Source: Thermoplasmata archaeon | GTDB lineage: Archaea > Thermoplasmatota > Thermoplasmata > Sysuiplasmatales > Sysuiplasmataceae | Assembly (NCBI GenBank): GCA_021806165.1 | Contig: JAJZXY010000009.1 | Span: 1 to 64,000, forward strand | DNA length: 64,000 bases | Direction: 5' to 3' | Part shown: piece after piece, positions 1-64,000 of the stretch | Numbering within the stretch: the first letter of the stretch is position 1 | Layout: the number at the start of each line of letters is the position of its first letter | Notes under the pieces: generated by a model | Databases searched by the model: none | What the model was told of the DNA's origin: nothing | The model's input: only the letters and a program-made list of their open reading frames with translations | Position numbers and translations under genes: made by a program

Positions 1-112
1 TGACGTAGAGAACTGCGGCAAGAACGACTGTTATTGCAACCATCAATATGGTGGCAATGACAGGCGAAACTGCGCTGTCCTTACGCCTCTTGGCAAATTT
101 CTTGCTTATCAT
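1..112 (-). CDS. Archaeal type IV pilin-like protein (partial)
   Basis: Only the first 37 codons are in the window; the gene continues past base 1. The start ATG is at 110-112 on the minus strand. The N-terminus is Lys/Arg-rich (MISKKFAKRRKDSAVSPVIA) and runs straight into about 20 hydrophobic residues. The SPVIA motif followed by a hydrophobic helix is the hallmark of archaeal pilin N-termini (the Pilin_N/DUF1628 type), which are processed by a prepilin peptidase and assembled into surface filaments. The rest of the protein is not visible, so which pilus or archaellum-like structure it belongs to cannot be said. Confidence 0.65.
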   Translation of the reverse strand, partial: MISKKFAKRRKDSAVSPVIATILMVAITVVLAAVLYV

Positions 113-261
113 TCGTTTTCAGTCCTGTGGCTTTTGGCCACGAGGAATTCAGTTTCACTTCGTTTTTATAAGACAAACGGAACAAAATGTTCAATTTGAT
201 ACTATGAAGTCCCCTGGCTGAATTCAACAGGCAGGAAAGAAGGTGTGCAAAACCTCCGTGG

Positions 262-350
262 CGCCCTGGCCGGGATTTGAACCCGAGTCCCAAGCTATCT
301 GTTTCATGGAAACGACAGGCTTGGATGATAGGCCACTACACTACCAGGGC
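262..350 (-). tRNA. tRNA-Asp(GTC) with a 16-nt intron
   Basis: Read on the minus strand, a complete cloverleaf can be drawn: 7-bp acceptor stem (GCCCTGG/CCAGGGC), D arm, T arm with loop TTCAAAT, and discriminator G73, which is typical of Asp. The anticodon GTC is at 314-316. The anticodon stem CAAGC/GCTTG closes only if a 16-nt insertion (297-312) is removed between positions 37 and 38, the canonical archaeal intron site recognised by the splicing endonuclease. The intron contains a short self-complementary GTTTC/GAAAC hairpin. No CCA is encoded after the discriminator. Confidence 0.9.
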
Positions 351-401
351 TATATTCTGAGACCAAAACGACTTAGGATATCTAATTTGCGCACCGCTCT
401 A

Positions 402-788
402 CTACTTGTTGGTCAGTATTTTGATGATGGCATCGGCAGGCTGGCCGTCCGTCTGCATAAGTGCCTGTCTCGCCTGGTCGGGGGTGCATCCTGTCTGGCT
501 GACGACAAGGTCGACGTCCTCCTGCGATATTACGGGGCCGGAGGGCCGGGATGCAGCGCCACCTCCCTGCGTCGTGCCTTCGTAGATGGTCGGCTCCCCG
601 GTTACCTGGTAAATCTGCTGTCCTGACACCTTCACCATGACAACCGCGGGATTGACGAACCTGTACTCCTTTGATTTGGTCCGTATTATGACTTCGGTGG
701 CGTCGTCTATCTCCTCTGTCTGCATCCCCATCCTTTTCATTGCTAGGCGCATCTGCCTTGGATCCATTCTTCCCATTCCGGGTATCAT
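402..788 (-). CDS. nac: Nascent polypeptide-associated complex protein (archaeal NAC)
   Basis: This is the archaeal NAC homologue, which binds the ribosome near the exit tunnel and contacts emerging polypeptides. The 128-residue protein has the expected order: a basic Met/Arg-rich N-terminus (MIPGMGRMDPRQMRLAMKRM), a NAC beta-barrel domain at about residues 24-72, a Gly/Ser linker, and a UBA domain at about 88-128 (from ISQEDVDLVVSQTG to the end). Length and architecture match archaeal NAC. It lies beside tRNA-Asp on the same strand. A TATA box at 832-839 on the minus strand is well placed to drive it. Confidence 0.93.
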   Translation of the reverse strand: MIPGMGRMDPRQMRLAMKRMGMQTEEIDDATEVIIRTKSKEYRFVNPAVVMVKVSGQQIYQVTGEPTIYEGTTQGGGAASRPSGPVISQEDVDLVVSQTGCTPDQARQALMQTDGQPADAIIKILTNK

Positions 789-831
789 TTGAACTCAGCT
801 CTGGGCGTTACTGCTCATAAATGCATGGTAC

Positions 832-839
832 TTATATAA
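832..839 (-). promoter_or_regulatory. TATA box for the NAC gene
   Basis: The AT-rich block ttatataa reads as an archaeal TATA element on the minus strand. Transcription would begin about 26 bases further on, near 809, leaving a leader of about 20 bases before the NAC start at 788. This is inferred from position and composition only. Confidence 0.45.
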
Positions 840-934
840 TTCCGTTATTGTGCCTTACCTGGCGGGAATGCGTACATCCCCGTTTGCATTAACAAACCGC
901 ACTCACTGCGGTTGCGGGCCATGGTCGGGCCTAT

Positions 935-1642
935 GTGCACATTGGAGTGGGTAAACTGACGGAGAGCAGCTTGAAGATCAGGGGTATTGTCACAGACATC
1001 GACGGAACGCTGACCGGACATGACAGGCGCGTCAGCACCGGAGCCATTGATGCGCTTAGGAAAGTCCACGACAATGGCTACAAAGTGATTCTGGCCACTG
1101 GAAATGTCCTTCCGATAGCTTATGCATTCCACAAGATGATTGGCCTGGATGATGCAATCGTTGCTGAAAACGGCGGCATCCTCTACTACAGGCAGAAGGT
1201 CGAATACCTGAACAACCTGCTGGATGCCCAGCGCGCATATGATTTCCTTAGGAAGCAGATGAAGGTTGAGCGCCTGTTCACAGACAGGTGGCGCTTTACC
1301 GAAATAGCGCTTGAACCCGGGCCTGACATCGACCTAGTAAGGCGGCTGCTAAGGGACTTTGAAGTGAACGTGGAGGACAGCGGTTTTGCCATACACATTG
1401 AGGGAAGGAGCTACAACAAGTTCACCGCCCTTCAGCGTGCATGCGGTCTGATGGGCATCGATGTGAAGGAACTTGCATCATTCGGCGACGGCGCGAATGA
1501 TATCCAGATGCTCGCCGGTTGCGGAGCCGGCATTGCCGTTGGCAATGCGACAGAAGAGGCAAAGGGGGTAGCCACGCACACCACTGAAAAAAAGTTCGGC
1601 GAAGGTCTGGTAGAGGGGCTTGAGTGGCTGGGGATCCTCTGA
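935..1642 (+). CDS. Phosphoglycolate phosphatase, archaeal HAD type
   Basis: This HAD-superfamily hydrolase resembles the archaeal phosphoglycolate phosphatases that remove 2-phosphoglycolate. Motif I DIDGTLT is at about residues 21-27, with Asp21 the expected nucleophile and Asp23 the acid/base. The motif II Thr is in ATGN (about 54-57), a Lys for motif III lies near 162, and motif IV GDGANDI is at 184-190. The cap sits between motifs II and III, as in the Cof-like/TA0175 group. The ATG at 935 gives a 12-residue extension before the usual N-terminus. A TTG at 971 preceded by GGAG fits family alignments better and may be the true start. Confidence 0.85.
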   Translation: MHIGVGKLTESSLKIRGIVTDIDGTLTGHDRRVSTGAIDALRKVHDNGYKVILATGNVLPIAYAFHKMIGLDDAIVAENGGILYYRQKVEYLNNLLDAQRAYDFLRKQMKVERLFTDRWRFTEIALEPGPDIDLVRRLLRDFEVNVEDSGFAIHIEGRSYNKFTALQRACGLMGIDVKELASFGDGANDIQMLAGCGAGIAVGNATEEAKGVATHTTEKKFGEGLVEGLEWLGIL

Positions 1643-1653
1643 AACTCCTTCAT

Positions 1654-1800
1654 TCAGCTGATTCTGCGACCCCTGCTGCATGATGCGCAGAAAGGGCTTC
1701 CCTCAGAGAAATGCCTGCTGCAGGTGGGCATGCCGCACATGGGGCATGTGCGAAAGGCAATTGAACCGCAGACATGGCACATTCCGGCGGCAGCTGACAT
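1654..1800 (-). CDS. Tiny Cys-rich zinc-finger protein (48 aa)
   Basis: A 48-residue reading frame fills most of the gap between two larger genes. It carries four closely spaced Cys pairs or Cys/His groups: CHVC near residues 8-11, CPMC near 19-22, C with H near 27-30, and CASC near 38-41, then a short basic tail ending RGRRIS. The spacing suggests a cross-braced two-zinc fold such as HIT-type or B-box-like fingers. Eight regularly spaced Cys/His in so short a frame are hard to explain by chance. The second ATG, at 1782, would give a protein starting MCHVCGS. Function is unknown; nucleic-acid or protein binding is a guess. Confidence 0.6.
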   Translation of the reverse strand: MSAAAGMCHVCGSIAFRTCPMCGMPTCSRHFSEGSPFCASCSRGRRIS

Positions 1801-1842
1801 ACATGTAGCGGTAGGTGCCTGCGGATATAAGGATTGAACGCT

Positions 1843-2340
1843 TCAGGCAAGAAGCCTCTTGGCTGTGGCTTCATCCATGTCTATCGCCTTAAGGGCGTAT
1901 TTCAGCGCCTTCTTCTGTATGATCTCCCGCGTCTTGTCATCCAGGAACTTCTCCATGAACACGGGTGCCTTCTTGGCATACTCGGCTGCAAATTCAGAAT
2001 AGAATTCAGAGGATGAGTCGGGGTCCAGTTCGGCCGCCTTGTTGTAGGCCGCCTCAGCATCATTGAACCTGCCGTTCTCCGAACAGAAAAAGCCAAGGGA
2101 TGACTGGTAGTATGCATTTGAAGGATCGCCCTCGATTGCCTTCTTGTAGAGAACTATGATATCGTCAACCGGAACCTGCGGAAGAGCTATGGATGCTTCC
2201 GCCTTCCAGAAATAGGCATCTGCGTTGGAGGGCTCGGCCTTGATGACCCTGTTGAACCTCTTTACCGCCTCTTCGGGCTTTCCATCATTGAGGAGCTGCA
2301 TCCCCTCTTCCATGTCGCGTGCTATCTGATCACTAGCCAT
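1843..2340 (-). CDS. TPR-repeat protein
   Basis: The 165-residue protein consists of tetratricopeptide repeats. Clear units run from the N-terminus (EEGMQLLNDGKPEEAVKRFN), through DAYFWKAEASIALPQ, to SSLGFFCSENGRFNDAEAAY and AELDPDSSSEFYSEFA, with a helical tail at about 130-165. There is no signal peptide or membrane segment, so a cytoplasmic scaffold is likely. The ATG at 2340 is preferred over a GTG three codons upstream. The gene is divergent from rnhB, with an AT-rich stretch (about 2395-2415) between them that could serve both promoters. The partner is not indicated by the context. Confidence 0.75.
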   Translation of the reverse strand: MASDQIARDMEEGMQLLNDGKPEEAVKRFNRVIKAEPSNADAYFWKAEASIALPQVPVDDIIVLYKKAIEGDPSNAYYQSSLGFFCSENGRFNDAEAAYNKAAELDPDSSSEFYSEFAAEYAKKAPVFMEKFLDDKTREIIQKKALKYALKAIDMDEATAKRLLA

Positions 2341-2468
2341 ATGAACCACGGGTGTCAGCGCGAATGCCGCTGTACTGATAGTGCATTACTGCAACTAAAT
2401 CTTAAATGTTATCACCTGCCTCCCTTCGCCCGGCGGCAGCGTGATAGTTTCAATATCATGCCGCGCCA

Positions 2469-3128
2469 TTGCCTCCTGTGCACAATGATTCGACTGTCGG
2501 CCTGGATGAGGCCGGTCGCGGTCCGATGCTGGGTCCGATGGTTATATGCGGTGTATTTGGCGATTCCAGCAGTCTGTCGAAGCTCGGGGTAAGGGATTCG
2601 AAGCAGCTTACTCCTGCAAAGAGGACGGAGCTTTCACTCAGAATCAGGGAGGAGTATGAATGGAAGTCATATGTGATTTCGCCCGGGGAGATAGATGCGG
2701 CAGTGCTGAAGGGTGGACTCAATGATCTCGAGGCGGTGTATTTTGCAAGGATCATTTCTGAAATGGGGCATGAGCGGGCGGTTGTAGACTGCGCAGATGT
2801 AAACGAAAGGAGGTTCGCTGAAAAGATCGGCTCCCTCTCATCCTGCCCCGGCGTCGACGCCAGGCACAGGGCAGATGTCATGTTCCCTCAGGTGTCTGCC
2901 GCGTCTATTGTTGCCAAGGTCGAGCGCGACTCCATAATCGCAAAGCTTCAGGAGGAGGCCGGGGAGGCGATAGGCTCGGGCTATCCTTCAGACCCCGTGA
3001 CAGTAGATTTCCTGCGAAAGCACTACGCCAGAAGCGGTGATTTGCCACCATTTGTCAGGAGGAGCTGGGAACCTGTCCGCAGGCTCCTGTCAATCAGTAA
3101 AATTAAAAACCTCGACGATTTCAGGTAG
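2469..3128 (+). CDS. rnhB: Ribonuclease HII
   Basis: RNase HII cleaves RNA in RNA/DNA hybrids and removes misincorporated ribonucleotides. The signature GLDEAGRGPMLGPMV starts at residue 11, giving the catalytic pair Asp13-Glu14. A third acidic residue is in VVDCADVN (about 107), and a fourth is in the conserved block SAASIVAKVERD (about 143-154). Its 219 residues are a normal length. The start is a TTG at 2469; a GTG three codons later is possible. The next gene begins four bases after the stop, so the two are probably co-transcribed. Confidence 0.93.
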   Translation: MPPVHNDSTVGLDEAGRGPMLGPMVICGVFGDSSSLSKLGVRDSKQLTPAKRTELSLRIREEYEWKSYVISPGEIDAAVLKGGLNDLEAVYFARIISEMGHERAVVDCADVNERRFAEKIGSLSSCPGVDARHRADVMFPQVSAASIVAKVERDSIIAKLQEEAGEAIGSGYPSDPVTVDFLRKHYARSGDLPPFVRRSWEPVRRLLSISKIKNLDDFR

Positions 3129-3132
3129 TCCA

Positions 3133-3465
3133 ATGATTGAGGAGCTGATTAATGGGGCCATAGCGAAATTCAACGCCCGCGTTGAGAGCGACGCTGTGCT
3201 CCAGAGGGAGCTCGACGGCATGAAGCGGACCGTCCAGGTCGAGCTCAAGGACGGGAGAAGCTTCTGCTTCAGCCTCCAGGACAACAGGATGGGCGATTTC
3301 CATGAGGGGAGGCTTGAGAACCCTGACATCAAGATAGTTTCGGATGAGGCAACGCTCTCAGGTCTGCTCACAGGGACCGTAAGGCCCATGAAGGCCTGGG
3401 CCACCAAGAAGGTCCAGTTCAAGGCTTCGCTTGAGGACCTGATGAGGATCAGGAAATTCTTCTGA
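3133..3465 (+). CDS. SCP2 sterol-binding-like small protein
   Basis: This 110-residue protein has the layout of a stand-alone SCP2 domain: an amphipathic N-terminal helix, the strands QVELKDGRSFCFSLQDNRM, the segment NPDIKIVSDEATLSGLLTG, and a C-terminal KVQFKASLEDLMRIRKFF. SCP2 domains bind lipids or hydrophobic ligands in a tunnel. The start ATG is four bases after the rnhB stop, so translation is probably coupled. No partner enzyme is fused. The ligand cannot be told from the sequence. Confidence 0.7.
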   Translation: MIEELINGAIAKFNARVESDAVLQRELDGMKRTVQVELKDGRSFCFSLQDNRMGDFHEGRLENPDIKIVSDEATLSGLLTGTVRPMKAWATKKVQFKASLEDLMRIRKFF

Positions 3466-3516
3466 GCAGTGAAAAGTTTATTATGCTAACAGGTGTAACG
3501 CCACCACACACCACGC

Positions 3517-3608
3517 AGCGGGGTGGGGTAGCCAGGATATCCCGTCGGGCTCATAATGTCCAATGGGTCACCCGAAGAACGATCGTTCAAATCGATCCCC
3601 CGCTACCA
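3517..3608 (+). tRNA. Initiator tRNA-Met(CAT) with a 14-nt intron
   Basis: The sequence folds as an archaeal initiator tRNA: A1-U72 at the acceptor end, acceptor AGCGGGG/CCCCGCT, anticodon CAT at 3552-3554 in loop CTCATAA, an anticodon stem with a GGG:CCC run, and T loop TTCAAAT. The stem closes only after removing 14 nt (3556-3569) between positions 37 and 38. The CCA end (3606-3608) is encoded, unlike in the other two tRNAs here. A TATA-like tttattat at about 3477-3484 lies about 36 bases upstream. Confidence 0.92.
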
Positions 3609-3644
3609 CATTTTCGGGAAGGTTGAGAGCAGGCTGACAAACGT

Positions 3645-3652
3645 TTTATAGA
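3645..3652 (+). promoter_or_regulatory. TATA box, leaderless promoter
   Basis: The block ttttatag sits about 27 bases before the ATG at 3676. In archaea that is the distance from TATA box to transcription start, so the mRNA probably starts at or next to the start codon. Confidence 0.5.
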
Positions 3653-3675
3653 GAGTCGTTTTTGGAAGTCAGGAA

Positions 3676-3894
3676 ATGGAAAAGTCCAATCTCTGCGTCA
3701 AATGCATAAACTGGGATCACAGGCCCGAAGGGGCGCCAGGGGAACGGATGGGCTATTGCATAGCAAGGCACAGGATTGTCAGCCCACACCTCGAATGCGA
3801 ATACTATCAGCTCAGAACCGCGGACCGCGTCGCAACCCTAAACAACAGGCTCTACGGGCAGATAGACGATTCCATGGAAGAGATGGACTTCTGA
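3676..3894 (+). CDS. Small Cys-containing conserved protein (72 aa)
   Basis: The protein has an N-terminal CVKC (about residues 7-10) followed by further Cys residues in GYCIARH and LECEYYQL. The likely C-x2-C/C/C set could hold a metal ion. The rest is hydrophilic with an acidic tail (DSMEEMDF), and there is no membrane segment. The start is supported by a TATA box 27 bases upstream. I do not recognise a named family. The metal-binding guess rests only on the four cysteines. Confidence 0.6.
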   Translation: MEKSNLCVKCINWDHRPEGAPGERMGYCIARHRIVSPHLECEYYQLRTADRVATLNNRLYGQIDDSMEEMDF

Positions 3895-3927
3895 GCAGAA
3901 AAATTCTATAATCTCCATGCATAATCA

Positions 3928-4506
3928 ATGCCGGCCGGACCGGGGGGTCCTGTGGAGCATGTCAGTGAGGGCAGACGTAATTGTCGTGTGGAATCGATCA
4001 GGGGGGAGGAGCCTCTGAGCGGCAGGAGCAGGAATATCATAATGATAGTTGTAGTCGCTTCCCTTATCGCTATCAACGTCTACACAGTCGAAACATTCTC
4101 GCTGAAATCGTCAACCCCGATACCAGGTTATCCCTCTGTCTCGTTGGCCTACAGCGGAGGTCAGATGATGATACTGATAAGGGGGGCACTCGGTCCGTAT
4201 ATCTACAATAACATAACAATCAACGGGTCATATGTCAGCTTGACCGGAGGTTCGTTGCCCTTCCGGAATTATACATCAAACGCAATCTACCTTGCAATCA
4301 GCCTGCCTGCCAGGAATGCAACCTTCAACTCCACAGCTCTCGACCTTGCAAACCACGAGGTCTACTACTTCAATGCGACGGTCTCTGTCAATCTCTCTGC
4401 GCGGTCTACGGACACCGTGTACAGTTTCAGCGGCGGGGAGACAAACTCGGTGGTTCTCGGCACGAGTCCACTGGAGAGTCCTATGGAGGGTTACAGCTAT
4501 GCCTAA
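3928..4506 (+). CDS. Membrane-anchored extracellular protein
   Basis: The 192-residue protein has a hydrophilic N-terminus of about 35 residues and one membrane helix (NIIMIVVVASLIAINVYTV, about 37-55). The Ser/Thr/Asn-rich beta-type outer domain has at least six N-x-S/T sequons, as expected of a glycosylated archaeal surface protein. A TATA-like ttctataat at about 3903-3911 suggests a leaderless start at the ATG at 3928. Its last bases overlap the start of the next gene by 8 nt, so the pair is probably translated together and may form one complex. No family is recognised. Confidence 0.65.
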   Translation: MPAGPGGPVEHVSEGRRNCRVESIRGEEPLSGRSRNIIMIVVVASLIAINVYTVETFSLKSSTPIPGYPSVSLAYSGGQMMILIRGALGPYIYNNITINGSYVSLTGGSLPFRNYTSNAIYLAISLPARNATFNSTALDLANHEVYYFNATVSVNLSARSTDTVYSFSGGETNSVVLGTSPLESPMEGYSYA

Positions 4507-4807
4507 AATATCATTGGGAGCAGCTTCGTGGATAGCGGTGGTTGTCATTCTTGCAGTATCGGAGATACTCCAGGTAACTGGGATTGTAAAGGTTACCAAC
4601 ATAGTTGCCAACTTCTATCTTTTCATGTTCTCCCTGGTGATTATTTCGGTGCTCGCGGTCGTTGGTGCCATCTTCCTGGGCATTACCATAGCGCACAGGA
4701 TTCTCGAGAGCAAGGATTTCACCCCTTTCGAGGAGGAGATGCTTTCGATGAAGGAGCAGGTAAACAGGATTGAGAAGATGCTTGACGAGCAGAGCAGGGT
4801 GAAGTGA
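4499..4807 (+). CDS. Two-helix membrane protein with coiled-coil tail
   Basis: The 102-residue protein starts MPKISLGAASW inside the end of the preceding gene (8-nt overlap). It has two hydrophobic segments (about residues 9-28 and 38-66) and then a charged helical tail (EEEMLSMKEQVNRIEKMLDE) that looks like a short coiled coil. The longer frame upstream is a shadow of the preceding gene. With its neighbour it makes a small two-gene membrane operon of unknown role: an outside-facing sugar-coated domain and an inside-facing coiled coil. Confidence 0.65.
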   Translation: MPKISLGAASWIAVVVILAVSEILQVTGIVKVTNIVANFYLFMFSLVIISVLAVVGAIFLGITIAHRILESKDFTPFEEEMLSMKEQVNRIEKMLDEQSRVK

Positions 4808-4808
4808 C

Positions 4809-5789
4809 TCAGGCAAGCCTTTCAGGGCACGCTTCCCTTCTTGAGCAGCCGGCGCACTTCCCTGCCCTCCTGTGGTTGCGGTGCGCAGCGCCTGCCTCTA
4901 TGCATGCCTTCATTTCCCCGGCCTTTGAGACCAGCAGCCTTTCGAGATCGTCGTCAAAGTCTATCGCATGCTTTTCGCTGCCGTAGTAGATGTATCCAAA
5001 ATCTGGCCTTGTGCCGTAATTGTCCTCCACAAGCCTGCAGTAGGCGGAGAGCTGCATGATGTGTGAGAAGAGCGGCCCCGCAGGCTTCCTGCCCGACTTG
5101 AACTCGCACGGTATGATCTTTCCATCCTCCTCGACTATGAAGTCAGGCTTTCCTGAAAACAAGCCATCAGAAGAATAGAGAACAGGGTGCTCGTCATCGC
5201 CTACGTACACCACCTTCCCCTCGACCTTCCTCGCCCTCGATATCTCGGCTGCACTGCGCTCCGCGGTGATTGTAAAGTGGAGATATATGCTCGCGCCAAT
5301 GAGCCAAATGAGCGAAACACTTTCAATTGCATGAGCCAGATACGTGTTGACCTGCAGCGTGCTGATTGAAATGAGTGCAAACAGGACCGCCGCAACAGCC
5401 ATATAGATTACCCAGCGCTCCCCGGCACTTCCCCACCTGAACTGCCTTCCTGCAAGGTAGAGTAGCGACACCGCAATGATCAGCCAGAGGACGGCGAGTA
5501 TGAGAAGCAGCCTTGAAACAACGAGCTTCCCGTTGAAATCCAGCAGGGAGACGCCGAGTACGGCAAGGAAGGTGGAGATGAGTGCATAGTACATTATCAT
5601 CCTGCTGTAGAGGGCGGCATTGTGCTTGTTCTGCGAAAATGCAGTCAGGTCGCTGTTCAGCTCCAGGTGCCTTCCGGTGCCAGCGGCGGTCACGGGACTC
5701 GCCCCGTCGCCCCTGACTCCAAGCCACCAGCTGAGCGGACAGTAGGAGAACTTCTCCACATCACCGGCTGAAAAGGGCGGGGCGTTCAT
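4809..5789 (-). CDS. Cas4/RecB-like Fe-S nuclease with four inserted membrane helices
   Basis: The 326-residue protein has Cas4-family landmarks: an N-terminal FSYCPLSWWL with Cys17, G-x3-H (His41), the PD-(D/E)xK core with Asp216 (GKPDF) and E229-x-K231 (CEFKSG), then Q246/Y250, and C-terminal Cys312, Cys315 and Cys321 (CAGCSRREACP). These are the expected four Cys ligands of a 4Fe-4S cluster. Between His41 and Asp216 lies an extra stretch of about 120 residues with four hydrophobic helices (about 65-84, 90-112, 128-146, 155-175). Ordinary Cas4 is soluble and about 170-220 residues. No cas genes or repeats are nearby. It precedes no recognisable partner except the TPD nuclease-like gene just upstream on the same strand. 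The domain call is firm; the role is unknown. Confidence 0.8.
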   Translation of the reverse strand: MNAPPFSAGDVEKFSYCPLSWWLGVRGDGASPVTAAGTGRHLELNSDLTAFSQNKHNAALYSRMIMYYALISTFLAVLGVSLLDFNGKLVVSRLLLILAVLWLIIAVSLLYLAGRQFRWGSAGERWVIYMAVAAVLFALISISTLQVNTYLAHAIESVSLIWLIGASIYLHFTITAERSAAEISRARKVEGKVVYVGDDEHPVLYSSDGLFSGKPDFIVEEDGKIIPCEFKSGRKPAGPLFSHIMQLSAYCRLVEDNYGTRPDFGYIYYGSEKHAIDFDDDLERLLVSKAGEMKACIEAGAAHRNHRRAGKCAGCSRREACPERLA

Positions 5790-5835
5790 CCCGTGATTCT
5801 CGCCCTTGTCGGTTAAATAACGTTCTGTCTGCTTC

Positions 5836-6618
5836 TCACGGGCTGCCTTTGCCGTTCGAGCTCAGTGTTTCCTCAAGCCTGTCCAGGACATTGCTGTCGC
5901 CTATAATCACACGGCCGTCCCCCCTGATGTCATCAATGATGCCGAACCAGTACAGGACAAGCCCGTCGCCGAACAGGTCCACATACTGGTGGAACTGCTT
6001 CCTGTTGTTCCTCCTGATCTCAATGTCATCTCCGAATGATGCCTTCGAGTCAATCCATTTGATCTTGAGCCCTTCAAAGCCGACAGGCTCATCCAGGAGG
6101 AAATCCGGCGTCTTGGGGAACTTTCCGCGAAGATCCTTCTCAGTCTGGAATGTTATGCCGTGGTCAACGAGCCATTTCGACAGCTTCTCCTCGCCGAGTA
6201 TCCCCCTCTCCTTCTGCACCTGCGAACCCTCCGGGGAATAGAGTATGTCCGCCTTCCTGATCCCCTCCATCTCGCTCCTCAGCCTTCTGTCGTTGACGGT
6301 TTCGGGCTCCCTCACCATCTTCCAGAATTTCTTCCTGCCTATGCCGCTCTGGTTGCTGAGTATGAGTCCCAGCAGTATGGGTGGAAAGTTGAGTCTCCTG
6401 GCAATCTTGACCATTGACTCCCCCTTCTGCCATCTCCTCAGGAGCGAAGGCGCCATTTCCACTATCTGGTAATAGTCTTTTGTGGCGTAGCGGACAGTCT
6501 TCTGCGTATAGACGACAAGCATGAGCTCTTCGGGAAGGCCAGTCCGCTCCGCCTCCCTCTTGATGTCCTCCGGCCGCTTCAGCGAATAGTATATGTCTGA
6601 GTATGTTTCTCTCTTCAT
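5836..6618 (-). CDS. TPD-motif nuclease-like protein (CDIN1/C15orf41 family)
   Basis: The 260-residue protein has an N-terminal helical part with HTH-like segments (IARRLNFPPILLGLILSN, about 73-90). The C-terminal domain carries the TPD signature: GEEKL near 142-146, KTPDF at 169-173 (Thr170, Pro171, Asp172) and WIDSKASFGD at 188-197. This is the archaeal homologue of human CDIN1, a protein linked to congenital dyserythropoietic anaemia and predicted to have a restriction-endonuclease-like fold. Asp172 and D190-x-K192 fit that active site. It lies 46 bases upstream of the Cas4-like gene, same strand, so the two may share a transcript. Confidence 0.8.
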   Translation of the reverse strand: MKRETYSDIYYSLKRPEDIKREAERTGLPEELMLVVYTQKTVRYATKDYYQIVEMAPSLLRRWQKGESMVKIARRLNFPPILLGLILSNQSGIGRKKFWKMVREPETVNDRRLRSEMEGIRKADILYSPEGSQVQKERGILGEEKLSKWLVDHGITFQTEKDLRGKFPKTPDFLLDEPVGFEGLKIKWIDSKASFGDDIEIRRNNRKQFHQYVDLFGDGLVLYWFGIIDDIRGDGRVIIGDSNVLDRLEETLSSNGKGSP

Positions 6619-6766
6619 TTCAATTCAAATTCCCTTGTTCTGAACCCACCCTTGCATGCAGGGTCCGGACTTTCATACTGCAAATAAAATTAGATAGTAA
6701 TATATATCGATTCTTTAATTTGATTCCAGCGGCAGTGGTTCTGCCCGCTAGGGAAGGGATGATTGT
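6619..6766. promoter_or_regulatory. Divergent promoter region
   Basis: The 148 bases between two head-to-head genes hold an AT-rich core at about 6680-6720 with overlapping TATA-like blocks (tatatatcg at about 6701 for the plus strand, attttatttg at 6681-6690 read on the minus strand). Both neighbours are probably driven from here. No operator-like palindrome was seen. Confidence 0.4.
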
Positions 6767-7438
6767 ATGACTCAGCTGAATCTTTTCACGTCCGAGGATA
6801 TACCGCCTTGGCTGCCGCCGCAGGCAAAGGAGGCCAGGAGCCATGTATTCTGGGCGCAGATAGTGGCGTTCATTGAGATACCTGTTTCAGTATTTCTGAC
6901 GGTGCTGTTGCTCTATTACTATTTCAAGTACTCGGCACCCTCCTACATACTGATCAACCCCAATTCAGGAACGCTCGCAGGCGCGTTCTTCGCATTTGCC
7001 ATGTATTTCGTGGCAGTGGTGGTTGTATCTGTCCTTGAGGTTGTATTCATACGCGTTCATATTTCAAACCAGATAGACAGCGGCAAGTTCGTTGCCGCCG
7101 AGGAGAGGGCAGTCCTCTGGGGCGTGCTCTCCATACTCTTCGGACTTATCCCCGGCATAATGCTTGTCGCCTCCGCTGTCAGCCTCAGGGATCTCAACAA
7201 GCATGCGACATCCGTCAGGGAGATGCCGCAGGAGGTCCAGAAGGAGCAGCAGCCGCAGAAGCAGCCTGAGCCCGCCCCCGCAGTTCCTCCGCCGAATTCT
7301 CCTCCGCCGAGGCAGCAGCAGTTCTCAGTTCCTGCTGCATCGAAGCAGCACCCGGACATGGTGAAATGCAAGAAGTGCAACGCCTCCTACCCTGCATTCA
7401 TGCACTCATGCCCTAACTGCAACGAACCTAAGAACTAA
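6767..7438 (+). CDS. Membrane protein with C-terminal zinc ribbon
   Basis: The 223-residue protein has three hydrophobic segments (about residues 28-52, 68-92 and 119-137), a long Pro/Gln-rich linker (about 155-190), and a C-terminal zinc ribbon CKKC...CPNC. The layout (membrane part, flexible linker, single zinc ribbon) is common in archaeal proteins of unknown function. The stop overlaps by four bases the end of the convergent UPF0248 gene. The ATG at 6767 follows the AT-rich divergent promoter region by about 50 bases. Function is unknown. Confidence 0.7.
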   Translation: MTQLNLFTSEDIPPWLPPQAKEARSHVFWAQIVAFIEIPVSVFLTVLLLYYYFKYSAPSYILINPNSGTLAGAFFAFAMYFVAVVVVSVLEVVFIRVHISNQIDSGKFVAAEERAVLWGVLSILFGLIPGIMLVASAVSLRDLNKHATSVREMPQEVQKEQQPQKQPEPAPAVPPPNSPPPRQQQFSVPAASKQHPDMVKCKKCNASYPAFMHSCPNCNEPKN

Positions 7439-7680
7439 TCCCTCTGGAAAAGCAGCTCGTCCCCTTTCCGGATCCTTGTCACCCTGTGGTAGGGGATTGC
7501 CTTCTCCCTGAGTTCGATCATGGAGCAGGATATTCCCAGGATGTCCTCTCCACGGATAACCCCCCTTCCTCCAGGCTCCCCCCTGGAGATGTATTCCACC
7601 TCGACCCCTTCAAGACCCCCTCCAGCCCATTTGAGCCTGTTGAGGATATCCCTGATGCTGAATCTCCTCATGCCCGTCAT
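7435..7680 (-). CDS. UPF0248/DUF504 protein
   Basis: The 81-residue protein matches the small DUF504 family: N-terminal RDILNRLKW, a strand with VEVEYISRGEPGGR, and the hallmark C-terminal IPYHRVTRIRKGDELLF. In other genomes the domain occurs alone or near RNA-repair and nucleotidyltransferase genes; its biochemical role is not known to me. It converges on the zinc-ribbon membrane gene, overlapping by 4 bases. Confidence 0.85.
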   Translation of the reverse strand: MTGMRRFSIRDILNRLKWAGGGLEGVEVEYISRGEPGGRGVIRGEDILGISCSMIELREKAIPYHRVTRIRKGDELLFQRD

Positions 7681-7781
7681 CCACCCCTAGGCTTTGGATA
7701 GATTTATGCGTCTCCTCACCTTCCGAGTATGGCGTAAATCAGACGGCGGCGGTCCACCTGAAGAGCATCAACATTACATTT

Positions 7782-8717
7782 GTGGGAAGCTCCTTCGAGA
7801 ATATGGATGCAGTTGCATCCAGAATCGCCAAGAAGGGGACCGAAAGCGACATTTCACTGCATGACAAGAGGGAGGGCGACATAGCACTCAGCATCGCCAT
7901 CCCACGCACCTACCCTGAAAGGATACAGCCGCTGCTTCAGTGCCTTTCCATGTCAGATTCGGCGGTCTTCTTCCCGGAAAGCGCCGACAGCACCGTAGGG
8001 GAGGAGATAGTGGCAATGAGCGCTTTTTCAAGGCCGGGAGTCATAGTTGCATACGAGGATCTGGGCGGGAAGCTCCTGGATATGCTCGGCAGGAGGGTGG
8101 GCGGCTGGACCCTCATTCCACGGGACGGCAGCGAGGAGAAGAGGCTGTGGGAGCACCTTTCCTCTCTCGAACCGGCCAGGGACAGCGGCAGGGAGCACTG
8201 GCGCGTCGACGTAGACCATTCGTTTGACGTCAAGGGTGTGGGGACCGTCTGCCTCGGCATTGTCAGGTACGGCACCGCGAGGGTTCATGACAAGATTATT
8301 GCGCAGCCTTCCGGGAAGGAGGGTATGGTAAGGTCCATACAGATATTTGACGTCGACCACAAGGAGGCGCCAGCCGGCAGCAGGGTCGGTTTCGCTGTGA
8401 AGGGGCTAACAACGGACGACATGCCACGAGGGACAGTCATAACAAACAATATGCACTTCGCCACCACCAGAGCTGTAAGGGTTGCGCTTCGCAAGGAGGC
8501 CTATTTCAAGGAACCTCTTGAATCGGGGAAAATCATGCACATCTGCGCCGGTCTGCAGTGCAGGCAGGCAAGGATCATAGGGGTGGGGGATGCGGTGGAG
8601 CTTGAGTCGGAGGAACCCCTGGCCATCGAAGAAGAGGAAGCACTCCTGTTCAGCGCAAAGCCCCCGGGCCAGCTCAGGATAGCCGGCAGGGGACCTGTTT
8701 CACCCCTCCTTTCCTGA
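7782..8717 (+). CDS. SelB-like translation factor with degenerate G domain (aSelBL)
   Basis: The C-terminal two thirds look like domains 2 and 3 of EF-Tu/SelB proteins: the domain 2 signature VKGVGTVCLGIVRYGTARVHDKI (shown as part only: VGTVCLGIV), then SIQIFDVDHKEAPAGSRVGFAVKG. The N-terminal region has the strand order of a GTPase domain, but INITFVGSS replaces a P-loop and no NKxD is visible, so GTP hydrolysis is unlikely. This matches the archaeal SelB-like group described from organisms without selenocysteine. The GTG at 7782 cuts off part of the first strand: in-frame coding-like sequence (VHLKSINITF) continues upstream to about 7731 without a normal start codon, so the true start is unresolved. 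Confidence 0.7.
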   Translation: MGSSFENMDAVASRIAKKGTESDISLHDKREGDIALSIAIPRTYPERIQPLLQCLSMSDSAVFFPESADSTVGEEIVAMSAFSRPGVIVAYEDLGGKLLDMLGRRVGGWTLIPRDGSEEKRLWEHLSSLEPARDSGREHWRVDVDHSFDVKGVGTVCLGIVRYGTARVHDKIIAQPSGKEGMVRSIQIFDVDHKEAPAGSRVGFAVKGLTTDDMPRGTVITNNMHFATTRAVRVALRKEAYFKEPLESGKIMHICAGLQCRQARIIGVGDAVELESEEPLAIEEEEALLFSAKPPGQLRIAGRGPVSPLLS

Positions 8718-8730
8718 ACGGACGCTGCAG

Positions 8731-8742
8731 ATAAATATAATT
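8731..8742 (+). promoter_or_regulatory. TATA box for the DedA gene
   Basis: The stretch ataaatataatt lies about 28 bases before the ATG at 8766, giving a probable leaderless transcript. Confidence 0.5.
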
Positions 8743-8765
8743 AGGGGTTCATTATCGACCGGACA

Positions 8766-9392
8766 ATGACGGCGGGCGGCATACTTTTCAACATCACCGA
8801 GTCGGCTCTCCTGTCGCTCGGCTACCTTGGTATATTCTACCTGATGACGCTCGACAGCCTCATGGTACCGCTTGGAAGCGAGGCTATCATGACGCTTGCT
8901 GGAGTCCTCGCGTTCGAGGGCAGGTTCAATTTCTGGATAGTTGTTAGTGTTGCCATCATAGCCTCGATGATAGGCTCCACAGCTTCATGGCTGATAGGCA
9001 GGTACGGCGGAAGGAGATTCCTGGAAAAGTACGGCCGCTACGTTCTGATAAGGAAGGGCGATATGGATCGGGGCGATGAATTCTTCTCCAGGCATGGGGA
9101 AGGCGCCGTAATGTTCGGCAGGATCGTCCCTCTAGTTCGCACATACGTCTCACTGCCTGCGGGCATAGCGATCATGCCATACAGGAAATTCTTCGTCTTT
9201 ACCCTGATCGGGACCGCCATCTTCGTTGTCGGGCTCGTGTCGCTGGGATATCTTCTCTCCAATGATATCAAGGCTGTCCTTGCCTCAGAATCGCTCTACA
9301 GCCTGGCCGGTGCCGGCATAGTGGTGCTCGCGCTGATAGCGCTGGTCATTATCAGACTCAGGCACCGTTCTGCCTCAACGGGCGGAAACTGA
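8766..9392 (+). CDS. DedA/SNARE-associated (VTT domain) membrane protein
   Basis: The 208-residue integral membrane protein has the DedA landmarks: an N-terminal re-entrant segment with LGSEAIMTLAG, then SWLIGRYGGRRFLEKYGRYVLI, then the G-R-x-(V/I)-P-x-V-R-T motif FGRIVPLVRTYVSLPAGIAIM, ending with two hydrophobic helices. DedA proteins act in membrane homeostasis, some as undecaprenyl-phosphate or phospholipid flippases. The archaeal substrate is not known. The start is supported by a TATA box 28 bases upstream. Confidence 0.9.
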   Translation: MTAGGILFNITESALLSLGYLGIFYLMTLDSLMVPLGSEAIMTLAGVLAFEGRFNFWIVVSVAIIASMIGSTASWLIGRYGGRRFLEKYGRYVLIRKGDMDRGDEFFSRHGEGAVMFGRIVPLVRTYVSLPAGIAIMPYRKFFVFTLIGTAIFVVGLVSLGYLLSNDIKAVLASESLYSLAGAGIVVLALIALVIIRLRHRSASTGGN

Positions 9393-9455
9393 GCATTCGC
9401 AGTCACCGCACTTCTGCTCATCTTTATATCCACCGACCATCTAGCGCCTGACACA

Positions 9456-9968
9456 ATGTCCGTAGATGTCGGAACGTTCAAGAGGGCTGTTTCGCGTTTT
9501 GCCACAGGGGTCACGGTTGTCGCGACCTCGCACAATGGAAGGATGGCAGGCATGACGGCCAACGCGATCTTTTCTCTTTCACTTGAGCCTCCTTCAATGG
9601 TCATTTCAATGCAGAGGGATGCGGAATCCACACGCCTGCTTCACGAGTCCCGGAGGGCGGGCATTTCGGTCCTGGCCGCCGGGCAGAAGGAGATATCGGA
9701 GCTTTTTGCAAGGCATGGCGGCTCCGAGGAGAAGTTTGCCGGTGGACGGTGCCGCGCGGGCAGATCAGGTCAGCCGATAGTCGATGGCTGCATATCGGCA
9801 TTCGAAGTGGAGGTGGAGGAAGTCGTCAGTGTTCATGACCATGACCTTTTCATCTGCCGCGTCCTCTCCATAGAGCACATGGATGACAGGAATCCGCTCA
9901 TCTACTGGGGCGGCAGGTATGCATCCTCGGCAGATCAGGGTGCCGTCAGCATGCCGGAGCCGAGGTAG
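9456..9968 (+). CDS. Flavin reductase-like FMN-binding protein
   Basis: The 170-residue protein is a split-barrel flavin reductase domain: F-K-R-A-V-S-R-F-A-T-G-V-T-V-V at the N-terminus, GMTANAIFSLSLEPPSMVIS (FMN-binding loop), then GRAGISVLAA-like and FARHGGSEEKFAG segments and a C-terminal DHDLFICRVLSIE followed by LIYWGGRY. Members transfer electrons from NAD(P)H to FMN or FAD, often feeding a monooxygenase, but no oxygenase partner is adjacent. A TATA box (tttatatcc, about 9422-9430) lies about 30 bases before the ATG. Confidence 0.88.
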   Translation: MSVDVGTFKRAVSRFATGVTVVATSHNGRMAGMTANAIFSLSLEPPSMVISMQRDAESTRLLHESRRAGISVLAAGQKEISELFARHGGSEEKFAGGRCRAGRSGQPIVDGCISAFEVEVEEVVSVHDHDLFICRVLSIEHMDDRNPLIYWGGRYASSADQGAVSMPEPR

Positions 9969-9970
9969 TT

Positions 9971-11740
9971 CTATTCCTCGTAGTAGTAATTGGAACTGCT
10001 CCTCTGTTCCCTGTCGAGCCTTGAATCCTTCTTGTTTATGCGCGGCCTGTTGGAACTGCCGTCCCGCCTGAATGTGATGTCAAGCATCTTGAGGAAGCTG
10101 TTCATCCCGTCCCTCATGCTCAGCGGCTGCGATGCGCGACCTCCCGCCCCGGATTCGCCGGAGAATACCATGAGCCTGTCGGCAACAAGGTCTACAAAAT
10201 AGATATCATGCTCTACCACAAAGGCCGACTTCTTTCCGTTCTCCATAACCCTGCGTATCACCTTTGACGCATTCATCCTCTGGGCGGCATCAAGGTAGGC
10301 CGACGGCTCATCTATCAGGTAGAGGTCTGCGTCCCTGAGAAGGCAGAGCCCTATGGCAACGCGCTGAAGCTCCCCGCCGGAGAGGGAGCCAAGTTCCTTG
10401 TCCATGAGGTGCCTGAGTTCCAGCGGTTCCACCACCTCAGCCTGGTAGAATTGCTGGGTCGTGCGGCTCCCCGTCTGCTGCACCATCATTTCCGCAACAG
10501 TCATGTCGCTGTCTGAGTTGATATACTGCGGCTTGTAGCTGACTGTCGCCTTTCCCTGCACAGTCCCGGAGGTTGGTTTCTCAACCCCTGCAAGCATCTT
10601 GATAAAAGTCGTTTTCCCTGTGGCATTGGGACCGAGTATGCCCACAACCTCTCCGCTCATTATGCCTCCGGCCTCAACAGAAAGGCTGAATGAGTCATAA
10701 TTCTTCGTGATGTCGCTGTACGATATCAGTCCGATGTCTGATGCCTGCCTGTCCGGCGGCCTTCTCTGGAACTCTATAGCGAAATTCCTGAATCGTATGT
10801 TATCCTCTCTTATCCTCCCGTCGAGGTATGAGTTGATTGCCGTCCTGGATCCCATTGCGTTGGAGACAACGCCGTATGTGCCGTAGACGCCGTAGAATAT
10901 GTTGACCGAATCAGAAATGTAGTCGAAAATGGCGAGATCATGCTCCACAACCATGAATCTCCTCCCTCTGCTCTCGCGCCTGATGAGCGACGCCATCCTC
11001 AGCCTCTCCCTGATGTCCAGGTATGAGGACGGCTCGTCTATCAGGTAGATATCGGCATCCTTGCAAAGTGTTGCGGCAATGGCCACCTTCTGGAGTTCAC
11101 CCCCCGAAAGGTCACCGACCTTCTTGCCGAGTGCATTTCCAAGTCCCAGATCCTGCGCCAGTTCACGTAGCATCCCCCTTTCGTCGACCTTCGAAATCAG
11201 TTCCCTTGCAACCCCGCCAAAGGCCTTGGGTATGCTGTCCACATACTGCGGCTTGACTGCAACCTTTATCTTTCCCGAATAGAGGTCGGAGAAGTAGTCC
11301 TTCATGGCCGTTCCCCTGAAATGCGCTATCACACTGTCCCTGTCAGCAACCGCGTCATAGGAGCCAAGATTGGGCACGGTGGAACCGCTGAGTATGGACA
11401 GTGCTGTCGTCTTCCCTATGCCATTGGAACCCAGTATGCCCACCACAGAGTCCTTTTCTGGCGACGGCAGCCTGTACAGCCTGAATGAATTCATTCCGAA
11501 CTGGTGCAGCAGCTCATTTCCCAGCTCTTCCGGCAGTCCCTCTATCCTCAGTGCATCGAAGGGACACTTGTTGACGCAGATGCCGCAGCCTATGCACAGG
11601 TCCTCGTAAATCACAGGCTTCCCATTTTCGCCCATTTCGATACAGTCTGTGCCTGCCCTGACCACAGGGCAGAATCCTATGCACTCCTGGTTGCACCTCT
11701 TTGACTGGCATCTGTCCTCGAGAAGTACGGCAACTCTCAT
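9971..11740 (-). CDS. rli: ABCE1/Rli1 ribosome-recycling ATPase
   Basis: The 589-residue protein is the archaeal ribosome-splitting factor, which with pelota separates subunits after termination or rescue. Two 4Fe-4S clusters sit at the N-terminus (CNQECIGFCP, and CIGCGICVNKCPFDAL at about residues 48-63). Two ABC domains follow, each with Walker A (GSNGIGKTTALS; GPNATGKTTFIK), signature (DLSGGELQKVAIA; SLSGGELQRVAIG) and Walker B (IYLIDEPSSYLD; LYLIDEPSAYLD). Length is normal and all motifs look intact. Pelota is encoded 3 kb away on the other strand. Confidence 0.97.
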   Translation of the reverse strand: MRVAVLLEDRCQSKRCNQECIGFCPVVRAGTDCIEMGENGKPVIYEDLCIGCGICVNKCPFDALRIEGLPEELGNELLHQFGMNSFRLYRLPSPEKDSVVGILGSNGIGKTTALSILSGSTVPNLGSYDAVADRDSVIAHFRGTAMKDYFSDLYSGKIKVAVKPQYVDSIPKAFGGVARELISKVDERGMLRELAQDLGLGNALGKKVGDLSGGELQKVAIAATLCKDADIYLIDEPSSYLDIRERLRMASLIRRESRGRRFMVVEHDLAIFDYISDSVNIFYGVYGTYGVVSNAMGSRTAINSYLDGRIREDNIRFRNFAIEFQRRPPDRQASDIGLISYSDITKNYDSFSLSVEAGGIMSGEVVGILGPNATGKTTFIKMLAGVEKPTSGTVQGKATVSYKPQYINSDSDMTVAEMMVQQTGSRTTQQFYQAEVVEPLELRHLMDKELGSLSGGELQRVAIGLCLLRDADLYLIDEPSAYLDAAQRMNASKVIRRVMENGKKSAFVVEHDIYFVDLVADRLMVFSGESGAGGRASQPLSMRDGMNSFLKMLDITFRRDGSSNRPRINKKDSRLDREQRSSSNYYYEE

Positions 11741-11863
11741 TTCAGCTTCTAGGACACATTAAACCTGTATTTCAGCCTGCCCCTCGGTGCCATTCCTCCT
11801 CAAGCTCCCCGGCGGGGGGGAAATTCTTTAATGAGCATCATCATTCAAAGGCACCGCGAGGCT

Positions 11864-11883
11864 GCGCCGGCGGGCGCCGGCGC
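11864..11883 (+). promoter_or_regulatory. GC-rich hairpin in the metG leader
   Basis: A perfect 8-bp inverted repeat (gcgccggc / gccggcgc) with a GGGC loop ends 20 bases before the TTG start of metG. A TATA-like ttctttaatg at about 11824-11833 would put the transcription start near 11855, so the hairpin would sit in a leader of about 50 nt. It could hinder or time initiation at the weak TTG codon. The function is inferred. Confidence 0.4.
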
Positions 11884-11903
11884 CATCTGGAGACGGTGAT
11901 GGC

Positions 11904-14057
11904 TTGACGAAGATAGTGGTAAATGTATCATGGCCGTATGCTAACGGAGCAATTCATGTGGGGCAGGCGTCAGGGAGCTATCTGCCCCCGGACATATTCG
12001 CCCGCTACCACAGGATGATTGGAGACAGCGTCCTCATGGTCTCGGGCAGCGATCAGCATGGAACAGCCGTGACCATCAGGGCGGAGAAGGAGGGCATCTC
12101 ACCCGACGCTGTAGCCGAGAAGTACCATTCAATCAATTCAGCCTCGCTGGAGTGGCTAGGCATAAGTTTCGACCTTTTCACCAAGACACACACCGAGAAC
12201 CACTTCGAGGTGGCCAGGAATTTCTTCGTCAACCTCTACGACGGCGGGCACATATACAGCAGAAAGACCAGCGAGTACTACTGCACAACCGACAGGAGGT
12301 TCCTGGCCGACACATATGTGATAGGGACTTGCCCGAAATGCGGGAACAGGGAATCAAAGGGCAACCAGTGCGATGTGTGCGGCACTACATTCGAGGCAGG
12401 CGAACTCAGTGAATCCAGGTGTGCACTGTGCGGCAACCCGACCATACTGAGGGAGACTGAGAACATGTTCTACTCCCTCTCCAGCTTCTCGGACAGGCTT
12501 GCAGAATATCTTTCAGACAAGGACTACTGGAAGCCCAGTGTGATTGACTTTTCGAGGAACTGGCTGACGGCAGGACTCACGGACAGGGCAGTCACCAGGG
12601 ATCTGGACTGGGGCATACCTGTCCCGGTGAAGGGAATGGAGAAGAAGGTAATCTACGTCTGGTTCGAGGCCGTAATGGGCTACCTTTCCGCATCCGTGGA
12701 ATGGGCGAAGAGGAGGGGGAATGAGGATGAGTGGAGGGATTACTGGGAGAACCCAGATGCAAGGCATTACTATTTCATGGGAAAGGACAACATCCCCTTC
12801 CACACGATAATATGGCCTTCCATGCTGATGGCCCACGGCAACCTCCAGCTGCCTTACCACGTTGTTGCGACCGAATATGTCACCCCGTCGGACGGCAAGA
12901 AGTTTTCAAAGAGCAGGGGAGGAGCCCCCTCTATTGAGTCGATGATGACCGAATTCGATCCTGAGCAGGTGCGCTACTACCTGACCGCCATAATGCCCGA
13001 GGGCAGGGACAGCGAATTCAGCATGGATGACTTCGAGACCAAGGTCAACAATGAACTTGTTGCAACACTGGGGAATTACTACCACAGGGTCCTCTCTTTC
13101 GCCTACAAGAATTTCGGCTCTCTCAGCGGTCCTGTCACGGAGGAGGGGGCGGCAATGCTGAATGAAATGCTCAGCTCAGCAGCAGAGGAAGCGGCATTCA
13201 TTGAAAGGTGTGAGTTCAAGAAGGCGCTGAAGGTGATGATGGAAGCGGCCCAGAAGGGAAACCAGTTTCTGGACAGGTGCGCCCCATGGTTCAGCATAAG
13301 GAACGACAGGCAGAAATGCATGTCAGATCTCTTTGCCAATCTTGAAGCGATAAGGCGCATAGCTTTGATGTCTCACCCGTTCCTCCCATTTTCCTCCATC
13401 AGCATAATGTCATTCCTTGGAGTGGATTCTAGCTCACTCTCATGGGGTGACTTGGAAAGCACCCCTCCAGGATTCAAGCTGTCTGAACCGTCTCCCGTCT
13501 TCAGGAAGTTGGATCTGGCCAGCAAACAGGAGGAGGCCCAGGTGCCGCTGGAGCTGAGGGTCGGAATAATCACCTCCGCCAGGAAGCATCCTGCGGCCGA
13601 CAAACTCTTCATTCTTGAGGTGGACATAGGGGAGAAGAGGCAGATAGTCGCGGGGCTGAGGGAGTACTACACCGAGGACGAACTTGCAGGCAAGAAGGTC
13701 GTAGTGCTAGCCAATCTGGCAACCGCAAGGCTGAGGGGCTATGACTCGCAGGGCATGATGCTGGCCGCCGAGAAGGATGGCAAGGTAAAGCTCCTCGCCC
13801 CGCCTGCCGACGCCCTTCCGGGCCTGCTTGACGGATTTTCAGAGTCCAGGGTTATTACAATAGATGAATTCAGGACCGTGGACATCAGGATCGGCGCCTC
13901 GGGCGCTGGAGGTTACCTGCTCGATGCGGGCAGGCTGAAGGAGTGGAAGGAGGTCGCCCTGATTCTCCACCAGGGTGGCATGCGCCCGCTGAAGGCAGGA
14001 GGGAGGGAAATAGGAGTGGACGGCGGAAGCATTGGTGTGGGTGCAAAGGTGAGATGA
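11904..14057 (+). CDS. metG: Methionyl-tRNA synthetase
   Basis: The 717-residue class I synthetase charges tRNA-Met. It has the HIGH-type motif AIHVG at residues 16-20, zinc knuckles with Cys143, Cys146, Cys156, Cys159, Cys173 and Cys176, and a KMSKS-type KFSKS near 332. An anticodon-binding helical domain runs to about 530, and a C-terminal EMAP-like tRNA-binding OB domain (LELRVGIITSARKHPAADKL, from about 550) is followed by roughly 60 further residues. The start is TTG at 11904; an overlapping ATG is out of frame. The last four bases overlap the next gene (ATGA), indicating coupling. Confidence 0.95.
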   Translation: MTKIVVNVSWPYANGAIHVGQASGSYLPPDIFARYHRMIGDSVLMVSGSDQHGTAVTIRAEKEGISPDAVAEKYHSINSASLEWLGISFDLFTKTHTENHFEVARNFFVNLYDGGHIYSRKTSEYYCTTDRRFLADTYVIGTCPKCGNRESKGNQCDVCGTTFEAGELSESRCALCGNPTILRETENMFYSLSSFSDRLAEYLSDKDYWKPSVIDFSRNWLTAGLTDRAVTRDLDWGIPVPVKGMEKKVIYVWFEAVMGYLSASVEWAKRRGNEDEWRDYWENPDARHYYFMGKDNIPFHTIIWPSMLMAHGNLQLPYHVVATEYVTPSDGKKFSKSRGGAPSIESMMTEFDPEQVRYYLTAIMPEGRDSEFSMDDFETKVNNELVATLGNYYHRVLSFAYKNFGSLSGPVTEEGAAMLNEMLSSAAEEAAFIERCEFKKALKVMMEAAQKGNQFLDRCAPWFSIRNDRQKCMSDLFANLEAIRRIALMSHPFLPFSSISIMSFLGVDSSSLSWGDLESTPPGFKLSEPSPVFRKLDLASKQEEAQVPLELRVGIITSARKHPAADKLFILEVDIGEKRQIVAGLREYYTEDELAGKKVVVLANLATARLRGYDSQGMMLAAEKDGKVKLLAPPADALPGLLDGFSESRVITIDEFRTVDIRIGASGAGGYLLDAGRLKEWKEVALILHQGGMRPLKAGGREIGVDGGSIGVGAKVR

Positions 14058-14716
14058 AGATAGATCTGCACAACCACACAGTGTTCAGCCCGGACTCTTC
14101 ATCCACGGTCGAGCAGGCGCTTGAAGCGGCCAGAGCGGGCGGCATGGACGGCATTGCTGTCACAGACCACAACAGCGTTCGGGGTTCGCTGGAGGCTGAA
14201 AAGAAGGCGTCAGGAGCCATTGTTGTGATAACAGGTTCGGAGGTGTCCACGTCCGATGGTCATCTCCTGTGCCTGGGAATAAGGGAGGACGTCAGGAAGG
14301 GCATGACAATGGCGGAGACAATAGACGCCGTGGTGGCAATGGGCGGCATAGCAGTTCCATCGCACCCACTCCGCACCGGCACAGGCTGCGGACTGAAGCT
14401 CCTGGATTCACTCGACATAAAGTCAATAGAGACAGTAAATGGAAGGAATCTGAGGTCAAAGAACAGGCGTGCTGCTCACTATGCCTCCGCCAGGGGCCTC
14501 GCTTGCACGGGCGGAAGCGACTCCCACACTCCATCCGAGATTGGAAGGGCATACACCCTCATCGAAGGAGAAGGGCTTTCGGCCGAGGAGATTGTGAGCG
14601 CCCTCTCCTCCGGGAAGAGCAGCGCTGCAGGCGACGGCCAGGGGTATCTGGGAAGCGGAAGGACAATGATGAAGATAGTGTCGGAGTATATACGCAGGGG
14701 AAGGAGACATATCTGA
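14054..14716 (+). CDS. PHP-domain metal-dependent phosphoesterase
   Basis: The 220-residue protein starts MKIDLHNHTVFSPDSS, the first PHP metal motif (H-x-H). It continues with GIAVTDHNS (second motif), AVPSHPLR (third) and GGSDSHTPSEIG (fourth), so all metal ligands are in place. Relatives include polymerase/histidinol phosphatase-type and RNase AM-like phosphoesterases; the substrate here is unknown. The ATG overlaps the metG stop by 4 bases. A longer frame reading back into metG is a shadow. Confidence 0.85.
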   Translation: MKIDLHNHTVFSPDSSSTVEQALEAARAGGMDGIAVTDHNSVRGSLEAEKKASGAIVVITGSEVSTSDGHLLCLGIREDVRKGMTMAETIDAVVAMGGIAVPSHPLRTGTGCGLKLLDSLDIKSIETVNGRNLRSKNRRAAHYASARGLACTGGSDSHTPSEIGRAYTLIEGEGLSAEEIVSALSSGKSSAAGDGQGYLGSGRTMMKIVSEYIRRGRRHI

Positions 14717-14725
14717 GGCGCGCGG

Positions 14726-15760
14726 ATGAGACTGCTATCACAGAATCCCAAGACGGGCGAGATCAGGATGCTTGTGACAAATCCAGATGACCTCTGGCAC
14801 CTTTACAACATAATACTGCCGGGGGACCACGTCAGTGCCTCAACATACAGGAGGGAGGAGGCGCGGGATGATGCGATCAGGGCCGAGAGGGAGAAGAAGG
14901 TCCGGGTTTTCATAACGATCCTTGTGGAAAGATGCGAATTCGCAGAGATGCAGAGCGCCCTGCGGGTCACAGGCAGGATCGAGGAGGCGCCGTTTGACAC
15001 AGGTTCATACCATACTCTCAACCTTGACGAAGGCACCGATTTCACCCTGAGGAAGGAGGAGTGGCCACCTCATGTAATGCAGCGCATAAGGGAGGCTGTC
15101 GAGGGGAAGGGAAACAGCAGGCTGATTGCAATAGCAGTGGAGTACGGAGAGGCAACGGTGGCTCTGATAAAGAGCTTCGGCGTCCAGGAAACTGCAACAA
15201 TACACTCCACTTCTGTGAAGGAGACGCCAGGAAAGAGGGAGAAATCAGACTTCTTCACACAGATAATCGATCATGTCAGGGCCCTGCCAAGGCTTCCTGT
15301 GATCGTCGTAGGCCCCGGATTCATAAAGGATGACTTCCTGAGGGAGGCGAGGCGTGTCGATCCATCCATATTCTCCGCCGCCCAGCTGATTCACACAGGT
15401 CAGGGTGGGATGGCAGGTATAAGGGAGGCGGTTTCCAAAGGCGAGAATGCCAGACTCCTCGAAAACGTCAGGCTTGCGGACGAGGCACGCGTCGTGGAGG
15501 AGCTGAAGGGGCGCATTGCAACCGGTGCTCCGTGCACCTATGGGCTGAACGAAGTTTCCACTGCCCTGGAGGCCGGGGCGGTTGAGACGCTCATCGTTTC
15601 AGATGCACTCCTCAGGGAGGGGAGGGTCAACAGCATGATGCCCCTGGCTGAGGAGAAGGCGGCAACCGTATTCATAGTCACATCAAGGTGGGAACCGGGG
15701 CAGCAGATAGATGCACTCGGGGGAGTTGCCGCACTGCTGCGGTACAGGATGGCTCAGTAA
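14726..15760 (+). CDS. pelA: Pelota (Dom34) mRNA surveillance factor
   Basis: The 344-residue protein is archaeal pelota, an aRF1-like factor without the GGQ motif that rescues stalled ribosomes together with aEF1A and ABCE1. The N-terminal domain (MRLLSQNPKTGEIRMLVTNPDDLWHLYNI) is Sm-like. The central domain contains IVVGPGFIKDDFL, and the C-terminal domain has the eRF1-like ATGAPCTYGLNEVSTALEAGAVETLIVSD. Length is normal. It follows the PHP gene by 9 bases on the same strand, so metG, the PHP gene and pelA probably form an operon. Confidence 0.96.
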   Translation: MRLLSQNPKTGEIRMLVTNPDDLWHLYNIILPGDHVSASTYRREEARDDAIRAEREKKVRVFITILVERCEFAEMQSALRVTGRIEEAPFDTGSYHTLNLDEGTDFTLRKEEWPPHVMQRIREAVEGKGNSRLIAIAVEYGEATVALIKSFGVQETATIHSTSVKETPGKREKSDFFTQIIDHVRALPRLPVIVVGPGFIKDDFLREARRVDPSIFSAAQLIHTGQGGMAGIREAVSKGENARLLENVRLADEARVVEELKGRIATGAPCTYGLNEVSTALEAGAVETLIVSDALLREGRVNSMMPLAEEKAATVFIVTSRWEPGQQIDALGGVAALLRYRMAQ

Positions 15761-16530
15761 GGGCCATGTCCGGAATATTCAAAGAAGGCGAGCCGCTCTG
15801 CCCAAAGTGATTGGTCATAGCCGAGGGCGCTGAAATCATCATCCGAGGCCCCGAACAGTATGTACCCTTCCGGGACTTCGGCAAGCATGTCCCTCTGTCT
15901 AAGCACCAGCGGGGTCAGCGCCCTGTGCTCGGTGCTGAGAAGGAATATGTTCCGCCCCCTGTCCGATATGATCTTCAGGCCATAATCGTTCAGGACCCGC
16001 AGCGCCCTCGCGTTGAGCTCAAAGGCGTACCATGCAGTGGGCACAATTTCTCCCTCCTTCCCGAAATAATCGCCGGATGGGGTCCGGAGCGATGACTCAT
16101 CCACCTCGGTCATGTACAGTTCCCTGCTCCTGTTGTGAGACAGCCAGAGCGATGCAGAAAGGCAAAGCCTGTATCCTGTCTCGAGAGTGAGCGCTATGGA
16201 TGCCTCATTCGACTCATCTATCACCAGTCTGTAAGCACTCGAGTCTCCGAATGATATCATGAAGCGCGAGAGGAGCCTGCCCACACCCCTTCTCCTTTCC
16301 GACCCCCTGACTCTCAGCCCCCTGAGCCATGAGCTCCCGTCAGGGACAGTTTCCCTGTTTGCCATCCCAAGTATGCGCTCCCCGTCCGTGGCGACATACG
16401 TTCCACCCTCTGCCACCCACTCTTCAAGCACGTCGGGCACGTAGTCGTCAACGTCATCCTCGATAAGCCAGCTTCTCAACTCCTCCACGTCGGACGGTAC
16501 AGCCTGCCTGACATACGGCTCCACTTTCAT
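15754..16530 (-). CDS. GNAT-family N-acetyltransferase
   Basis: The 258-residue protein has an N-terminal GNAT domain with VRQAVPSDVEELRSWL at the start and the acetyl-CoA loop LRGLRVRGSERRRGVGRLLSRF (R-x2-G-x-G/A pattern: RRRGVG). A second half of about 110 residues resembles a weaker, GNAT-like or accessory domain. Its substrate is not indicated. Its ATG overlaps the urocanase stop by one base in an ATGA arrangement, so translation is coupled to hutU. It converges on pelA with a 7-base overlap. Confidence 0.75.
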   Translation of the reverse strand: MKVEPYVRQAVPSDVEELRSWLIEDDVDDYVPDVLEEWVAEGGTYVATDGERILGMANRETVPDGSSWLRGLRVRGSERRRGVGRLLSRFMISFGDSSAYRLVIDESNEASIALTLETGYRLCLSASLWLSHNRSRELYMTEVDESSLRTPSGDYFGKEGEIVPTAWYAFELNARALRVLNDYGLKIISDRGRNIFLLSTEHRALTPLVLRQRDMLAEVPEGYILFGASDDDFSALGYDQSLWAERLAFFEYSGHGPY

Positions 16531-18185
16531 CAGTCAGCACCAAAGTACCTGAAACGGACTCCGCGGCGAAGGACGTCCTTTGACGCGGCATACCCCGCAT
16601 CCGCATGCCTTACAAGGCCAAGCCCCGGGTCGGCGTTGAGAACTCCGCTAATCTTTGCCGCCTGTGTTTCACTCCCGTCGGCAACCACAACCATTCCCGC
16701 ATGAATCGAGTTGCCTATCCCTGTCCCCCCTCCGTGGTGGACTGAGACCCATGTGGCACCGGAGATTGCATTGAGCAGCGCATTCAGAATGGGCCAGTCA
16801 GCTATGGCGTCACTTCCGTCCATCATCCTTTCAGTTTCCCTGTATGGTGAGGCAACGGACCCGGTGTCATGATGGTCCCTTCCTATGGCGACAGGTGCGG
16901 ACACCTCGCCTTCAGCCACAAGCCTGTTGATAAGCAGCCCCATGCGCTCCCTGTCACCGTACTTCATGTAGCATATCCTGGCAGGAAGTCCCTGGAAGTG
17001 CACCTTGTCCGAGGCCAGTTTTATCCACCTCCTGAGGTGGGGCTCGTCAAACTCCTCGATAATTGCCCTGTCAATGCGCGCAATGTCTGCCGGATCGCCC
17101 GAGAGCGCCACCCATCTGAACGGTCCCGAACCTATTGCGAAGAGCGGCCTGATGTAGGCCGGAACATAACCTTCTATCTCGAACGCGTTCTTCATTCCAC
17201 CCTCTTCGGCCCTGGTTCTGATGTCATTGCCATAGTCGAAAACGTTCGCCCCCCTGGACTTGAACCAGAGCAGCGCATCCGTCTCCAGTACAATGCTCCT
17301 GTAGACAGCCTGCTTGTACTCCCCGGGCTTCTCCCTCCTAAGCACATCGGCCTCCTCGGGCGTATAGCCGGAAGGTATGTATCCTCTCATCAGATCGTGC
17401 GCGGCAGTCTGGTCTGTTACCACATCCGGCACGATATCCCTCTTCACAAGCTCCCTGTAGACGTCACATGCATTTCCCAGCAGACCGATGGAAAGGGGGC
17501 GCCCAGATGCAATTGCCTCATCCTTGAGTCTGAGCGCGTCGTCGAGACTTTCCGTCCAGGTGTCCAGATACCTGTCCTTCAGCCTCTTGTCAATCCTGGC
17601 TCGGTCGACCTCGACTATTATGCCAACACCCTCGTTCATTGTGATGGCTAGAGGCTGAGCTCCTCCCATCTCACCAAGCCCGGACGACAGGACCCACCTG
17701 CCGGAAAGATTTTCGGAATGGAATGACTGGGACGCGATCGCATGCAGCGTTTCGTATGTTCCCTGTAGTATGCCCTGCGTCCCGATGTATATCCACGACC
17801 CTGCTGTCATCTGCCCGTACATGGTCAGTCCCCTTGCCTCGAGGTCCCAGAATATGTCATCCGTGGCGAAGCGCGGGACTATCTGCGAATTCACAATGAG
17901 GACCCTGGGCATCGCGGACCCTGTTCTGAACACGCCCACTGGTTTGCCAGACTGGATGAGCAGCGTCTCATCATTCTCAAGCGACTTCAGCGCCCCCACG
18001 ATTGTGTCAAACGCCTCCCAGCTTCGGGCTGCCTTCCCGCGCCCTCCATAGACGATGAGATTCTCGGGATCGCCCGCAACCTCCGGATCCAGGTTGTTCA
18101 TGAGCAGTCTGAGGGCAGCCTCCTGCCCCCATCCCCTGCAGCTCAGTTCCCTGCCCCTCGGAGCCCTGACTATGCCGTGTTCCAT
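16530..18185 (-). CDS. hutU: Urocanate hydratase
   Basis: Urocanase converts urocanate to imidazolonepropionate in histidine degradation using NAD+. The protein begins with [19 protein letters not shown] and LMNNLDPEV, family hallmarks. It contains the NAD-binding region with [14 protein letters not shown] and [11 protein letters not shown], the catalytic Cys motif in [15 protein letters not shown], and the C-terminal [20 protein letters not shown]. Length (551 aa from the Met at 18185; an upstream start at 18215 is also possible) is normal. No histidine ammonia-lyase or formiminoglutamase gene is in the window; the only neighbour is the coupled acetyltransferase. Confidence 0.95.
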
Positions 18186-18314
18186 ATTGGTACCACGTGA
18201 TGATTGCAATCCCATCTATTAGCGTTTGTCGCGCTGGCATTCCGCCCGTCCTTCCGTCAGGAACTAATAAATAATGAATGACTTTCTTTTTGCAGGATCC
18301 GGCAGGGAAGCATC

Positions 18315-19436
18315 ATGGACGGCAGCACGGCTACCAGGAAGGCATTATGGTTCTACAGGGATGAGGTCAAGGACGGCACCGTCTACTCCGAGCTGGGCAA
18401 ATCGGAGGCAAATGCCGAAACTGGCAGATACCTGCAGCAGCTCAGTGAGATGGAGCAGGCACATGCCAAGTTCTGGAAGAAATTCCTCGAGGACAGGGGT
18501 GTGAATGGGGTCAGCTACCGCTACCCCTGGTACAAGCTGCTTTTCATAAAGTTCATCAGGAAATTCTTCGGCCTCCCGATGGTGGTCAGGCTGTTCGAAC
18601 GGGGGGAGGAGAATGTGATAAAGGAATACAGGGAGTTCCTTGAAAAGGGGAACCTGGGGCAGAAGGAGGCCGAGCAGCTGCACAGCATCATAGTTGACGA
18701 AATACTCCACGAGGATTATTTTGCCAACCAGCTGACCGGGATGTCCGGGAGGCTTGCCTCCGTCAGGGATGTGTTCTACGGCATGAGCGACGGCCTCGTC
18801 GAGGTTCTGGCAGCGGTTGCGGGCCTGGAGCCCGTGGTCAAAGCGCCTGTGCTTGTTGCAGCCGGTGGACTGGTGGTCGGCATTTCGGGCACTCTCTCCA
18901 TGGCAATAGGCGCCTACATGTCCACAAAGGCGCATGTCGAGATAGGACGCCGGCAGAGCGATCGCGTCGCAAGGGAGATCGACCTGGTGGGTCCGGAGGA
19001 GAAGGTTGAACGTCTCAAGAGCCTTCTGACAGAGATGGGGTTCAAGGGCGACTATATTGAGAAGGCGGCGAGGTCAATTGCCGACGAGGGGGAGAATGCA
19101 ACCGACTTTTTTGTCAGGAACAAGCTGGGACGATCGCGTGAAAGCAGTGAAAGCCCCCGCCGGGCGGGCCTGCAGACCGGCCTCTTCTACCTGATAGGGG
19201 CTGCCTTCCCGATACTGCCATTCGCATTCATCGGCGGGACGATAGGACTAGCATTTTCGGTCCTGGCTGTGGCCCTGGCGCAGATGACAGCCGCGAGCAT
19301 TATCGCCGTTACCAGCGATACATCTGTGCTGAAGAAGGTCGGGGAGACCGTCGGCCTGACTCTTGGAGCGGCCGCTGCCACATACATACTGGGAACGCTC
19401 CTCTTCACCCTTCTGAAGCTGCCTGCCATTCCGTGA
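18315..19436 (+). CDS. Ferritin-like domain fused to VIT1/CCC1 transporter
   Basis: The 373-residue protein joins an N-terminal rubrerythrin/ferritin-like four-helix domain (about 1-145; acidic residues in FYRDEVKDG, EMEQAHAKFW and VDEILHEDYF could bind iron) to a C-terminal VIT1 membrane domain (about 150-373). The latter starts VFYGMSDGLVEVLAAVAGL, includes ISGTLSMAIGAYMSTKAHVEI, and ends in three helices. VIT1/CCC1 proteins move Fe2+ or Mn2+ with proton exchange. Bacterial MbfA proteins with the same fusion export iron and protect against peroxide. A role in iron detoxification is therefore likely. A TATA-like taataaataatg lies at about 18264-18275. Confidence 0.85.
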   Translation: MDGSTATRKALWFYRDEVKDGTVYSELGKSEANAETGRYLQQLSEMEQAHAKFWKKFLEDRGVNGVSYRYPWYKLLFIKFIRKFFGLPMVVRLFERGEENVIKEYREFLEKGNLGQKEAEQLHSIIVDEILHEDYFANQLTGMSGRLASVRDVFYGMSDGLVEVLAAVAGLEPVVKAPVLVAAGGLVVGISGTLSMAIGAYMSTKAHVEIGRRQSDRVAREIDLVGPEEKVERLKSLLTEMGFKGDYIEKAARSIADEGENATDFFVRNKLGRSRESSESPRRAGLQTGLFYLIGAAFPILPFAFIGGTIGLAFSVLAVALAQMTAASIIAVTSDTSVLKKVGETVGLTLGAAAATYILGTLLFTLLKLPAIP

Positions 19437-19442
19437 TGCTGC

Positions 19443-20609
19443 TCAGCCGGGGGGAGGCATCCCGTATTCCCTCCCCTTCCACTCCACGCCCATGCCCCTG
19501 ATGGCCCTCCAGAAAGCAGCTGCTACCATGCACATGTAGGCTGCCGCAGGAACCGGATAGATGAGCACATAGATTGCAGGGCTGCCCGTCCCGATCTGGA
19601 AGGTAAGCATCCTGAGCATCACAAGGATCAGCGAGATGACTGCAACCGCAATAAGCAAGGCCTGCTGCACCTGCCAGGCGTAGGCCATCATTGCGAGCGG
19701 CGACAGGAAGGATACTGCGAGGTAGGCAAGGTCGAATATGTAGAAACCGTACCCCTTGCCGAGGCCGCCCTGAATGTCCCTTACCATGCCGCGGCTGATT
19801 TCACCCAGACTGCTGTACATCCTGGTCTCCAGGCTGCTCCCGGCCCAGTAGAACCTGACCTTCATGCCAGCGGCCCTGAACGCACCGGCCAGTGCAATAT
19901 CCTCGACAATTATGGAGCTGATGGCGCTGTGGGTACCTGCCTTCTCATATGCGCCCCTGGGCATGAGCATGAACTGCCCGTTGGCCATGCTCCAGCCTGC
20001 GATATCCCTGTTCATGAGCTGCGGCTGGAAGAGGAGGAGGACGAACTGGGCAAAGAGGGGAAGCACCGCCCTCTCCCAGAAGGTGGCCATCCTGATTGAG
20101 GGGCCAAGGCTGAGCATATCGCAACCCTCCCCTCTGAGAGTCTCCACCGCCCTGCCGATTACGCCATCGCCGAACACCATGTCCGCATCCGTAAACAGCA
20201 GGTATTCCCCGCGAGCCTGGAGGTACCCGGTATATGCCCCCCAGTTCTTTCCCGTCCATCCGGCGGGCCTCTCCCCCTCACGTACTGCCCTTATCCTGCT
20301 TCCGTAAGCCTGCAATTTCTCCCATGTCCCGTCTTCGGACCACCCGTCAACCACAACAACCTCCAAATCGTCATAGCTCTGGGCTAGGATGGAATCGATG
20401 CATGCGCTGATGGCGTCAGCCTCATTCCTGCACGGTATGATTGCAGTCATGGATGGTTGCCTTCCATGCCCGACTGCTTTGGCAGCCCTCCTCCCTTCCA
20501 GGCTGCCCAGCGTAATAACCTGTATGAAAGAAAGTGCAAGGGAGAAGAAGAAATAGACCGCAAGGAGAATGTAAAGCGCGAGGGGTGCCGTGAAACTCAT
20601 AAAACACAC
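19443..20609 (-). CDS. Membrane glycosyltransferase family 2
   Basis: The 388-residue protein has an N-terminal membrane helix (about 8-30), a GT2 catalytic domain, and three C-terminal helices (about 285-370). The catalytic domain contains AIIPCRNEADAI, VVVDGWSEDGTW, the DxD-type FTDADMVFGDG, and the acceptor-side IIVEDIALAGAFRAAG. The architecture is that of cell-membrane GT2 enzymes acting on lipid or carotenoid acceptors (CruC/CrtQ-like); the acceptor here is not known. It converges on the ferritin-VIT gene with a 6-base gap and is divergent from the antiporter. Confidence 0.85.
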   Translation of the reverse strand: MCFMSFTAPLALYILLAVYFFFSLALSFIQVITLGSLEGRRAAKAVGHGRQPSMTAIIPCRNEADAISACIDSILAQSYDDLEVVVVDGWSEDGTWEKLQAYGSRIRAVREGERPAGWTGKNWGAYTGYLQARGEYLLFTDADMVFGDGVIGRAVETLRGEGCDMLSLGPSIRMATFWERAVLPLFAQFVLLLFQPQLMNRDIAGWSMANGQFMLMPRGAYEKAGTHSAISSIIVEDIALAGAFRAAGMKVRFYWAGSSLETRMYSSLGEISRGMVRDIQGGLGKGYGFYIFDLAYLAVSFLSPLAMMAYAWQVQQALLIAVAVISLILVMLRMLTFQIGTGSPAIYVLIYPVPAAAYMCMVAAAFWRAIRGMGVEWKGREYGMPPPG

Positions 20610-20772
20610 ACCGCATTTTCCGTGGCGATCACTTCGTCAGCCGGTTATTTCAAACTATTTTATATTCCCTCCCGTGTATCTTATACTGGGTTGGGCAGCA
20701 CGTTTGGAACAACGCCGGCGTCACAAGCCACTTCCAGTGTGTTTGTCAGCCTCACGGATAGAGGTACGGTAG

Positions 20773-21984
20773 ATGGCAGCCGAGTTGAACCTAACACCAC
20801 TCCTTACCATAGGGATACTCTTCTTCTTCGCCAAGATAGTGGGCATTCTACTCAAGCGACTCGGTATCCCGTCTGTTGTGGGGGAGATACTGGGCGGCAT
20901 GCTCATCGGGCCGTTCGCCGTAGGGGGCCTGCTCAACAGTCTTTTCGGCACAGGCATAATTGTCATCGGCCCAACCGTTGAACTTTTTTCCCAGGTTGCA
21001 GTCATAATAATCATTTTCTCCGCTGCGGCGGAGAGCGGACTCGCCGGTCTCAGGCGCGCAGGCCTGCAGGCAGTCCTGGTGGCGGCGGGAGGAGCATTTC
21101 TCCCGTTTCTTCTGGGATTCTATTTCTTCCTGATACTTGGCCGGTCCATCCCGGTAGCAGTGCTGCTTGGTTCAGCCATGGCAGCCACCAGCCTGGCGGT
21201 GACCGCCCAGTCTCTGAGCAGGCTGGAGGAAAAGTACGGGGAGGAGACAAATCTCATCATAAATGCGGCTGCCATTGATGATGTAATCAGCATCATACTT
21301 CTCGCCGTCGCGCTGACAATAGTCAATTCCACCCAGGGCAGCATAGGTGCCTTCGACGTCTTCCTGATTGCGCTCGGCGCAACTGCAACATGGTTCATCA
21401 TGCTGATAGCATCCCTGACTATAATCCCGCAGCTCATCAAGGCAATATCCAGACTCCGTGACGACAGCCTTCTCGAGTCTGCCTCTCTCGCTATTGCATT
21501 CGCTCTTTCCTCCATTTCCACCATCGCAAAGCTATCAACCGTTGTCGGCGCATATCTTGCAGGAATCTCAATGAGCAGCTCCCAGGCGCGGGAGCATGCA
21601 CAGCGGTTCGGCAACATACTGAAGAACTCGCTGGGTCCGCTCTTCTTCGCAGTCATCGGGGCGCAGCTTGATTTCATGAGCTTTGCAGACATAAACGTGG
21701 TGGCAGGCATAACTGCACTGACCGGCATAGCGGTTGTCGGGAAGGTTTTCGGCGCCGGAATCCTGGCAATGCCCAAGTTCCGCAATTTCTCCAGTGCGAT
21801 GAGGATAGGGGTGGCAATGATACCAAGGGGTGAAGTAGGGCTGGTTATAGCTGGAATTGCGCTTCAGAACAACCTCCTTTCCCAGTCCCTCTATGCAGAG
21901 ATTATAGGGATGGTCATGGCCACCACCATAATTGGCCCCATCGGTCTGGAGAAGCTCTACCATGTCGGTCGGAGCCCGAGCTGA
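20773..21984 (+). CDS. CPA2-type cation/proton antiporter
   Basis: The 403-residue protein is almost entirely membrane helices (12-13 predicted by eye). It has the CPA2/KefB features: GIPSVVGEILGGMLIGPFAVGG near the N-terminus and INAAAIDDVISIILLAV in the middle, where the DD pair carries the ion-binding acidic residues, then AVIGAQLDF and a C-terminal GEVGLVIAGIAL. No cytoplasmic TrkA-N domain is attached. It exchanges Na+ or K+ for H+. The ATG at 20773 lies about 90 bases downstream of two TATA-like blocks (20655-20690), giving an unusually long leader. Confidence 0.9.
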   Translation: MAAELNLTPLLTIGILFFFAKIVGILLKRLGIPSVVGEILGGMLIGPFAVGGLLNSLFGTGIIVIGPTVELFSQVAVIIIIFSAAAESGLAGLRRAGLQAVLVAAGGAFLPFLLGFYFFLILGRSIPVAVLLGSAMAATSLAVTAQSLSRLEEKYGEETNLIINAAAIDDVISIILLAVALTIVNSTQGSIGAFDVFLIALGATATWFIMLIASLTIIPQLIKAISRLRDDSLLESASLAIAFALSSISTIAKLSTVVGAYLAGISMSSSQAREHAQRFGNILKNSLGPLFFAVIGAQLDFMSFADINVVAGITALTGIAVVGKVFGAGILAMPKFRNFSSAMRIGVAMIPRGEVGLVIAGIALQNNLLSQSLYAEIIGMVMATTIIGPIGLEKLYHVGRSPS

Positions 21985-21987
21985 TTC

Positions 21988-23370
21988 TCAAACGCTCTCC
22001 TGTACCTCGAGGGCAGGGAAGTTGTGCGATATCCCGGGAGCGACATCCTTGAACACCTCAATGGTCCGCTCGATGTCCTCCTCGGTGTGCATTACCGACA
22101 CAGTCCATTGCTCGTCCGGACCGGGTCCTGCCGGAATGATTCCCCTGTTCATCATCGCAAGGTAGTAGTAATTCCATCGGCCGATGTCTCCCTTCAGGAA
22201 TTCCCTCCAGTTGCGCGGGCGCACCGGATTGAATGATATTGCACCGCTCAGCCCAGCCACAGGCACGGTGGCCGGAACCCCGAACCTTCCCAGGAGGTCA
22301 TTGTATGAGGAGGCCATGGCTGCAGACAGCCTTTGTGCGGTCGAAAGAGCGTTTCTGGTGAGCACATCCTTCAGCGACGCAACGACAGCGCTCATGCTCA
22401 GAGGGTTGGAATTGAACGTGCCTGCATGCGAAACTCCCCCCGGACCCACATTTTCCATAATCTTCTTTCTCCCGGCTATGGCGGAAACGGCGACCCCGCC
22501 ACCTATCGCCTTGCCCAGCACCTTGAGATCGGGCTTGACACCAAGCACTTCCTCGGCACCGCCGTAGAACTTTCCGCAAGTCTTCACTTCGTCGAAGATA
22601 AGGACAATACCATGCGCGTCGCACGCCTTCCTCAGCGCTGCTATGAATCCTGGTTCAGGTATCACGACGCCCATGTTCATGGGGAATGGTTCGAGAATGG
22701 CGGCAGCTATGTCTCCGTCTCCTTCTATTATGTCAAGCGTTGCCTGTGTGTCGTTGAACTGGGATATCACAGCTCCCTGTTTCATGAACTGGGGAATCCC
22801 CGGTCCGGCGGGCACCGAGTTTGGTGCGTCTCTGTCACCCGCATCCTCCGGTGAGGGCTTGACGCTGAAAAGCAGGTCCTGGTTGCTTCCATGGTAGCAT
22901 CCCTCGAATTTCAGCACCCTGCTTCTTCCAGTGTACGCCCTCGCCATACGGAGTGCATGCATTGTCGCCTCCGTTCCAGTGGTGGAGAATCTCACCATCT
23001 CCGTTCCGAATCTGCTGCTGACAAGTTCCGCGGCCTGGAAGCTGTTCTCATCCTCGAATCCCAGCACCGAAGAATTTTCAAGCCTTTCCTTCAGGACACG
23101 GACGAGCCTCGGGTTTGCGTGACCCGAGACAAGTGCCCCAAATCCCATGTTGAAGTCAATATATTCATTCCTGTCGATGTCGAAGATCTTCGACCCGCTT
23201 CCGCGCCTGAAATAAACGGGATACGGGTGCGTGAACCTGTAGTTGCTGTGAACCCCGTATGGGGTAAGCTCCCGTGCACGCTTCCACATCTGAAGCGAAG
23301 AAGGCGTTTTGTTAAGGTATTTCTGGTTTTCGGCTCTGAGGCTGATGCCTCCCAAATCGGCATAATCCAT
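21988..23370 (-). CDS. Class III aminotransferase, glutamate-1-semialdehyde aminomutase-like
   Basis: The 460-residue PLP enzyme resembles GSA 2,1-aminomutase: VHSNYRFTHPYPVYFRRGSGS at the N-terminus, FSTTGTEATMHALRMARAYTGR (phosphate-binding), the Asp in LIFDEVKT, and the PLP lysine in KVLGKAIGGG. It converges on the antiporter gene (3-base gap). No tetrapyrrole genes are nearby, and the N-terminal 25 residues are longer than in HemL, so another amino donor/acceptor pair is as likely. The family call is firm; the substrate is open. Confidence 0.85.
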   Translation of the reverse strand: MDYADLGGISLRAENQKYLNKTPSSLQMWKRARELTPYGVHSNYRFTHPYPVYFRRGSGSKIFDIDRNEYIDFNMGFGALVSGHANPRLVRVLKERLENSSVLGFEDENSFQAAELVSSRFGTEMVRFSTTGTEATMHALRMARAYTGRSRVLKFEGCYHGSNQDLLFSVKPSPEDAGDRDAPNSVPAGPGIPQFMKQGAVISQFNDTQATLDIIEGDGDIAAAILEPFPMNMGVVIPEPGFIAALRKACDAHGIVLIFDEVKTCGKFYGGAEEVLGVKPDLKVLGKAIGGGVAVSAIAGRKKIMENVGPGGVSHAGTFNSNPLSMSAVVASLKDVLTRNALSTAQRLSAAMASSYNDLLGRFGVPATVPVAGLSGAISFNPVRPRNWREFLKGDIGRWNYYYLAMMNRGIIPAGPGPDEQWTVSVMHTEEDIERTIEVFKDVAPGISHNFPALEVQESV

Positions 23371-23544
23371 TGTATCACATTCGGCATTACTCTCTGGAAA
23401 AAATCCAGAGCATCCGATTTCTTGCTGGACTTTATTAATACATATTAGGTATAAAATGAATTCTAGTGCATAGTAGCCTGATCCAGCGCTGCGGCACGCC
23501 TGCCCTCTCGCAATGAAGATATATCACCGCGGAGATAAAGCCGC
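23371..23544. promoter_or_regulatory. Divergent promoter region
   Basis: This intergenic stretch separates head-to-head genes. An AT-rich block at about 23425-23460 (tttattaatacatattaggtataaaa in two parts) carries TATA-like elements for the minus-strand aminotransferase. The block agatatatcacc at about 23516-23527 lies about 25 bases before the ATG at 23545 and would give a leaderless plus-strand transcript. Confidence 0.45.
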
Positions 23545-24150
23545 ATGCCGGAAGGGTCGAGTCGTCTGGTGAGGATTGGCGGAGCGGCTGGTGTGATTGG
23601 CCCCGTTATTGCACTCACGCTTGTTTTCTATTCTGTCTCAATCTCCCCCTGGTTCTCGTGGCAGGGAAATGCGCTCAGTGACCTGGGAGTCAGCAGCGCG
23701 GCCGTGTATTTCAACAACGGGCTGATAGCCGAAGGCTGCCTGAACTTCGTATTTGCCGTCGGCGTCTTTGCGGCTTTCGACTGGACAAGGCTCAAGATAC
23801 CAGTCGGGCTCCTGGTGGGCATAAGTGGCGTCTCTCTCGCCTTTGTCGGCGTCTTTACAGAGCATTCCGGCTCCCTGCACGGTGAATTCGCGTTAGGTTT
23901 CTTCATTCTCTACCCGCTATCCCTCCTTGTAATAGCAGGCGTCTGCTTCAGGAGGGGGCGGCTCTTCGCCGCACTATCCGCCATAATGGGGATAGCGGCG
24001 CTCGTCGCCATCTTCCTGACACCGCACAAGAGCGGTGCGCTTGCAATCCCGGAGATACTTGAAGCGCTGATACTTTCCGCATGGTCTGTTGGTGTGGGCG
24101 TGTTCATGGCCGCGCGGGGAAGGTTTCCCGTCCGCGGCACAACCACATGA
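23545..24150 (+). CDS. DUF998 membrane protein
   Basis: The 201-residue protein has six hydrophobic helices and the DUF998 pattern: an N-terminal helix, SWQGNALSDLGVS after it, then GVFTEHSGSLHGEFALGFFILYP in the centre. The conserved NALSDLG and H-x3-H/HG motifs face the same side of the membrane. The family is widespread in archaea with no assigned function. The start is supported by a TATA box about 25 bases upstream. Confidence 0.85.
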   Translation: MPEGSSRLVRIGGAAGVIGPVIALTLVFYSVSISPWFSWQGNALSDLGVSSAAVYFNNGLIAEGCLNFVFAVGVFAAFDWTRLKIPVGLLVGISGVSLAFVGVFTEHSGSLHGEFALGFFILYPLSLLVIAGVCFRRGRLFAALSAIMGIAALVAIFLTPHKSGALAIPEILEALILSAWSVGVGVFMAARGRFPVRGTTT

Positions 24151-24220
24151 ACGTAACCGTATCAAAAGACTAAATCTCTTCATACCACCTGTTTATGTAT
24201 TGAGTGGATTATGCCTGCAC

Positions 24221-25357
24221 ATGCAGGCCATCAAGGCAGATGTGCTCTATGATGGAACAGGTGCGGCTGCTAAGAAGGGCGTATATATCATCTATGAAGC
24301 CGGAAGGGTGGTACGTGTCAGCAGGTCCCGGCCCGGGTGCGAAGTGGTGGCCTCGGGGACTGTCACGCCCGCATTTGTCGACGGACATGCACACATTGGC
24401 CTCGCGCGCAGCGGCGAACCATCTTCGGAGGATGAAGCGAATGAACAGATGGGCCCCATGCTTCCGATGGTAAACGCGCTCGACTCAGTCTACATGGATG
24501 ATGCAGCGTTCAGGGACAGCGTTGATCACGGGATACTCTATTCACATGTAATGCCGGGAAGCGGCAACATCATTGGAGGGCGAACTGCCCTGATACGCAA
24601 TTTCGCCTCTGACATAGAGGACGCATACATCATGCAGCCAGGCATAAAGGCGGCGCTCGGCTACAATCCGCGTTCCACAACCTCCTGGAAGGGAGAGAGG
24701 CCGCATACGAGGATGGGTGCTATCTCAATCCTGCGCAATGAGCTGATGAAGGCGAGGAAGGCGAAGGAGCTGATTGCCCAGGGGAAGAGGATAAGGGCTG
24801 AAATAGAGCCTCAGACCGAGGCAATGATGGAAATCCTGGATGGTGAGCGCGTTCTCATGGTTCATGTCCACAAGGAGGATGACATTGTGAACCTGATCAA
24901 ACTCAGGAGTGAATTCGGATTCAGGGCGGTGATAAATCATGCAGTGGACGTCCATTCACCCGCCATCTGGCAAAAGGTTGCCGCAGCAGGGCTGGATGTG
25001 ATTTACGGACCGCTGGATGCGTTTGCATACAAGGTCGAACTGAAACACGAGAACTGGCGCAACGCGCGCTTTCTCATGCAGTCAGGCGTCAGGTTCGGGC
25101 TGATGACAGACCACCCTGTGATATTGCAGCGCAATCTCTTCCTCCAATTGAGATTCTTCCTGCGCCTGGACCTCAGCAGGGAGCGCTCAGTGGCGCTTGT
25201 GTCCGGGGAAACTGCTTCCATACTTGGAGTTCCTGACATAGGCACTTTGAAGCCCGGAAGTATGGCTTCCATGATTGTATGGGACGGCGATCCGTTTCAT
25301 CTCTCGTCCAGTCCGTCAGCCGTTGTCGCCGAGGGGAAGATAGTCTCGGAAGGGTGA
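24221..25357 (+). CDS. Amidohydrolase (imidazolonepropionase-like)
   Basis: The 378-residue protein belongs to the COG1228-type amidohydrolases. The metal motif H-x-H is in VDGHAHIGL, further metal or catalytic positions are in MVHVHKEDDIV, VINHAVDVH and MTDHPVILQ, and the family's C-terminal GTLKPGSMASMIVWDGDPF is present. It hydrolyses a cyclic or linear amide whose identity is unknown; imidazolonepropionase and prolidase-like enzymes share the fold. The ATG at 24221 is preferred; an upstream frame overlaps the DUF998 gene. Its 3' end overlaps the convergent DUF169 gene by 61 bases. Confidence 0.85.
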   Translation: MQAIKADVLYDGTGAAAKKGVYIIYEAGRVVRVSRSRPGCEVVASGTVTPAFVDGHAHIGLARSGEPSSEDEANEQMGPMLPMVNALDSVYMDDAAFRDSVDHGILYSHVMPGSGNIIGGRTALIRNFASDIEDAYIMQPGIKAALGYNPRSTTSWKGERPHTRMGAISILRNELMKARKAKELIAQGKRIRAEIEPQTEAMMEILDGERVLMVHVHKEDDIVNLIKLRSEFGFRAVINHAVDVHSPAIWQKVAAAGLDVIYGPLDAFAYKVELKHENWRNARFLMQSGVRFGLMTDHPVILQRNLFLQLRFFLRLDLSRERSVALVSGETASILGVPDIGTLKPGSMASMIVWDGDPFHLSSSPSAVVAEGKIVSEG

Positions 25358-26082
25358 AACTCACTCCCTTTCGTCGAATTTCCTCTCCTCTCAATATCCT
25401 CGGTGAGGACCGCACTGCTGGCATGGGCTGCAGCCTGCATCCTGCTTGAGAACTCATGCAGCCAGCTGCCACTGATGGCCAGGAGAAACTTCCCTTTCGA
25501 TATGTCTACGCAGGTCCTGAAGCCAGTGCATCCGAAACTCAGTGCCGCGTTCTCCTTCCCCTGCATTATGAAAGGTATCACCGAGCAGGCAGGCCTCCCG
25601 GTCAGCGGGACTCCAAACGGACGGACCCCTCCCATGCCCGCACCCTCGAGTGCAACCGTTGCCTGCTCTGGTTCAAGGAACATGATAACAACATCGGGTG
25701 GATATGGCAGAGATCGGAGAAGGCCGCGGCATACGAATGAAGGTGCCTGCTCAAGGTGAGGGATTCTGGCGGCCTCATCCCTTTCAAGATAGCGCCTGCC
25801 TTCCATCCAGCCTATTGTCTCCCCAGGCTTCCTGCCCAATTCTCCCTCAAGGCGTACTCCCATGGCAAAGGCGCCAATCTCGCAGTTGTAATGGGCGTCC
25901 AGTTTTGCATAGAATGCACCTGATACTCCTGCACCCCAGAAGGTTCATCCTGAAGGCACCTCGCCTGCATATGCAGCAATTCCCGCCTGTTCCTTTTGCA
26001 GGCAGGTTGTCTGTACGGGCGGCACCGGATGGTCCGGGCCCGATACCAGCGTGTCTCGAATCTCGCCGAAATTCCGGAGCAT
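25297..26082 (-). pseudogene. DUF169 gene interrupted by an in-frame TGA
   Basis: The downstream 188 codons (25297-25863) match DUF169/COG2043: PHLEQAPSFVCRGLL, YPPDVVIMFLEPEQA, and the C-terminal GCTGFRTCVDISKGKFLLAISG. Family-like sequence in the same frame continues upstream (SGAFYAKLDAHYNCEIGAFAMG) and beyond to an ATG at 26082, broken only by TGA at 25945-25947. The full frame would be about 260 codons, near the family's usual length. From memory of the family, the TGA falls close to a conserved Cys, so it may be a Cys-to-stop mutation, a recoded codon, or a sequence error. Without it the protein could still start at the ATG at 25863 as a truncated form. Confidence 0.65.
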
Positions 26083-26149
26083 GAAACCTCCACAACATTC
26101 CCCATATCTCAACAGCCTGAATCATTGTGCGGGACGGGGCAAAGGCAAG

Positions 26150-26157
26150 ATTTATCT
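26150..26157 (+). promoter_or_regulatory. TATA box for a small zinc-protein gene
   Basis: The block tttatcta lies about 55 bases before the ATG at 26209. The leader between them contains a Shine-Dalgarno-like aaggag at about 26190-26195, so this gene is probably not leaderless. Confidence 0.4.
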
Positions 26158-26208
26158 AATCGTTCGCAGTGGTCAGACTGGTCATCCGGAAAGGAGTGTA
26201 CTGATAAA

Positions 26209-26406
26209 ATGTGCCGGTACTGCAGCGATGAGAACTGTACTTGCGACTGTGCGTTTGCTGAAAGGGTGCGCAAGGAGCTCAGGAATGCCTATTCACAGAA
26301 CCAGATAGATATTGAGAGCTGCCAGATAACCTGCATAAAGTGCAGGCACCAGATAGTCTATACCCCAAGTTCCATGCACAAGCAGAGTGCGGCGCCTTCA
26401 CAGTGA
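26209..26406 (+). CDS. Small Cys-rich protein, two zinc-binding groups (65 aa)
   Basis: The 65-residue protein starts MCRYCSDENCTCDCAFAERV, with five Cys in the first 14 residues. A second group CQITCIKCRHQIVY lies at about 41-54, followed by a polar tail. The pattern suggests two small metal sites. Coding in the long frame upstream of this ATG is not supported because it crosses the promoter and the divergent DUF169 gene. A poly-T run at about 26431-26438 just after the stop could act as a terminator. Function is unknown. Confidence 0.6.
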   Translation: MCRYCSDENCTCDCAFAERVRKELRNAYSQNQIDIESCQITCIKCRHQIVYTPSSMHKQSAAPSQ

Positions 26407-26424
26407 ATCTTTCCTGTCCCGCGT

Positions 26425-26907
26425 TCAGCCACTTTTTTTGTCACCCAGAGCAGCAAGAGCCTCCGCCACGTGCTGCCGGGGGTTGATCTGCGATGTAAAT
26501 CTCCGGAGCACAACCCCATCTGGAGATATGACAAACGTGGTCCTGCCCGGGATAAAACCGAGGTTGGGCTTGACACCATACAGCTTCCTGACGCTGTTGT
26601 CGGGGTCGCTGAGTAATGGAAAGCGGACCTTGTTCCTGGCCGCGAACTGGAAATGTCTGTCCACGCCATCAGAACTGACGCCTGCGACCTTGACGCCCAT
26701 GTCTTCGAACTCCTCCAGGGTGTCTCTGAATGCGCATGCCTCTGCGGTACAGCCGGAAGTGAAGTCCCTCGGGTAGAAGTACAGGACGACTGGCCCCTTT
26801 TCAAGTTCGGCCGACAGGGTGAAGGGCCCCTGAGTCGAAAGGAGCGTGAAGTCAGGTGCCCGATCCCCTTCATTCACATCCATTCCGGCATGCACACTCC
26901 ACTCCAT
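26425..26907 (-). CDS. bcp: Peroxiredoxin, Bcp/PrxQ type
   Basis: This thioredoxin-fold peroxidase reduces hydrogen and alkyl peroxides. It has the core GDRAPDFTLLSTQG and the catalytic stretch YFYPRDFTSGCTAEACAFRD. There the first Cys is peroxidatic and the second, five residues later, resolving, as in the atypical two-Cys Bcp group. It continues with GVSSDGVDRHFQF, FPLLSDPDNSVRKLYGV and the C-terminal RTTFVISPDGVVLR. Length 160 is normal; a start at the Met nine residues in (26883) would match the family better. Confidence 0.93.
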   Translation of the reverse strand: MEWSVHAGMDVNEGDRAPDFTLLSTQGPFTLSAELEKGPVVLYFYPRDFTSGCTAEACAFRDTLEEFEDMGVKVAGVSSDGVDRHFQFAARNKVRFPLLSDPDNSVRKLYGVKPNLGFIPGRTTFVISPDGVVLRRFTSQINPRQHVAEALAALGDKKSG

Positions 26908-26939
26908 TCAGGAGGCAATGGCCCCATAGGGCGCCTGCC

Positions 26940-29336
26940 TCACCCTGCGTATCTCTCTCTTAACTGGGAATAGACGCCCAGGAGCTCCAGACCCTTCGCA
27001 ATTCCCATATCGGCCTCGGGTATGCTGTTCCGGGCGAAATATTCCTCGACCTCTGCCCTCTTTCCAATCCCAGCCCTCGCTATAACCGTTTCTGTCATTG
27101 CACCGTTCATGCCTGTCCCGGCGTATGTCTTGAACAGCCTGTCCCTGTTTTCCACAAACCAGCTCCACAGCCTGTCCTTGCCTTCAGGGTTCACTGCAGT
27201 CATATACACCATGTATGAAATATGCCCCTTGTTGATTGTGCCGGAAAAAGCAAGTTCAAGCACTTTCCCCACTAGCGCAGGGTCCTTGAAGCTGGCAAGG
27301 CCGAGAAGAGCCTTCATCGAGTCGGCATCGCTGGATGCATTCTTCATCTTGTCTACAAGCGGGTCAAACGCCTGCTCCCCGACTGACCTCGCATATGCAA
27401 TTCCAACGGAGCCTCGAAGCTCCGCAGCCTGCTCGAACATGCTCTCAAACCTCTTCGCATGTTCTGACGCAAACTCGTCATCATACATTGCGAGTCCCTC
27501 GGTCAGCCTCTCCCTCAGGACCGCGCTGTTCTCATTCTCTCCCTCCTTCCTGTCAGTCCCAATCCTTCTGAGCTGCCCCCTGTAGAAGCGCCGGAAGGCC
27601 GAAGAGAGCTCCTCGTTCTCAGGCACAATCTCCTTCAACCTTCCGAGCTGTCCCGCAATCCCGCTGACAACAATATAGCTGCTGTCCTCCTCGAGAAGCC
27701 TGACAAAGGCAAGGTATTCGTTAATGTCCGCCCTCCCTGACAGCAGGAAATAGTAGAGGTCTGAAACGATGCCGTACTTTTCCGCATCTTCCATGTGATG
27801 CAGCCCGGACATTAAGGCGGGATGGAGCGTTCTGTCATATTCCACCCTGTAAAAGCCAGTCTGCCCGGCATTGAGGTTCAGGCTTGTCGGCTCGGATGAC
27901 GCCTCAATAAGCGCCTCCCTCCCTGTCATGAGAAGCCTGCCCTTCTTCCCGTCGATCATGTACTGTATCGGGATGGGCCACACCTTGCCATCTCCACTGC
28001 CGCCGAGGAGGAAGCGCTCCTGTGTGAGCCTGATGCCACCCTTATCGTATCTTGCAGTTATCACCGGGAAGCCGGCAGTCCCCACCCATTCTTTCATGAT
28101 GTGGCCGACAGGCTCACTGCTGGACTTTTCAAGACTCTCCCACAGGTCGCTGCTCTTTGCATTGCTGTAGCTGAATTTCTTCAGGTATGCATTGACTCCG
28201 TTCCTGAAACTCTCTTCACCGATGTATGAGGCAACCATTCTGAGCACGCTGGCGCCCTTGCCGTAGCTTATCTCATCGAAAATCTGGTTTATCTCCTCCG
28301 GTTTCCCCACCTCCACCTCAATGGGGTGGGTGCTCTTGAGGGAGTCGCCTACCATTGCGCCGCTTGTCTCCGAGGTCAGGAAGTCTGACCAGACCTCCCA
28401 GTCAGGGTATATCCTGTCCACAATGACGGAACTCATGTATGTCGCGAAGCTCTCATTGAGCCACAGATCGTTCCACCATTTCATGGTAACAAGGTTGCCA
28501 AACCACTGATGGGCTATCTCATGGGCAAGGACGCTGGCTATAAGCCTCTTGTTGGAAACGCTTGTGGACTCATCCACCAGAAGGGCAACCTCCCTGAATG
28601 TGATGGCGCCCCAGTTCTCCATCGCCCCCACTGCAAACTCGGGGACAGCAACAAGGTGAAGCTTTTCGAGGGGGTACGGTATGGAGTAATAGCGCTCATA
28701 CTCACTGAGGAAGAGCCTTCCATTCACAATTGCAAATTCCCCCTTCCCCCTGCGGTTGGGCGCCGACGCCACAATTACTTCAAACCCTCCAGGCAGTCTC
28801 TGCTCCTCGAACCGGCCTATTCCTGCAAAAAGGAGGTATGTGGACATTCTGGGGGTATCCTCGAATGTGACCGTCTTTGAGCCATCAGACCTCTCCTCCC
28901 TGGCAACCGGCATGTTCGAGATGACTGACAGCCCCTCCCCAACTCTGATACTTATGCTGAACACAGCCTTCTTGGAAGGATCGTCCAGGCAGGGAAAGAC
29001 GTTCCTGGCCCCAACCGGTTCAAACTGGGTTGACAGAAAGTATCCTCCGTTGTAACTTGACTTGTAGAAACCGTGCAGACCACCCTCCAGCGCCTTTCCT
29101 GCGAATGCCACTTTGACCTTTCTGAAGCCCCTCCCGCCGACGGTAAGCTTCTTGCCCTCAATATCGTAGCTCCAGCTGCATTGGCCGCTGTCCACTTCCA
29201 CGGATGTTATCTCTATATCTGCAGAATCGAGAGACAATTCGTCCGCCGCGCCGTCAATTTCAATCGTCTCGTTGCCTTTGAAACCTGATGAATCGAAATC
29301 GACGTCGAGGTGTATATCATATCTCTTGAGCTCCAT
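26940..29336 (-). CDS. M1 aminopeptidase, tricorn-interacting factor F2/F3-like
   Basis: The roughly 798-residue zinc aminopeptidase trims peptides produced by the proteasome or tricorn. It has the exopeptidase motif GAMENWG, the zinc motif HEIAHQWFGN with the third ligand Glu in WLNESFATYMS, and the catalytic Tyr region ISYGKGASVLRM. The C-terminal part is the long helical domain of this family. The Met at 29336 (MELKRYDIHLDVDF) is preferred to an upstream start at 29357. It resembles the Thermoplasma tricorn factors F2/F3; tricorn itself is not in the window. Confidence 0.93.
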   Translation of the reverse strand: MELKRYDIHLDVDFDSSGFKGNETIEIDGAADELSLDSADIEITSVEVDSGQCSWSYDIEGKKLTVGGRGFRKVKVAFAGKALEGGLHGFYKSSYNGGYFLSTQFEPVGARNVFPCLDDPSKKAVFSISIRVGEGLSVISNMPVAREERSDGSKTVTFEDTPRMSTYLLFAGIGRFEEQRLPGGFEVIVASAPNRRGKGEFAIVNGRLFLSEYERYYSIPYPLEKLHLVAVPEFAVGAMENWGAITFREVALLVDESTSVSNKRLIASVLAHEIAHQWFGNLVTMKWWNDLWLNESFATYMSSVIVDRIYPDWEVWSDFLTSETSGAMVGDSLKSTHPIEVEVGKPEEINQIFDEISYGKGASVLRMVASYIGEESFRNGVNAYLKKFSYSNAKSSDLWESLEKSSSEPVGHIMKEWVGTAGFPVITARYDKGGIRLTQERFLLGGSGDGKVWPIPIQYMIDGKKGRLLMTGREALIEASSEPTSLNLNAGQTGFYRVEYDRTLHPALMSGLHHMEDAEKYGIVSDLYYFLLSGRADINEYLAFVRLLEEDSSYIVVSGIAGQLGRLKEIVPENEELSSAFRRFYRGQLRRIGTDRKEGENENSAVLRERLTEGLAMYDDEFASEHAKRFESMFEQAAELRGSVGIAYARSVGEQAFDPLVDKMKNASSDADSMKALLGLASFKDPALVGKVLELAFSGTINKGHISYMVYMTAVNPEGKDRLWSWFVENRDRLFKTYAGTGMNGAMTETVIARAGIGKRAEVEEYFARNSIPEADMGIAKGLELLGVYSQLRERYAG

Positions 29337-29486
29337 AGTTCGTTCATCGCACCTCACGATTTAATGATTGGCATCAGAAAATTAGGCGCAATCCAAAGCT
29401 TGGCGGGTAGACACCCAGAGAGTCTGTTTCGCCTCCATTCATGGACGGGGTAAAGTGTTAATCAGAGGTCATGCTTAGGGTTGGGC

Positions 29487-30944
29487 ATGGAGAGTAAGGC
29501 AGTCGCATCGTCCCACTTTCTTTCAACGAAGGCGGGCGAGGACATATTGCGCTCCGGCGGAAATGCCTATGATGCAACGGTTGCAACGAGCGCAGCGCTC
29601 ACAGTGGTACAGCCTCACCTGAATGGACTCGGCGGTGATTTTTTCGGGATCGTGGATGATGGTGGTGTAAGGGCCGTCAACGGCAACGGCTATGCTGCCG
29701 AGCTTGCAACTGTAGAGTTCTTCAGGTCCAAGGGCATGACAGAAATACCCAAGCGCGGCCCTCTCGCCTCATTCACAGTCCCTGGCCTTGTCGCGTCCTG
29801 GGCAGTTCTTGCCGAAAACTGCACAATGCCTTTGGAAAAGTTGCTCGCTCCTGCAATCAGCTACGCGAAAGAGGGCTTCAGGGTGACGCCGTCCATCGCA
29901 CATTCCATTTCCCTGTCCAAGGGTATGGATTCGGACTGGGAGGGAATATACGGGGGCATCTCGTCTGGCGGCACTCTCTACCAGAAGCAGCTCGGCCGGT
30001 CCCTTGAGGCAGTTGCTGCTGACTGCGGCCATTCCTTCTATCACGGTGAGATCGCAAGGAGGATAGAGGAGGACATGGTCAGAAAGGGGGGTCTCATCCG
30101 TTTCTCTGATATGGATGCGTATGAAGCGGTGGTTACCAGTCCCCTCAGGGTGAAGTACAGGGGTTATGATGTCTACACCAACCCACCAAGCAGCCAGGGT
30201 GCAACTGCGCTGATGTGGCTCAATATGCTTGAGCGCACCGACCTCGCCTCAATGTCGAAGGCAGATTACTATCGGTCAATACTTGAAACAATGAAGGTTG
30301 CCTACGCCTACCGGGCTCGCTATATCACGGATCCTGCGCGGGTGCATTTTGATGAGAAGATGCTCGAGCCCGGTTACGAATACGGCACCATTCAACCGGT
30401 TTCAGGAAGCGCCCCTTCCCTCTCTGACACCACCGCATTCTCGGTTTACGACGGCGAGGTGGGCATAAGCGCGATACAGAGCAATTACATGGGGTTCGGC
30501 TCAGGCCACAATATAGCAGGAACGGGAATCAACATGAACAATCGTGGCGTCTACTTCACCCTGGATGCCGATCACCATAACGCACTGGCGCCGAGGAAGA
30601 AGACATTTCACACGCTCATGGCAACCCTGGCCAAGGGCCCGCGGACCATTTACACAGGATCAATGGGCGGCGACGTCCAGCCCCAGGTTAACGTCCAGAT
30701 CCTCTGCAATATGCTTGACAGGGGCATGGGCATGCAGGATGCCATCTCGGCGCCCAGGTTCGCTTACCCTTCGAGCATATATGCTGGCAGTGAAATATAC
30801 TTTGAAAGGGAGCTGGGTCTCGGGACCGGAAAGGATGTCGACAACAACAATTCGATGATGGGGCACGCGCAGGGCATCCTTGTTTCTGATGTGTTTGAGA
30901 AGGGGACGGATCCGCGCGGAGACGGCCTGATCAGGTATGACTGA
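29487..30944 (+). CDS. ggt: Gamma-glutamyltransferase family protein
   Basis: The 485-residue Ntn-hydrolase precursor begins SHFLSTKAGEDILRSGGNAYDATVATSAALTVVQPHLNGLGGD, a family hallmark (only the part GGNAYDATVATSAAL is needed to recognise it). The autoprocessing site is at SLSDTTAFSVYDGEVG, where the second Thr of DTT is the expected nucleophile. The small subunit contains GFGSGHNIAGTGINMNNRG and MGGDVQPQVNVQIL. There is no signal peptide, so it would act in the cytoplasm, perhaps as a gamma-glutamyl or cephalosporin-acylase-like hydrolase. The ATG at 29487 is preferred to a TTG two codons upstream. Confidence 0.9.
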   Translation: MESKAVASSHFLSTKAGEDILRSGGNAYDATVATSAALTVVQPHLNGLGGDFFGIVDDGGVRAVNGNGYAAELATVEFFRSKGMTEIPKRGPLASFTVPGLVASWAVLAENCTMPLEKLLAPAISYAKEGFRVTPSIAHSISLSKGMDSDWEGIYGGISSGGTLYQKQLGRSLEAVAADCGHSFYHGEIARRIEEDMVRKGGLIRFSDMDAYEAVVTSPLRVKYRGYDVYTNPPSSQGATALMWLNMLERTDLASMSKADYYRSILETMKVAYAYRARYITDPARVHFDEKMLEPGYEYGTIQPVSGSAPSLSDTTAFSVYDGEVGISAIQSNYMGFGSGHNIAGTGINMNNRGVYFTLDADHHNALAPRKKTFHTLMATLAKGPRTIYTGSMGGDVQPQVNVQILCNMLDRGMGMQDAISAPRFAYPSSIYAGSEIYFERELGLGTGKDVDNNNSMMGHAQGILVSDVFEKGTDPRGDGLIRYD

Positions 30945-31043
30945 CGGCTCCTCCGGAAGGCAGATGAATCGCACTTCAACCGCCTCCAGACAGCAATATT
31001 AATATCACTTGTCGTTCTACTTGGAAGGCGTAAGGGTGTTTGA

Positions 31044-31478
31044 ATGGTAGAACTGGAAAGTCTCGATTACAAACCGAAGCCGATTGACGAAAACTTCCTG
31101 AACGACACCGAGCATTATCCCGTTACAGGTCAGCACAATGACCATGATGTAAGGGCGGAGGGCCAGCAGAGGATGGATCAGGAGGGGAAACCCTACCCTA
31201 CGAAGCTTGGAATCCACGGGACAGCTGTTGCTGTTGACTGGGAGACTTGCATCGCGGACGGCGAATGCATGGATGTCTGCCCTGTCACTCTGTACGAGTG
31301 GCACCTGAACCCGGGCCAGATGGGCGTTGGCAACGACAAGAAGATCGAAAAGGGGTCCGACGACTGGAACAAGTTCAGAACAGACAAGTGCGATCCGGTC
31401 AGGGAGAAGGACTGCGTCTTCTGCATGGCATGCGTCCCAGTCTGCCCGACCAGTGCGATAAAGATAACTGAAGGGTGA
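31044..31478 (+). CDS. zfx: Zinc-containing ferredoxin (3Fe-4S/4Fe-4S)
   Basis: The 144-residue protein is the Thermoplasma/Sulfolobus-type ferredoxin. The N-terminal extension (about 1-60) includes His24, His31 and His34, candidates for the structural zinc. Cluster I is CIADGECMDVCP, lacking one Cys of the usual set (Asp at that place), as in 3Fe-4S clusters. Cluster II is CVFCMACVPVCP, a full 4Fe-4S set. It carries electrons for 2-oxoacid:ferredoxin oxidoreductases in aerobic thermoacidophilic archaea. A TATA-like aatattaatat is at about 30992-31002. Confidence 0.95.
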   Translation: MVELESLDYKPKPIDENFLNDTEHYPVTGQHNDHDVRAEGQQRMDQEGKPYPTKLGIHGTAVAVDWETCIADGECMDVCPVTLYEWHLNPGQMGVGNDKKIEKGSDDWNKFRTDKCDPVREKDCVFCMACVPVCPTSAIKITEG

Positions 31479-31573
31479 ACAGGGCACAGCACAACTTGCC
31501 CCGTGTCTTTGTCAGATACGGCGGCAAGAAACCAATTATATTCATTCTTCTGTCTATTATCATGCTCAGGCGG

Positions 31574-32143
31574 TCAGCCCATTCTCTCTTCCACGCTTAC
31601 AACAATGGTCCTTGCGAGGTAGTCGCCTATCCTCTGATGCCTCTCGTTCAGTATGCCGACTATGAAGCCTATGATGTAAAGGTTCAGGGGAAGGGAATCC
31701 ACTATTCTGAGGATGTTCCTGATGATTATCATTCCCAGGTCAGGCTGCTTCATTGTATCCGCCGAAACTACCCTTATCCCTATGACCTTCTTGCCAATTG
31801 TCTGCCCGTCAAGAGACTCGAACAGAATGAAGTAGAGTATGCTTAGCGCTAGAAGTCCGAGGGAAAGTGTCTCGGCTCCGTAAAGCCTGAAAGTGAGGAG
31901 TGAGAAGACTGCCCAGATGATTACTGTTACTATCAGGACTATAACAAGGTCTATGACCAGGGCAATGAGACGCTGTCCCATTGTGGCAATAGGGTGGCTT
32001 ATGTGCTGCAGAAGCCGCTTCTTTGTTCCGTCAACGGGTACACTGTGCTCAGAGGCACCAGCACTCACCCCGCTCCCCGCAGCATCGCCAGATGAGCTCA
32101 TTTGCCTAACCGTCCGGTGGATGATACGCTGGTTATTTGACAC
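31574..32143 (-). CDS. RDD-family membrane protein
   Basis: The 189-residue protein has a polar N-terminus of about 55 residues, then the RDD domain. The first conserved Arg-Asp part is GQRLIALVIDLVIVLIV, followed by a second hydrophobic pair and the signature SLDGQTIGKKVIGIRVVSAD, then LRIVDSLP and a last helix with RHQRIGDYLARTIVV. RDD proteins are small transport-like or scaffold membrane proteins of largely unknown role. It shares strand with corA downstream of it. Confidence 0.9.
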   Translation of the reverse strand: MSNNQRIIHRTVRQMSSSGDAAGSGVSAGASEHSVPVDGTKKRLLQHISHPIATMGQRLIALVIDLVIVLIVTVIIWAVFSLLTFRLYGAETLSLGLLALSILYFILFESLDGQTIGKKVIGIRVVSADTMKQPDLGMIIIRNILRIVDSLPLNLYIIGFIVGILNERHQRIGDYLARTIVVSVEERMG

Positions 32144-32162
32144 TTTCTACCAGACAGCAGTA

Positions 32163-33170
32163 TCATATCCAGCCGCTCCTCCTGAAAAGATAGACCATGA
32201 TTCCGGCAATGCCAACCATGAACGCAATCATGACGTAGAAGCCATACCACAGCCCAGTTCCAGGAGCGAAGAAACCGGGGGTGAAATTGGTACCGTATAT
32301 GCTCGCTATCAGCGACAGCGGCGTGAGTATTGTCACCACTATTGTCAAGACCTTCACCACGTTGTTTGTTGATGTGGTGATCATGCTGATGTGCAGATCT
32401 CTGACTTCGTTCACCCTGTCCCTGTAGGTGTCGACCGTTTCAATGAGCTGAAACGTATGGTCATATACGTCCCTGAAATTCCTCAGCGTCTGGTCCCTGA
32501 TGAAAGGGACGGCGCCGCGCATGATCTGGCCGAGCACATCCCTGAACGCGGATGCATCCCTGCGGAGAGTCATCAGGTCAGTCCTGAGTGCAACAAATGA
32601 GCGTGATACGCGCCCCACCTTTTCGACATCACTTCTCCGCTGGTCGATAGTCAGCTCGATCTCCCTTTCGAGGCTGTCTATTTCATCCTCCTTGCCGTCG
32701 AGCACCGGATAGAATGAGTCCACAGCAAAGTCAACGAGGAGATAATAGAGCAAGTCAGTTGCGGGCTTGGTCCTGAAGAGCGAGAGCCCGCGGGCCTTGA
32801 TTCTGTCCCTGGCAAGATTGACAATGTGCATAGATTCCCTGTGAATTGTTATGAGCCACCTGTCGGAGAAGAAGATAAAGAGCTCGGAGAATGAGAGCTC
32901 CTCACCAGTAGTGCCCGGCACCCTCACGACTGCGAAATTGTAGCCGTCGTAGTCCTCCATCTTGGGACGCTGGTTTCCAACAATGACGTCCTCGACAGAG
33001 TAATCATCCAGTTTCAGCCTCTCTTTCAGCTCCTTCATCTGCTGTTCATCTACGCCTTCCACATCTATCCAGGTGACAGCGTTATCCTGAAACTGCCGGG
33101 GGAGACCCTCCTGCACCGAAACAAAGCTGCCTTCCTTCTCTTCCATCCTGATCGTGAATGAATTAATCAA
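32163..33170 (-). CDS. corA: CorA-family divalent cation transporter
   Basis: The 335-residue protein has the CorA layout: an N-terminal cytoplasmic alpha/beta part (about 1-230), a long coiled helix, and two C-terminal membrane helices (about 270-292 and 305-328). The pore-loop signature reads YGTNF, where most CorA proteins have YGMNF; ZntB-like relatives also vary here. The cytoplasmic part contains DDYSVEDVIVGNQRPKMEDY typical of CorA. It imports Mg2+, Co2+ or similar ions. The Met-to-Thr change in the loop may alter selectivity. Confidence 0.9.
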   Translation of the reverse strand: MINSFTIRMEEKEGSFVSVQEGLPRQFQDNAVTWIDVEGVDEQQMKELKERLKLDDYSVEDVIVGNQRPKMEDYDGYNFAVVRVPGTTGEELSFSELFIFFSDRWLITIHRESMHIVNLARDRIKARGLSLFRTKPATDLLYYLLVDFAVDSFYPVLDGKEDEIDSLEREIELTIDQRRSDVEKVGRVSRSFVALRTDLMTLRRDASAFRDVLGQIMRGAVPFIRDQTLRNFRDVYDHTFQLIETVDTYRDRVNEVRDLHISMITTSTNNVVKVLTIVVTILTPLSLIASIYGTNFTPGFFAPGTGLWYGFYVMIAFMVGIAGIMVYLFRRSGWI

Positions 33171-33305
33171 GAGCTCTCCGCTGGCTAATGGGCATACTGG
33201 ATAATATTGGTTTCAATGGACATTGCGTGGAGTCACAGACATCTCTCGGCAGTACGTGTGTGAAATACCACGCACTGCGTTACCCGTGCCATTTCCTCAT
33301 CCCGC

Positions 33306-33698
33306 GATAGATTCGAGGTCGAAACCGAAGGGGAAAATTATGCCAGCAATCTGACGGAAGATGTCCGCGGGCTGGTCAGCAAGTCCGGTGCCATTACCGG
33401 TCTGGTCATAGTCTCGGTGAAGTCCACCGCTTCGTCAGTCATACTGTTTGAAGATGAAAGCGGGCACCCTGCCGACGACGTCGACACAATGGGCAGAATC
33501 TCACCTGCGACCCGGCAGTGCAGACAAACGGCGCATGGGGTGACTGGAATGGCAGAAGCCATATCAAGTCAGTCCCTGAGGGGCAGAGTGCCACCAGTCC
33601 ATGGATGGTGGGACATGGTGACTGGAACATGTCAGATCATATTTCCGGTGGGAGTCGGCACAAGACCTAGAAGAAGGACTGTTGATGCAACCGTTCCA
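33306..33698 (+). pseudogene. Decayed UPF0047 (YjbQ-like) gene
   Basis: Fragments of the UPF0047 family can be read in order but in more than one frame. The first is RFEVETEGENYASNLTEDV, then SGAITGLVIVSVKSTASSVIL (the family's HTTA has become STAS). A second frame gives NGRSHIKS, and the first frame resumes with SLRGRVPPV and VTGTCQIIFPVGVGTRPRRR. No start codon is in frame. So the gene has at least two frameshifts and has lost its key His. The family has been linked to secondary thiamine-phosphate synthesis in bacteria. The intervals 33171-33305 and 33699-33903 show nothing but possible promoter sequence. Confidence 0.6.
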
Positions 33699-33903
33699 TG
33701 GTGGTGCATGCCTTCGGACAGGAGGTGGTGCTTCCCCGCAGGCTCCCAGCCAAAGGCTGACATTGCCCTTCCATACCGGACAGAAGGACTGGCGATCGGC
33801 AAATGCCAACATTTATTAGCAATGCATGTTAGAGGTGTAGTCCGTCAGGAATAAATTCCCGGCCAAGACGCGTTCAAAGGGTCAAACTGCGGGGTGGAGA
33901 TCT

Positions 33904-34761
33904 GTGACAAAAAGTTCGGGTCCGGACAATGCGAAGGATGAGACTGATGTTGATAGGAGGACATTCATCAAGGCTCTTGGGCTTTCCACCGCTGCCCTGA
34001 TATTCGGTGGCCTGTCCCTCGAGGACTACATCAACCCGTCTGCGAAGAAGCAGCCTTTGCTAGGCAATTACCCGGTCGCCGTACTCGTTGACAGCACGGG
34101 CACACCGATTAATGTGAAAAATATACCGCCCGCCGCAAAGAGCAGCTCCTCATACCCTATCATGATGTTCAACTACCCTCTCCAGGATGAACCGAACATT
34201 CTGCTGAAGATTTCCGGCGTTTCTTCCCAGATACCGGGCTCGGTTAAAACTGGATCTGGAGAATATCTTACAGCATTCAGCGGCATATGCCAGCATCTAG
34301 GATGCGTCGTGCCGCTCCTGGACTACCATCCCCACAACAGCATTCCGTTTGAGGCGCAGCTTATAGGGTACACCGAACTCAACTGGCCCGAATTCGGCCT
34401 TCTCTTCTGCAAGTGCCACGGGAGCCAGTACGATCCTACCCGCGGGCCCCATAACCTTTACAACTCAGGTCCTGCGCCGAGTCCAGCCAACCACTCCCTG
34501 CCCCAGGTGATGCTGTCGGTGGATGCTGCCGGGAATGTCTACGCCACCGGTATGAATTCGGCAAACGCCGTCATCAGGACTCATTTGTGGCAGCCCGGGG
34601 GTGAGGAATATGGAAGTGAGGTGGTTGACGAGAATCTTTCGGGAGGCACGCTGCTGCCGCTGTATGACGGTCCGTCACTTCCACTCAGTCCAGTTTCCGA
34701 CGGAAAGCTCTACAAGTCCATAGTGATTAGCAGCAGCAACGGGCCTTGGCCCCGGAAGTAG
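33904..34761 (+). CDS. Rieske iron-sulfur protein of a cytochrome b complex
   Basis: The 285-residue protein starts with GTG and has an N-terminal twin-arginine-type anchor (DRRTFIKALGLSTAALIFGG), as in Rieske proteins exported folded by Tat. The 2Fe-2S site is formed by CQHLGC (near residue 130) and FCKCHGSQYDP (near 178), giving two Cys and two His ligands. The outer domain extends past the cluster with Pro-rich loops (GPHNLYNSGPAPSP). It heads a five-gene operon with cytochrome b 13 bases downstream and would pass electrons from quinol to a periplasmic copper or haem carrier. Confidence 0.93.
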   Translation: MTKSSGPDNAKDETDVDRRTFIKALGLSTAALIFGGLSLEDYINPSAKKQPLLGNYPVAVLVDSTGTPINVKNIPPAAKSSSSYPIMMFNYPLQDEPNILLKISGVSSQIPGSVKTGSGEYLTAFSGICQHLGCVVPLLDYHPHNSIPFEAQLIGYTELNWPEFGLLFCKCHGSQYDPTRGPHNLYNSGPAPSPANHSLPQVMLSVDAAGNVYATGMNSANAVIRTHLWQPGGEEYGSEVVDENLSGGTLLPLYDGPSLPLSPVSDGKLYKSIVISSSNGPWPRK

Positions 34762-34774
34762 GGAGCATCCTGGA

Positions 34775-35965
34775 ATGGCTGAGAAGAATGAATACAATCC
34801 GATGAATCTGGTCTCACAGGAGAAGCCTGAGGAGGGAGCCTACGTCATATCATTCCTTCCGCTGAAGAAAAGGCAGCTCCGCATTGATTACTGGACTGGC
34901 GCCTTTCTTGCCGCAGCTCTTATCTATCAGATTGCAACAGGCATTCTTCTCGCTTACTACTACCAGTCCGGAAACGCCTACGGGTCGACCACTTCGCTCA
35001 TAACGACAATACCCTTCGGCCATGTACTGCTCACATCCCATCTGTACATGGCATATGCAATGGTGGCAATGGTCTATTTCCACATGTTCAGGCAGTACTT
35101 CACGGGCGCCTACAGAGGAAGATGGAGATGGCTGCAGTGGATCATAGGCGTAGCATTATTTGTGCTGGTCAATGCGATAGCATCTATAGGCTACATGCTC
35201 TCATATTCGGTGCAGAGCGTTCTCGGCCTCCACGTATCCGAAATCCTGCTGCAGCGCAGCATCATAGGCAGGCTTTCACCCACTCTGGCCGGCTGGCTGA
35301 TTTCTGTCCTTGTTGGAAATGGAACCACTGCAGAATCTCTCAGCCACCTGCTTGTCCTCCACGCAGCTATTCTCAGCGTTATTGTACTTGCGCTTGTGGC
35401 TATACATTTCTTCCTGTACGAGAAGTCCGGTCCGTACGACCCAGTCAAGGATGAGGGCGCCGAGGACAAGATTCCCTGGTTCCCTGTAAATGCGCTATAT
35501 ACTGTGTTCATAGGAATGGTCTTTGTGGCTGCGGTTCTATTTGCCTCGGCCCTGTTCCCACAGATTCTGCCGCCCGACTACGGGCAGCTGGTCTACGGCA
35601 CCACGCCCTTCCCGGACTGGTATGAAATGCCTGTCTACAAGCTGATGGATGTCGCCGGCCTGGGACTCACCACGGGCGGCGTTCCACTCGTATTCGCCCT
35701 GCTTCTATTCCTGATACTTGTCCCGTTCATCGACAGGTACAGGGGCGATTCTCCGCTCGACAGGCCCATGATAACATTCATGGGTATTTTCATCATACTC
35801 TTCTGGCTCGTTGTCGGCCTCTGGGGATATGCGCAGCCCGGCCTCTCCCAGACGAGGCCTCTCACACTCTATATGCTCTATGCGCTGACTTTCTGTTCAA
35901 TCGTGCCAGTCTATGCCATGCGGCATGCAAGGAAGGATTTCAGGGCTGCGGAGGAAAAGAAATGA
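34775..35965 (+). CDS. Cytochrome b (SoxC/SoxN-like)
   Basis: The 396-residue protein has a long polar N-terminus and nine or so membrane helices. Haem ligands are expected in GHVLLTSHLYMAYAMVAMVYFHMF (His pair 14 apart) and in SHLLVLHAAILSVIVLALVAIHFF. The quinol-site signature is PP-type only loosely (PPDYGQLVYGTTPFPDWYEMP). It pairs with the Rieske protein upstream as a bc1-like complex. The stop overlaps the next small gene by 4 bases, so translation is coupled. Confidence 0.93.
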   Translation: MAEKNEYNPMNLVSQEKPEEGAYVISFLPLKKRQLRIDYWTGAFLAAALIYQIATGILLAYYYQSGNAYGSTTSLITTIPFGHVLLTSHLYMAYAMVAMVYFHMFRQYFTGAYRGRWRWLQWIIGVALFVLVNAIASIGYMLSYSVQSVLGLHVSEILLQRSIIGRLSPTLAGWLISVLVGNGTTAESLSHLLVLHAAILSVIVLALVAIHFFLYEKSGPYDPVKDEGAEDKIPWFPVNALYTVFIGMVFVAAVLFASALFPQILPPDYGQLVYGTTPFPDWYEMPVYKLMDVAGLGLTTGGVPLVFALLLFLILVPFIDRYRGDSPLDRPMITFMGIFIILFWLVVGLWGYAQPGLSQTRPLTLYMLYALTFCSIVPVYAMRHARKDFRAAEEKK

Positions 35966-36156
35966 AGGCGTGGCCCCTCTATGCGGTGGTGGCGCTCCAG
36001 TTCGTTGTTGCGGCTGCCATGTGGTTTGTTGCTGTGACAAACCCCGTGGGCCTCCAGTCTGAATGGGCAGTCCTGCTCGGTATCGAACTCCTTCTGTCTT
36101 CACTCATAGTGTTCTCGGCAATCAGGTACTTTGCAGGTGGTAATAATGGCAAATAG
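35962..36156 (+). CDS. Small two-helix membrane protein of the cytochrome b operon
   Basis: The 64-residue protein has two hydrophobic helices (about 6-27 and 38-57) and a short Gly/Asn tail. Its start overlaps the cytochrome b stop (ATGA), and its end overlaps the next gene by 11 bases. Such overlaps are typical of subunits made in fixed ratio, so this is probably a structural subunit of the quinol-oxidising complex. No family is recognised. Confidence 0.75.
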   Translation: MKAWPLYAVVALQFVVAAAMWFVAVTNPVGLQSEWAVLLGIELLLSSLIVFSAIRYFAGGNNGK

Positions 36157-36484
36157 GGCACTGAAATTCTATTATGCGTCGATGATAACATTCCTGGCAG
36201 GCGCTATATTCGTCGTTCTACTCGGCGCAGTTATTCAGCCAGTTGTCATGCTATACCATGAAAACACCCGATCCATGATTTCACCGATATTCGGCAACTT
36301 CTACAACTTCCTGCTAGGTCTCTTTTACATCGGCCTTGCCCTGACCACCCTTTCCGCAATCCTCTACGTACTTTCGTTCGTAGAGGCAAGGAGATCCAAG
36401 CTCAGGATGTCAATGATCACGCTGCTTTTCCCGCTGGTGCTCTATGTATTCTCCTACGCGCTCCTGGTGGTGAGCTTCAAATGA
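36146..36484 (+). CDS. Three-helix membrane protein of the cytochrome b operon
   Basis: The 112-residue protein starts MANRALKFYYASMITF inside the end of the preceding gene. It has three hydrophobic helices (about 9-32, 51-75 and 87-110) and a small basic loop (EARRSKLRMS). Its last four bases overlap the next gene. The tight overlaps on both sides suggest a subunit of the same membrane complex. No haem- or copper-binding motif is obvious and no family is recognised. Confidence 0.75.
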   Translation: MANRALKFYYASMITFLAGAIFVVLLGAVIQPVVMLYHENTRSMISPIFGNFYNFLLGLFYIGLALTTLSAILYVLSFVEARRSKLRMSMITLLFPLVLYVFSYALLVVSFK

Positions 36485-36687
36485 ATGAGCGGTTCAAGAA
36501 CCACTCGATAATCGCGCTGGGTGTTGTCCTGCTGGTTGCTGCGTCTCCTCTGTTCGCATTCTATTACCTCTTCCCCACGCTGAATCCCGAGATCGGGCCG
36601 CACCAGCTGGCCAGCTGGATATCACTCTTCATGGGTTTTCTGGGGTTTGTCCTGATAATATACGGGGCAGCCAGGCAGGACATCTGA
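36481..36687 (+). CDS. Small two-helix membrane protein, end of the cytochrome b operon
   Basis: The 68-residue protein has two hydrophobic helices (about 9-31 and 43-61) separated by a short loop with PEIGPHQLAS. It begins in the last codon of the preceding gene (ATGA overlap) and closes the five-gene operon. No homologue is recognised. The 147 bases after it, up to katG, show no gene or clear terminator. Confidence 0.72.
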   Translation: MNERFKNHSIIALGVVLLVAASPLFAFYYLFPTLNPEIGPHQLASWISLFMGFLGFVLIIYGAARQDI

Positions 36688-36834
36688 ATAGACTGGCTGC
36701 AGTGCAAGTCATCCGGCCGGGCGGAAGGGATGCAGCAGGACTCCCAGCTGCGTATTCAGCGATGCCAGCCAGAACCTGTGCCTTCCCGCTGGAATGTCAA
36801 GGCGGCTGAGGCATTGCCTGACAAGGGCAGGTGG

Positions 36835-39377
<2,543 letters not shown>

Positions 39378-40707
39378 TGACTCATCCCGACTGGGTGCTG
39401 AAGCACATGGAGAAGGGCACAGATGTGATCAGGCGCAGCGAAAACTGCCACCCGTACAAGGTCACGGGCGTATGGAACAGGGAGAAGTGAAGGGCACAGC
39501 CGAAGACTGGGAAGTACCTCGTAAAGATCACTACTGACGGCCTAATCCCACCGAGACAGGAGAGGATGCTCGGCAGGCTGAGGCAGGCGGCAATAAAGGA
39601 GTATGGCGCCGCCTTTCTGCTCAGCCACCTTGCCGGCTATATGGCGGATATGCTGGAGAAGGAGTATTCTGAACGGAGGGAGGCTGTTTTCATTCGCATC
39701 CATGGGGCTCCTGAACAACGCGCACATAAAAAAACTCGAATTCCACTACGAAACTTCATTCCTGCCAGAGCTCATACTGGATGCAGACCTCTCAGACAGG
39801 CGAGTGGGCGGCATGCTCAGGGAGGTGGGCATGGACAGAGAGTCCATGATGGAATTAATGAGGAACTTCGTCACGGGCAGCGGTTGCGCCGCCATAGACC
39901 TGACGCATGTGCTCTCGCTGTCCGAGGGCGTCATCTCGTCAATGTTTGGCCACAACAGCAGCGGCGAGCGTCTGCCGCAGGTCAATGTGTCATATCTCTT
40001 CTCGCTTGACAGGATGGAACCGTCCTACTTCGGATGCTCGCGGGTTCGGTCGGCAGCGTCTCCTCCCTTGAATTGGCGGTGAGGGAGAGCGGCGCCTGCG
40101 GCGTCGTGCTTGTCGGTGACAAGGGATTCTACTCCCGCAACAACAGGGAGGAGCTTTAGTCGGCACACATTCACTAAACACTCTCGCTGAGGAGGGACAG
40201 CGTGCTCATCGACTTTGGCGGTATGAAATCGTTCGACCACTTCCTCTTCCTGGGAAGGCGGATATGGTTCCGTGCAAGGAAAGGGGGGAAGAGGAGAAGG
40301 ACATGCACCTCAGGGCGGATAGGGAGAAGGGAAGGGGCAGGAAGCCGGCGATGAAGAATTACTTCCAGGCACAGCACAGGATGGGCACCATTGCAGTGCT
40401 TGCAGACCTGGATGTGGACGGTGGGCACATATTCGAGCTGCTGAAGTCAAGGGTTGACATAGAACAGCCCTATGGCACATTGAAGAACACCATGCACGCA
40501 GACCGCTCGTACATGCGCGACGACTACCGGCTGAATGGCTGGCTGTTTGTCCATTTCATTGCAATGATGCCGCACTACCGCATATACAACCTGCTTGTTT
40601 CACACGAGATGCAGAAACAGTATTCGCCGATGGACGTGATCGAGCATATGTCAAGGGTCCAGATGCTCAGGGTAGACGGCCGATGGATCATGACCGAGAT
40701 GACGTAG
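39378..40707 (+). pseudogene. Decayed DDE transposase (IS1634/IS4-like)
   Basis: An intact start (MTHPDWVLKHMEKGTDVIRR) is cut by an in-frame TGA near 39489, at the place where relatives read through WN-K-E-R-G-R-A-Q. Reading then needs several frame changes. The fragments are DGLIPPRQERMLGRLRQAA; LEFHYETSFLPELILDADLS to IDLTHVLSLSEG (first catalytic Asp); VGDKGFYSRNNREEL (second Asp); and finally VDIEQPYGTLKNTMHADRSY to the end (Glu region). The order matches a DDE transposase. At least three frameshifts or stops make it inactive. No terminal inverted repeats or target duplication could be identified by eye. Confidence 0.8.
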
Positions 40708-40766
40708 AAAACGAGAGAGATAATGGCGCAGCTGGAGATAACTATTATTCAAAATTGACGGAGTTA

Positions 40767-40778
40767 GGGATTAATCCC
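40767..40778. promoter_or_regulatory. 12-bp palindrome upstream of the first NnrS-like gene
   Basis: The perfect palindrome gggattaatccc lies about 65 bases before a TATA-like block (ataaaatg, about 40844-40851). The half-site with its flank, ttaggga, recalls the ttagggc half of the repeat at 42173-42190 in front of the DUF2249-cupin gene. It may be an operator or activator site. Confidence 0.35.
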
Positions 40779-40890
40779 AAATATTGGGGACCAGGTTTGA
40801 GACACCGAACGCGATGATTGTGGGCAGATCCGGAAAGATCGACATAAAATGTTTATCGTGCCCGGATTTTCCTGTCATATCAATACTATT

Positions 40891-42153
40891 ATGAAAATTG
40901 AGTCGGAGAAGAGTAAGGCTGGCAGTCGGGGAAGTATAATAAAGTATCACTTTCTGACCTTTGCTGCCGCGGCTTCAGGAATATTCCTCGCTCTTCTGGC
41001 TGCATTTATCGGCTCTAAATATTCATTTGATTATTTTGCCGGACAGAATTCATCTTCCGGTCTGTTTTACGTCCATCCGGTAATGGAAGTGTTTGGCTTC
41101 CTTACGCTTTTTATTCTTGGAGTATCATACGTCGTTCTTCCCAGATTCAAGAACGCGGAACTCGGTCACAAAGGCGCCGCAGCGCTTTCAATTATACTCC
41201 TGTTTTCAGCAAACTCATTATGGTTATACAGGACACCAACATTGCAGGCATCAGGCGACATTCTCTTTATACTGGCCTCTGTAACATCCCTCGCGCTGCT
41301 CGCACCCGTTCTTGGTAAGCCAAAAGGGCCTCTTGCAGTTGCAGAGCCATTCTTCTGGCTTTCGCTTATTTCACTGATTCTTGCTGGACTTATGAAACTT
41401 TATTTCAACGTGTTCCTGCACAGGGCAGGCTGGAGCTCCTTTCCATTTCTGGAAATCACACTTTTCGGATTTCCTGCAATGATGGTTTTCGGCGTTGAGA
41501 CAAGAACAATACATTTCAGGTTTGTGAAACTTAACAAGCGGTCGCTGATGCTTTCATACCTGGCAGCATCCGTCTCGATAGTGCTGACAGCTCTCTCGAT
41601 GTTTCTGCCGCAGGACGACAATTTCCACCTTATTCCCGCGGTAACAATACTGTGGAGCCTCAGCGCCCTGCTATTCCTCTACGGAATCAGAATTTTTCAC
41701 TATTATGTGCAGCCAGAAGTCATGAACCGTATGAATGAGCGTGACAGAAGCAGATATTTCTACTTCAGGGACGCTTCGTCGGTGGCAGGCGCATGGCTCA
41801 TTGCAGGTCTGCTTTTCGCCCCTCTGTTCGTGTCGATGGTTTCATTGCATTCCGCTGATGCGCCGTGGATCCGGGATGCGTTTATACACGCCCTCGGCGT
41901 TGGCTTCCTGCCGGTCAGTATCATGTCGTTCACTCCAACGCTTTTGGTCTCGGTCCTGGCAAGAAGGGCCCCCTACAGGGGACTGAGCAGCATCCCCATC
42001 CTGATATATACGCTTGGAAACGCATGGCGGATATCAGTTGATGTGTTCAATGCGGCGGGTTTGAACGGCCTGTCTGCGTCCGCACCCTATTCTGTAATTC
42101 TTTCCGCAACAGGTTTTGCCATGTTCATCGTCATGCTTTTCAGAATGAGATAA
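40891..42153 (+). CDS. NnrS-like multi-helix membrane protein
   Basis: The roughly 420-residue protein has about 12 membrane helices. Two His-containing segments fit NnrS, a haem- and copper-containing protein tied to nitric-oxide stress and denitrification: HPVMEVFGFLTLFILGVSYVVLP near the N-terminus, and FIHALGVGFLPVSIMSFTPTLL near the C-terminus. The ATG at 40891 (MKIESEKSKAG) is preferred because the upstream ATG at 40849 lies right on the TATA box. It is the first gene of a same-strand cluster (to 45580). Base composition is more AT-rich than in the housekeeping genes. Confidence 0.72.
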   Translation: MKIESEKSKAGSRGSIIKYHFLTFAAAASGIFLALLAAFIGSKYSFDYFAGQNSSSGLFYVHPVMEVFGFLTLFILGVSYVVLPRFKNAELGHKGAAALSIILLFSANSLWLYRTPTLQASGDILFILASVTSLALLAPVLGKPKGPLAVAEPFFWLSLISLILAGLMKLYFNVFLHRAGWSSFPFLEITLFGFPAMMVFGVETRTIHFRFVKLNKRSLMLSYLAASVSIVLTALSMFLPQDDNFHLIPAVTILWSLSALLFLYGIRIFHYYVQPEVMNRMNERDRSRYFYFRDASSVAGAWLIAGLLFAPLFVSMVSLHSADAPWIRDAFIHALGVGFLPVSIMSFTPTLLVSVLARRAPYRGLSSIPILIYTLGNAWRISVDVFNAAGLNGLSASAPYSVILSATGFAMFIVMLFRMR

Positions 42154-42172
42154 AATTCATTGACTTGGGCTT

Positions 42173-42190
42173 GCCCTAATGCGTTAGGGC
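42173..42190. promoter_or_regulatory. Inverted repeat upstream of the DUF2249-cupin gene
   Basis: A perfect 7-bp inverted repeat (gccctaa / ttagggc) with a 4-base spacer lies immediately upstream of a TATA-like tctatttaat (about 42191-42200). The ATG follows at 42227, about 30 bases on, so the transcript is probably leaderless. A protein bound here would sit in the BRE/upstream activator position. Confidence 0.5.
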
Positions 42191-42226
42191 CTATCTATTT
42201 AATTCATACACCATCATTTAATCTCC

Positions 42227-42886
42227 ATGTCACATCAGGAGAAGAAACATCCGGAGCCTACTGTTGTTGATGTAAGGAGCTTGCCTCCCGCGGCGAGACA
42301 TAACCACATCGAAAGAATTTTCGACGGGCTCGAGCCCGGCGGAGAAATACTCGTCGTCAACGACCACGAGCCACTGCATCTCGTTCAATTCATGAAGCAT
42401 GAGCGGAAGGATTTCGACTCATCGTCATACAGTGCCTACAAAAAGAATGACTCGGAGTGGGTTGCCGTCTTCAGGAAAAAATCAGACAGCAATGCCGAAG
42501 TGAAGGGAAACGAACAGGATTTTGTATTTGCCAATATAGAAAAGGAGAGAACATATGATGAGCACTCCTTCTCTCCTGTGCCTGTTTTTTCAGCTGAGGG
42601 ATATCGCGTCATAATGGCATACTTCAGGGCAGGACAGTTTATTCCCGTACATACTCCAGCAAATGATGTGATAATTTTTGTCTATCGGGGCGAGGGTGAA
42701 GTTGTCGCATCCTCTTCCAGGTTCAGCGTAAGACAGGGCGATATGGTTGTTGTCAAAGGCGGCAGGGAGCGCGGTATAAAGGCTGCAACGGACATGCAGC
42801 TCCTTCACATTGTTGTACCTCCTCCGGGGGAAAGCGACCATAACAGGATTTCAGAAATGATTGAAAAGGGACTCTTCGAGCAGTAA
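42227..42886 (+). CDS. DUF2249 domain fused to a cupin
   Basis: The 219-residue protein has an N-terminal DUF2249 domain (about 12-85; VVDVRSLPPAARHNHIERIF, then LEPGGEILVVNDHEPLHLVQ). Its C-terminal single cupin barrel (about 110-205) contains AYFRAGQFIPVHTPANDVIIFVYRGEGEV and FSVRQGDMVVVKGG. DUF2249 domains occur beside hemerythrin domains and NO-related genes in bacteria. Only one His is visible in the first cupin motif (PVHTPAND), so metal binding is uncertain. The gene sits between the two NnrS-like genes, behind its own candidate operator. Confidence 0.8.
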   Translation: MSHQEKKHPEPTVVDVRSLPPAARHNHIERIFDGLEPGGEILVVNDHEPLHLVQFMKHERKDFDSSSYSAYKKNDSEWVAVFRKKSDSNAEVKGNEQDFVFANIEKERTYDEHSFSPVPVFSAEGYRVIMAYFRAGQFIPVHTPANDVIIFVYRGEGEVVASSSRFSVRQGDMVVVKGGRERGIKAATDMQLLHIVVPPPGESDHNRISEMIEKGLFEQ

Positions 42887-43057
42887 CGTGTTCAATGCTC
42901 TCAATCATCGGGCAGGCTGGCATCCAGCGGGCGCGGTTACTCCTGTGATAAACCAGCTTCTCAGACCGATCGAAGCAGCGACCGGCAGATGTGAAAAAGA
43001 ACATGACAGTGAGCTGTTTCATCCCATACGGGCAATGAATGATCATTACGAAGGCTG

Positions 43058-44287
43058 GTGTGTTTGAAAAAGCAGGTTAGGATTTTCCTGGCATTCTCAA
43101 TACTCTTTATGGTGGTTGGCCTTCTTGATGGCGTTTTCAGGCTGATGGCAAGGGAGAGCATAACGACATCTGTCTTCACCGGAATCTACGGTTTCCATCC
43201 GCTTCTTGTCGTATTCGGCTTCATTGCTGTCATAATAATGACGGAAAGGGTAGCAAGTTTAACGACACTTGAATCCATTTCGGCAGGGCGAAGATCCATG
43301 CTTTCCCTGATGGTTCCGTTCACAGTTCTGGGAACCATACTTGTGACAACCGGAATTTCCCTCAGTTCCGTTCTCCTCTCCTATTCCGGCGTGTTATTTC
43401 TCCTGCTTGGCAGCACTCTGTTCATCGCAACACTGAAACTGCTTTCCGGTCTCTCCAATATGAAAACATCGTTCAGATTCATGATACTGTCCGGCATCGA
43501 TCTGTGGACTACCGAACTCCTTTCCCCTGTATTCGGAGTTACCTATCCGGTTGGCTATGATATGCTGCTGCTTTCATTCCCTGTAATATTCATCATAGGT
43601 GAGAGGATAGAACTCACCCGATTCATTTCACAGGGCTATTCCGAAAATCGGTTCAAAACATCCTTGGCGCTCTATGCCATGTCCACTGCGCTGTTCATGC
43701 TGTCGTTGCCCTTCTCTATGGTGGAATACAGATACATGCTTGTTGCTGCAGGCATCATACTGATGGCAATCGGCACAGCGTCTGTCTATGTCACCGAACG
43801 GAGAAACCTGAACATCCTGTCCAGATCCGCGATGCCGCTGCAGAGATATGTCTCGATGCATACGAGGATAGCATATGCCTGGCTCTTTCTGGGCCTCATT
43901 CTCTCGCTGATTTATCTTCTGAGTTTCGGCAGCGTAGACACGCATGACGTTTTCATACATGCGATTGCAGTGGGCTTTGTGCTCACTATGATTCTCGCAC
44001 ATGGCCCGATAATTATGCCAACCGTTGCGGGAAGAAGATTGAAAACAGACAGATTTTCGCCTGTTCCGCTGCTGCTGCTTACTGCTGGAAATGCCGTCAG
44101 GGTCGGAGGCGGGGCAGCGCAGCTGTTCGTCAGCATCCCCATAAACAGCATTCTTGTCGGCCTTTCAGGATGGCCGGTATTCGCCGCACTTATAATATTC
44201 ATGCTTGAAGTCATGATGAAGTCTGAAAAGAGTGTGAGGAACGGGGCGAAGGACACAGTGAAGGGTCAGACAGACAACAGGTCTTAA
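43058..44287 (+). CDS. Second NnrS-like membrane protein
   Basis: The 409-residue protein has about 12 membrane helices and the same two landmarks as the first copy, in divergent form: GFHPLLVVFGFIAVIIMTERV near the N-terminus and FIHAIAVGFVLTMILAHGPIIMP near the C-terminus, where His residues could bind haem. The start is a GTG. The 171 bases before it carry no convincing promoter, so it may be read from the DUF2249-cupin gene. Two distinct NnrS-like proteins in one cluster suggest different roles, for example sensor and transporter, or two subunits. Confidence 0.7.
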   Translation: MCLKKQVRIFLAFSILFMVVGLLDGVFRLMARESITTSVFTGIYGFHPLLVVFGFIAVIIMTERVASLTTLESISAGRRSMLSLMVPFTVLGTILVTTGISLSSVLLSYSGVLFLLLGSTLFIATLKLLSGLSNMKTSFRFMILSGIDLWTTELLSPVFGVTYPVGYDMLLLSFPVIFIIGERIELTRFISQGYSENRFKTSLALYAMSTALFMLSLPFSMVEYRYMLVAAGIILMAIGTASVYVTERRNLNILSRSAMPLQRYVSMHTRIAYAWLFLGLILSLIYLLSFGSVDTHDVFIHAIAVGFVLTMILAHGPIIMPTVAGRRLKTDRFSPVPLLLLTAGNAVRVGGGAAQLFVSIPINSILVGLSGWPVFAALIIFMLEVMMKSEKSVRNGAKDTVKGQTDNRS

Positions 44288-44351
44288 GGCGATAGGCCGT
44301 TCAGCAATGCGACAGGTCGAGTGAACAGATAATAAACCGTTCGAATTATGT

Positions 44352-45002
44352 ATGCACGGTAGGAAAATGATCGAAGTTAGGATAGAGGTGGATCTTCCAG
44401 ACAACTGGGTGAAAAATATCAGCACCGAGCATTCATCCAAAATCAGGATAATGGACTTAAGGGGGACGAGCAAGGACCGGCAAATCCAGGACTTCGTCGA
44501 AATCACCACAACAGCCCGGATCAGAGAGCTTTTTGATGTGTTCTCCCGCTTGGATGGAATAAGCGGAGTGGATCTCGTCCAGATAGAGCCAAACAGGATA
44601 ATGGGCGCCATAACCACGGACAGGTGCCCCATCTGTTCCATATTCGCCGGTCCGAACTGTTCCGTCATTTCGGCAGAAAGCAGGGGGGGAGGGAAGATGG
44701 AGTGGAACCTGCTTATCAGCGGATCTGAAACGCTCAACATGTTGTCTGAAAGGATGAATGAAGTCAAACTGAATTACAAAGTGGTCTCTGTCAGGAATCT
44801 CAAATCAAAAAGGGAGCTGACAGCCCGCCAGCATGAAATAGCCAAAATCGCGTTTGAACTTGGCTACTTCGACTTCCCCAAAAAGATCACTCTCGTCAGT
44901 CTCTCGGAACGCCTGCGCATAGCTCCTCCCACACTCTCGGAGATACTAAGGCGGGTGGAAAAGAATGTGCTTGCCTTCTATTTTCAGACCAGGTGGAATT
45001 AA
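44352..45002 (+). CDS. Bat-type HTH regulator with Cys-rich centre
   Basis: The 216-residue protein ends in a bacterio-opsin-activator HTH domain (HTH_10, about 152-205: LTARQHEIAKIAFELGYFDFP to SERLRIAPPTLSEILRRVE). The N-terminal sensory part includes CPIC at 92-95 and Cys103, a CX2CX7C set that could hold an Fe-S cluster or metal. Haloarchaeal NarO, which controls denitrification genes, has the same plan of cysteine motif plus Bat HTH. By position it is the likely regulator of this cluster. A TATA-like ataataaac at about 44330 precedes the ATG; a Met five residues in is an alternative. Confidence 0.82.
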   Translation: MHGRKMIEVRIEVDLPDNWVKNISTEHSSKIRIMDLRGTSKDRQIQDFVEITTTARIRELFDVFSRLDGISGVDLVQIEPNRIMGAITTDRCPICSIFAGPNCSVISAESRGGGKMEWNLLISGSETLNMLSERMNEVKLNYKVVSVRNLKSKRELTARQHEIAKIAFELGYFDFPKKITLVSLSERLRIAPPTLSEILRRVEKNVLAFYFQTRWN

Positions 45003-45079
45003 TGCTATTTCAGTATGCCTGACGTTTTAGGGGAAACCTATATGCCAGCGGATGCTTTGGATCGCATCGGGTCCTCAAT

Positions 45080-45580
45080 ATGGCTGCCGGCAAGGGAAAT
45101 ATACGCCTTCAGTTCAAGTACGGTATAAAGAATCATCTTGACGAAGAACACAGCGAAATGCTGAAGTCGCTAAAATCTCTCTCCACAGTTGCCGGCAGTA
45201 TGGGCGAATCGGCAGGGAAACTGTTGAAGGCGCTAGTGGCGCATGTGACGGAAGAGGAGAAAACAGTCGTTCCTCTGCTGTCCTCTATTGGAGATCTTGT
45301 GGAAGGGAACGCTGATGAGATGGAATTGTCTCGGCTGTCTCTGCTGGGAAGCGCCCTTACGGAAACATACGCACAGTTTCTCAAAGAACATTCAGACATT
45401 GAGAGGAAAGCCAAGAGCCTGCTGGAAATAGCAGGAAACACAGGAAACACTATGGCCGCCTCCACAATCGAGGGGCTTCAGCACCATATCTTCATAGAGG
45501 AGCTTTTCCTTTATCCTTTCTCCATCCTTGCGGCTAAATATGCATCCCTGGCGGTGTCTGAAAACAGGCGGAGTCGCTGA
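45080..45580 (+). CDS. Hemerythrin-like HHE domain protein
   Basis: The 166-residue all-helical protein has the metal ligands of HHE domains: His19 and His24, His55 with Glu59 (AHVTEEE), His104 (LKEHSDIE), and His135/136 with Glu140 (LQHHIFIEE). Such di-iron proteins bind O2 or NO and include the RIC/YtfE proteins that repair NO-damaged Fe-S centres, although the N-terminal Cys pair of RIC is missing. In this cluster an NO-handling role is the simplest idea. The upstream sequence taggggaaaccta (about 45028-45040) contains a small inverted repeat. Confidence 0.82.
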   Translation: MAAGKGNIRLQFKYGIKNHLDEEHSEMLKSLKSLSTVAGSMGESAGKLLKALVAHVTEEEKTVVPLLSSIGDLVEGNADEMELSRLSLLGSALTETYAQFLKEHSDIERKAKSLLEIAGNTGNTMAASTIEGLQHHIFIEELFLYPFSILAAKYASLAVSENRRSR

Positions 45581-45766
45581 AACACTGTCTTTCGCATAAA
45601 GTGCAATTCCAGAGTGTTCGTGAATTGATTTTTGGTAACCACTCGACTTTCGGTAAATGAGCATGAATCCGCATCTACATTTACTGATTTTTATCTAGCC
45701 TGGATCAAAATTATTTACGTAGGAACGTATTACCTCCCTGAACGACAACAGTTGTCCAATCGTTCG

Positions 45767-45961
45767 ATGAAACTTCTGGAATCAGACGATGAAGCTGTGA
45801 CGCTCAACAGGGGGCAGCGCAGGCAATTGATAGAGCGTTACAGCGAGCTCGAAAAGGAACTGAGCAGAGCGGCAGAAACATTAGGGAAACAGAACAAGAC
45901 CATGGCGAAGTTTGCCAGGGAATTGAAAAAGATAAAGAGAGCATCTGCGTTGTGCTCTTAA
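45767..45961 (+). CDS. Short coiled-coil ORF, doubtful
   Basis: The 64-residue frame (MKLLESDDEAVTLNRGQRRQ, then a Lys/Glu-rich helix) would make one long coiled coil. There is no clear promoter or ribosome site, and the opposite strand (45804-46106) also has a coiled-coil-like frame of 100 codons, so only one, or neither, is likely real. Nothing else is seen in 45581-46263. The stretch may be the remains of a mobile element. Confidence 0.25.
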   Translation: MKLLESDDEAVTLNRGQRRQLIERYSELEKELSRAAETLGKQNKTMAKFARELKKIKRASALCS

Positions 45962-46263
45962 GCTTTCCTATCCTGTCGTTGGGACGTCTGTCATACCTCT
46001 TCAGCTCCCTGTTCCATTCTTCAATCTTCTCCAGCTGCTGAAGCTGTGTAAGCATCTCACGTTTCTCCCGCCTGGTGGGTGTGAGCCTGTCATCTTTCTC
46101 GAGCATGAAAAGGAGCGAACTCCTCGCGATGTGTCACCGCAGGAGAGTGGTGGCGATCCTGGTTGTATATCTGTGTACGACTTGAATAGAAATAAACAAT
46201 GCAGAGCGGGAGAAGAGTGTTCATCCTTCTCGTTTACCGAAAACGTGAGCAGTTACAAGATAG

Positions 46264-47733
46264 TTACTGCCCCTGGCCCAGTGAATATCCAGGCTGACCG
46301 TCAAATGTGAACAATCCCTCTGTCTTAACTGGAGGCAGGTCAGCTGTCACAAGCCTTGAGAGGAGTCCGATGACCATTTCATTGGTCACCGGTCCGCCAT
46401 TGCCAGGGGCCTGAAAACGGCAGCGCCAGTGGTCCACGCAGAAGGTTTCTGACATACCGCCTGGATACACCTTCGTCCCCCTGTTTGTGATCATCTGGAG
46501 CTGAAAATCAGGTCCTGCCTGTTTCTCGAGCTGCTGTCCCAGTAATTCGGCCGATCCGCGCCACTCAACGAAAACGTCCACACCCACCAGCTGCTTGACC
46601 TGAAGTGGTCTATTTTTCAACTTGACTGAAATGGGCTCGTCATGCGCAGGATAATCGACAGCCTTAAGCGTCTGCGGCTTTTTTCCAAGTCTCGCAATCA
46701 CGGCCGCAGCGAACTCGCGTGTGCCCACCTTTTCCGTGGAGATTGATGGATCGTATATGTCATATGTGTGGATGCCGTCCTCGATCGTTTTCAGCCAGGC
46801 ATTGTGCACGCGCGCGGCAACATCACCCTGACCGATATGAACCAGCATCTGAACAGCTGCAAGAAGAAGGCCAGACGGATTGGCAACGTTTTGACCGGCC
46901 CGTCTTGGAGCGGAGCCATGAATGGCCTCAAACATTGCCACTTCGCTGCCGATGTTTGCGCTTCCTGCGAGACCGACAGAGCCCGCGATCTGCGCTGCCA
47001 CATCAGAAAGGATGTCCCCGTAGAGGTTTGGCATCACGATGACGTCGAACTTCTCGGGAGTGTCGGCGAGTTTGGCTGCCCCTATGTCGACAATCAGGTG
47101 CTCACTCGACAAATCTGGATATTCGCTGGCGACCTCATCGAACACCCTGTGAAACATGCCATCGGTCATCTTCATTATATTGTCCTTGGTGAAGCAGGAG
47201 ACCTTGCGGCGGCCATACCGCCTCGCATATTCAAACGCATACCGTATCAGTCTCTCGGATCCAGGTCTGGAAATAAGCTTGAGGCACTGGACCACATCAT
47301 CGGTCTGTCGATGCTCTATGCCCCCGTAGAGATCTTCCTCGTTTTCTCTTATTATTACAACATCCATACCTGGATGCTTTGTTGCAATAAAGGGAGCGTA
47401 AGACAGGCATGGACGGACATTGGCAAACAGGCCGAGCGTTTTGCGAACTGTAACGTTCAGGCTCTTGAAGCCGCCACCCTGAGGAGTCGTTATAGGGGCC
47501 TTCAGGAAGACCCTGGTCCGCCGCAGCGAGTCCCAGGATGAATGCTCTATGCCGGATGTAATGCCCCTGTCGTAAATGGATTCGCCTATCTGGATAGACT
47601 CTACAGCCAGACTGGCACCGCCAGCTGATATAATATTGAGCGTTGCTTCCATTATTTCCGGGCCGATACCGTCACCGTACGCGACAGTGACCGGCACGGG
47701 AGCATAGTTCAGCCTCCCATCTATTTTTGACAT
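46264..47733 (-). CDS. icd: Isocitrate dehydrogenase, Thermus/Rickettsia type
   Basis: The 489-residue protein is a decarboxylating dehydrogenase of the TCA cycle. It has VAYGDGIGPEIMEA at the N-terminus, the Asn/Arg substrate site (SLNVTVRKTLGLFANVRP), IIRENEEDLYGGIE, VMPNLYGDILSDVAAQIAGSVGLAG (metal Asp pair) and EAIHGSAPRRAGQNVANP (coenzyme). Unlike the roughly 330-430-residue archaeal enzymes, it carries an extra C-terminal domain of about 140 residues, as in Thermus thermophilus and Rickettsia enzymes. That suggests acquisition from bacteria. It lies in the accessory region beside the tRNA-Glu footprint. Confidence 0.88.
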   Translation of the reverse strand: MSKIDGRLNYAPVPVTVAYGDGIGPEIMEATLNIISAGGASLAVESIQIGESIYDRGITSGIEHSSWDSLRRTRVFLKAPITTPQGGGFKSLNVTVRKTLGLFANVRPCLSYAPFIATKHPGMDVVIIRENEEDLYGGIEHRQTDDVVQCLKLISRPGSERLIRYAFEYARRYGRRKVSCFTKDNIMKMTDGMFHRVFDEVASEYPDLSSEHLIVDIGAAKLADTPEKFDVIVMPNLYGDILSDVAAQIAGSVGLAGSANIGSEVAMFEAIHGSAPRRAGQNVANPSGLLLAAVQMLVHIGQGDVAARVHNAWLKTIEDGIHTYDIYDPSISTEKVGTREFAAAVIARLGKKPQTLKAVDYPAHDEPISVKLKNRPLQVKQLVGVDVFVEWRGSAELLGQQLEKQAGPDFQLQMITNRGTKVYPGGMSETFCVDHWRCRFQAPGNGGPVTNEMVIGLLSRLVTADLPPVKTEGLFTFDGQPGYSLGQGQ

Positions 47734-48283
47734 TGTCTTACCTCACAGACTGTTCTGCCTGTGAATGGGTGCTCCTAATTAAACACTGCTGCACGTCTGT
47801 TTATCTGGATATGAATCATTTTGGGTGTCAGGCAGCCCAAAATCCGCTGTCCCGGCACATGTTCAGATTACACTCCTCGCTTCAGAGCACATCTCCGCCG
47901 ATGCAACTCTGATACAATGATAATATAATTGTTCTTGTGCATTCCGGCCTCTTCTCGTGCGCCCGGCGGTGCGCTTTGATTAATGCTCCCTGTGGGATTT
48001 GGGAGTATATACATGTGCTCCCATAACTTTCCCCAGCCCAAGGATACCAAGTATCTTCCGCAGTCACGTTGAGGGCAGCTCTCTGGCCTCCTAATTTGCT
48101 CATCTGGCGCATACTGCTTCGGAAATCGGCTCACTTGCAGTAGCCTTGTAGCCGTTTCCGAATCAACCTTGTCCGATTTCAATACCGGCTCTTCAATCAC
48201 GTTCACCCTGCGGAGTTACCAGGATGCGGTTCATATCGCTTCTCTCCAGCTGTCGGTATATGTTTCGGGTCGAGGAGTTTGTC
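47734..48283. other. 550-base non-coding stretch with a partial tRNA copy
   Basis: No convincing gene lies here. A minus-strand frame of 112 codons (47868-48206) lacks homology and a promoter. The notable content is the 19-base copy of the tRNA-Glu 3' end at 47983-48001. Otherwise it looks like decayed sequence. Confidence 0.4.
47983..48001. repeat. Partial copy of the tRNA-Glu 3' end (candidate att site)
   Basis: The 19 bases atgctccctgtgggatttg match 50129-50147 (atgctccctatgggatttg) at 18 positions. The latter covers the acceptor end and the 3' half of the T arm of the tRNA-Glu gene. A truncated copy of a tRNA 3' end at a distance from the gene is what tyrosine-integrase elements leave as the distal attachment site. 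The enclosed 2.1 kb holds one surface-protein gene. Confidence 0.6.
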
Positions 48284-49972
48284 TCAGGTGTTGATATTGA
48301 AGAAAATCGAAGGCACGTTGGCTGAATTTGACCCAGCGGAAGTTGTCAATGTGGTCGTTGTGGATGATTCAAGCTCCTGTGCGTAAAGGGTAGTACCGCT
48401 AGTGTAAGGGAGAGCACCATTGGCAAAACCTACAAGCGTAGTCGATAGTCCAATGTTCGCTGAGAAACTGACGGAACTGAATGCAGACATTAATGCAAGC
48501 GCCAGGGCAGCTCCTGAGAGTGCCACATTCACTGCCAGTATGGCGTCAGCTGCTGTTCCGGTCAACGGAAGTGCGCTAGCCGCAGCAGCTATCGCCAGAC
48601 CCGCACCCACATACGCTATGAAAGTGGATGCCGCGCTAACGGCGTGCTGCTCAATTGATGCGACGTTTGAATATGCACTGACACTGTCAGTCAAGTTTAG
48701 AGAAGGGGGCGGGGCGGTATTTATTGGTATTTTTATTGGAGCACCAACTGGCGAAAATCCCATGGAACCCAAGACATCACCCCAGAAGGGTGAATCCTTC
48801 ATATTTACCATGTACTCGGCGGTCGCATTATACGTCGGCGAGTCTGTTATCGAGACAGACGTTCTGTATGAATTCCCCTGGAATTCGCAGTATTGGTTGT
48901 AGCATGCGAAATAGTAGTATTTGTACCGCACAACATGTATAGTCGCAGGGATACCAAGTGCTGAAATGTTATAACCTTGCAAATTCGTTTGAGTCTGAGG
49001 AGTTGGGCCACCAAAAGCAGCCGTTCCATCTATTTCGGCACTCCAGGAAGGCTGTTCTGACATGACCGGGAAGCCAACAATTTCATTTTCCAATTTAGCC
49101 GTCCCGCTGTTGCTATTGAACGAGAGTTGTAGATTTGCATTGATCCTGTAATTCGATACAATCGCACCCGAATTCTGACCCTGAGTCATATTGTTTATGA
49201 GAAGAGGGAGTATTGAAGCCGTGGTGTTGGTGTATACCACAGTGCTTGTGTCCGTACAGCCGGAGCAACTTCCTCCTATGATACGATGGCCGTTTGCAAC
49301 TGACTGTGCCGACACGCTGGTGTTTACCGGGTAAGTAAACATGGGAGGGCGGCTGAGGTCGAAGTATATGCTGGTGTTGAAATCTGATACAAGGTAGTTC
49401 ACCGGTTGTTGGAGTGCCGAGTCAAATGGATCGAACGGTATGTTGTTATAGAACTGATACACAGTAAATTGAGAACCTGATACATACTGAAGCACTGCGT
49501 CAAGCTCGAGCGATACATTCGTCGTCCTGGACATGTTGCTAGAAGACAGGATGCTTGTCCACTCTTTGACAATGGTGTAAAACTGGCTCGAGAGATAACC
49601 ACTGAACACACCTGTCTGGTTCGATGTGCCATTAAACAACTGCACTTCGTATTGATTGGACGTCTGATTCATCGCGGTCAGATTGGTCGCGCCACTCCTG
49701 GCCAGGCTGTCCGGCATCGGTGAATAGACAAACATTTGTGCGCTGACATCATTGAATTGCTGAGTCAGCTGCTGGAAGCTGTTGAATGAGCTGATAAACG
49801 CACTTGCTCCCCCGATCAAATTGACATGAGCAAGTACTCTTGGTCCCTCCGTCTTCCACATGGTCGTGCTTCTCTTCGAACCGTTGTTGTGCAGGAAGAA
49901 GGCCATCCCTGCGACAACAACCGCTACCGCCACCACCACGCTCAATGCGGCCAGAAGCCTCCTTCGCTTCAT
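48284..49972 (-). CDS. Large secreted/membrane-anchored surface protein
   Basis: The 562-residue protein has a basic N-terminus and one membrane helix (MKRRRLLAALSVVVAVAVVV start; about 6-26), then a long Ser/Thr/Asn/Gln-rich outer region with some 15-20 N-x-S/T sequons. An inner Cys cluster GGSCSGCTD is near 236, and two Cys are in FACYNQYCEF. A second hydrophobic stretch rich in Ala and Leu at about 450-505 could re-enter the membrane. No family is recognised. It is the only gene between the tRNA-Glu gene and its partial copy, so it may be cargo of an integrated element. A 20-base imperfect palindrome at about 50028-50047 lies upstream. Confidence 0.6.
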   Translation of the reverse strand: MKRRRLLAALSVVVAVAVVVAGMAFFLHNNGSKRSTTMWKTEGPRVLAHVNLIGGASAFISSFNSFQQLTQQFNDVSAQMFVYSPMPDSLARSGATNLTAMNQTSNQYEVQLFNGTSNQTGVFSGYLSSQFYTIVKEWTSILSSSNMSRTTNVSLELDAVLQYVSGSQFTVYQFYNNIPFDPFDSALQQPVNYLVSDFNTSIYFDLSRPPMFTYPVNTSVSAQSVANGHRIIGGSCSGCTDTSTVVYTNTTASILPLLINNMTQGQNSGAIVSNYRINANLQLSFNSNSGTAKLENEIVGFPVMSEQPSWSAEIDGTAAFGGPTPQTQTNLQGYNISALGIPATIHVVRYKYYYFACYNQYCEFQGNSYRTSVSITDSPTYNATAEYMVNMKDSPFWGDVLGSMGFSPVGAPIKIPINTAPPPSLNLTDSVSAYSNVASIEQHAVSAASTFIAYVGAGLAIAAAASALPLTGTAADAILAVNVALSGAALALALMSAFSSVSFSANIGLSTTLVGFANGALPYTSGTTLYAQELESSTTTTLTTSAGSNSANVPSIFFNINT

Positions 49973-50027
49973 TCCCGCCTCTCAGCAAGCTTCTTTATTT
50001 CACCAATCTTACTAATGTTTTGTGATT

Positions 50028-50047
50028 TATTTTATCACGTGTCATAA
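50028..50047. promoter_or_regulatory. Imperfect palindrome upstream of the surface-protein gene
   Basis: The 20 bases ttttatcacgtgtcataaaa form an imperfect palindrome (8 of 10 half-site positions pair). They overlap a TATA-like ttttatga on the minus strand, about 55-75 bases before the ATG at 49972. It could be an operator or simply an AT-rich promoter. Confidence 0.35.
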
Positions 50048-50129
50048 AACCTATCTCTGGAGCGGGAGCCACAGGACCCTTTTCCGATCGATCGGATTTC
50101 AGGTTTCCAGAAATATAATATTATTAGGA

Positions 50130-50202
50130 TGCTCCCTATGGGATTTGAACCCATGTCGCGGGGTCGAAGGCCCCGCATGATTGGCCTCTACACTAAGGGA
50201 GC
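50130..50202 (-). tRNA. tRNA-Glu(TTC) with unusual C33
   Basis: The minus strand folds as a 73-nt tRNA: acceptor GCTCCCT/AGGGAGC, D arm like archaeal tRNA-Glu, anticodon stem CGGGG/CCCCG, anticodon TTC (50166-50168), T loop TTCAAAT, and discriminator A. The anticodon loop reads CCTTCGA, so position 33, nearly always U, is C. There is no intron and no encoded CCA. Its 3' end faces the accessory region and is duplicated at 47983-48001. Confidence 0.9.
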
Positions 50203-50316
50203 ATGAAGAGGCATCTCCGAGTGCCACCACATATTCCCTGTTCTTAAAATTTTCCGGTAAATCCAGTGAAACGCGCAGCAGACCGCATGGTTACGGTAAC
50301 GGGCTCATTGCGCAGG

Positions 50317-51003
50317 TCAGCTGACCGTGTTCACCACTCCGCTCATCCATTCGGACGGAGCCATCGCGCCGCCCCAGCCTCCAGGTCCGTTGCCGCATGA
50401 ACATTCGCATTGCCAGATATACTGTCCAGGAGGAAGCGCAAAGCCTGACACTTCAATCGAGTTTGGCATTACCGGTACGTTGACAACAACAGCTCCGCTG
50501 ATGATCGTGAAGGTGTGGGAAATATCCGTGCTGCTGAGAGTTGTCATGTTCCTCCAACCGGCCATTCCTGCCAGGGAAGCAGGTTCCTGCAGCTCGTTCA
50601 TGGTCAAACCGCGGGCGCTTGCGACGCCTACTGTATCATTGGCCGCACCCATTGCCTGATTGAATATGGGCATCGATAGCTGGTCAGTGCCGTTGTCACA
50701 ATTCAGTATGGTGAGAACAATCCGCCTGTCGGACGGCATGGTAATGGTCGATGACGACAGGGTGGAATTGTTCTGAAGCACAAAGTAGGATGGCTGGTCC
50801 GAAACGGTGCCGTTGAACCAGTTGCCGCCCGTGATGAGAAGCGTTAGATAGAAAGGTTGCGACGCCGGGTTCTGGGGGCCGCCTCTGCCGGCTGTTCCAG
50901 ACGATGCAGACAATGAAAATCCAGCCACCAACCCAGTAACCAATGCGACTGCAACCAGCGCAGTCAATAGAGCCTCCGCCCGCTTCAAACAGAATCCTGC
51001 CAT
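50317..51003 (-). CDS. Secreted cupredoxin-like (sulfocyanin-like) protein
   Basis: The 228-residue protein has an N-terminal membrane anchor (about 11-30), a Gly/Ser/Pro linker, and a cupredoxin-type beta domain. A candidate copper His is His163 (SHTFTI). The Cys loop is WQCECSCGNG with Cys199, Cys201 and Cys203, and Met214 is in GGWGGAM. In sulfocyanin or rusticyanin a second His lies between Cys and Met; here there is none, and the CuA spacing (C-x3-C-x3-H-x2-M) is met only in its first part. It may have lost copper or use the extra Cys. The ATG at 51003 (MAGFCLKRAE) is preferred. Confidence 0.6.
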   Translation of the reverse strand: MAGFCLKRAEALLTALVAVALVTGLVAGFSLSASSGTAGRGGPQNPASQPFYLTLLITGGNWFNGTVSDQPSYFVLQNNSTLSSSTITMPSDRRIVLTILNCDNGTDQLSMPIFNQAMGAANDTVGVASARGLTMNELQEPASLAGMAGWRNMTTLSSTDISHTFTIISGAVVVNVPVMPNSIEVSGFALPPGQYIWQCECSCGNGPGGWGGAMAPSEWMSGVVNTVS

Positions 51004-51052
51004 GGTAAAGCGTGCGTAAACGACCGTCTCAGGGGATATTTGGAAGTGAGTG

Positions 51053-51060
51053 GTTATATA
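51053..51060 (+). promoter_or_regulatory. TATA box, leaderless promoter
   Basis: The block gttatata is centred about 26 bases before the ATG at 51083. Transcription should begin at the start codon itself, which also supports choosing that ATG over an upstream in-frame start. Confidence 0.55.
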
Positions 51061-51082
51061 CTGGTTCTCCCGAATACGGGTC

Positions 51083-52258
51083 ATGGCGTCGAAAAGGGTG
51101 GTCATTGTTGCTGCAGTCGCTGCTATAGTCATTGCAGCTGGAATCGCCCTTGCTGTGTATCCAATGTTGAACAGGAACGGACCCACATCCGCTCCAGGCA
51201 CCCCGTTCATATCCACAGGAACAATCGGAAGCAGCATCGGTGGATCATGGCAGAAATCAGTCTTCTTCACCTACGGGACTAAGAATGCAACATCCCTTAT
51301 GGCCTCATACGGGGGAATACTCGATTATGCGCCGTCGATTGGAGGCTTCTCGGCAACATCCGTGTCAGCCTCGGTACCGGCTGACTACCAGTCATCCGTG
51401 ATTGTCTATTCAGAAGCATCAACAGGCAGCATGCTTTCCGCCGGGCTGATTTACTATCCCAATTCCACACTGGCTTCAGAAACGCTTTCCAACCTGACCT
51501 CCGTTCTCCAGTCAAATTCATACATATCAGTAACCACTGGAACAGTCAGCGGTTCCGCCTACACCTACGCAAACTACACAGGCCAGGTCAATGCGACACA
51601 GGCCATACTCGGCACTTCCGGCAGGATACTCATTGGTTTCGTATACAACGGATCCACTCCCGTTTCACAGTCAGGGATGGTTTCTCTGCTGAAGGATCAG
51701 AAAAGCCTCCTGGGTTCAAGCTCCGCACCACGTTTCCCGTCACAGCTTCTGACCTCCAGCCAGGCCAATACATCACTATCGCTCGGCGTGGATGCAGGCA
51801 TCTATGGGCTGGCCAACATAACAGGCATTTCACCCCTTCTTGGCAGCTATAACACCAGCCTGCTCGGCAACAAATCTGGCACCTCGGCCCTTGAATCCCA
51901 GTTCCTGGGCAACATGACTGCGGCGGGGTTTGCAGCGTATGCTGACTCCGCGAGGAATGTAACAGTCGGTTCTGCCTTTGTCACATTCACCTCGACAACT
52001 TATTCAGCCGCCCTCTTCGAAGATCTGAACGCGTATTTCAGCGGCGGCGCCTATTCCTCCTCATACCACGCGGGCACCATCGGCGGCAGCCAGTATTTCT
52101 TTGTGAACATAAGCCTCGGCAACAACAGCACGCCACAGCTCTCTCTGATATTCTGCGTAAGCGGCAGCTCTCTGCTAATCCAGTTCGCTCTCGCATCCTC
52201 GGTCTACGGCTATTCCCAGCTCACAAACCTTACCTCGGCACAGATATCTGATATGTGA
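51083..52258 (+). CDS. Membrane-anchored surface protein
   Basis: The 391-residue protein has an N-terminal membrane helix (VVIVAAVAAIVIAAGIALAV, about 6-26). The outer domain is very rich in Ser, Thr, Gly, Ala and Tyr, with more than ten N-x-S/T sequons, and lacks recognisable motifs. Such composition is typical of glycosylated surface or binding proteins in Thermoplasmata. It is divergent from the cupredoxin-like gene (80 bases between starts), so the two may be co-regulated. Function is unknown. Confidence 0.65.
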   Translation: MASKRVVIVAAVAAIVIAAGIALAVYPMLNRNGPTSAPGTPFISTGTIGSSIGGSWQKSVFFTYGTKNATSLMASYGGILDYAPSIGGFSATSVSASVPADYQSSVIVYSEASTGSMLSAGLIYYPNSTLASETLSNLTSVLQSNSYISVTTGTVSGSAYTYANYTGQVNATQAILGTSGRILIGFVYNGSTPVSQSGMVSLLKDQKSLLGSSSAPRFPSQLLTSSQANTSLSLGVDAGIYGLANITGISPLLGSYNTSLLGNKSGTSALESQFLGNMTAAGFAAYADSARNVTVGSAFVTFTSTTYSAALFEDLNAYFSGGAYSSSYHAGTIGGSQYFFVNISLGNNSTPQLSLIFCVSGSSLLIQFALASSVYGYSQLTNLTSAQISDM

Positions 52259-52328
52259 ACTGCCACCGGCTTTTGCGGCTGTCATGAAGTCTGCTAAAGG
52301 AATTTAATCAGCACTGCCATTCCCCACC

Positions 52329-53513
52329 ATGAAGAGCCTCTTCTCCCCGGAACTGAGCAGGATAGAAAAGCAGGTAATTGCCATCAGGCGCCACGTGCAC
52401 CAGAACCCTGAGCTGTCCTATCACGAGAAGGCCACAGCGGCCTTCATTGCAGAGAAGCTCAAGTCGCTGGGAATGCAGTTCAGACGGGACGTCGGCGGTT
52501 ACGGCATTGTGGCCACCATTGGCAATACCGGTAAAGGAAGGTGCATTGGTCTGAGGGCAGACATGGACGCCCTCCCTGTCCAGGAACTCGCGGATGTTCC
52601 GTTCAGGTCAAGGGCAGACGGAGTGATGCACGCCTGCGGGCACGACACCCATGTCGCAATGCTCCTGGGGGCGGCAATGCTTCTCAAGAAGCATGAATCT
52701 GAGTTGAACGGTTCGGTGAAGCTCCTGTTCCAGCCGGCGGAGGAGGATGGCGGGAGGGGAGGCGCAAAGCCGATGATAGAAGACGGTGCAATGGAGAATC
52801 CGCATGTCGACAACGTTTTCGGTCTCCATATATCGGCCGATTTTCCCGCCGGGACTTTTGCGCTCAGGCCCGGTCCCGCAATGGCGGCGCCGGACGGCTT
52901 TCGCATCACAATTGAAGGCAGGGGAGGGCATGGTTCCCAGCCGCAGGAAACAACAGACCCCGTGTTCATTGCGGCGCAGCTCATCACCGCACTCCAGGGC
53001 GTGCGCTCAAGGATGGTGGACCCGAGGGAGCCATTTGTCCTGTCCGTTTGCAGCGTGAATGCGGGAGCGAAGGACAATATCATACCTGACAGCGCAGTCC
53101 TGCTTGGCACAATACGCACGTTCAGCCGTCGGACTAGGGAGAGGGCAAAGAAGCTCACCGCCGAGATTTCAGGCAGGGTGTGCAGTGCCTTCGGGGCAAA
53201 GTGCCTGGTGCACTTCGTCGAGGATGCATACCCTGTCACCGTAAACGATCCAGCATGCACCGAGAGGGTGGGCAGAATCCTGAAAACCATCGACGGTGCC
53301 AGGGTCGTGGAGTCGGAGATGATCATGGGCGGAGAGGATTTTTCAAGATTTCTTGAGAAGGCTCCCGGAGTATTCTACTTCCTCGGGAGCGCCAACAGGA
53401 AGAAGGGGTGCACCTACCCCAACCACAGCTCGAAGTTCAAGGTGGATGAGGATGTTCTGATTCTAGGTGCTCACTCTCTGGCGCTGGTCGCATGGGAATT
53501 CGTCCAGCATTGA
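52329..53513 (+). CDS. M20-family amidohydrolase/peptidase
   Basis: The 394-residue metallo-hydrolase belongs to the M20D group that splits N-acyl or N-carbamoyl amino acids and indole-amino-acid conjugates. It has IRRHVHQNPELSYHE at the N-terminus and LRADMDALPVQE. The metal site is MHACGHDTHVAMLLG, with QPAEEDGGRGG carrying the catalytic Glu, and the C-terminal metal ligand is in IMGGEDFSRFLEKAPG. The dimerisation insert (ITIEGRGGHGSQP) is present. An AT-rich aatttaatcag at about 52301 precedes the ATG. Confidence 0.92.
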   Translation: MKSLFSPELSRIEKQVIAIRRHVHQNPELSYHEKATAAFIAEKLKSLGMQFRRDVGGYGIVATIGNTGKGRCIGLRADMDALPVQELADVPFRSRADGVMHACGHDTHVAMLLGAAMLLKKHESELNGSVKLLFQPAEEDGGRGGAKPMIEDGAMENPHVDNVFGLHISADFPAGTFALRPGPAMAAPDGFRITIEGRGGHGSQPQETTDPVFIAAQLITALQGVRSRMVDPREPFVLSVCSVNAGAKDNIIPDSAVLLGTIRTFSRRTRERAKKLTAEISGRVCSAFGAKCLVHFVEDAYPVTVNDPACTERVGRILKTIDGARVVESEMIMGGEDFSRFLEKAPGVFYFLGSANRKKGCTYPNHSSKFKVDEDVLILGAHSLALVAWEFVQH

Positions 53514-53618
53514 ACACGCCTCAGCGCAAGAGGCAGAATAATCGCACTCCCGGAGTCCGATGATGGTCCGCGGTGGCCTGACGGTGCGCATTATGCTGCT
53601 TCCGAGTCCGTCAGGAGA

Positions 53619-53637
53619 CGAACATATTAACTGTTCG
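53619..53637. promoter_or_regulatory. Inverted repeat straddling the argF TATA box
   Basis: A perfect 6-bp inverted repeat (cgaaca / tgttcg) encloses the 7-base AT-rich core tattaac, which forms the likely TATA box 30 or so bases before the argF ATG (53657). A protein bound here would block TBP, so a repressor site is likely. A Shine-Dalgarno-like gggaggtg precedes the ATG. Confidence 0.45.
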
Positions 53638-53656
53638 GAAGAGGTAGGGAGGTGCG

Positions 53657-54589
53657 ATGCAGAAGAAGGACTTCATTTCAATAACTGACGCGGGCCGCGG
53701 ACTCAATTCACTCATAACAGGCGCATTAAGGCTGAAGAAGGAACTCAATGAGGGCTCTGGTCACGTCAGATCCAGGCCGCTGAAGGGAAAGAATATAGGC
53801 CTGATATTCGAGAAATCATCCACCAGGACCAGGGTTTCGTTCGAGGTCGGCATAAACCAGCTTGGCGGAAATTCGATGTACCTCAACAGCCGCGATTTGC
53901 AGATGGGAAGGGGGGAGACAATCGCGGATACCGCTCGCGTGCTCAGCAGGTACCTCGACTGCCTGGTCTACAGAGCATTCGATAACAGGGCGGTGAAGGA
54001 ACTTGCATCGAACGCCTCCATTCCAGTGATCAACGCGCTCGATGACCTGGAGCACCCGTGCCAGATTCTCGCCGACCTGATGACAATAAGGGAGAAGTTC
54101 GGCAGGCTAAAGGGTATAAGGATGGCATATGTGGGCGACGGAAACAATGTCTGCCATTCACTTATGCTCGGTGCCGCCATGGCAGGCATGAATTTCACCG
54201 CCGCAACACCTCCAGGTTATGCACCCTCGGAGAATATAGGGCAGATGGCTGCATCGATTTCACTGGACAGCGGATGCACAATACAGTCAATTGACGATCC
54301 TGAGCTCGCAGTCAGGAAGGCGGACGTCATATACACAGACGTCTGGGTTTCGATGGGCCAGGAATCCGAAAGGGAGGAGAAGGAGAGGGCCTTTTCACGC
54401 TACCAGGTAAACACCCACCTGCTTTCGCTGGCCGCGAAGAGGGCTATCGTGATGCACTGCCTTCCGGCCCACAGGGGACTTGAGATCACTGGTGATGTCC
54501 TGGACGGACCGCAGAGCGTCGTCTTCGACCAGGCGGAGAACAGGCTTCATGCCCAGAAGGCACTTCTGCTTCGCCTTCTGAAGAAATGA
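53657..54589 (+). CDS. argF: Ornithine carbamoyltransferase
   Basis: This enzyme joins carbamoyl phosphate and ornithine to make citrulline. It has the phosphate-binding SSTRTRVSFEVG, then FDNRAVKEL, the HPCQILADLMT motif (carbamoyl site), YVGDGNNVCHSLM, the ornithine loop DVWVSMGQESE, and the catalytic HCLPAHRG. Its 310 residues are a normal length and all motifs are intact. It stands alone, without other arg genes, 143 bases after the M20 gene, and converges on the DHH gene with a 1-base gap. Confidence 0.97.
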   Translation: MQKKDFISITDAGRGLNSLITGALRLKKELNEGSGHVRSRPLKGKNIGLIFEKSSTRTRVSFEVGINQLGGNSMYLNSRDLQMGRGETIADTARVLSRYLDCLVYRAFDNRAVKELASNASIPVINALDDLEHPCQILADLMTIREKFGRLKGIRMAYVGDGNNVCHSLMLGAAMAGMNFTAATPPGYAPSENIGQMAASISLDSGCTIQSIDDPELAVRKADVIYTDVWVSMGQESEREEKERAFSRYQVNTHLLSLAAKRAIVMHCLPAHRGLEITGDVLDGPQSVVFDQAENRLHAQKALLLRLLKK

Positions 54590-54590
54590 T

Positions 54591-56045
54591 TCAGCCTGCA
54601 TGACCATTGCTGAGCTGCCCTGCCACAGCCTCGTCGAGCGCATTCAGGAATGCCTCCTCGCTTCCCGACTCTATTGTGGCGCCTGCCGCAATGCTGTGCC
54701 CCCCGCCAATGCCCCCCACGGATTCTGCCGCCCGGCGCATCGCGTCTGACAGGTTGAGGCCTGCGGCAACCAGGTCGGGGTTGCCCCTGGCGGAAACCTT
54801 CACCTTCCCTTCGGAGTAAGCGAAGCCGACGATGACCCTGCTGCTGTCCGTTTCGCTGGATTTCATCAGTATGCCCGCAATGGTTCCGACTATCGAGTCG
54901 GGTGCCCTGTCCCTGACATGGAAGTACTGTATTTTGCGCATTGGGCTCAGCCCTTCCCCCTTCACAAGCCTGATGGTGCTGGCAACATTCCTCCTGTGCC
55001 CCTCAAGCAGTTTCAGTGCATCAGAGACAGAATGCTCCCTGTCCCCGAGGCAAATCCCCATCCCCGTCTCATAGTGCTCGTATCGACCGCACGCGTTCAG
55101 AAGCGTTGCAAACTCCTTCACGTCCCTGGGCATTCCTGCTGCTGCGCCCTCATTTCCGTTGATGATGTACGTCTCCCCAATAACCGAATTGATGTCCTCT
55201 GCGGGGACCTTCTCCGCAATCAGCCTTTCCACGATGAATGACATGACCTTCCTCCTCTCCTCAATGCCTATCTCGTACCATGTCATCTCCCGCCCTCCGT
55301 TCCTGTAGTTGATGCGCAGGGACTGAAGCAACCTCTCGGCGGCTCCAGGCTCGCTGGAAATGCCAGGTATTGGCGGGTCGACCGAATATTCAAGCAGTTT
55401 GGTGAGTCCCCTCGTCTCCTTGCCGTAGAACCTGCCGTCGCGCACAACTGTCACAAGTCCGCTGTTTACAGCATCCTCCAGCACAATCCTGTTCATGCCC
55501 GTGAGCCTTCCGTGCCTGCTGTCCTGCAAATCGCCGACTGCACCGACGAGGGCAATGGGCGACAGGTCCACGTTGTTCTTCGAGACTGCCCTCGAAATGA
55601 AGTATGAAGTGGTGGAGGAACATATTTCAGTCGAACCCTCGATCCCGAACAGGTGGGCGTTGAGGTGGTGTATGCTGCTTTCAGCAAGGGATGCCTGGCC
55701 GCTGCTGCCCGAGATGGGGCTGACAGGCTCAGGCTGGTGATGGTCAGCGATCACCATCTCCATGTCCTGGAACCTTGAAACGTAACCTGAGCCGAGGTCA
55801 TTCATCCATACCAGCCCGTCCCGCTTCTCCCGGATGAGCTTTGTTGCCTCATCGTCAAGCTTCTTGAGAAACTTGATCTCGGCCGGTATGGAAAGCCTTC
55901 TGGCCGTTTCGAACGCAATCGAGCCCGATGAGATCCCGTCCGCGTCTATGTGCGTGAATATGTATATTTTCTCGGCAGCGCCAATCACCTTTGCGATGCG
56001 CTTCGATTCTGCTATGAATGCGTCGGCCTTTTCATCAAGAGACAT
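54591..56045 (-). CDS. DHH-family phosphoesterase (archaeal RecJ-like)
   Basis: The roughly 484-residue protein has the DHH motifs: FTHIDADGISS, WMNDLGSGY, the DHH itself in IADHHQPEP, then NAHLFGIEGS and VGAVGDLQD. The DHHA1 domain ends GGIGGGHSIAAGATIESG. Relatives in archaea act as single-strand or RNA exonucleases and associate with GINS/replication proteins. Its start at 56045 (MSLDEKADAF) overlaps by 11 bases the end of the YprB-like gene; the upstream Met at 56078 would overlap by 44. The two nucleases are probably translated together. Confidence 0.9.
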   Translation of the reverse strand: MSLDEKADAFIAESKRIAKVIGAAEKIYIFTHIDADGISSGSIAFETARRLSIPAEIKFLKKLDDEATKLIREKRDGLVWMNDLGSGYVSRFQDMEMVIADHHQPEPVSPISGSSGQASLAESSIHHLNAHLFGIEGSTEICSSTTSYFISRAVSKNNVDLSPIALVGAVGDLQDSRHGRLTGMNRIVLEDAVNSGLVTVVRDGRFYGKETRGLTKLLEYSVDPPIPGISSEPGAAERLLQSLRINYRNGGREMTWYEIGIEERRKVMSFIVERLIAEKVPAEDINSVIGETYIINGNEGAAAGMPRDVKEFATLLNACGRYEHYETGMGICLGDREHSVSDALKLLEGHRRNVASTIRLVKGEGLSPMRKIQYFHVRDRAPDSIVGTIAGILMKSSETDSSRVIVGFAYSEGKVKVSARGNPDLVAAGLNLSDAMRRAAESVGGIGGGHSIAAGATIESGSEEAFLNALDEAVAGQLSNGHAG

Positions 56046-56781
56046 TTCCAGCAATCCTTTCTTTGAGAACGCTGCCAAGTCTTAATGCTATTGGAAGCAT
56101 GTTGCACGTATCCTCCCTGTTGTATTCCTCAAGCAGGCGCCTTGCCCCCCTGCTTCCCTTCCTGGACCAGAGATGCCAGAGCCTGACTGACTGCCCCGCA
56201 GCTCCAAGCTCGACATGCCTCAGCCTTTCCACACCCGTCGCCCTCTCCACCTCCTTGAGTCCGCCCGGGAAACCGGCCTGGCGTGCTATGTGCCTCAAAT
56301 CAATTGTCCTCAGCCATGGCGCCGGATGCCCGAGCATTGTGGATATGTAATGCATGTCATGCCTTCTGCCGTTGAAGGTGACTGCCACCCCGGCACCTTC
56401 AAGCGCCTTCGAGAGCTCTTCCCTGTTGAGATTCACCCCCCGCACAAGGCACCTGTACCTGCCGCCGCGGAGGATGCCCACCATGGTCGGCCTTGAATAC
56501 CTCCTCCACCCGTCGAGCTCCACGTCAATGAAAGCAAAGCAGTCTGAAAACGCCTCCAGCATCCTCCACCGCTCGGCCGGCGCCAGGGCGTCATAGAAGT
56601 AAGAGGCGTCGCCAGCACGGTACCGGTCCTCGGCGTCGCATATCTCCTTTTCGAGCCTCCCGGCCCCTTTGGAGCGGAGGCTCCACTGAAGCGCGTCCCA
56701 GTCGGTCACGCCCCTCTCCCACAGCCTCCTTTCCCTCACCCTTCCAATTCCGCTGAACATTACGAATGAACGCCTGAGCAA
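56035..56781 (-). CDS. YprB-like RNase H-fold exonuclease
   Basis: The 248-residue protein is a DEDD-type ribonuclease H-fold nuclease of the YprB/COG3359 group. It has FAFIDVELDGW (acidic motif I), FNGRRHDMHYI (motif II, with the second acidic residue), DLRHIARQAGFPGGLKEVE and LEEYNREDTCNM (motif III). The N-terminal part (FSGIGRVRERRLWERGV) is a helix-hairpin-like leader with an ordered GIG motif. It is the first gene of a two-gene unit with the DHH phosphoesterase, with overlapping ends, which suggests a joint role in nucleic-acid processing. Confidence 0.82.
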   Translation of the reverse strand: MLRRSFVMFSGIGRVRERRLWERGVTDWDALQWSLRSKGAGRLEKEICDAEDRYRAGDASYFYDALAPAERWRMLEAFSDCFAFIDVELDGWRRYSRPTMVGILRGGRYRCLVRGVNLNREELSKALEGAGVAVTFNGRRHDMHYISTMLGHPAPWLRTIDLRHIARQAGFPGGLKEVERATGVERLRHVELGAAGQSVRLWHLWSRKGSRGARRLLEEYNREDTCNMLPIALRLGSVLKERIAGNVS

Positions 56782-56886
56782 TAATGCCGCACCGTCCAGC
56801 CCTCCGCAGCCCGTCTTATCAGCCTTTCGGCGTCCGTGCCGGAAGAAGCATGGCCCTTTTTTAGCTGGCGCCGTATCACATTACCA

Positions 56887-57624
56887 ATGCCCTCTGAATA
56901 CAGGCTGCTCGACAACATGTACATAAGCGGACTCGGCTGTGTTTACCTGCCTGAAAGTGAAACGGTGGGGATATCGGACCTGCACCTGGGTTTTGAAATA
57001 TACATGGAATCGGAGGGTCTCTTCCTCCCACGGCTGCAGATGAAGCTGGAAATTGACCGAATGGAGTCGATTCTCAGGGAATATGCACCCGAGAGGGTTG
57101 TAATCAACGGCGATGTGAAACACGAATTCAGCCGCAACACCCCCCAGGAGTGGCTGGAGGTCAGGAAGCTGTTCGACATGCTCAGATCGAGAACCAAGGT
57201 TGTGGTTGTCAGGGGAAACCATGACAACTATATTCTGAACATTGCCGGGCGCTTCGGTATCAGGGTGGCAAGATCGCTCAGGGCAGGCGGAATTACATTC
57301 GCCCACGGAGATGTTGTTGCAGGGGAGGAGGGCAGGGATTGCACCGTGATAGGACATGAGCATCCTGCGCTTAGGGTGGTGGACTCGGTGGGCGCCTACA
57401 CGAAGTTTCCAGTCTTTCTCCACCTTGAGAAGAAGAGGGTCCTCGTCCTGCCTGCATTCAGCCCATTTGCACTCGGCACAGACGTGCTGAGGGGCTTCGA
57501 CGGCTTCATGAGCCCATACCTCAAGGGGGCTGGCCCCTCAGAGGCGGTGATATACGCACTGGGCGGCGGCGGCCTCAGCAGGGTCGGCACCGTGGCAGAG
57601 GTCATCGGCACAAGGGATGGTTGA
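56887..57624 (+). CDS. Calcineurin-like metallophosphoesterase (COG1407 type)
   Basis: The 245-residue protein has the metal motifs of this family: ISDLHLGFE (D-x-H), VVINGDVKHEF (GD), VVVRGNHDNYI (GNHD), ITFAHGDVV (H) and VIGHEHPALRV (GH-x-H). COG1407 enzymes are archaeal and bacterial, often next to Lhr-type helicases in bacteria and sometimes tied to DNA repair; no helicase is here. The ATG at 56887 is preferred over an upstream in-frame start that would add 17 residues of unlikely composition. Confidence 0.88.
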   Translation: MPSEYRLLDNMYISGLGCVYLPESETVGISDLHLGFEIYMESEGLFLPRLQMKLEIDRMESILREYAPERVVINGDVKHEFSRNTPQEWLEVRKLFDMLRSRTKVVVVRGNHDNYILNIAGRFGIRVARSLRAGGITFAHGDVVAGEEGRDCTVIGHEHPALRVVDSVGAYTKFPVFLHLEKKRVLVLPAFSPFALGTDVLRGFDGFMSPYLKGAGPSEAVIYALGGGGLSRVGTVAEVIGTRDG

Positions 57625-57626
57625 GA

Positions 57627-58706
57627 TCACGCCGTATGGACCGGGCCGCCGTTGATAGGCCTCAGCGGTGCATCCCTGGGTATTCCCAGCACCTCCCTGA
57701 TCCTCATCTGGCTCTGGACAGGCGTCTCGGTGGTGTTGAGTAGATAGACGTCGGTGTTCTTGAGAAGCCTCCTGTACGCTGCAACGCGCAGGGCGGTCTT
57801 CCTCTCATCTTCGACAAGGAAGTGAGGGTTGCAGAAGCTGTTCTTCGAAAGGTAGTCGAGCGCCTCCTCATGCTCCAGCTGCCTCATGGGAACCGGGTCC
57901 TTGGCATCCCTCTTCAGGAGTATGACATGCTTCAGCGGAACGCTGTCCCTTATGTTGCCCTTCCCGACTATCCTGCTTATGTCGACAACTGCCCTGTTCT
58001 TGTTGTCAAAGCGTGCAATCTTCACCAAACTCTCGTACTCCTGCCAGACATCACCAACATCCGCCCTGATGTACGACTCGTTTTCTGAGCCGTATGCGAC
58101 AACATCGTCCCCGAAGAAGCGGAAGAAATGCCAGTCATCGCCTATGAAGCGGACGTTCTTCAGCCTCATCAGTCCGTAGGCGGTGGTCGTCTTACCTGTA
58201 CCGGAAGGCGCTATGATGGACAGGCCGTGGCCATCTATGTCCAGGCATGCCCCATGGATGGAGTAGATGTCATGATTCTCCTCCATGACGTCCCCTGCTA
58301 TCGCGAGCGCAATGCTCTTGACGTAGCCGTAGTAGTCAGTGTCGAACAGGAATGCGGTGTTGCTCAGAGGGTCGTATTTCACGACCTCCTCCCCTCCAGC
58401 GTTCCTGACAAAGAGCCTGCCGTGCGAATGTATCGAGTGGAGCATCGGGAACCAGTTCCTCCTCCATTCCTCTGCCCAGTAGTCAATGTCTGTGTTGAGC
58501 TTTACGCAGACACCCGATATGTTCGACTTGAGCCCGTAAGGCAAATTCTGTCCGAATTCTGCAAGCAGTTCTTCCCTTTCTCCCGGAGTGATTATAACCT
58601 TCTTGTACAAACGACCACCTTCAGCGGACCTTCCATTGTATTCGGCCCCGCCACCCTGTGTTAGTTCCTGAAAGGGAAGGCGCGCTTCCAACTTAACCCT
58701 TGGCAC
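57627..58706 (-). CDS. HPr-kinase-like P-loop protein
   Basis: The 359-residue protein has a C-terminal half with a Walker A motif (IIAPSGTGKTTTAYGLM), FIGDDWHFFRF as an HprK-like acidic stretch, and RAVVDISRIVGKG. These match the HPr kinase/PEPCK-like fold seen in stand-alone archaeal and bacterial proteins. The N-terminal domain (about 35-150) includes VKLNTDIDYWAEEWRRNWF. It converges with the metallophosphoesterase gene (2-base gap). The first 32 residues from the GTG at 58706 look poorly conserved; a TTG at 58610 (LYKKVIITPG) is a serious alternative start. The substrate is unknown. Confidence 0.7.
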   Translation of the reverse strand: MPRVKLEARLPFQELTQGGGAEYNGRSAEGGRLYKKVIITPGEREELLAEFGQNLPYGLKSNISGVCVKLNTDIDYWAEEWRRNWFPMLHSIHSHGRLFVRNAGGEEVVKYDPLSNTAFLFDTDYYGYVKSIALAIAGDVMEENHDIYSIHGACLDIDGHGLSIIAPSGTGKTTTAYGLMRLKNVRFIGDDWHFFRFFGDDVVAYGSENESYIRADVGDVWQEYESLVKIARFDNKNRAVVDISRIVGKGNIRDSVPLKHVILLKRDAKDPVPMRQLEHEEALDYLSKNSFCNPHFLVEDERKTALRVAAYRRLLKNTDVYLLNTTETPVQSQMRIREVLGIPRDAPLRPINGGPVHTA

Positions 58707-58777
58707 TCTGCCGGGTGAACTTTTTTAGCGTAATGCATGATAACATTGCAGCCGCCAGGATGCGGCCGGAATCGACC

Positions 58778-59569
58778 ATGACTGAAACAGCGCTTGTGAA
58801 ACTCGGTGGAAGCGTGATAACCTGGAAGGACAGGGTTACCACGTTCTCGCGCAAGGGAACGGATGCTCTGTCGGGCGAGATAAGCAGGTACCTTGGCGCC
58901 TCCCCCGGCAGGCGCGTTGTTGTGGTGCACGGAGGGGGCTCGTTCGGCCATGTGAAGGCCAAGAGATATTCGCTTTCCGAGGGGATGAGGGACAGCTCCC
59001 AGGTTCCAGGTTTTGCCGAGGTGAGGAATGACATGCGCAAGCTCAACCTGATGGTTGTCACGTCACTTCTTGGCCGCGGGGTCAGCGCTGTGAGCATTCC
59101 TGCGGAGGGGATTCTGGGAGTATCCGGCGCACATGTTTCATCCGAGGACTTCTCACTCGTTGACATGGCACTGGAAAAGAACTTTGTCCCGGTAACCTTC
59201 GGCGACGCTGTTTTTGACGCTGCACTCGGCTTTACCATCCTCTCAGGAGACAAGCTGATGCTTGCGCTCAGCAGGCACCTCCACCCTGATGTATCAGTCT
59301 TCTGCACCGATGTTGATGGAGTATTCGACTCAAATCCCGCAGTGGACAGGGAAGCGCACCTCATCAGGCACCTGACGCCATCCTCCACCATATCCACCAG
59401 CTCCTCATCGAGGGCCGATGTGACTGGCGAAATGGCCGGAAAGCTGGCGGTGCTCTTCGAGATAGGCAGGAACAGCGGCAGGACAGCTGTCATCAACGGC
59501 AGGGTGAAGGGCAGGCTCCTTTCCGCACTTTCGGGGCGAACCACTGTGGGGACGGAGGTCCTGCCCTAG
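58778..59569 (+). CDS. Isopentenyl phosphate kinase
   Basis: The enzyme phosphorylates isopentenyl phosphate to the diphosphate in the archaeal mevalonate pathway. The 263-residue amino-acid-kinase fold has TALVKLGGSVIT at the N-terminus, VVVVHGGGSFGHVKAKRY with the diagnostic His58 that separates IPK from other kinases, and GFTILSGDKLMLAL and CTDVDGVFDSNP for ATP. The ATG at 58778 is preferred; in-frame Mets at 58736 and 58760 would add 6-14 residues. It overlaps the convergent MFS gene by 4 bases. The type 2 IPP isomerase of the same pathway lies 3.4 kb downstream. Confidence 0.93.
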   Translation: MTETALVKLGGSVITWKDRVTTFSRKGTDALSGEISRYLGASPGRRVVVVHGGGSFGHVKAKRYSLSEGMRDSSQVPGFAEVRNDMRKLNLMVVTSLLGRGVSAVSIPAEGILGVSGAHVSSEDFSLVDMALEKNFVPVTFGDAVFDAALGFTILSGDKLMLALSRHLHPDVSVFCTDVDGVFDSNPAVDREAHLIRHLTPSSTISTSSSSRADVTGEMAGKLAVLFEIGRNSGRTAVINGRVKGRLLSALSGRTTVGTEVLP

Positions 59570-61032
59570 GCATCCTCACCGGAAGGCGAGCCCTTTTTCA
59601 TTGCATCAGCCAAGGCCGAACCCTTGGCCAGCGTCATGATTGTTGCGGCAACCAGCAGCATCGCAGATATCTCGAAGGCAAATCCCTGCCCGCTGAGGTA
59701 CTGCACAGCGAGCGCCGACGGCAGCTTCCCGTTTATGCTGCCCACAAAGAGCCTGGAAACATACTCCGCAGGTATCACCGATGTTGCGGCGACAAGGGAC
59801 ATGGCAAAGCTCAGCACCATCCCGGTATTCCTGAATGTGTTCATTATGCCGGAGCCGACTCCTAGTCTGCTCCTGGGCGTGGATGACATGATGGCGCTGG
59901 TGTTTGCAGGCCAGAACAGCCCTCCTCCGACCCCGTACAGCCCTTCGGCCGCGGCCACCTCCAGCAGAGGGGTGGATGGATTCAGCTGGCTGAGCATGAA
60001 TAGCACAATGGCCTGAATCGCCAGACCAACCGACGCAACTGTCCTGGAACCAATCCTGTCGGAAAGAGATCCGGCCAGCGGTCCCGTAATGGATGTCATC
60101 ACAGCCATGGGTATAATCAGATAGGCTGCAGTGAGTATGGGAAGGCCGTCTATACCCTCAAAGTAGAAAAGCAGCAGGAAGTTCAGGCTGAATATCGCAA
60201 CAGACTGGAGGAATGCGGATGCAATGGAGAATGTGAAAGTGCGGTTGCGGAACATGCCGAAGTCTATAATCGGGTCACGGCTGAACCTGAGCTCCCAGAT
60301 GAAAAAGAATGCGAACAGGAAAGGCGAAGCCGCCAGTGAGATGATGGTTATACTGTCGCTCCACCCCTTCAGCAGCCCCCAGGTGATGCCAACCAGGAGC
60401 GAAATAAGCGCAAGCGTGAATGAGGCTGCTGCCTGGACGTCGAATGTTTCCACACTCTTCTCGCCTATGCCTTTCATCTCCTCAAGGGTTCTGTAGGCCC
60501 AGAGGGTGCCGAAGATGCCTATCGGCACGTTGATCAGGAAGATGAGCCTCCAGCTCGTGAACGATATTATGACGCCTCCAAGGACTATCCCAAGCACCGA
60601 TCCTGAGCCCCAGACGATTGCATTGATGCCGAACGCCTTACCCCTCTCGCTGGGGGGGAAGGCTTCCGTCACTATTGCATATGAATTTGCAACAAGCATT
60701 GCTGCGCCTATTCCCTGAACCGCCCTGAAGAGCACCAGCGATATGCCGGATGGTGCTGCCCCCGAAAGTGCTGAACCTATTGTGAAAATCACGAATCCCA
60801 GGTTGTAGAGCCTCTTCCTGCCGTACATGTCTGCAATCCTGCCGAGGCTAAGGACGAGCGCCGTGCTCATGAGTATGTATGCAATGACCACCCAAACAAC
60901 TGTCACGAAGTCAGTCCTGAGGTCGGTGGCTATGGGAAAGAGGGCCAGTATGACTATTGTGCTGTCGACCGCGGCCATCATTGCGCCGACGGAGGTTGCG
61001 GAAAGTGCCTTCCACTTGTATTCCAGCTTCAT
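59566..61032 (-). CDS. MFS drug exporter, EmrB/QacA type (14 helices)
   Basis: The 488-residue protein has about 14 membrane helices. It shows the DHA2-type motifs: MMAAVDSTIVILALFPI (motif D1), the loop GRIADMYGRKRLYNLGF (motif A), LVLFRAVQGIGAAML (motif B) and VLGGVIISFTSWRLIFLINVPIG (motif C). Its ATG at 61032 overlaps the stop of the S9 peptidase gene (ATGA), indicating coupled translation. Longer upstream in-frame coding would read into the peptidase gene and is a shadow. It probably exports drugs or peptides by proton exchange. Confidence 0.92.
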   Translation of the reverse strand: MKLEYKWKALSATSVGAMMAAVDSTIVILALFPIATDLRTDFVTVVWVVIAYILMSTALVLSLGRIADMYGRKRLYNLGFVIFTIGSALSGAAPSGISLVLFRAVQGIGAAMLVANSYAIVTEAFPPSERGKAFGINAIVWGSGSVLGIVLGGVIISFTSWRLIFLINVPIGIFGTLWAYRTLEEMKGIGEKSVETFDVQAAASFTLALISLLVGITWGLLKGWSDSITIISLAASPFLFAFFFIWELRFSRDPIIDFGMFRNRTFTFSIASAFLQSVAIFSLNFLLLFYFEGIDGLPILTAAYLIIPMAVMTSITGPLAGSLSDRIGSRTVASVGLAIQAIVLFMLSQLNPSTPLLEVAAAEGLYGVGGGLFWPANTSAIMSSTPRSRLGVGSGIMNTFRNTGMVLSFAMSLVAATSVIPAEYVSRLFVGSINGKLPSALAVQYLSGQGFAFEISAMLLVAATIMTLAKGSALADAMKKGSPSGEDA

Positions 61033-62963
61033 CCCTCCCGCAGAAGATTCGCTGTCAGGAAGGAGAAGACGCGCATGTCTGCATCCACCCTGTTCTCCCT
61101 CTTCGAGAATGAATGTCCTTCCTCCGTGTAGTAGTTGAATTCCACCTTCTTGCCGAGCTCCCTCAGCTTCTGCGCCGCCTGCATCGACTCCTCCAGGGGG
61201 CATCTCGGGTCGTTCTCCCCGGCTATAATCTGGACCGGGGCTGCTATCCTGTCAAGATGAAAGAACGGGGAGGCCTGCCTGAGCCTCTCCCCGTCCCTCT
61301 CGGGTGTGCCCATGTTCTGCTCGTCCCAGTACCTCAGGTCACCGCGTTCACTAGCCATCTCGGTGAACCAGTTGAGGAACGGTACAACGGCAGATCCGCA
61401 CGCCCACCTGTCGGGGTATGCTGTAAGGGCGCACATGGTCAGGTAGCCGCCGAAGGACTCACCCGCAACAGCTATCCTGTCCTTCCTCGCAATCCCCTCC
61501 CTCACCAGGTAGTCGGCAGCTGAAACGCAGTCCGCAAGATCCTTCTGTCCCATGACCATCCTGTTTGCTTCCCTGAACTTCCTGCCGTACCCTGTGCTTC
61601 CCCTGTAGTTTGGCTCAATGACGGCAATGCCGGAGGAGAGAAGCATCTGGACAACAGGATCCCACCTGTTGAGGCTCTGCCACGCGGGCCCACCGTGTAT
61701 GTTCACCACCGCCGGCACCTTTTCGCCCCTGCTGTGCCCGGGCGGAAGGTAGAGGAGCATTGGTATTTCCAGACCATCTGCAATGCTTTCCACCCTGATT
61801 TCAGCAGCGTCCGAGAAGGCGGAGGTGTCAACATCCGCAGGTATGCACCTCGTGAGCTGCTCGTAACGCCCGGTCGGCAGCGGGAAGCGGAATACATCGA
61901 ACAGTGCATTCCTTCCGCTGTATGACAGGTACAGCCACCTTGAATCCACTGAAAACTTAATGGAGTATACGAACCCCCTTCCGGGTGAAAGCCTTGAAAG
62001 GACCTTCCCTGTGCCGAAATCAGCGACCTCTGCGGAAATGCTACCTCCCTCGTTGACAGTATATGCCACAAGTGACCCGTCGGGCGATATCACAGGATCG
62101 GAGCAGTCTGCCTTGCCGTCCGTTACCCACTTCACCTTTCCGTTTGAGATATCAAACAGCCCTATGCGTCCGAAACCGCTTTCGAATGAGCAGAAGGCTA
62201 TGTGGCGCCCGTCAGGAGACCATGAGGGGAGCGAAGCCTCCAGCACCCTGCCGTCGTCGCCGCAAACTGTGCAGATCGCTCCCTTCCCGCCTGAATCGAC
62301 GATGGTAATGTTGTAGTCCTGGCCGCTGGAAAGGGATGTGACTGCAACCATCGACCCGTCAGGTGAAATGTCGGCCCTCTCATCCGAGAGCTGGTGCACT
62401 GTTATCCTTCTCAATCCCCCTCGACCAGCCTGCATTGTGAAGGCTGCAAAATCACCACCTGTTTCAGCAACCACTGCACAGCTGCCCAGATCCGAGGAAA
62501 CACTGATGTACGGGAGTATGGCGAAGTCGGTCGATGGCGTCAGATTCCTGCACTCCGCCCTTCTGAAATCTGTCCCTGCCGCCTCGAGGCTGTATATGTC
62601 ATATTTCTCATCGCCGCCTCTGTCGGCGAAATAGAGCAGGCGCCCCCCACCGGCAAAATGTGGCGCAGTCTTCCTTTCGCCCCCGCCTGGAAGGATAACA
62701 GCTTCATTCCCCACCAGTGCATAGAGTTCGAACTGGCCCCCGGCGTCGGAGGAGTATGCAAGCAGTCCGTCTGGTGAAACGTCAAATGAGTCGACAGATG
62801 GAAGCGAGAGCAGTCTTAGCAGCTGCTCCGCCTGTCCGTCATTACCGGCGTCCATGTGGATGCAAAATGGTTCCAGATATTTATCGTTGAAGCCGGAGTG
62901 ATCTAAGTTGCGGATGAGAGCAGGATGCGAGGCGTTAAAAAGGTATATGATGTCATCCGCCAC
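61029..62963 (-). CDS. S9-family prolyl oligopeptidase (acylaminoacyl peptidase-like)
   Basis: The 644-residue protein has a beta-propeller N-terminal half, with several DxS/FSPDG-type blades (VSPDGLLAYSSDA, ISPDGSMVAV, WSPDGRHIAFCSFESGF). Its C-terminal alpha/beta hydrolase has the oxyanion loop VNIHGGPAWQS, the nucleophile in VAGESFGGYLTM, the Asp in AGENDPRCPLE, and the His in YYTEEGHSFSKREN. It cleaves short peptides in the cytoplasm. The following MFS gene starts in its stop codon, so export of a product or of inhibitors may be linked. Confidence 0.93.
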   Translation of the reverse strand: MADDIIYLFNASHPALIRNLDHSGFNDKYLEPFCIHMDAGNDGQAEQLLRLLSLPSVDSFDVSPDGLLAYSSDAGGQFELYALVGNEAVILPGGGERKTAPHFAGGGRLLYFADRGGDEKYDIYSLEAAGTDFRRAECRNLTPSTDFAILPYISVSSDLGSCAVVAETGGDFAAFTMQAGRGGLRRITVHQLSDERADISPDGSMVAVTSLSSGQDYNITIVDSGGKGAICTVCGDDGRVLEASLPSWSPDGRHIAFCSFESGFGRIGLFDISNGKVKWVTDGKADCSDPVISPDGSLVAYTVNEGGSISAEVADFGTGKVLSRLSPGRGFVYSIKFSVDSRWLYLSYSGRNALFDVFRFPLPTGRYEQLTRCIPADVDTSAFSDAAEIRVESIADGLEIPMLLYLPPGHSRGEKVPAVVNIHGGPAWQSLNRWDPVVQMLLSSGIAVIEPNYRGSTGYGRKFREANRMVMGQKDLADCVSAADYLVREGIARKDRIAVAGESFGGYLTMCALTAYPDRWACGSAVVPFLNWFTEMASERGDLRYWDEQNMGTPERDGERLRQASPFFHLDRIAAPVQIIAGENDPRCPLEESMQAAQKLRELGKKVEFNYYTEEGHSFSKRENRVDADMRVFSFLTANLLREG

Positions 62964-62996
62964 TGATGACAGCAGGAGAATCGGGAGGATCAGGCG

Positions 62997-64000
62997 ATGC
63001 CCGGCTCAGATGATAAAGGAAGCAGCACCGAGAAGAGGAAGGGTGAGCACGTAGACATTGTCATCAACAGGAACGTGAGGGCTGAGTACAACTACTGGGA
63101 TGACCTGACACTGATACACGACCCGCTGCCGGAACTGGATTTTGATTCCATTTCGATTGAAACCAAATTCCTTGGAAGGAAGATTGCCGCGCCCCTGGTC
63201 ATATCGGGAATGACCGGGGGGTTCGGAAAGGCCGAGGAGATCAACAGGAATCTTGCCGCTGCTGCGAGCGAAATGCAAATACCCATGGGCGTTGGGAGTC
63301 AGCGTGCTGCGATAGAAGATGCAGGGCTGAGGAAGACATACAGCGTGGTCGCAGACTATGACATACCACTGCGCATCGCCAACCTGGGTGCTCCGCAGCT
63401 AATTGAGCAGACAGGCAGGAGGGCATACGGCGTGGAGGAAGCCTGGGTTGCGATGGAGATGATAGACGCGGGGCTTCTGGCAGTCCACCTGAACTATCTG
63501 CAGGAAGTTGTTCAGCCCGAAGGGGACAGGAGGGCGTCAGGTGTGACGGATGCCATAGCTGCGATTTCGCGCGAAATTCCTGTCATGGCCAAGGAAACAG
63601 GTGCCGGCATAGGAGGGGGCGCGGCGGCCAGGCTACGTGATGCAGGCGTCAGGGCAATAGACGTCGGCGGTCTTGGAGGGACAAGCTGGTCGGCCGTGGA
63701 GTCATATCGCTCGAAGGGTGACGGTGACTGGAAGAGGAAGCGTCTGGGAACCACCTACTGGAACTGGGGTATTCCCACTCCCGTAAGCATAATGCAGGCA
63801 AAGGTTGGACTGCCTCTGGTTGCAACCGGCGGAATCAGGAACGGACTGGACGCCGCCAAGGCTGTCTGCCTGGGTGCCTCAGCCGCCGGGCTGGCCGGTG
63901 CTCTGATAAAACAGGCTGCCGAAAGCAGGGACGCAGTCATGAGGGAGATCGAAATCATAATCGAGGAAATGAAGGCGGCAATGTTCCTGACTGGCTCATC
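62997..64000 (+). CDS. fni: Type 2 isopentenyl-diphosphate isomerase (partial)
   Basis: This FMN-dependent enzyme interconverts isopentenyl and dimethylallyl diphosphate. The first 334 codons are in the window and the gene runs off the end. Visible motifs are RKGEHVDIVINRNV, APLVISGMTGGFGKAEEINR, IPMGVGSQRAAIED, IANLGAPQL, LNYLQEVVQPEGD, VMAKETGAGIGGG, VDVGGLGGTSW-type (IDVGGLGGTSW) and VATGGIRNGLDAAK, with the flavin and Mg2+ sites in place. The start ATG follows a Shine-Dalgarno-like gggaggatc. It is the second archaeal isoprenoid gene in the window. Confidence 0.95.
   Translation, partial: MPGSDDKGSSTEKRKGEHVDIVINRNVRAEYNYWDDLTLIHDPLPELDFDSISIETKFLGRKIAAPLVISGMTGGFGKAEEINRNLAAAASEMQIPMGVGSQRAAIEDAGLRKTYSVVADYDIPLRIANLGAPQLIEQTGRRAYGVEEAWVAMEMIDAGLLAVHLNYLQEVVQPEGDRRASGVTDAIAAISREIPVMAKETGAGIGGGAAARLRDAGVRAIDVGGLGGTSWSAVESYRSKGDGDWKRKRLGTTYWNWGIPTPVSIMQAKVGLPLVATGGIRNGLDAAKAVCLGASAAGLAGALIKQAAESRDAVMREIEIIIEEMKAAMFLTGS

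Follow-up and report, generated by a model that had tools for sequence, protein, structure and literature searches.

The window, the stretch of 64,000 nucleotides analysed here, is part of the ordinary chromosome of the Thermoplasmata MAG G000 (1.88 Mb, 95.9% complete) and contains a gene for a membrane-inserted nuclease of the Cas4 type, preceded on the same strand by a gene of the TPD family (Table 1). For the membrane-anchored solo-Cas4 family to which the former belongs we coined the label mCas4 in this analysis. The two open reading frames were recovered with the strand and spacing given in the preliminary description, and the nearest named relative at the mCas4 locus is Candidatus Sysuiplasma superficiale. 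A chance origin of the mCas4 reading frame is excluded because full-length relatives, including the transmembrane (TM) part, turned up in about 30 family-level groups, with 33-70% identity, when 200 genomes of the class were searched. Farther along the window, reading by eye revealed a catalase-peroxidase-like (KatG) gene (36835-39015), two multi-TM proteins resembling NnrS-like ones (40849-42153 and 43058-44287) and a regulator-like gene (44352-45002).

Table 1. Genes around mCas4 and segments of the mCas4 protein, in window coordinates
Feature	Coordinates	Strand	Remarks
Single-TM or lipoprotein-anchored protein, extracytoplasmic beta-sandwich	3928..4506	+	8-nt overlap with the next gene (4499..4807)
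Small membrane protein, ~102 aa	4499..4807	+	Convergent with mCas4; hydrophobic N-terminal two thirds, charged C-terminal tail
mCas4	4809..5789	-	Membrane-inserted Cas4-type Fe-S nuclease by sequence, 326 aa
C-terminal HRNH motif and three Fe-S Cys, residues 303-323	4821..4883	-	C312, C315, C321 invariant in 39/39 alignment rows
PD-(D/E)XK core, residues 186-290	4920..5234	-	D216, E229, K231, Q246, Y250
TM hairpin unit 2, residues 119-178	5256..5435	-	Homologous to unit 1; hhalign probability 98.9, E 1.6e-17
TM hairpin unit 1, residues 58-116	5442..5618	-	Hydropathy and hhalign
N-terminal cytoplasmic segment, residues 1-57	5619..5789	-	Fe-S Cys17 and catalytic-type His41; separate gene in f9/f17
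TPD-family (CDIN1/C15orf41-like) predicted nuclease, 260 aa	5836..6618	-	Pfam TPD match; 46 nt upstream of mCas4
Membrane protein, C-terminal zinc-ribbon-like motif	6767..7438	+	Divergent from TPD; lineage neighbour (cluster 5)

Family assignment and predicted fold of mCas4

The Pfam profile Cas_Cas4 (PF01930) matches residues 201-321 of mCas4 (E 5.2e-9, 36.8 bits against a cut-off of 22.7), and matches were also obtained with PDDEXK_1 of Pfam (E 8.6e-9) and with the PADLOC Cas4 model (E 5e-18). With TIGR00372, the equivalog of CRISPR-associated Cas4, the protein scored 61.8 bits, slightly below the cut-off of 65, and so is not assigned to it. The profile match, the catalytic landmarks, the four cysteines and the fold are those of the Cas4 family (PF01930 / COG1468), while the coding of mCas4 outside CRISPR loci and its mostly vertical inheritance are those of solo-Cas4. 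Judged by its sequence, mCas4 is a Cas4-family member of the solo-Cas4 group, distinct from CRISPR Cas4.

Substitutions at the Fe-S and catalytic residues are rare or absent, and an Fe-S cluster is predicted. The complete set of Cas4 landmarks announced earlier (Cys17, His41, D216, E229/K231, C312/C315/C321) was found at the positions claimed. In an alignment of 39 homologues from about 30 families, no variation was seen at C17, H41, K231, Y250, C312, C315 and C321 and very little at D216, E229 and Q246, and the HRNH motif (303-306) immediately before the C-terminal cysteines was unusually conserved. A few members deviate at catalytic positions (D216N at L069, E229D at L010 and L052); the protein encoded at L069:9323-10300, with Asn at the D216 position (GKPN), is possibly inactive or altered.

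The AF2 model of mCas4 had a mean pLDDT of 77.9. In the core (190-300) most values exceeded 90, whereas the TM bundle and the segment with the C-terminal Cys were modelled with lower, only moderate confidence. Its top Foldseek match was I-C Cas4 (8.5e-6, probability 1.00), and the other top PDB matches were MGME1, SSO0001, Dna2, Pcal_0546, an Argonaute-associated Cas4 and AdnAB. The nuclease domains of MGME1, Dna2 and AdnAB have the RecB-type PD-(D/E)XK fold in common with mCas4 but are without TM hairpins and have different partners. MGME1 is not known to carry an Fe-S cluster. The PDB matches by sequence profile were of the Cas4 type only (8d3l, 5e-6; 4ic1, 7e-6; 7mi4; 4r5q), and the E, K, Q and last three Cys of mCas4 align to 8d3l. 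With the Cas4 of CRISPR adaptation (PF01930; PDB 8d3l, 4ic1, 4r5q) mCas4 shares the Cys, His, D, ExK, Q and CxxC...C residues as well as the fold by profile and Foldseek; it differs in having no cas1/cas2, in scoring below the TIGR00372 cut-off, in its membrane insert and in coexisting with a separate soluble Cas4.

Membrane insert and natural split forms

The four hydrophobic helices described earlier as splitting the Cas4 landmarks lie at residues 65-83, 94-112, 127-145 and 158-176 and also appear as four helices in the AF2 model. The insert separates the Cys/His segment from the PD-ExK core and has the same site in all mCas4 relatives. Its two hairpins represent a duplicated unit of about 60 aa, as found in one hhalign comparison, and neither matches the nuclease core; elsewhere in the same genome no convincing further unit was found (best other E 0.1). 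This internal repeat was absent from the preliminary description. The relatives carry one, two or four hairpin copies: by a simple hydropathy count there are two TM helices in families f35 and f44, eight in f2, f15, f40 and f60, and four in most. That the number is always even is our reading of these heuristic counts, in which, at the threshold used, 18 proteins gave three segments and a few gave five or one. On the mCas4 tree at least seven changes among the states 2, 4, 8 and split are required.

In families f9 and f17, and for a second copy in one f26 genome, mCas4 is split into two abutting genes (L174, L176-L181, L183-L185 and L188). The N-half comprises the YC...H segment followed by one TM helix at its end, with hardly any tail, whereas the C-half opens with its single TM helix, after which come D, E-x-K, Q, Y and the three Cys of the C-terminus; the break point is the outer turn of a hairpin. 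The f26 genome in question (G095) has a full four-TM mCas4 (L064) in addition to the split copy (L183). If Cas4 chemistry holds in the split lineages, the Fe-S cluster must there be common to two chains.

On average, the loop between TM2 and TM3 contains 3.5 Lys and Arg residues per protein and the outer loops 1.1 and 0.4. These positive-inside counts, together with the split at the outer loop of a hairpin, place both ends of mCas4 and its soluble parts in the cytoplasm, and thereby back the earlier proposal of a membrane-anchored nuclease core that faces this compartment. We are highly confident of the architecture and topology so described, a repeated-hairpin insert with both ends of the protein on the same side.

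Inheritance and genomic neighbourhood

Across the phylum Thermoplasmatota, 252 of 390 genomes gave an mCas4 match, usually as one copy per genome; the gene is missing from most f6 genomes (all except genus g59) and from part of f17. In one scan of genome contigs, the best 80 of 234 relatives were from Thermoplasmatota or from MAGs labelled only euryarchaeotal or archaeal. In a tree computed without the TM columns nearly every family stays together, and the 40 family labels need 39 changes, the minimum possible, compared with a mean of 60.9 after shuffling. Since the tree keeps the families together, the inheritance of mCas4 is mainly vertical. No relatives of the membrane form were found on viral contigs, and the viral Foldseek matches are ordinary Cas4-like exonucleases; a viral origin was rejected.

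A link to CRISPR adaptation was likewise rejected, as the preliminary description had already supposed: Cas1 is absent from the genome of the window, as from most genomes with mCas4, and the window contains no direct-repeat array. In several Cas1-bearing genomes it is a soluble Cas4 or a Cas4-Cas1 fusion that adjoins Cas1, and two of these genomes (G030 and G008) also carry mCas4 elsewhere.

The gene upstream of mCas4 had been identified earlier as one of the TPD/CDIN1 family, which its Pfam match bears out (PF14811, E 2.5e-39, 134.7 bits, cut-off 27). The TPD-motif residues T170-P171-D172 and S191-K192 are invariant in 46 members. It is a separate gene, which mCas4 does not require. The pairing anticipated in relatives was found in part: TPD immediately precedes mCas4 on its strand, at a distance of 10-190 nt, in 35 of 111 mCas4 genomes from seven families; genomes of other families have the two genes apart or lack one of them. 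The 15 f7 and four f13 genomes with mCas4 all gave no TPD, nor was it found in the mCas4 genomes of f10, f24 and f26; in many other families it is on another contig or far from mCas4, and f6 genomes lacking mCas4 contain it. The divergent arrangement of the membrane protein gene at 6767-7438 to TPD is conserved in the TPD-linked families.

On the other side of mCas4 is a convergent pair of genes that had gone unmentioned in the preliminary description. The small membrane gene of this pair adjoins mCas4 in 53 genomes of 11 families and is a more frequent neighbour than TPD. Its product occurs in 89 of the 200 genomes, and all 89 also have mCas4 or its split form, a co-occurrence that is weak evidence because few independent events are involved. 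Most TPD-linked families are without the gene, and it was rejected as a universal partner on these grounds. Neither gene of the pair matches a Pfam family at the cut-off, no PHROG families were found for the neighbour genes, and the beta-sandwich protein (AF2 pLDDT 84) gave generic Ig/FN3-like matches only, none at E <= 0.001. The pair is also present at L158, outside the class.

In families f14, f18, f21, f23, f24 and f27, the gene immediately preceding mCas4 on its strand codes for a PLD-LTD protein predicted to bear a signal sequence and to be secreted. The proteins at L050, L053, L054, L061, L065, L120 and L145 combine an LTD with two PLD domains, and both HKD motifs were read by eye in that of L120. 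Over whole genomes the PLD-LTD protein does not track mCas4, and it was rejected as a universal partner, being absent from the family of the window (f1) and found without mCas4. No neighbour gene of mCas4 is obligatory. The genes around mCas4 differ from lineage to lineage and for this reason do not establish its role.

Role of mCas4 and its relation to known Cas4 proteins

From the known biology of Cas4 (PMC5704561), its cores contain an Fe-S cluster and act on single-stranded DNA by cutting or resecting it. It is likely that mCas4 is an active DNA exonuclease. On balance, we favour the view that it is a membrane-embedded, CRISPR-independent solo Cas4-family nuclease whose substrate, single-stranded or linear DNA, is met on the inner membrane face. 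A 4Fe-4S cluster on the cytoplasmic side would be enclosed by the Cys/His segment and the nuclease core, giving a membrane-held exonuclease for single-stranded or flapped DNA resembling Cas4 and MGME1, with the hairpins as an element of anchoring, orientation and assembly; a copy number ranging from one to four speaks against their forming a channel. Such an enzyme would most likely trim or clear single-stranded or linear DNA appearing at the membrane as a housekeeping function, and candidate substrates may be damaged or stalled chromosome ends or incoming foreign DNA. The near-universal occurrence and vertical inheritance of mCas4 point to clearance or repair as a housekeeping task more than to dedicated defence or uptake, a preference that we put forward as plausible but tentative.

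It is unlikely that mCas4 instead serves in constitutive defence, as a possibly vertically inherited first-line nuclease breaking down the DNA of viruses or plasmids on entry through the membrane. Its core is related to the PADLOC Cas4 and DruK models, solo-Cas4 has been proposed for uncharacterised defence or repair functions (PMC5704561), and a location at the inner membrane face suits interception at entry; yet the near-universal, usually single-copy and vertical occurrence, which weakens the earlier suggestion of a defence role, is unlike that of patchy defence islands. Moreover, no defence gene was recognised beside the gene of the window, none recurs in the annotated neighbour clusters, and the membrane form is without viral relatives. 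We consider distinctly unlikely a part for mCas4 on the cytoplasmic side of a route of DNA import or nutrient DNA, with PLD-LTD as the outer enzyme and the small membrane/beta-sandwich pair. The PLD-LTD gene upstream in six families and the convergent small membrane gene in 11 are in keeping with it, but the former is missing in the family of the window and occurs in genomes that have no mCas4, many mCas4 families have no small membrane gene, and the variable hairpin number speaks against a channel. ComEC was found in none of the 200 genomes, which goes against the uptake role considered earlier and is a weak test, ComEC being a bacterial family. For the pilus or vesicle link also raised there, no such genes were seen at the locus.

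The view of the preliminary description, that mCas4 and TPD form one two-nuclease system, seems very doubtful to us. Their adjacency and common direction in seven families, and the invariant TPD motif, would agree with it, but the upstream partner alternates with the PLD-LTD protein or an MtnA-like gene, and TPD was not found in the mCas4 genomes of f7, f10, f13, f24 and f26, is distant in many others and occurs without mCas4 in f6. Since each gene occurs without the other, an obligate two-nuclease module is not supported and was rejected. Highly improbable, finally, is a TM insert that merely anchors a degenerate, non-catalytic Cas4 relative: the few members that vary at D216 or E229 would fit, whereas the alignment shows no change at C17, H41, K231, Y250 or any of the four Cys, and the landmarks are retained across the split pairs. 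An extension of our favoured reading, of a nuclease handling DNA at the inner membrane face, would make mCas4 the cytoplasmic nuclease of an unrecognised membrane machine of Thermoplasmatota for DNA entry, exit or chromosome-membrane processing. In it the hairpin repeats would set the oligomeric assembly, the small membrane and beta-sandwich proteins would be partners in the membrane and on its outer face, and two families would have an obligate two-chain enzyme with an Fe-S cluster common to chains joined through the membrane; this, too, we hold to be improbable.

With the archaeal solo-Cas4 proteins (Hudaiberdiev et al. 2017, PMC5704561) mCas4 has in common the Cas4 core, the lack of a CRISPR link and mostly vertical inheritance, and differs from them in carrying TM hairpins that separate the core from the Cys/His segment. 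The main text of that paper mentions neither "transmembrane" nor Thermoplasmata, Methanomassiliicoccus or Aciduliprofundum, and our searches of open-access papers found neither a membrane Cas4 architecture nor a two-chain form, both of which, as far as this literature goes, are apparently new within the Cas4 family.

Cas4 has mainly been studied as a soluble nuclease of CRISPR adaptation, and a membrane form occurring phylum-wide makes the role of solo-Cas4 testable. Embedding in the membrane would fix the site of action of the enzyme, and it predicts clear knockout and localisation phenotypes. The natural split version offers a means to test assembly and is the strongest bench lead for a shared Fe-S cluster. 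In addition, mCas4 indicates that an Fe-S nuclease tolerates membrane hairpins being inserted, multiplied and split.

Follow-up and report, generated by a model that had tools for sequence, protein, structure and literature searches.

A co-conserved archaeal gene module of NnrS-related, DUF2249-cupin and hemerythrin-like proteins with a common palindromic operator, a probable nitric oxide response regulon

The window analysed here is a stretch of 64,000 nucleotides from a Thermoplasmata archaeon. The initial annotation had described five same-strand genes at positions 40891-45580 and read them as a nitric oxide (NO)/redox response cluster. All five were found on the + strand, and together with the putative regulatory elements and the surrounding cassette they make up the following features:

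40770-45582, + strand: cassette, sharing 92% identity with a block of G008, which is a genome of another genus; the match ends at the operon limits
40776-40789, no strand: operator-like palindrome CCCAAATATTGGGG upstream of gene A, 2 bases shorter than the consensus spacing and near the left edge of the cassette
40891-42153, + strand: gene A, 420-aa membrane protein with a predicted haem-copper oxidase fold and conserved H62 and H333; accessory
42174-42189, no strand: operator CCCTAATGCGTTAGGG upstream of the DUF2249-cupin gene, conserved there in relatives
42196-42203, + strand: TATA-like box TATTTAAT, about 27 bp before the cupin-gene start codon, read from the sequence
42227-42886, + strand: DUF2249-cupin fusion gene, 219 aa, with conserved H47, H51, H58, H142, D147, H194 and H205
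43058-44287, + strand: gene B, 409-aa NnrS-related membrane protein with a predicted haem-copper oxidase fold
44352-45002, + strand: regulator gene, 216 aa, Bat/NarO-like HTH_10 protein with an invariant CX2C (C92, C95)
45017-45032, no strand: degenerate operator GCCTGACGTTTTAGGG upstream of the hemerythrin gene
45080-45580, + strand: hemerythrin-like gene, 166 aa, ligand residues conserved

We placed the start of gene A at 40891 and not at 40849, supported by a 1-nt indel upstream of 40891 in the relative G008.

The soluble proteins were assigned to families with Pfam profiles. In the predicted DUF2249-cupin fusion the DUF2249 part (PF10006) scores 54.9 bits against a cut-off of 29.5, and Cupin_2 gives a weak match of 23.3 bits, below its cut-off of 27.2; the C-terminal half matches the solved chain 2q30_A with an E-value of 1.6e-8, followed by further cupin entries. 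The regulator carries a C-terminal HTH_10 domain (61.0 bits, cut-off 23.1), and as the BAT domain (PF15915) stays below its cut-off (12.2 versus 25.8 bits) we call it Bat-like rather than Bat. The cysteines C92-x2-C95-x7-C103, the CX2CX7C motif of the initial annotation, are present in the window's protein, but the CX7C part is not conserved: CX2C alone is invariant in 20/20 regulator homologues, the third cysteine being found in a minority. The hemerythrin-like protein exceeds the cut-off for PF01814 (34.6 versus 25.3 bits) and has its diiron ligand residues H24, H55, E59, H104, H135/H136 and E140 kept among homologues.

NnrS has long been known as an NO-induced protein that lacks a mechanism. 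B matches NnrS (PF05940) over the full profile length with 18.8 bits, below the curated cut-off of 28, and NnrS matches were obtained for 15/22 members of the B family (best E-value 5e-12), which establishes homology through close relatives. The product of gene A gave neither an NnrS match by itself nor any informative family in the family scans. It is homologous to B (phmmer E-value about 1e-11; hhalign probability 99.6%, E-value 2e-24), so that A is tied to NnrS only through B, and in view of these scores we refer to both proteins as NnrS-related and not as NnrS. Invariant in the B family are H47, E63, E182, R183, E185, D297, H301, H315 and R348, and a conserved HxxxxG motif in the tenth helix aligns with Sinorhizobium meliloti NnrS, the hhalign comparison with this single sequence being non-significant in itself. 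Neither profile nor fold searches assigned A and B to an unrelated family, and the two proteins share one predicted fold, described next.

We generated template-free AlphaFold2 models of A and B and compared them with solved structures using Foldseek and VIA. The B model (pLDDT 89.5) gave a VIA Z-score of 30.1 with the cbb3 oxidase chain 8smr_E (rmsd 3.6, 384 residues aligned) and of 28.0 with the NO reductase chain 4xyd_A; the A model (pLDDT 77.9) reached 29.2 with 8smr_E and 27.7 with 3o0r_B. Foldseek matched both models to haem-copper oxidase subunit I with a probability of 1.00 over nearly the whole chain, at a sequence identity of about 10%. A and B are therefore predicted to adopt the 12-helix fold of haem-copper oxidase subunit I, and profile comparison of B with COX1/NOR agrees with this fold (E-value 8.7e-6, probability 83%); a sequence search of solved structures with the B profile returned none.

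The two histidines that bind the low-spin haem in helices II and X are kept in B as H47 and H301, as judged from profile alignment and invariance, and have conserved counterparts in A, H62 and H333. At the position of the high-spin haem ligand B has F299 and A has F331 instead of a histidine, and the profile alignment shows no histidine at the CuB/FeB positions of B, with no conserved histidine in helices VI-VII. A and B thus resemble the haem-copper oxidase subunit I superfamily (cbb3, ba3, cNOR/qNOR) in predicted fold and low-spin histidines and differ from it in lacking the ligands for high-spin haem and CuB/FeB, so that reduction of O2 or NO is not expected and both are probably single-haem, non-catalytic proteins. 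That B, or A together with B, might instead be an unrecognised NO reductase is a very improbable reading: the predicted fold is that of cNOR, and the invariant charged residues E182/R183/E185 and D297 lie with a third histidine, H315, within the membrane domain of B, where they could form a non-canonical site, but this catalytic site would have to be wholly new, as neither the high-spin haem ligand nor any CuB/FeB ligand is present.

A profile search over 400 genomes of the class detected the full-length DUF2249-cupin fusion in 22, and the same profile recovered it in a second collection from Ferroplasma acidarmanus Fer1, Nitrososphaeria, other archaeal MAGs and, more distantly, Planctomycetes, where a COX1-family protein and a cytochrome c come after the fusion-B pair. 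The cupin alignment served as query for these contigs; a contig search with A alone found nothing. Among 26 non-duplicate archaeal loci (Thermoplasmata including Ferroplasma acidarmanus, Nitrososphaeria and unclassified MAGs) 25 have B adjacent or close to the fusion gene, 20 have the regulator and 16 the hemerythrin gene at a distance of up to 10 kb, and a small membrane protein with four helices occurs at 14 and A at 6, all of these counts being lower bounds since several contigs are short. The Ferroplasma acidarmanus Fer1 locus (L073) carries B, the cupin gene, a small membrane protein and the regulator. The neighbourhood is hence conserved, as the initial annotation had proposed to check, the cluster is real, and the co-occurrence of B and the cupin gene far exceeds chance. 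These counts define B and DUF2249-cupin, with the regulator and hemerythrin, as the core and A as an accessory component. In three loci an Fe-S assembly (MIP18-like) gene is located between cupin and B, and an NDH-2-like protein is encoded near the module in some loci.

The conserved metal-ligand residues of cupin and hemerythrin, together with the MIP18-like gene, could also indicate a role in haem, iron or copper handling, in which case the oxidase-fold proteins would pass or assemble haem or metal for the respiratory chain and the metal carriers would be hemerythrin and cupin. We regard such a function as improbable, as the neighbourhoods inspected yielded no recognised gene for a metal transporter or for cytochrome-oxidase assembly and the regulator family pairs with a quinol NO reductase (qNOR; see below).

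The 92% identity between the cassette and G008 stands out against the other genes that the two genomes share, which are mostly 67-78% identical, with COX1 at 68% protein identity. The same-genus genome G020 carries a diverged version of the module (fusion protein 49%). Recent transfer of the cassette would be the simplest reading of this pattern, and mis-binning of the contig is another possible cause of the identity to G008. A second gene of the window, at 46264-47733, is 96% identical to G008, and a transposase remnant adjoins the left edge of the cassette. Trees for B (87/87) and the cupin protein (89/86) lean towards Nitrososphaeria as source; this assignment was dropped, as two key neighbours, L057 and L058, have no stated phylum.

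Upstream sequences have a 16-bp palindrome, CCCTAA-N4-TTAGGG, in common, with variants such as CCCGAA..TTCGGG and CCCAAA..TTTGGG. In the 1.88-Mb genome of the window the exact pattern CCCNAA-N4-TTNGGG occurs at a single site, 42174-42189. We searched the promoters of the other loci with this site as sole template, leaving out the window and G008, requiring a match at ≥10 of 12 positions and using dinucleotide shuffles as background. The operator was detected in 20/24 cupin promoters, mostly 34-38 bp before the annotated start, compared with 0.5% of the shuffles, and likewise in 7/24 B promoters (0.2% of shuffles) and 7/14 hemerythrin promoters (0.4%). Where a cupin or B gene lacks a site, it lies in several cases closely behind another module gene. 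Nine of 16 strict sites, from 13 genomes, are located within 10 kb of a cupin gene, but the binomial estimate of specificity is partly circular because the motif was derived from these same loci, making the template-only test the fair one.

The position of the TATA-like box suggests a leaderless transcript of the cupin gene, and the operator directly upstream of this box would be placed as suits an activator. Neither the regulator's own promoter (0/19) nor the region upstream of the regulator-qNOR pair in genome G398 contains the palindrome, and the regulator is thus linked to it purely by association. Elsewhere in G398, operators stand in front of a TPP enzyme and of a 449-aa gene.

Which signal the module answers to is suggested by gene context and by related families. 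qNOR is encoded in 2/400 Thermoplasmata genomes, and both copies adjoin a CX2C regulator of the module's regulator family; in G398 qNOR, regulator, cupin gene and B are contiguous. In bacteria, NO regulons include NnrS, COG4309 (DUF2249) and DnrN (PMC1274295), and in Haloferax mediterranei the expression of all four DUF2249 genes and of two Bat-like regulators changes under denitrification (PMC11218638). A role as nitrate sensors has been suggested for DUF2249 proteins as well (PMC6282519). The window's genome encodes one COX1 protein and has no match to a NorB domain, Cu-oxidase_3 (NirK type) or flavodiiron protein, so that the absence of nitrite and NO reductases noted earlier for the window extends to the whole genome for these families, and the module would here sense and protect rather than respire. 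Most module-bearing genomes, that of the window included, contain no recognised NO producers or reductases, which leaves the source of NO unexplained and counts against an NO response.

The module might instead form a low-oxygen or general redox (respiratory) regulon, in which the regulator senses O2 or redox state as proposed for NarO, A and B are haem b quinol or electron-transfer modules that aid an aa3-type oxidase at low O2, and NO is incidental. NarO has been described as an oxygen sensor (PMC11218638), a COX1 oxidase is encoded by 22/23 carriers, and the NDH-2-like protein near some loci and the additional G398 operators fit a respiratory role. We nevertheless consider this rather unlikely: rare as qNOR is, both copies lie next to a regulator of the module's family; in bacteria, NO is what DUF2249, NnrS and hemerythrin have in common (PMC1274295); and the occurrence of the full-length fusion gene in just 22/400 genomes of the class is far below what would be expected for a general oxidase partner.

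The module shares features with several known systems. Bacterial NnrS (PF05940) and the NsrR/NnrR/DNR/NorR regulons likewise link an NnrS-like 12-helix membrane protein, DUF2249 and a hemerythrin-domain protein, in bacteria under one NO-responsive network (PMC1274295). The archaeal module differs in having a Bat-type regulator and not NsrR/NnrR, another operator, DUF2249 fused to cupin, contiguous genes and membrane proteins below the NnrS cut-off; by analogy, we propose that its role may be comparable to that of the bacterial NsrR/NnrR regulons. The haloarchaeal denitrification clusters of NarO and its relatives also co-locate an HTH_10 regulator without PAS/GAF domains with DUF2249 genes (PMC11218638, PMC10062603), whereas the module lacks nar/nir/nos genes, contains NnrS-like proteins and the DUF2249-cupin fusion and has CCCTAA-N4-TTAGGG in place of the haloarchaeal operator CGAAYATDKTYG. 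Similarly, Thermus DrpA/DrpB place a DUF2249 protein in a respiratory control circuit, but with neither a cupin fusion nor an NnrS-like partner (PMC6282519). The module is an archaeal form of the bacterial NnrS/DUF2249/hemerythrin theme of nitrosative stress, to which the operator and the structural hypothesis for NnrS-like proteins are new.

Overall, we favour, as rather probable, that the module is a regulon through which acidophilic archaea respond to NO (nitrosative stress) and protect themselves against it; its specificity for NO we infer from gene context and related-family literature. The response cluster suggested at the outset is borne out in part: the genes are co-conserved, but A is accessory, CX7C is not conserved and the NO signal derives from context and literature. 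In this regulon the Bat-like protein would sense NO or redox state via a metal or Fe-S site on the CX2C cysteines, bind CCCTAA-N4-TTAGGG immediately before the TATA box and thereby switch on the DUF2249-cupin gene as well as B, hemerythrin and, in loci that have it, A. Both membrane proteins, having retained the bis-histidine low-spin haem site but not the catalytic sites for high-spin haem and CuB, would each hold a single haem b and bind NO or relay electrons rather than function as oxidases or NO reductases. On the cytoplasmic side the diiron hemerythrin and the metal-binding DUF2249-cupin protein may capture or remove NO, or else supply iron or electrons. The gene set is thus probably under joint control in acid-loving archaea, detecting NO and helping the cell to survive it.

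A more general proposal, which we put forward tentatively, is that NnrS-type proteins are haem-copper oxidases that have lost catalysis and use one haem for NO binding or signalling, and that one mobile NO regulon, with a CX2C Bat-like activator and a palindromic operator, is in use among acidophilic archaea from two or more phyla. We found no account of an oxidase-fold NnrS or of an NO-linked regulon of acidophiles in the open-access literature searched. If the proposal is true, NnrS would gain a concrete hypothesis, an oxidase fold cut down to a single low-spin haem, and for acidophilic archaea there would be a defined regulon tied to NO, with an operator that can be searched for; it could be tested in Ferroplasma acidarmanus, which has the module in its sequenced genome.

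A dehydrogenase-like gene of the window is apparently a second transferred gene besides the five-gene cassette. Its product shares 96% protein identity with that of G008, a genome of another genus in which the counterpart lies on a different contig, but only ~41% with same-genus paralogues. A transposase remnant immediately adjoins the cassette, and DNA ~78% identical to this remnant is present in G020, a genome of the window's own genus.

Window 46264-47733 (-), gene assigned by eye as isocitrate/isopropylmalate-dehydrogenase-like
Window 39261-40776, remnant of a transposase of IS1634/IS4 type

Among the 26 archaeal loci compared, a small four-helix membrane protein adjoins the module in 14; it has no Pfam match and resembles the second-helix region of the accessory membrane protein A in sequence, without the haem histidine. 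Two loci encode A-type proteins with an additional C-terminal domain, which in L058 weakly matches DUF2255/F420H2-dependent quinone reductase, and in three a MIP18-like Fe-S assembly gene lies between the DUF2249-cupin gene and that of the NnrS-related protein B.

L067:2309-2779, L070:7340-7846 and L073:10633-11109, small four-helix membrane protein (examples)
L058:6722-8416 and L065:12753-14312, extended A-type protein
L057:680-1126, L058:10609-10935 and L065:10627-10947, MIP18-like gene

Quinol NO reductases were found only twice among 400 Thermoplasmata genomes, both times (2/2) adjoined by an HTH_10-type regulator of the module's regulator family. At one of these loci, L098, the operator palindrome also lies upstream of two further genes, which are possible additional regulon members.

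L098:5816-8038 and L183:624-2846, quinol NO reductase
L098:12688-14379, TPP-dependent enzyme, identified by eye
L098:15069-16418, 449-aa gene
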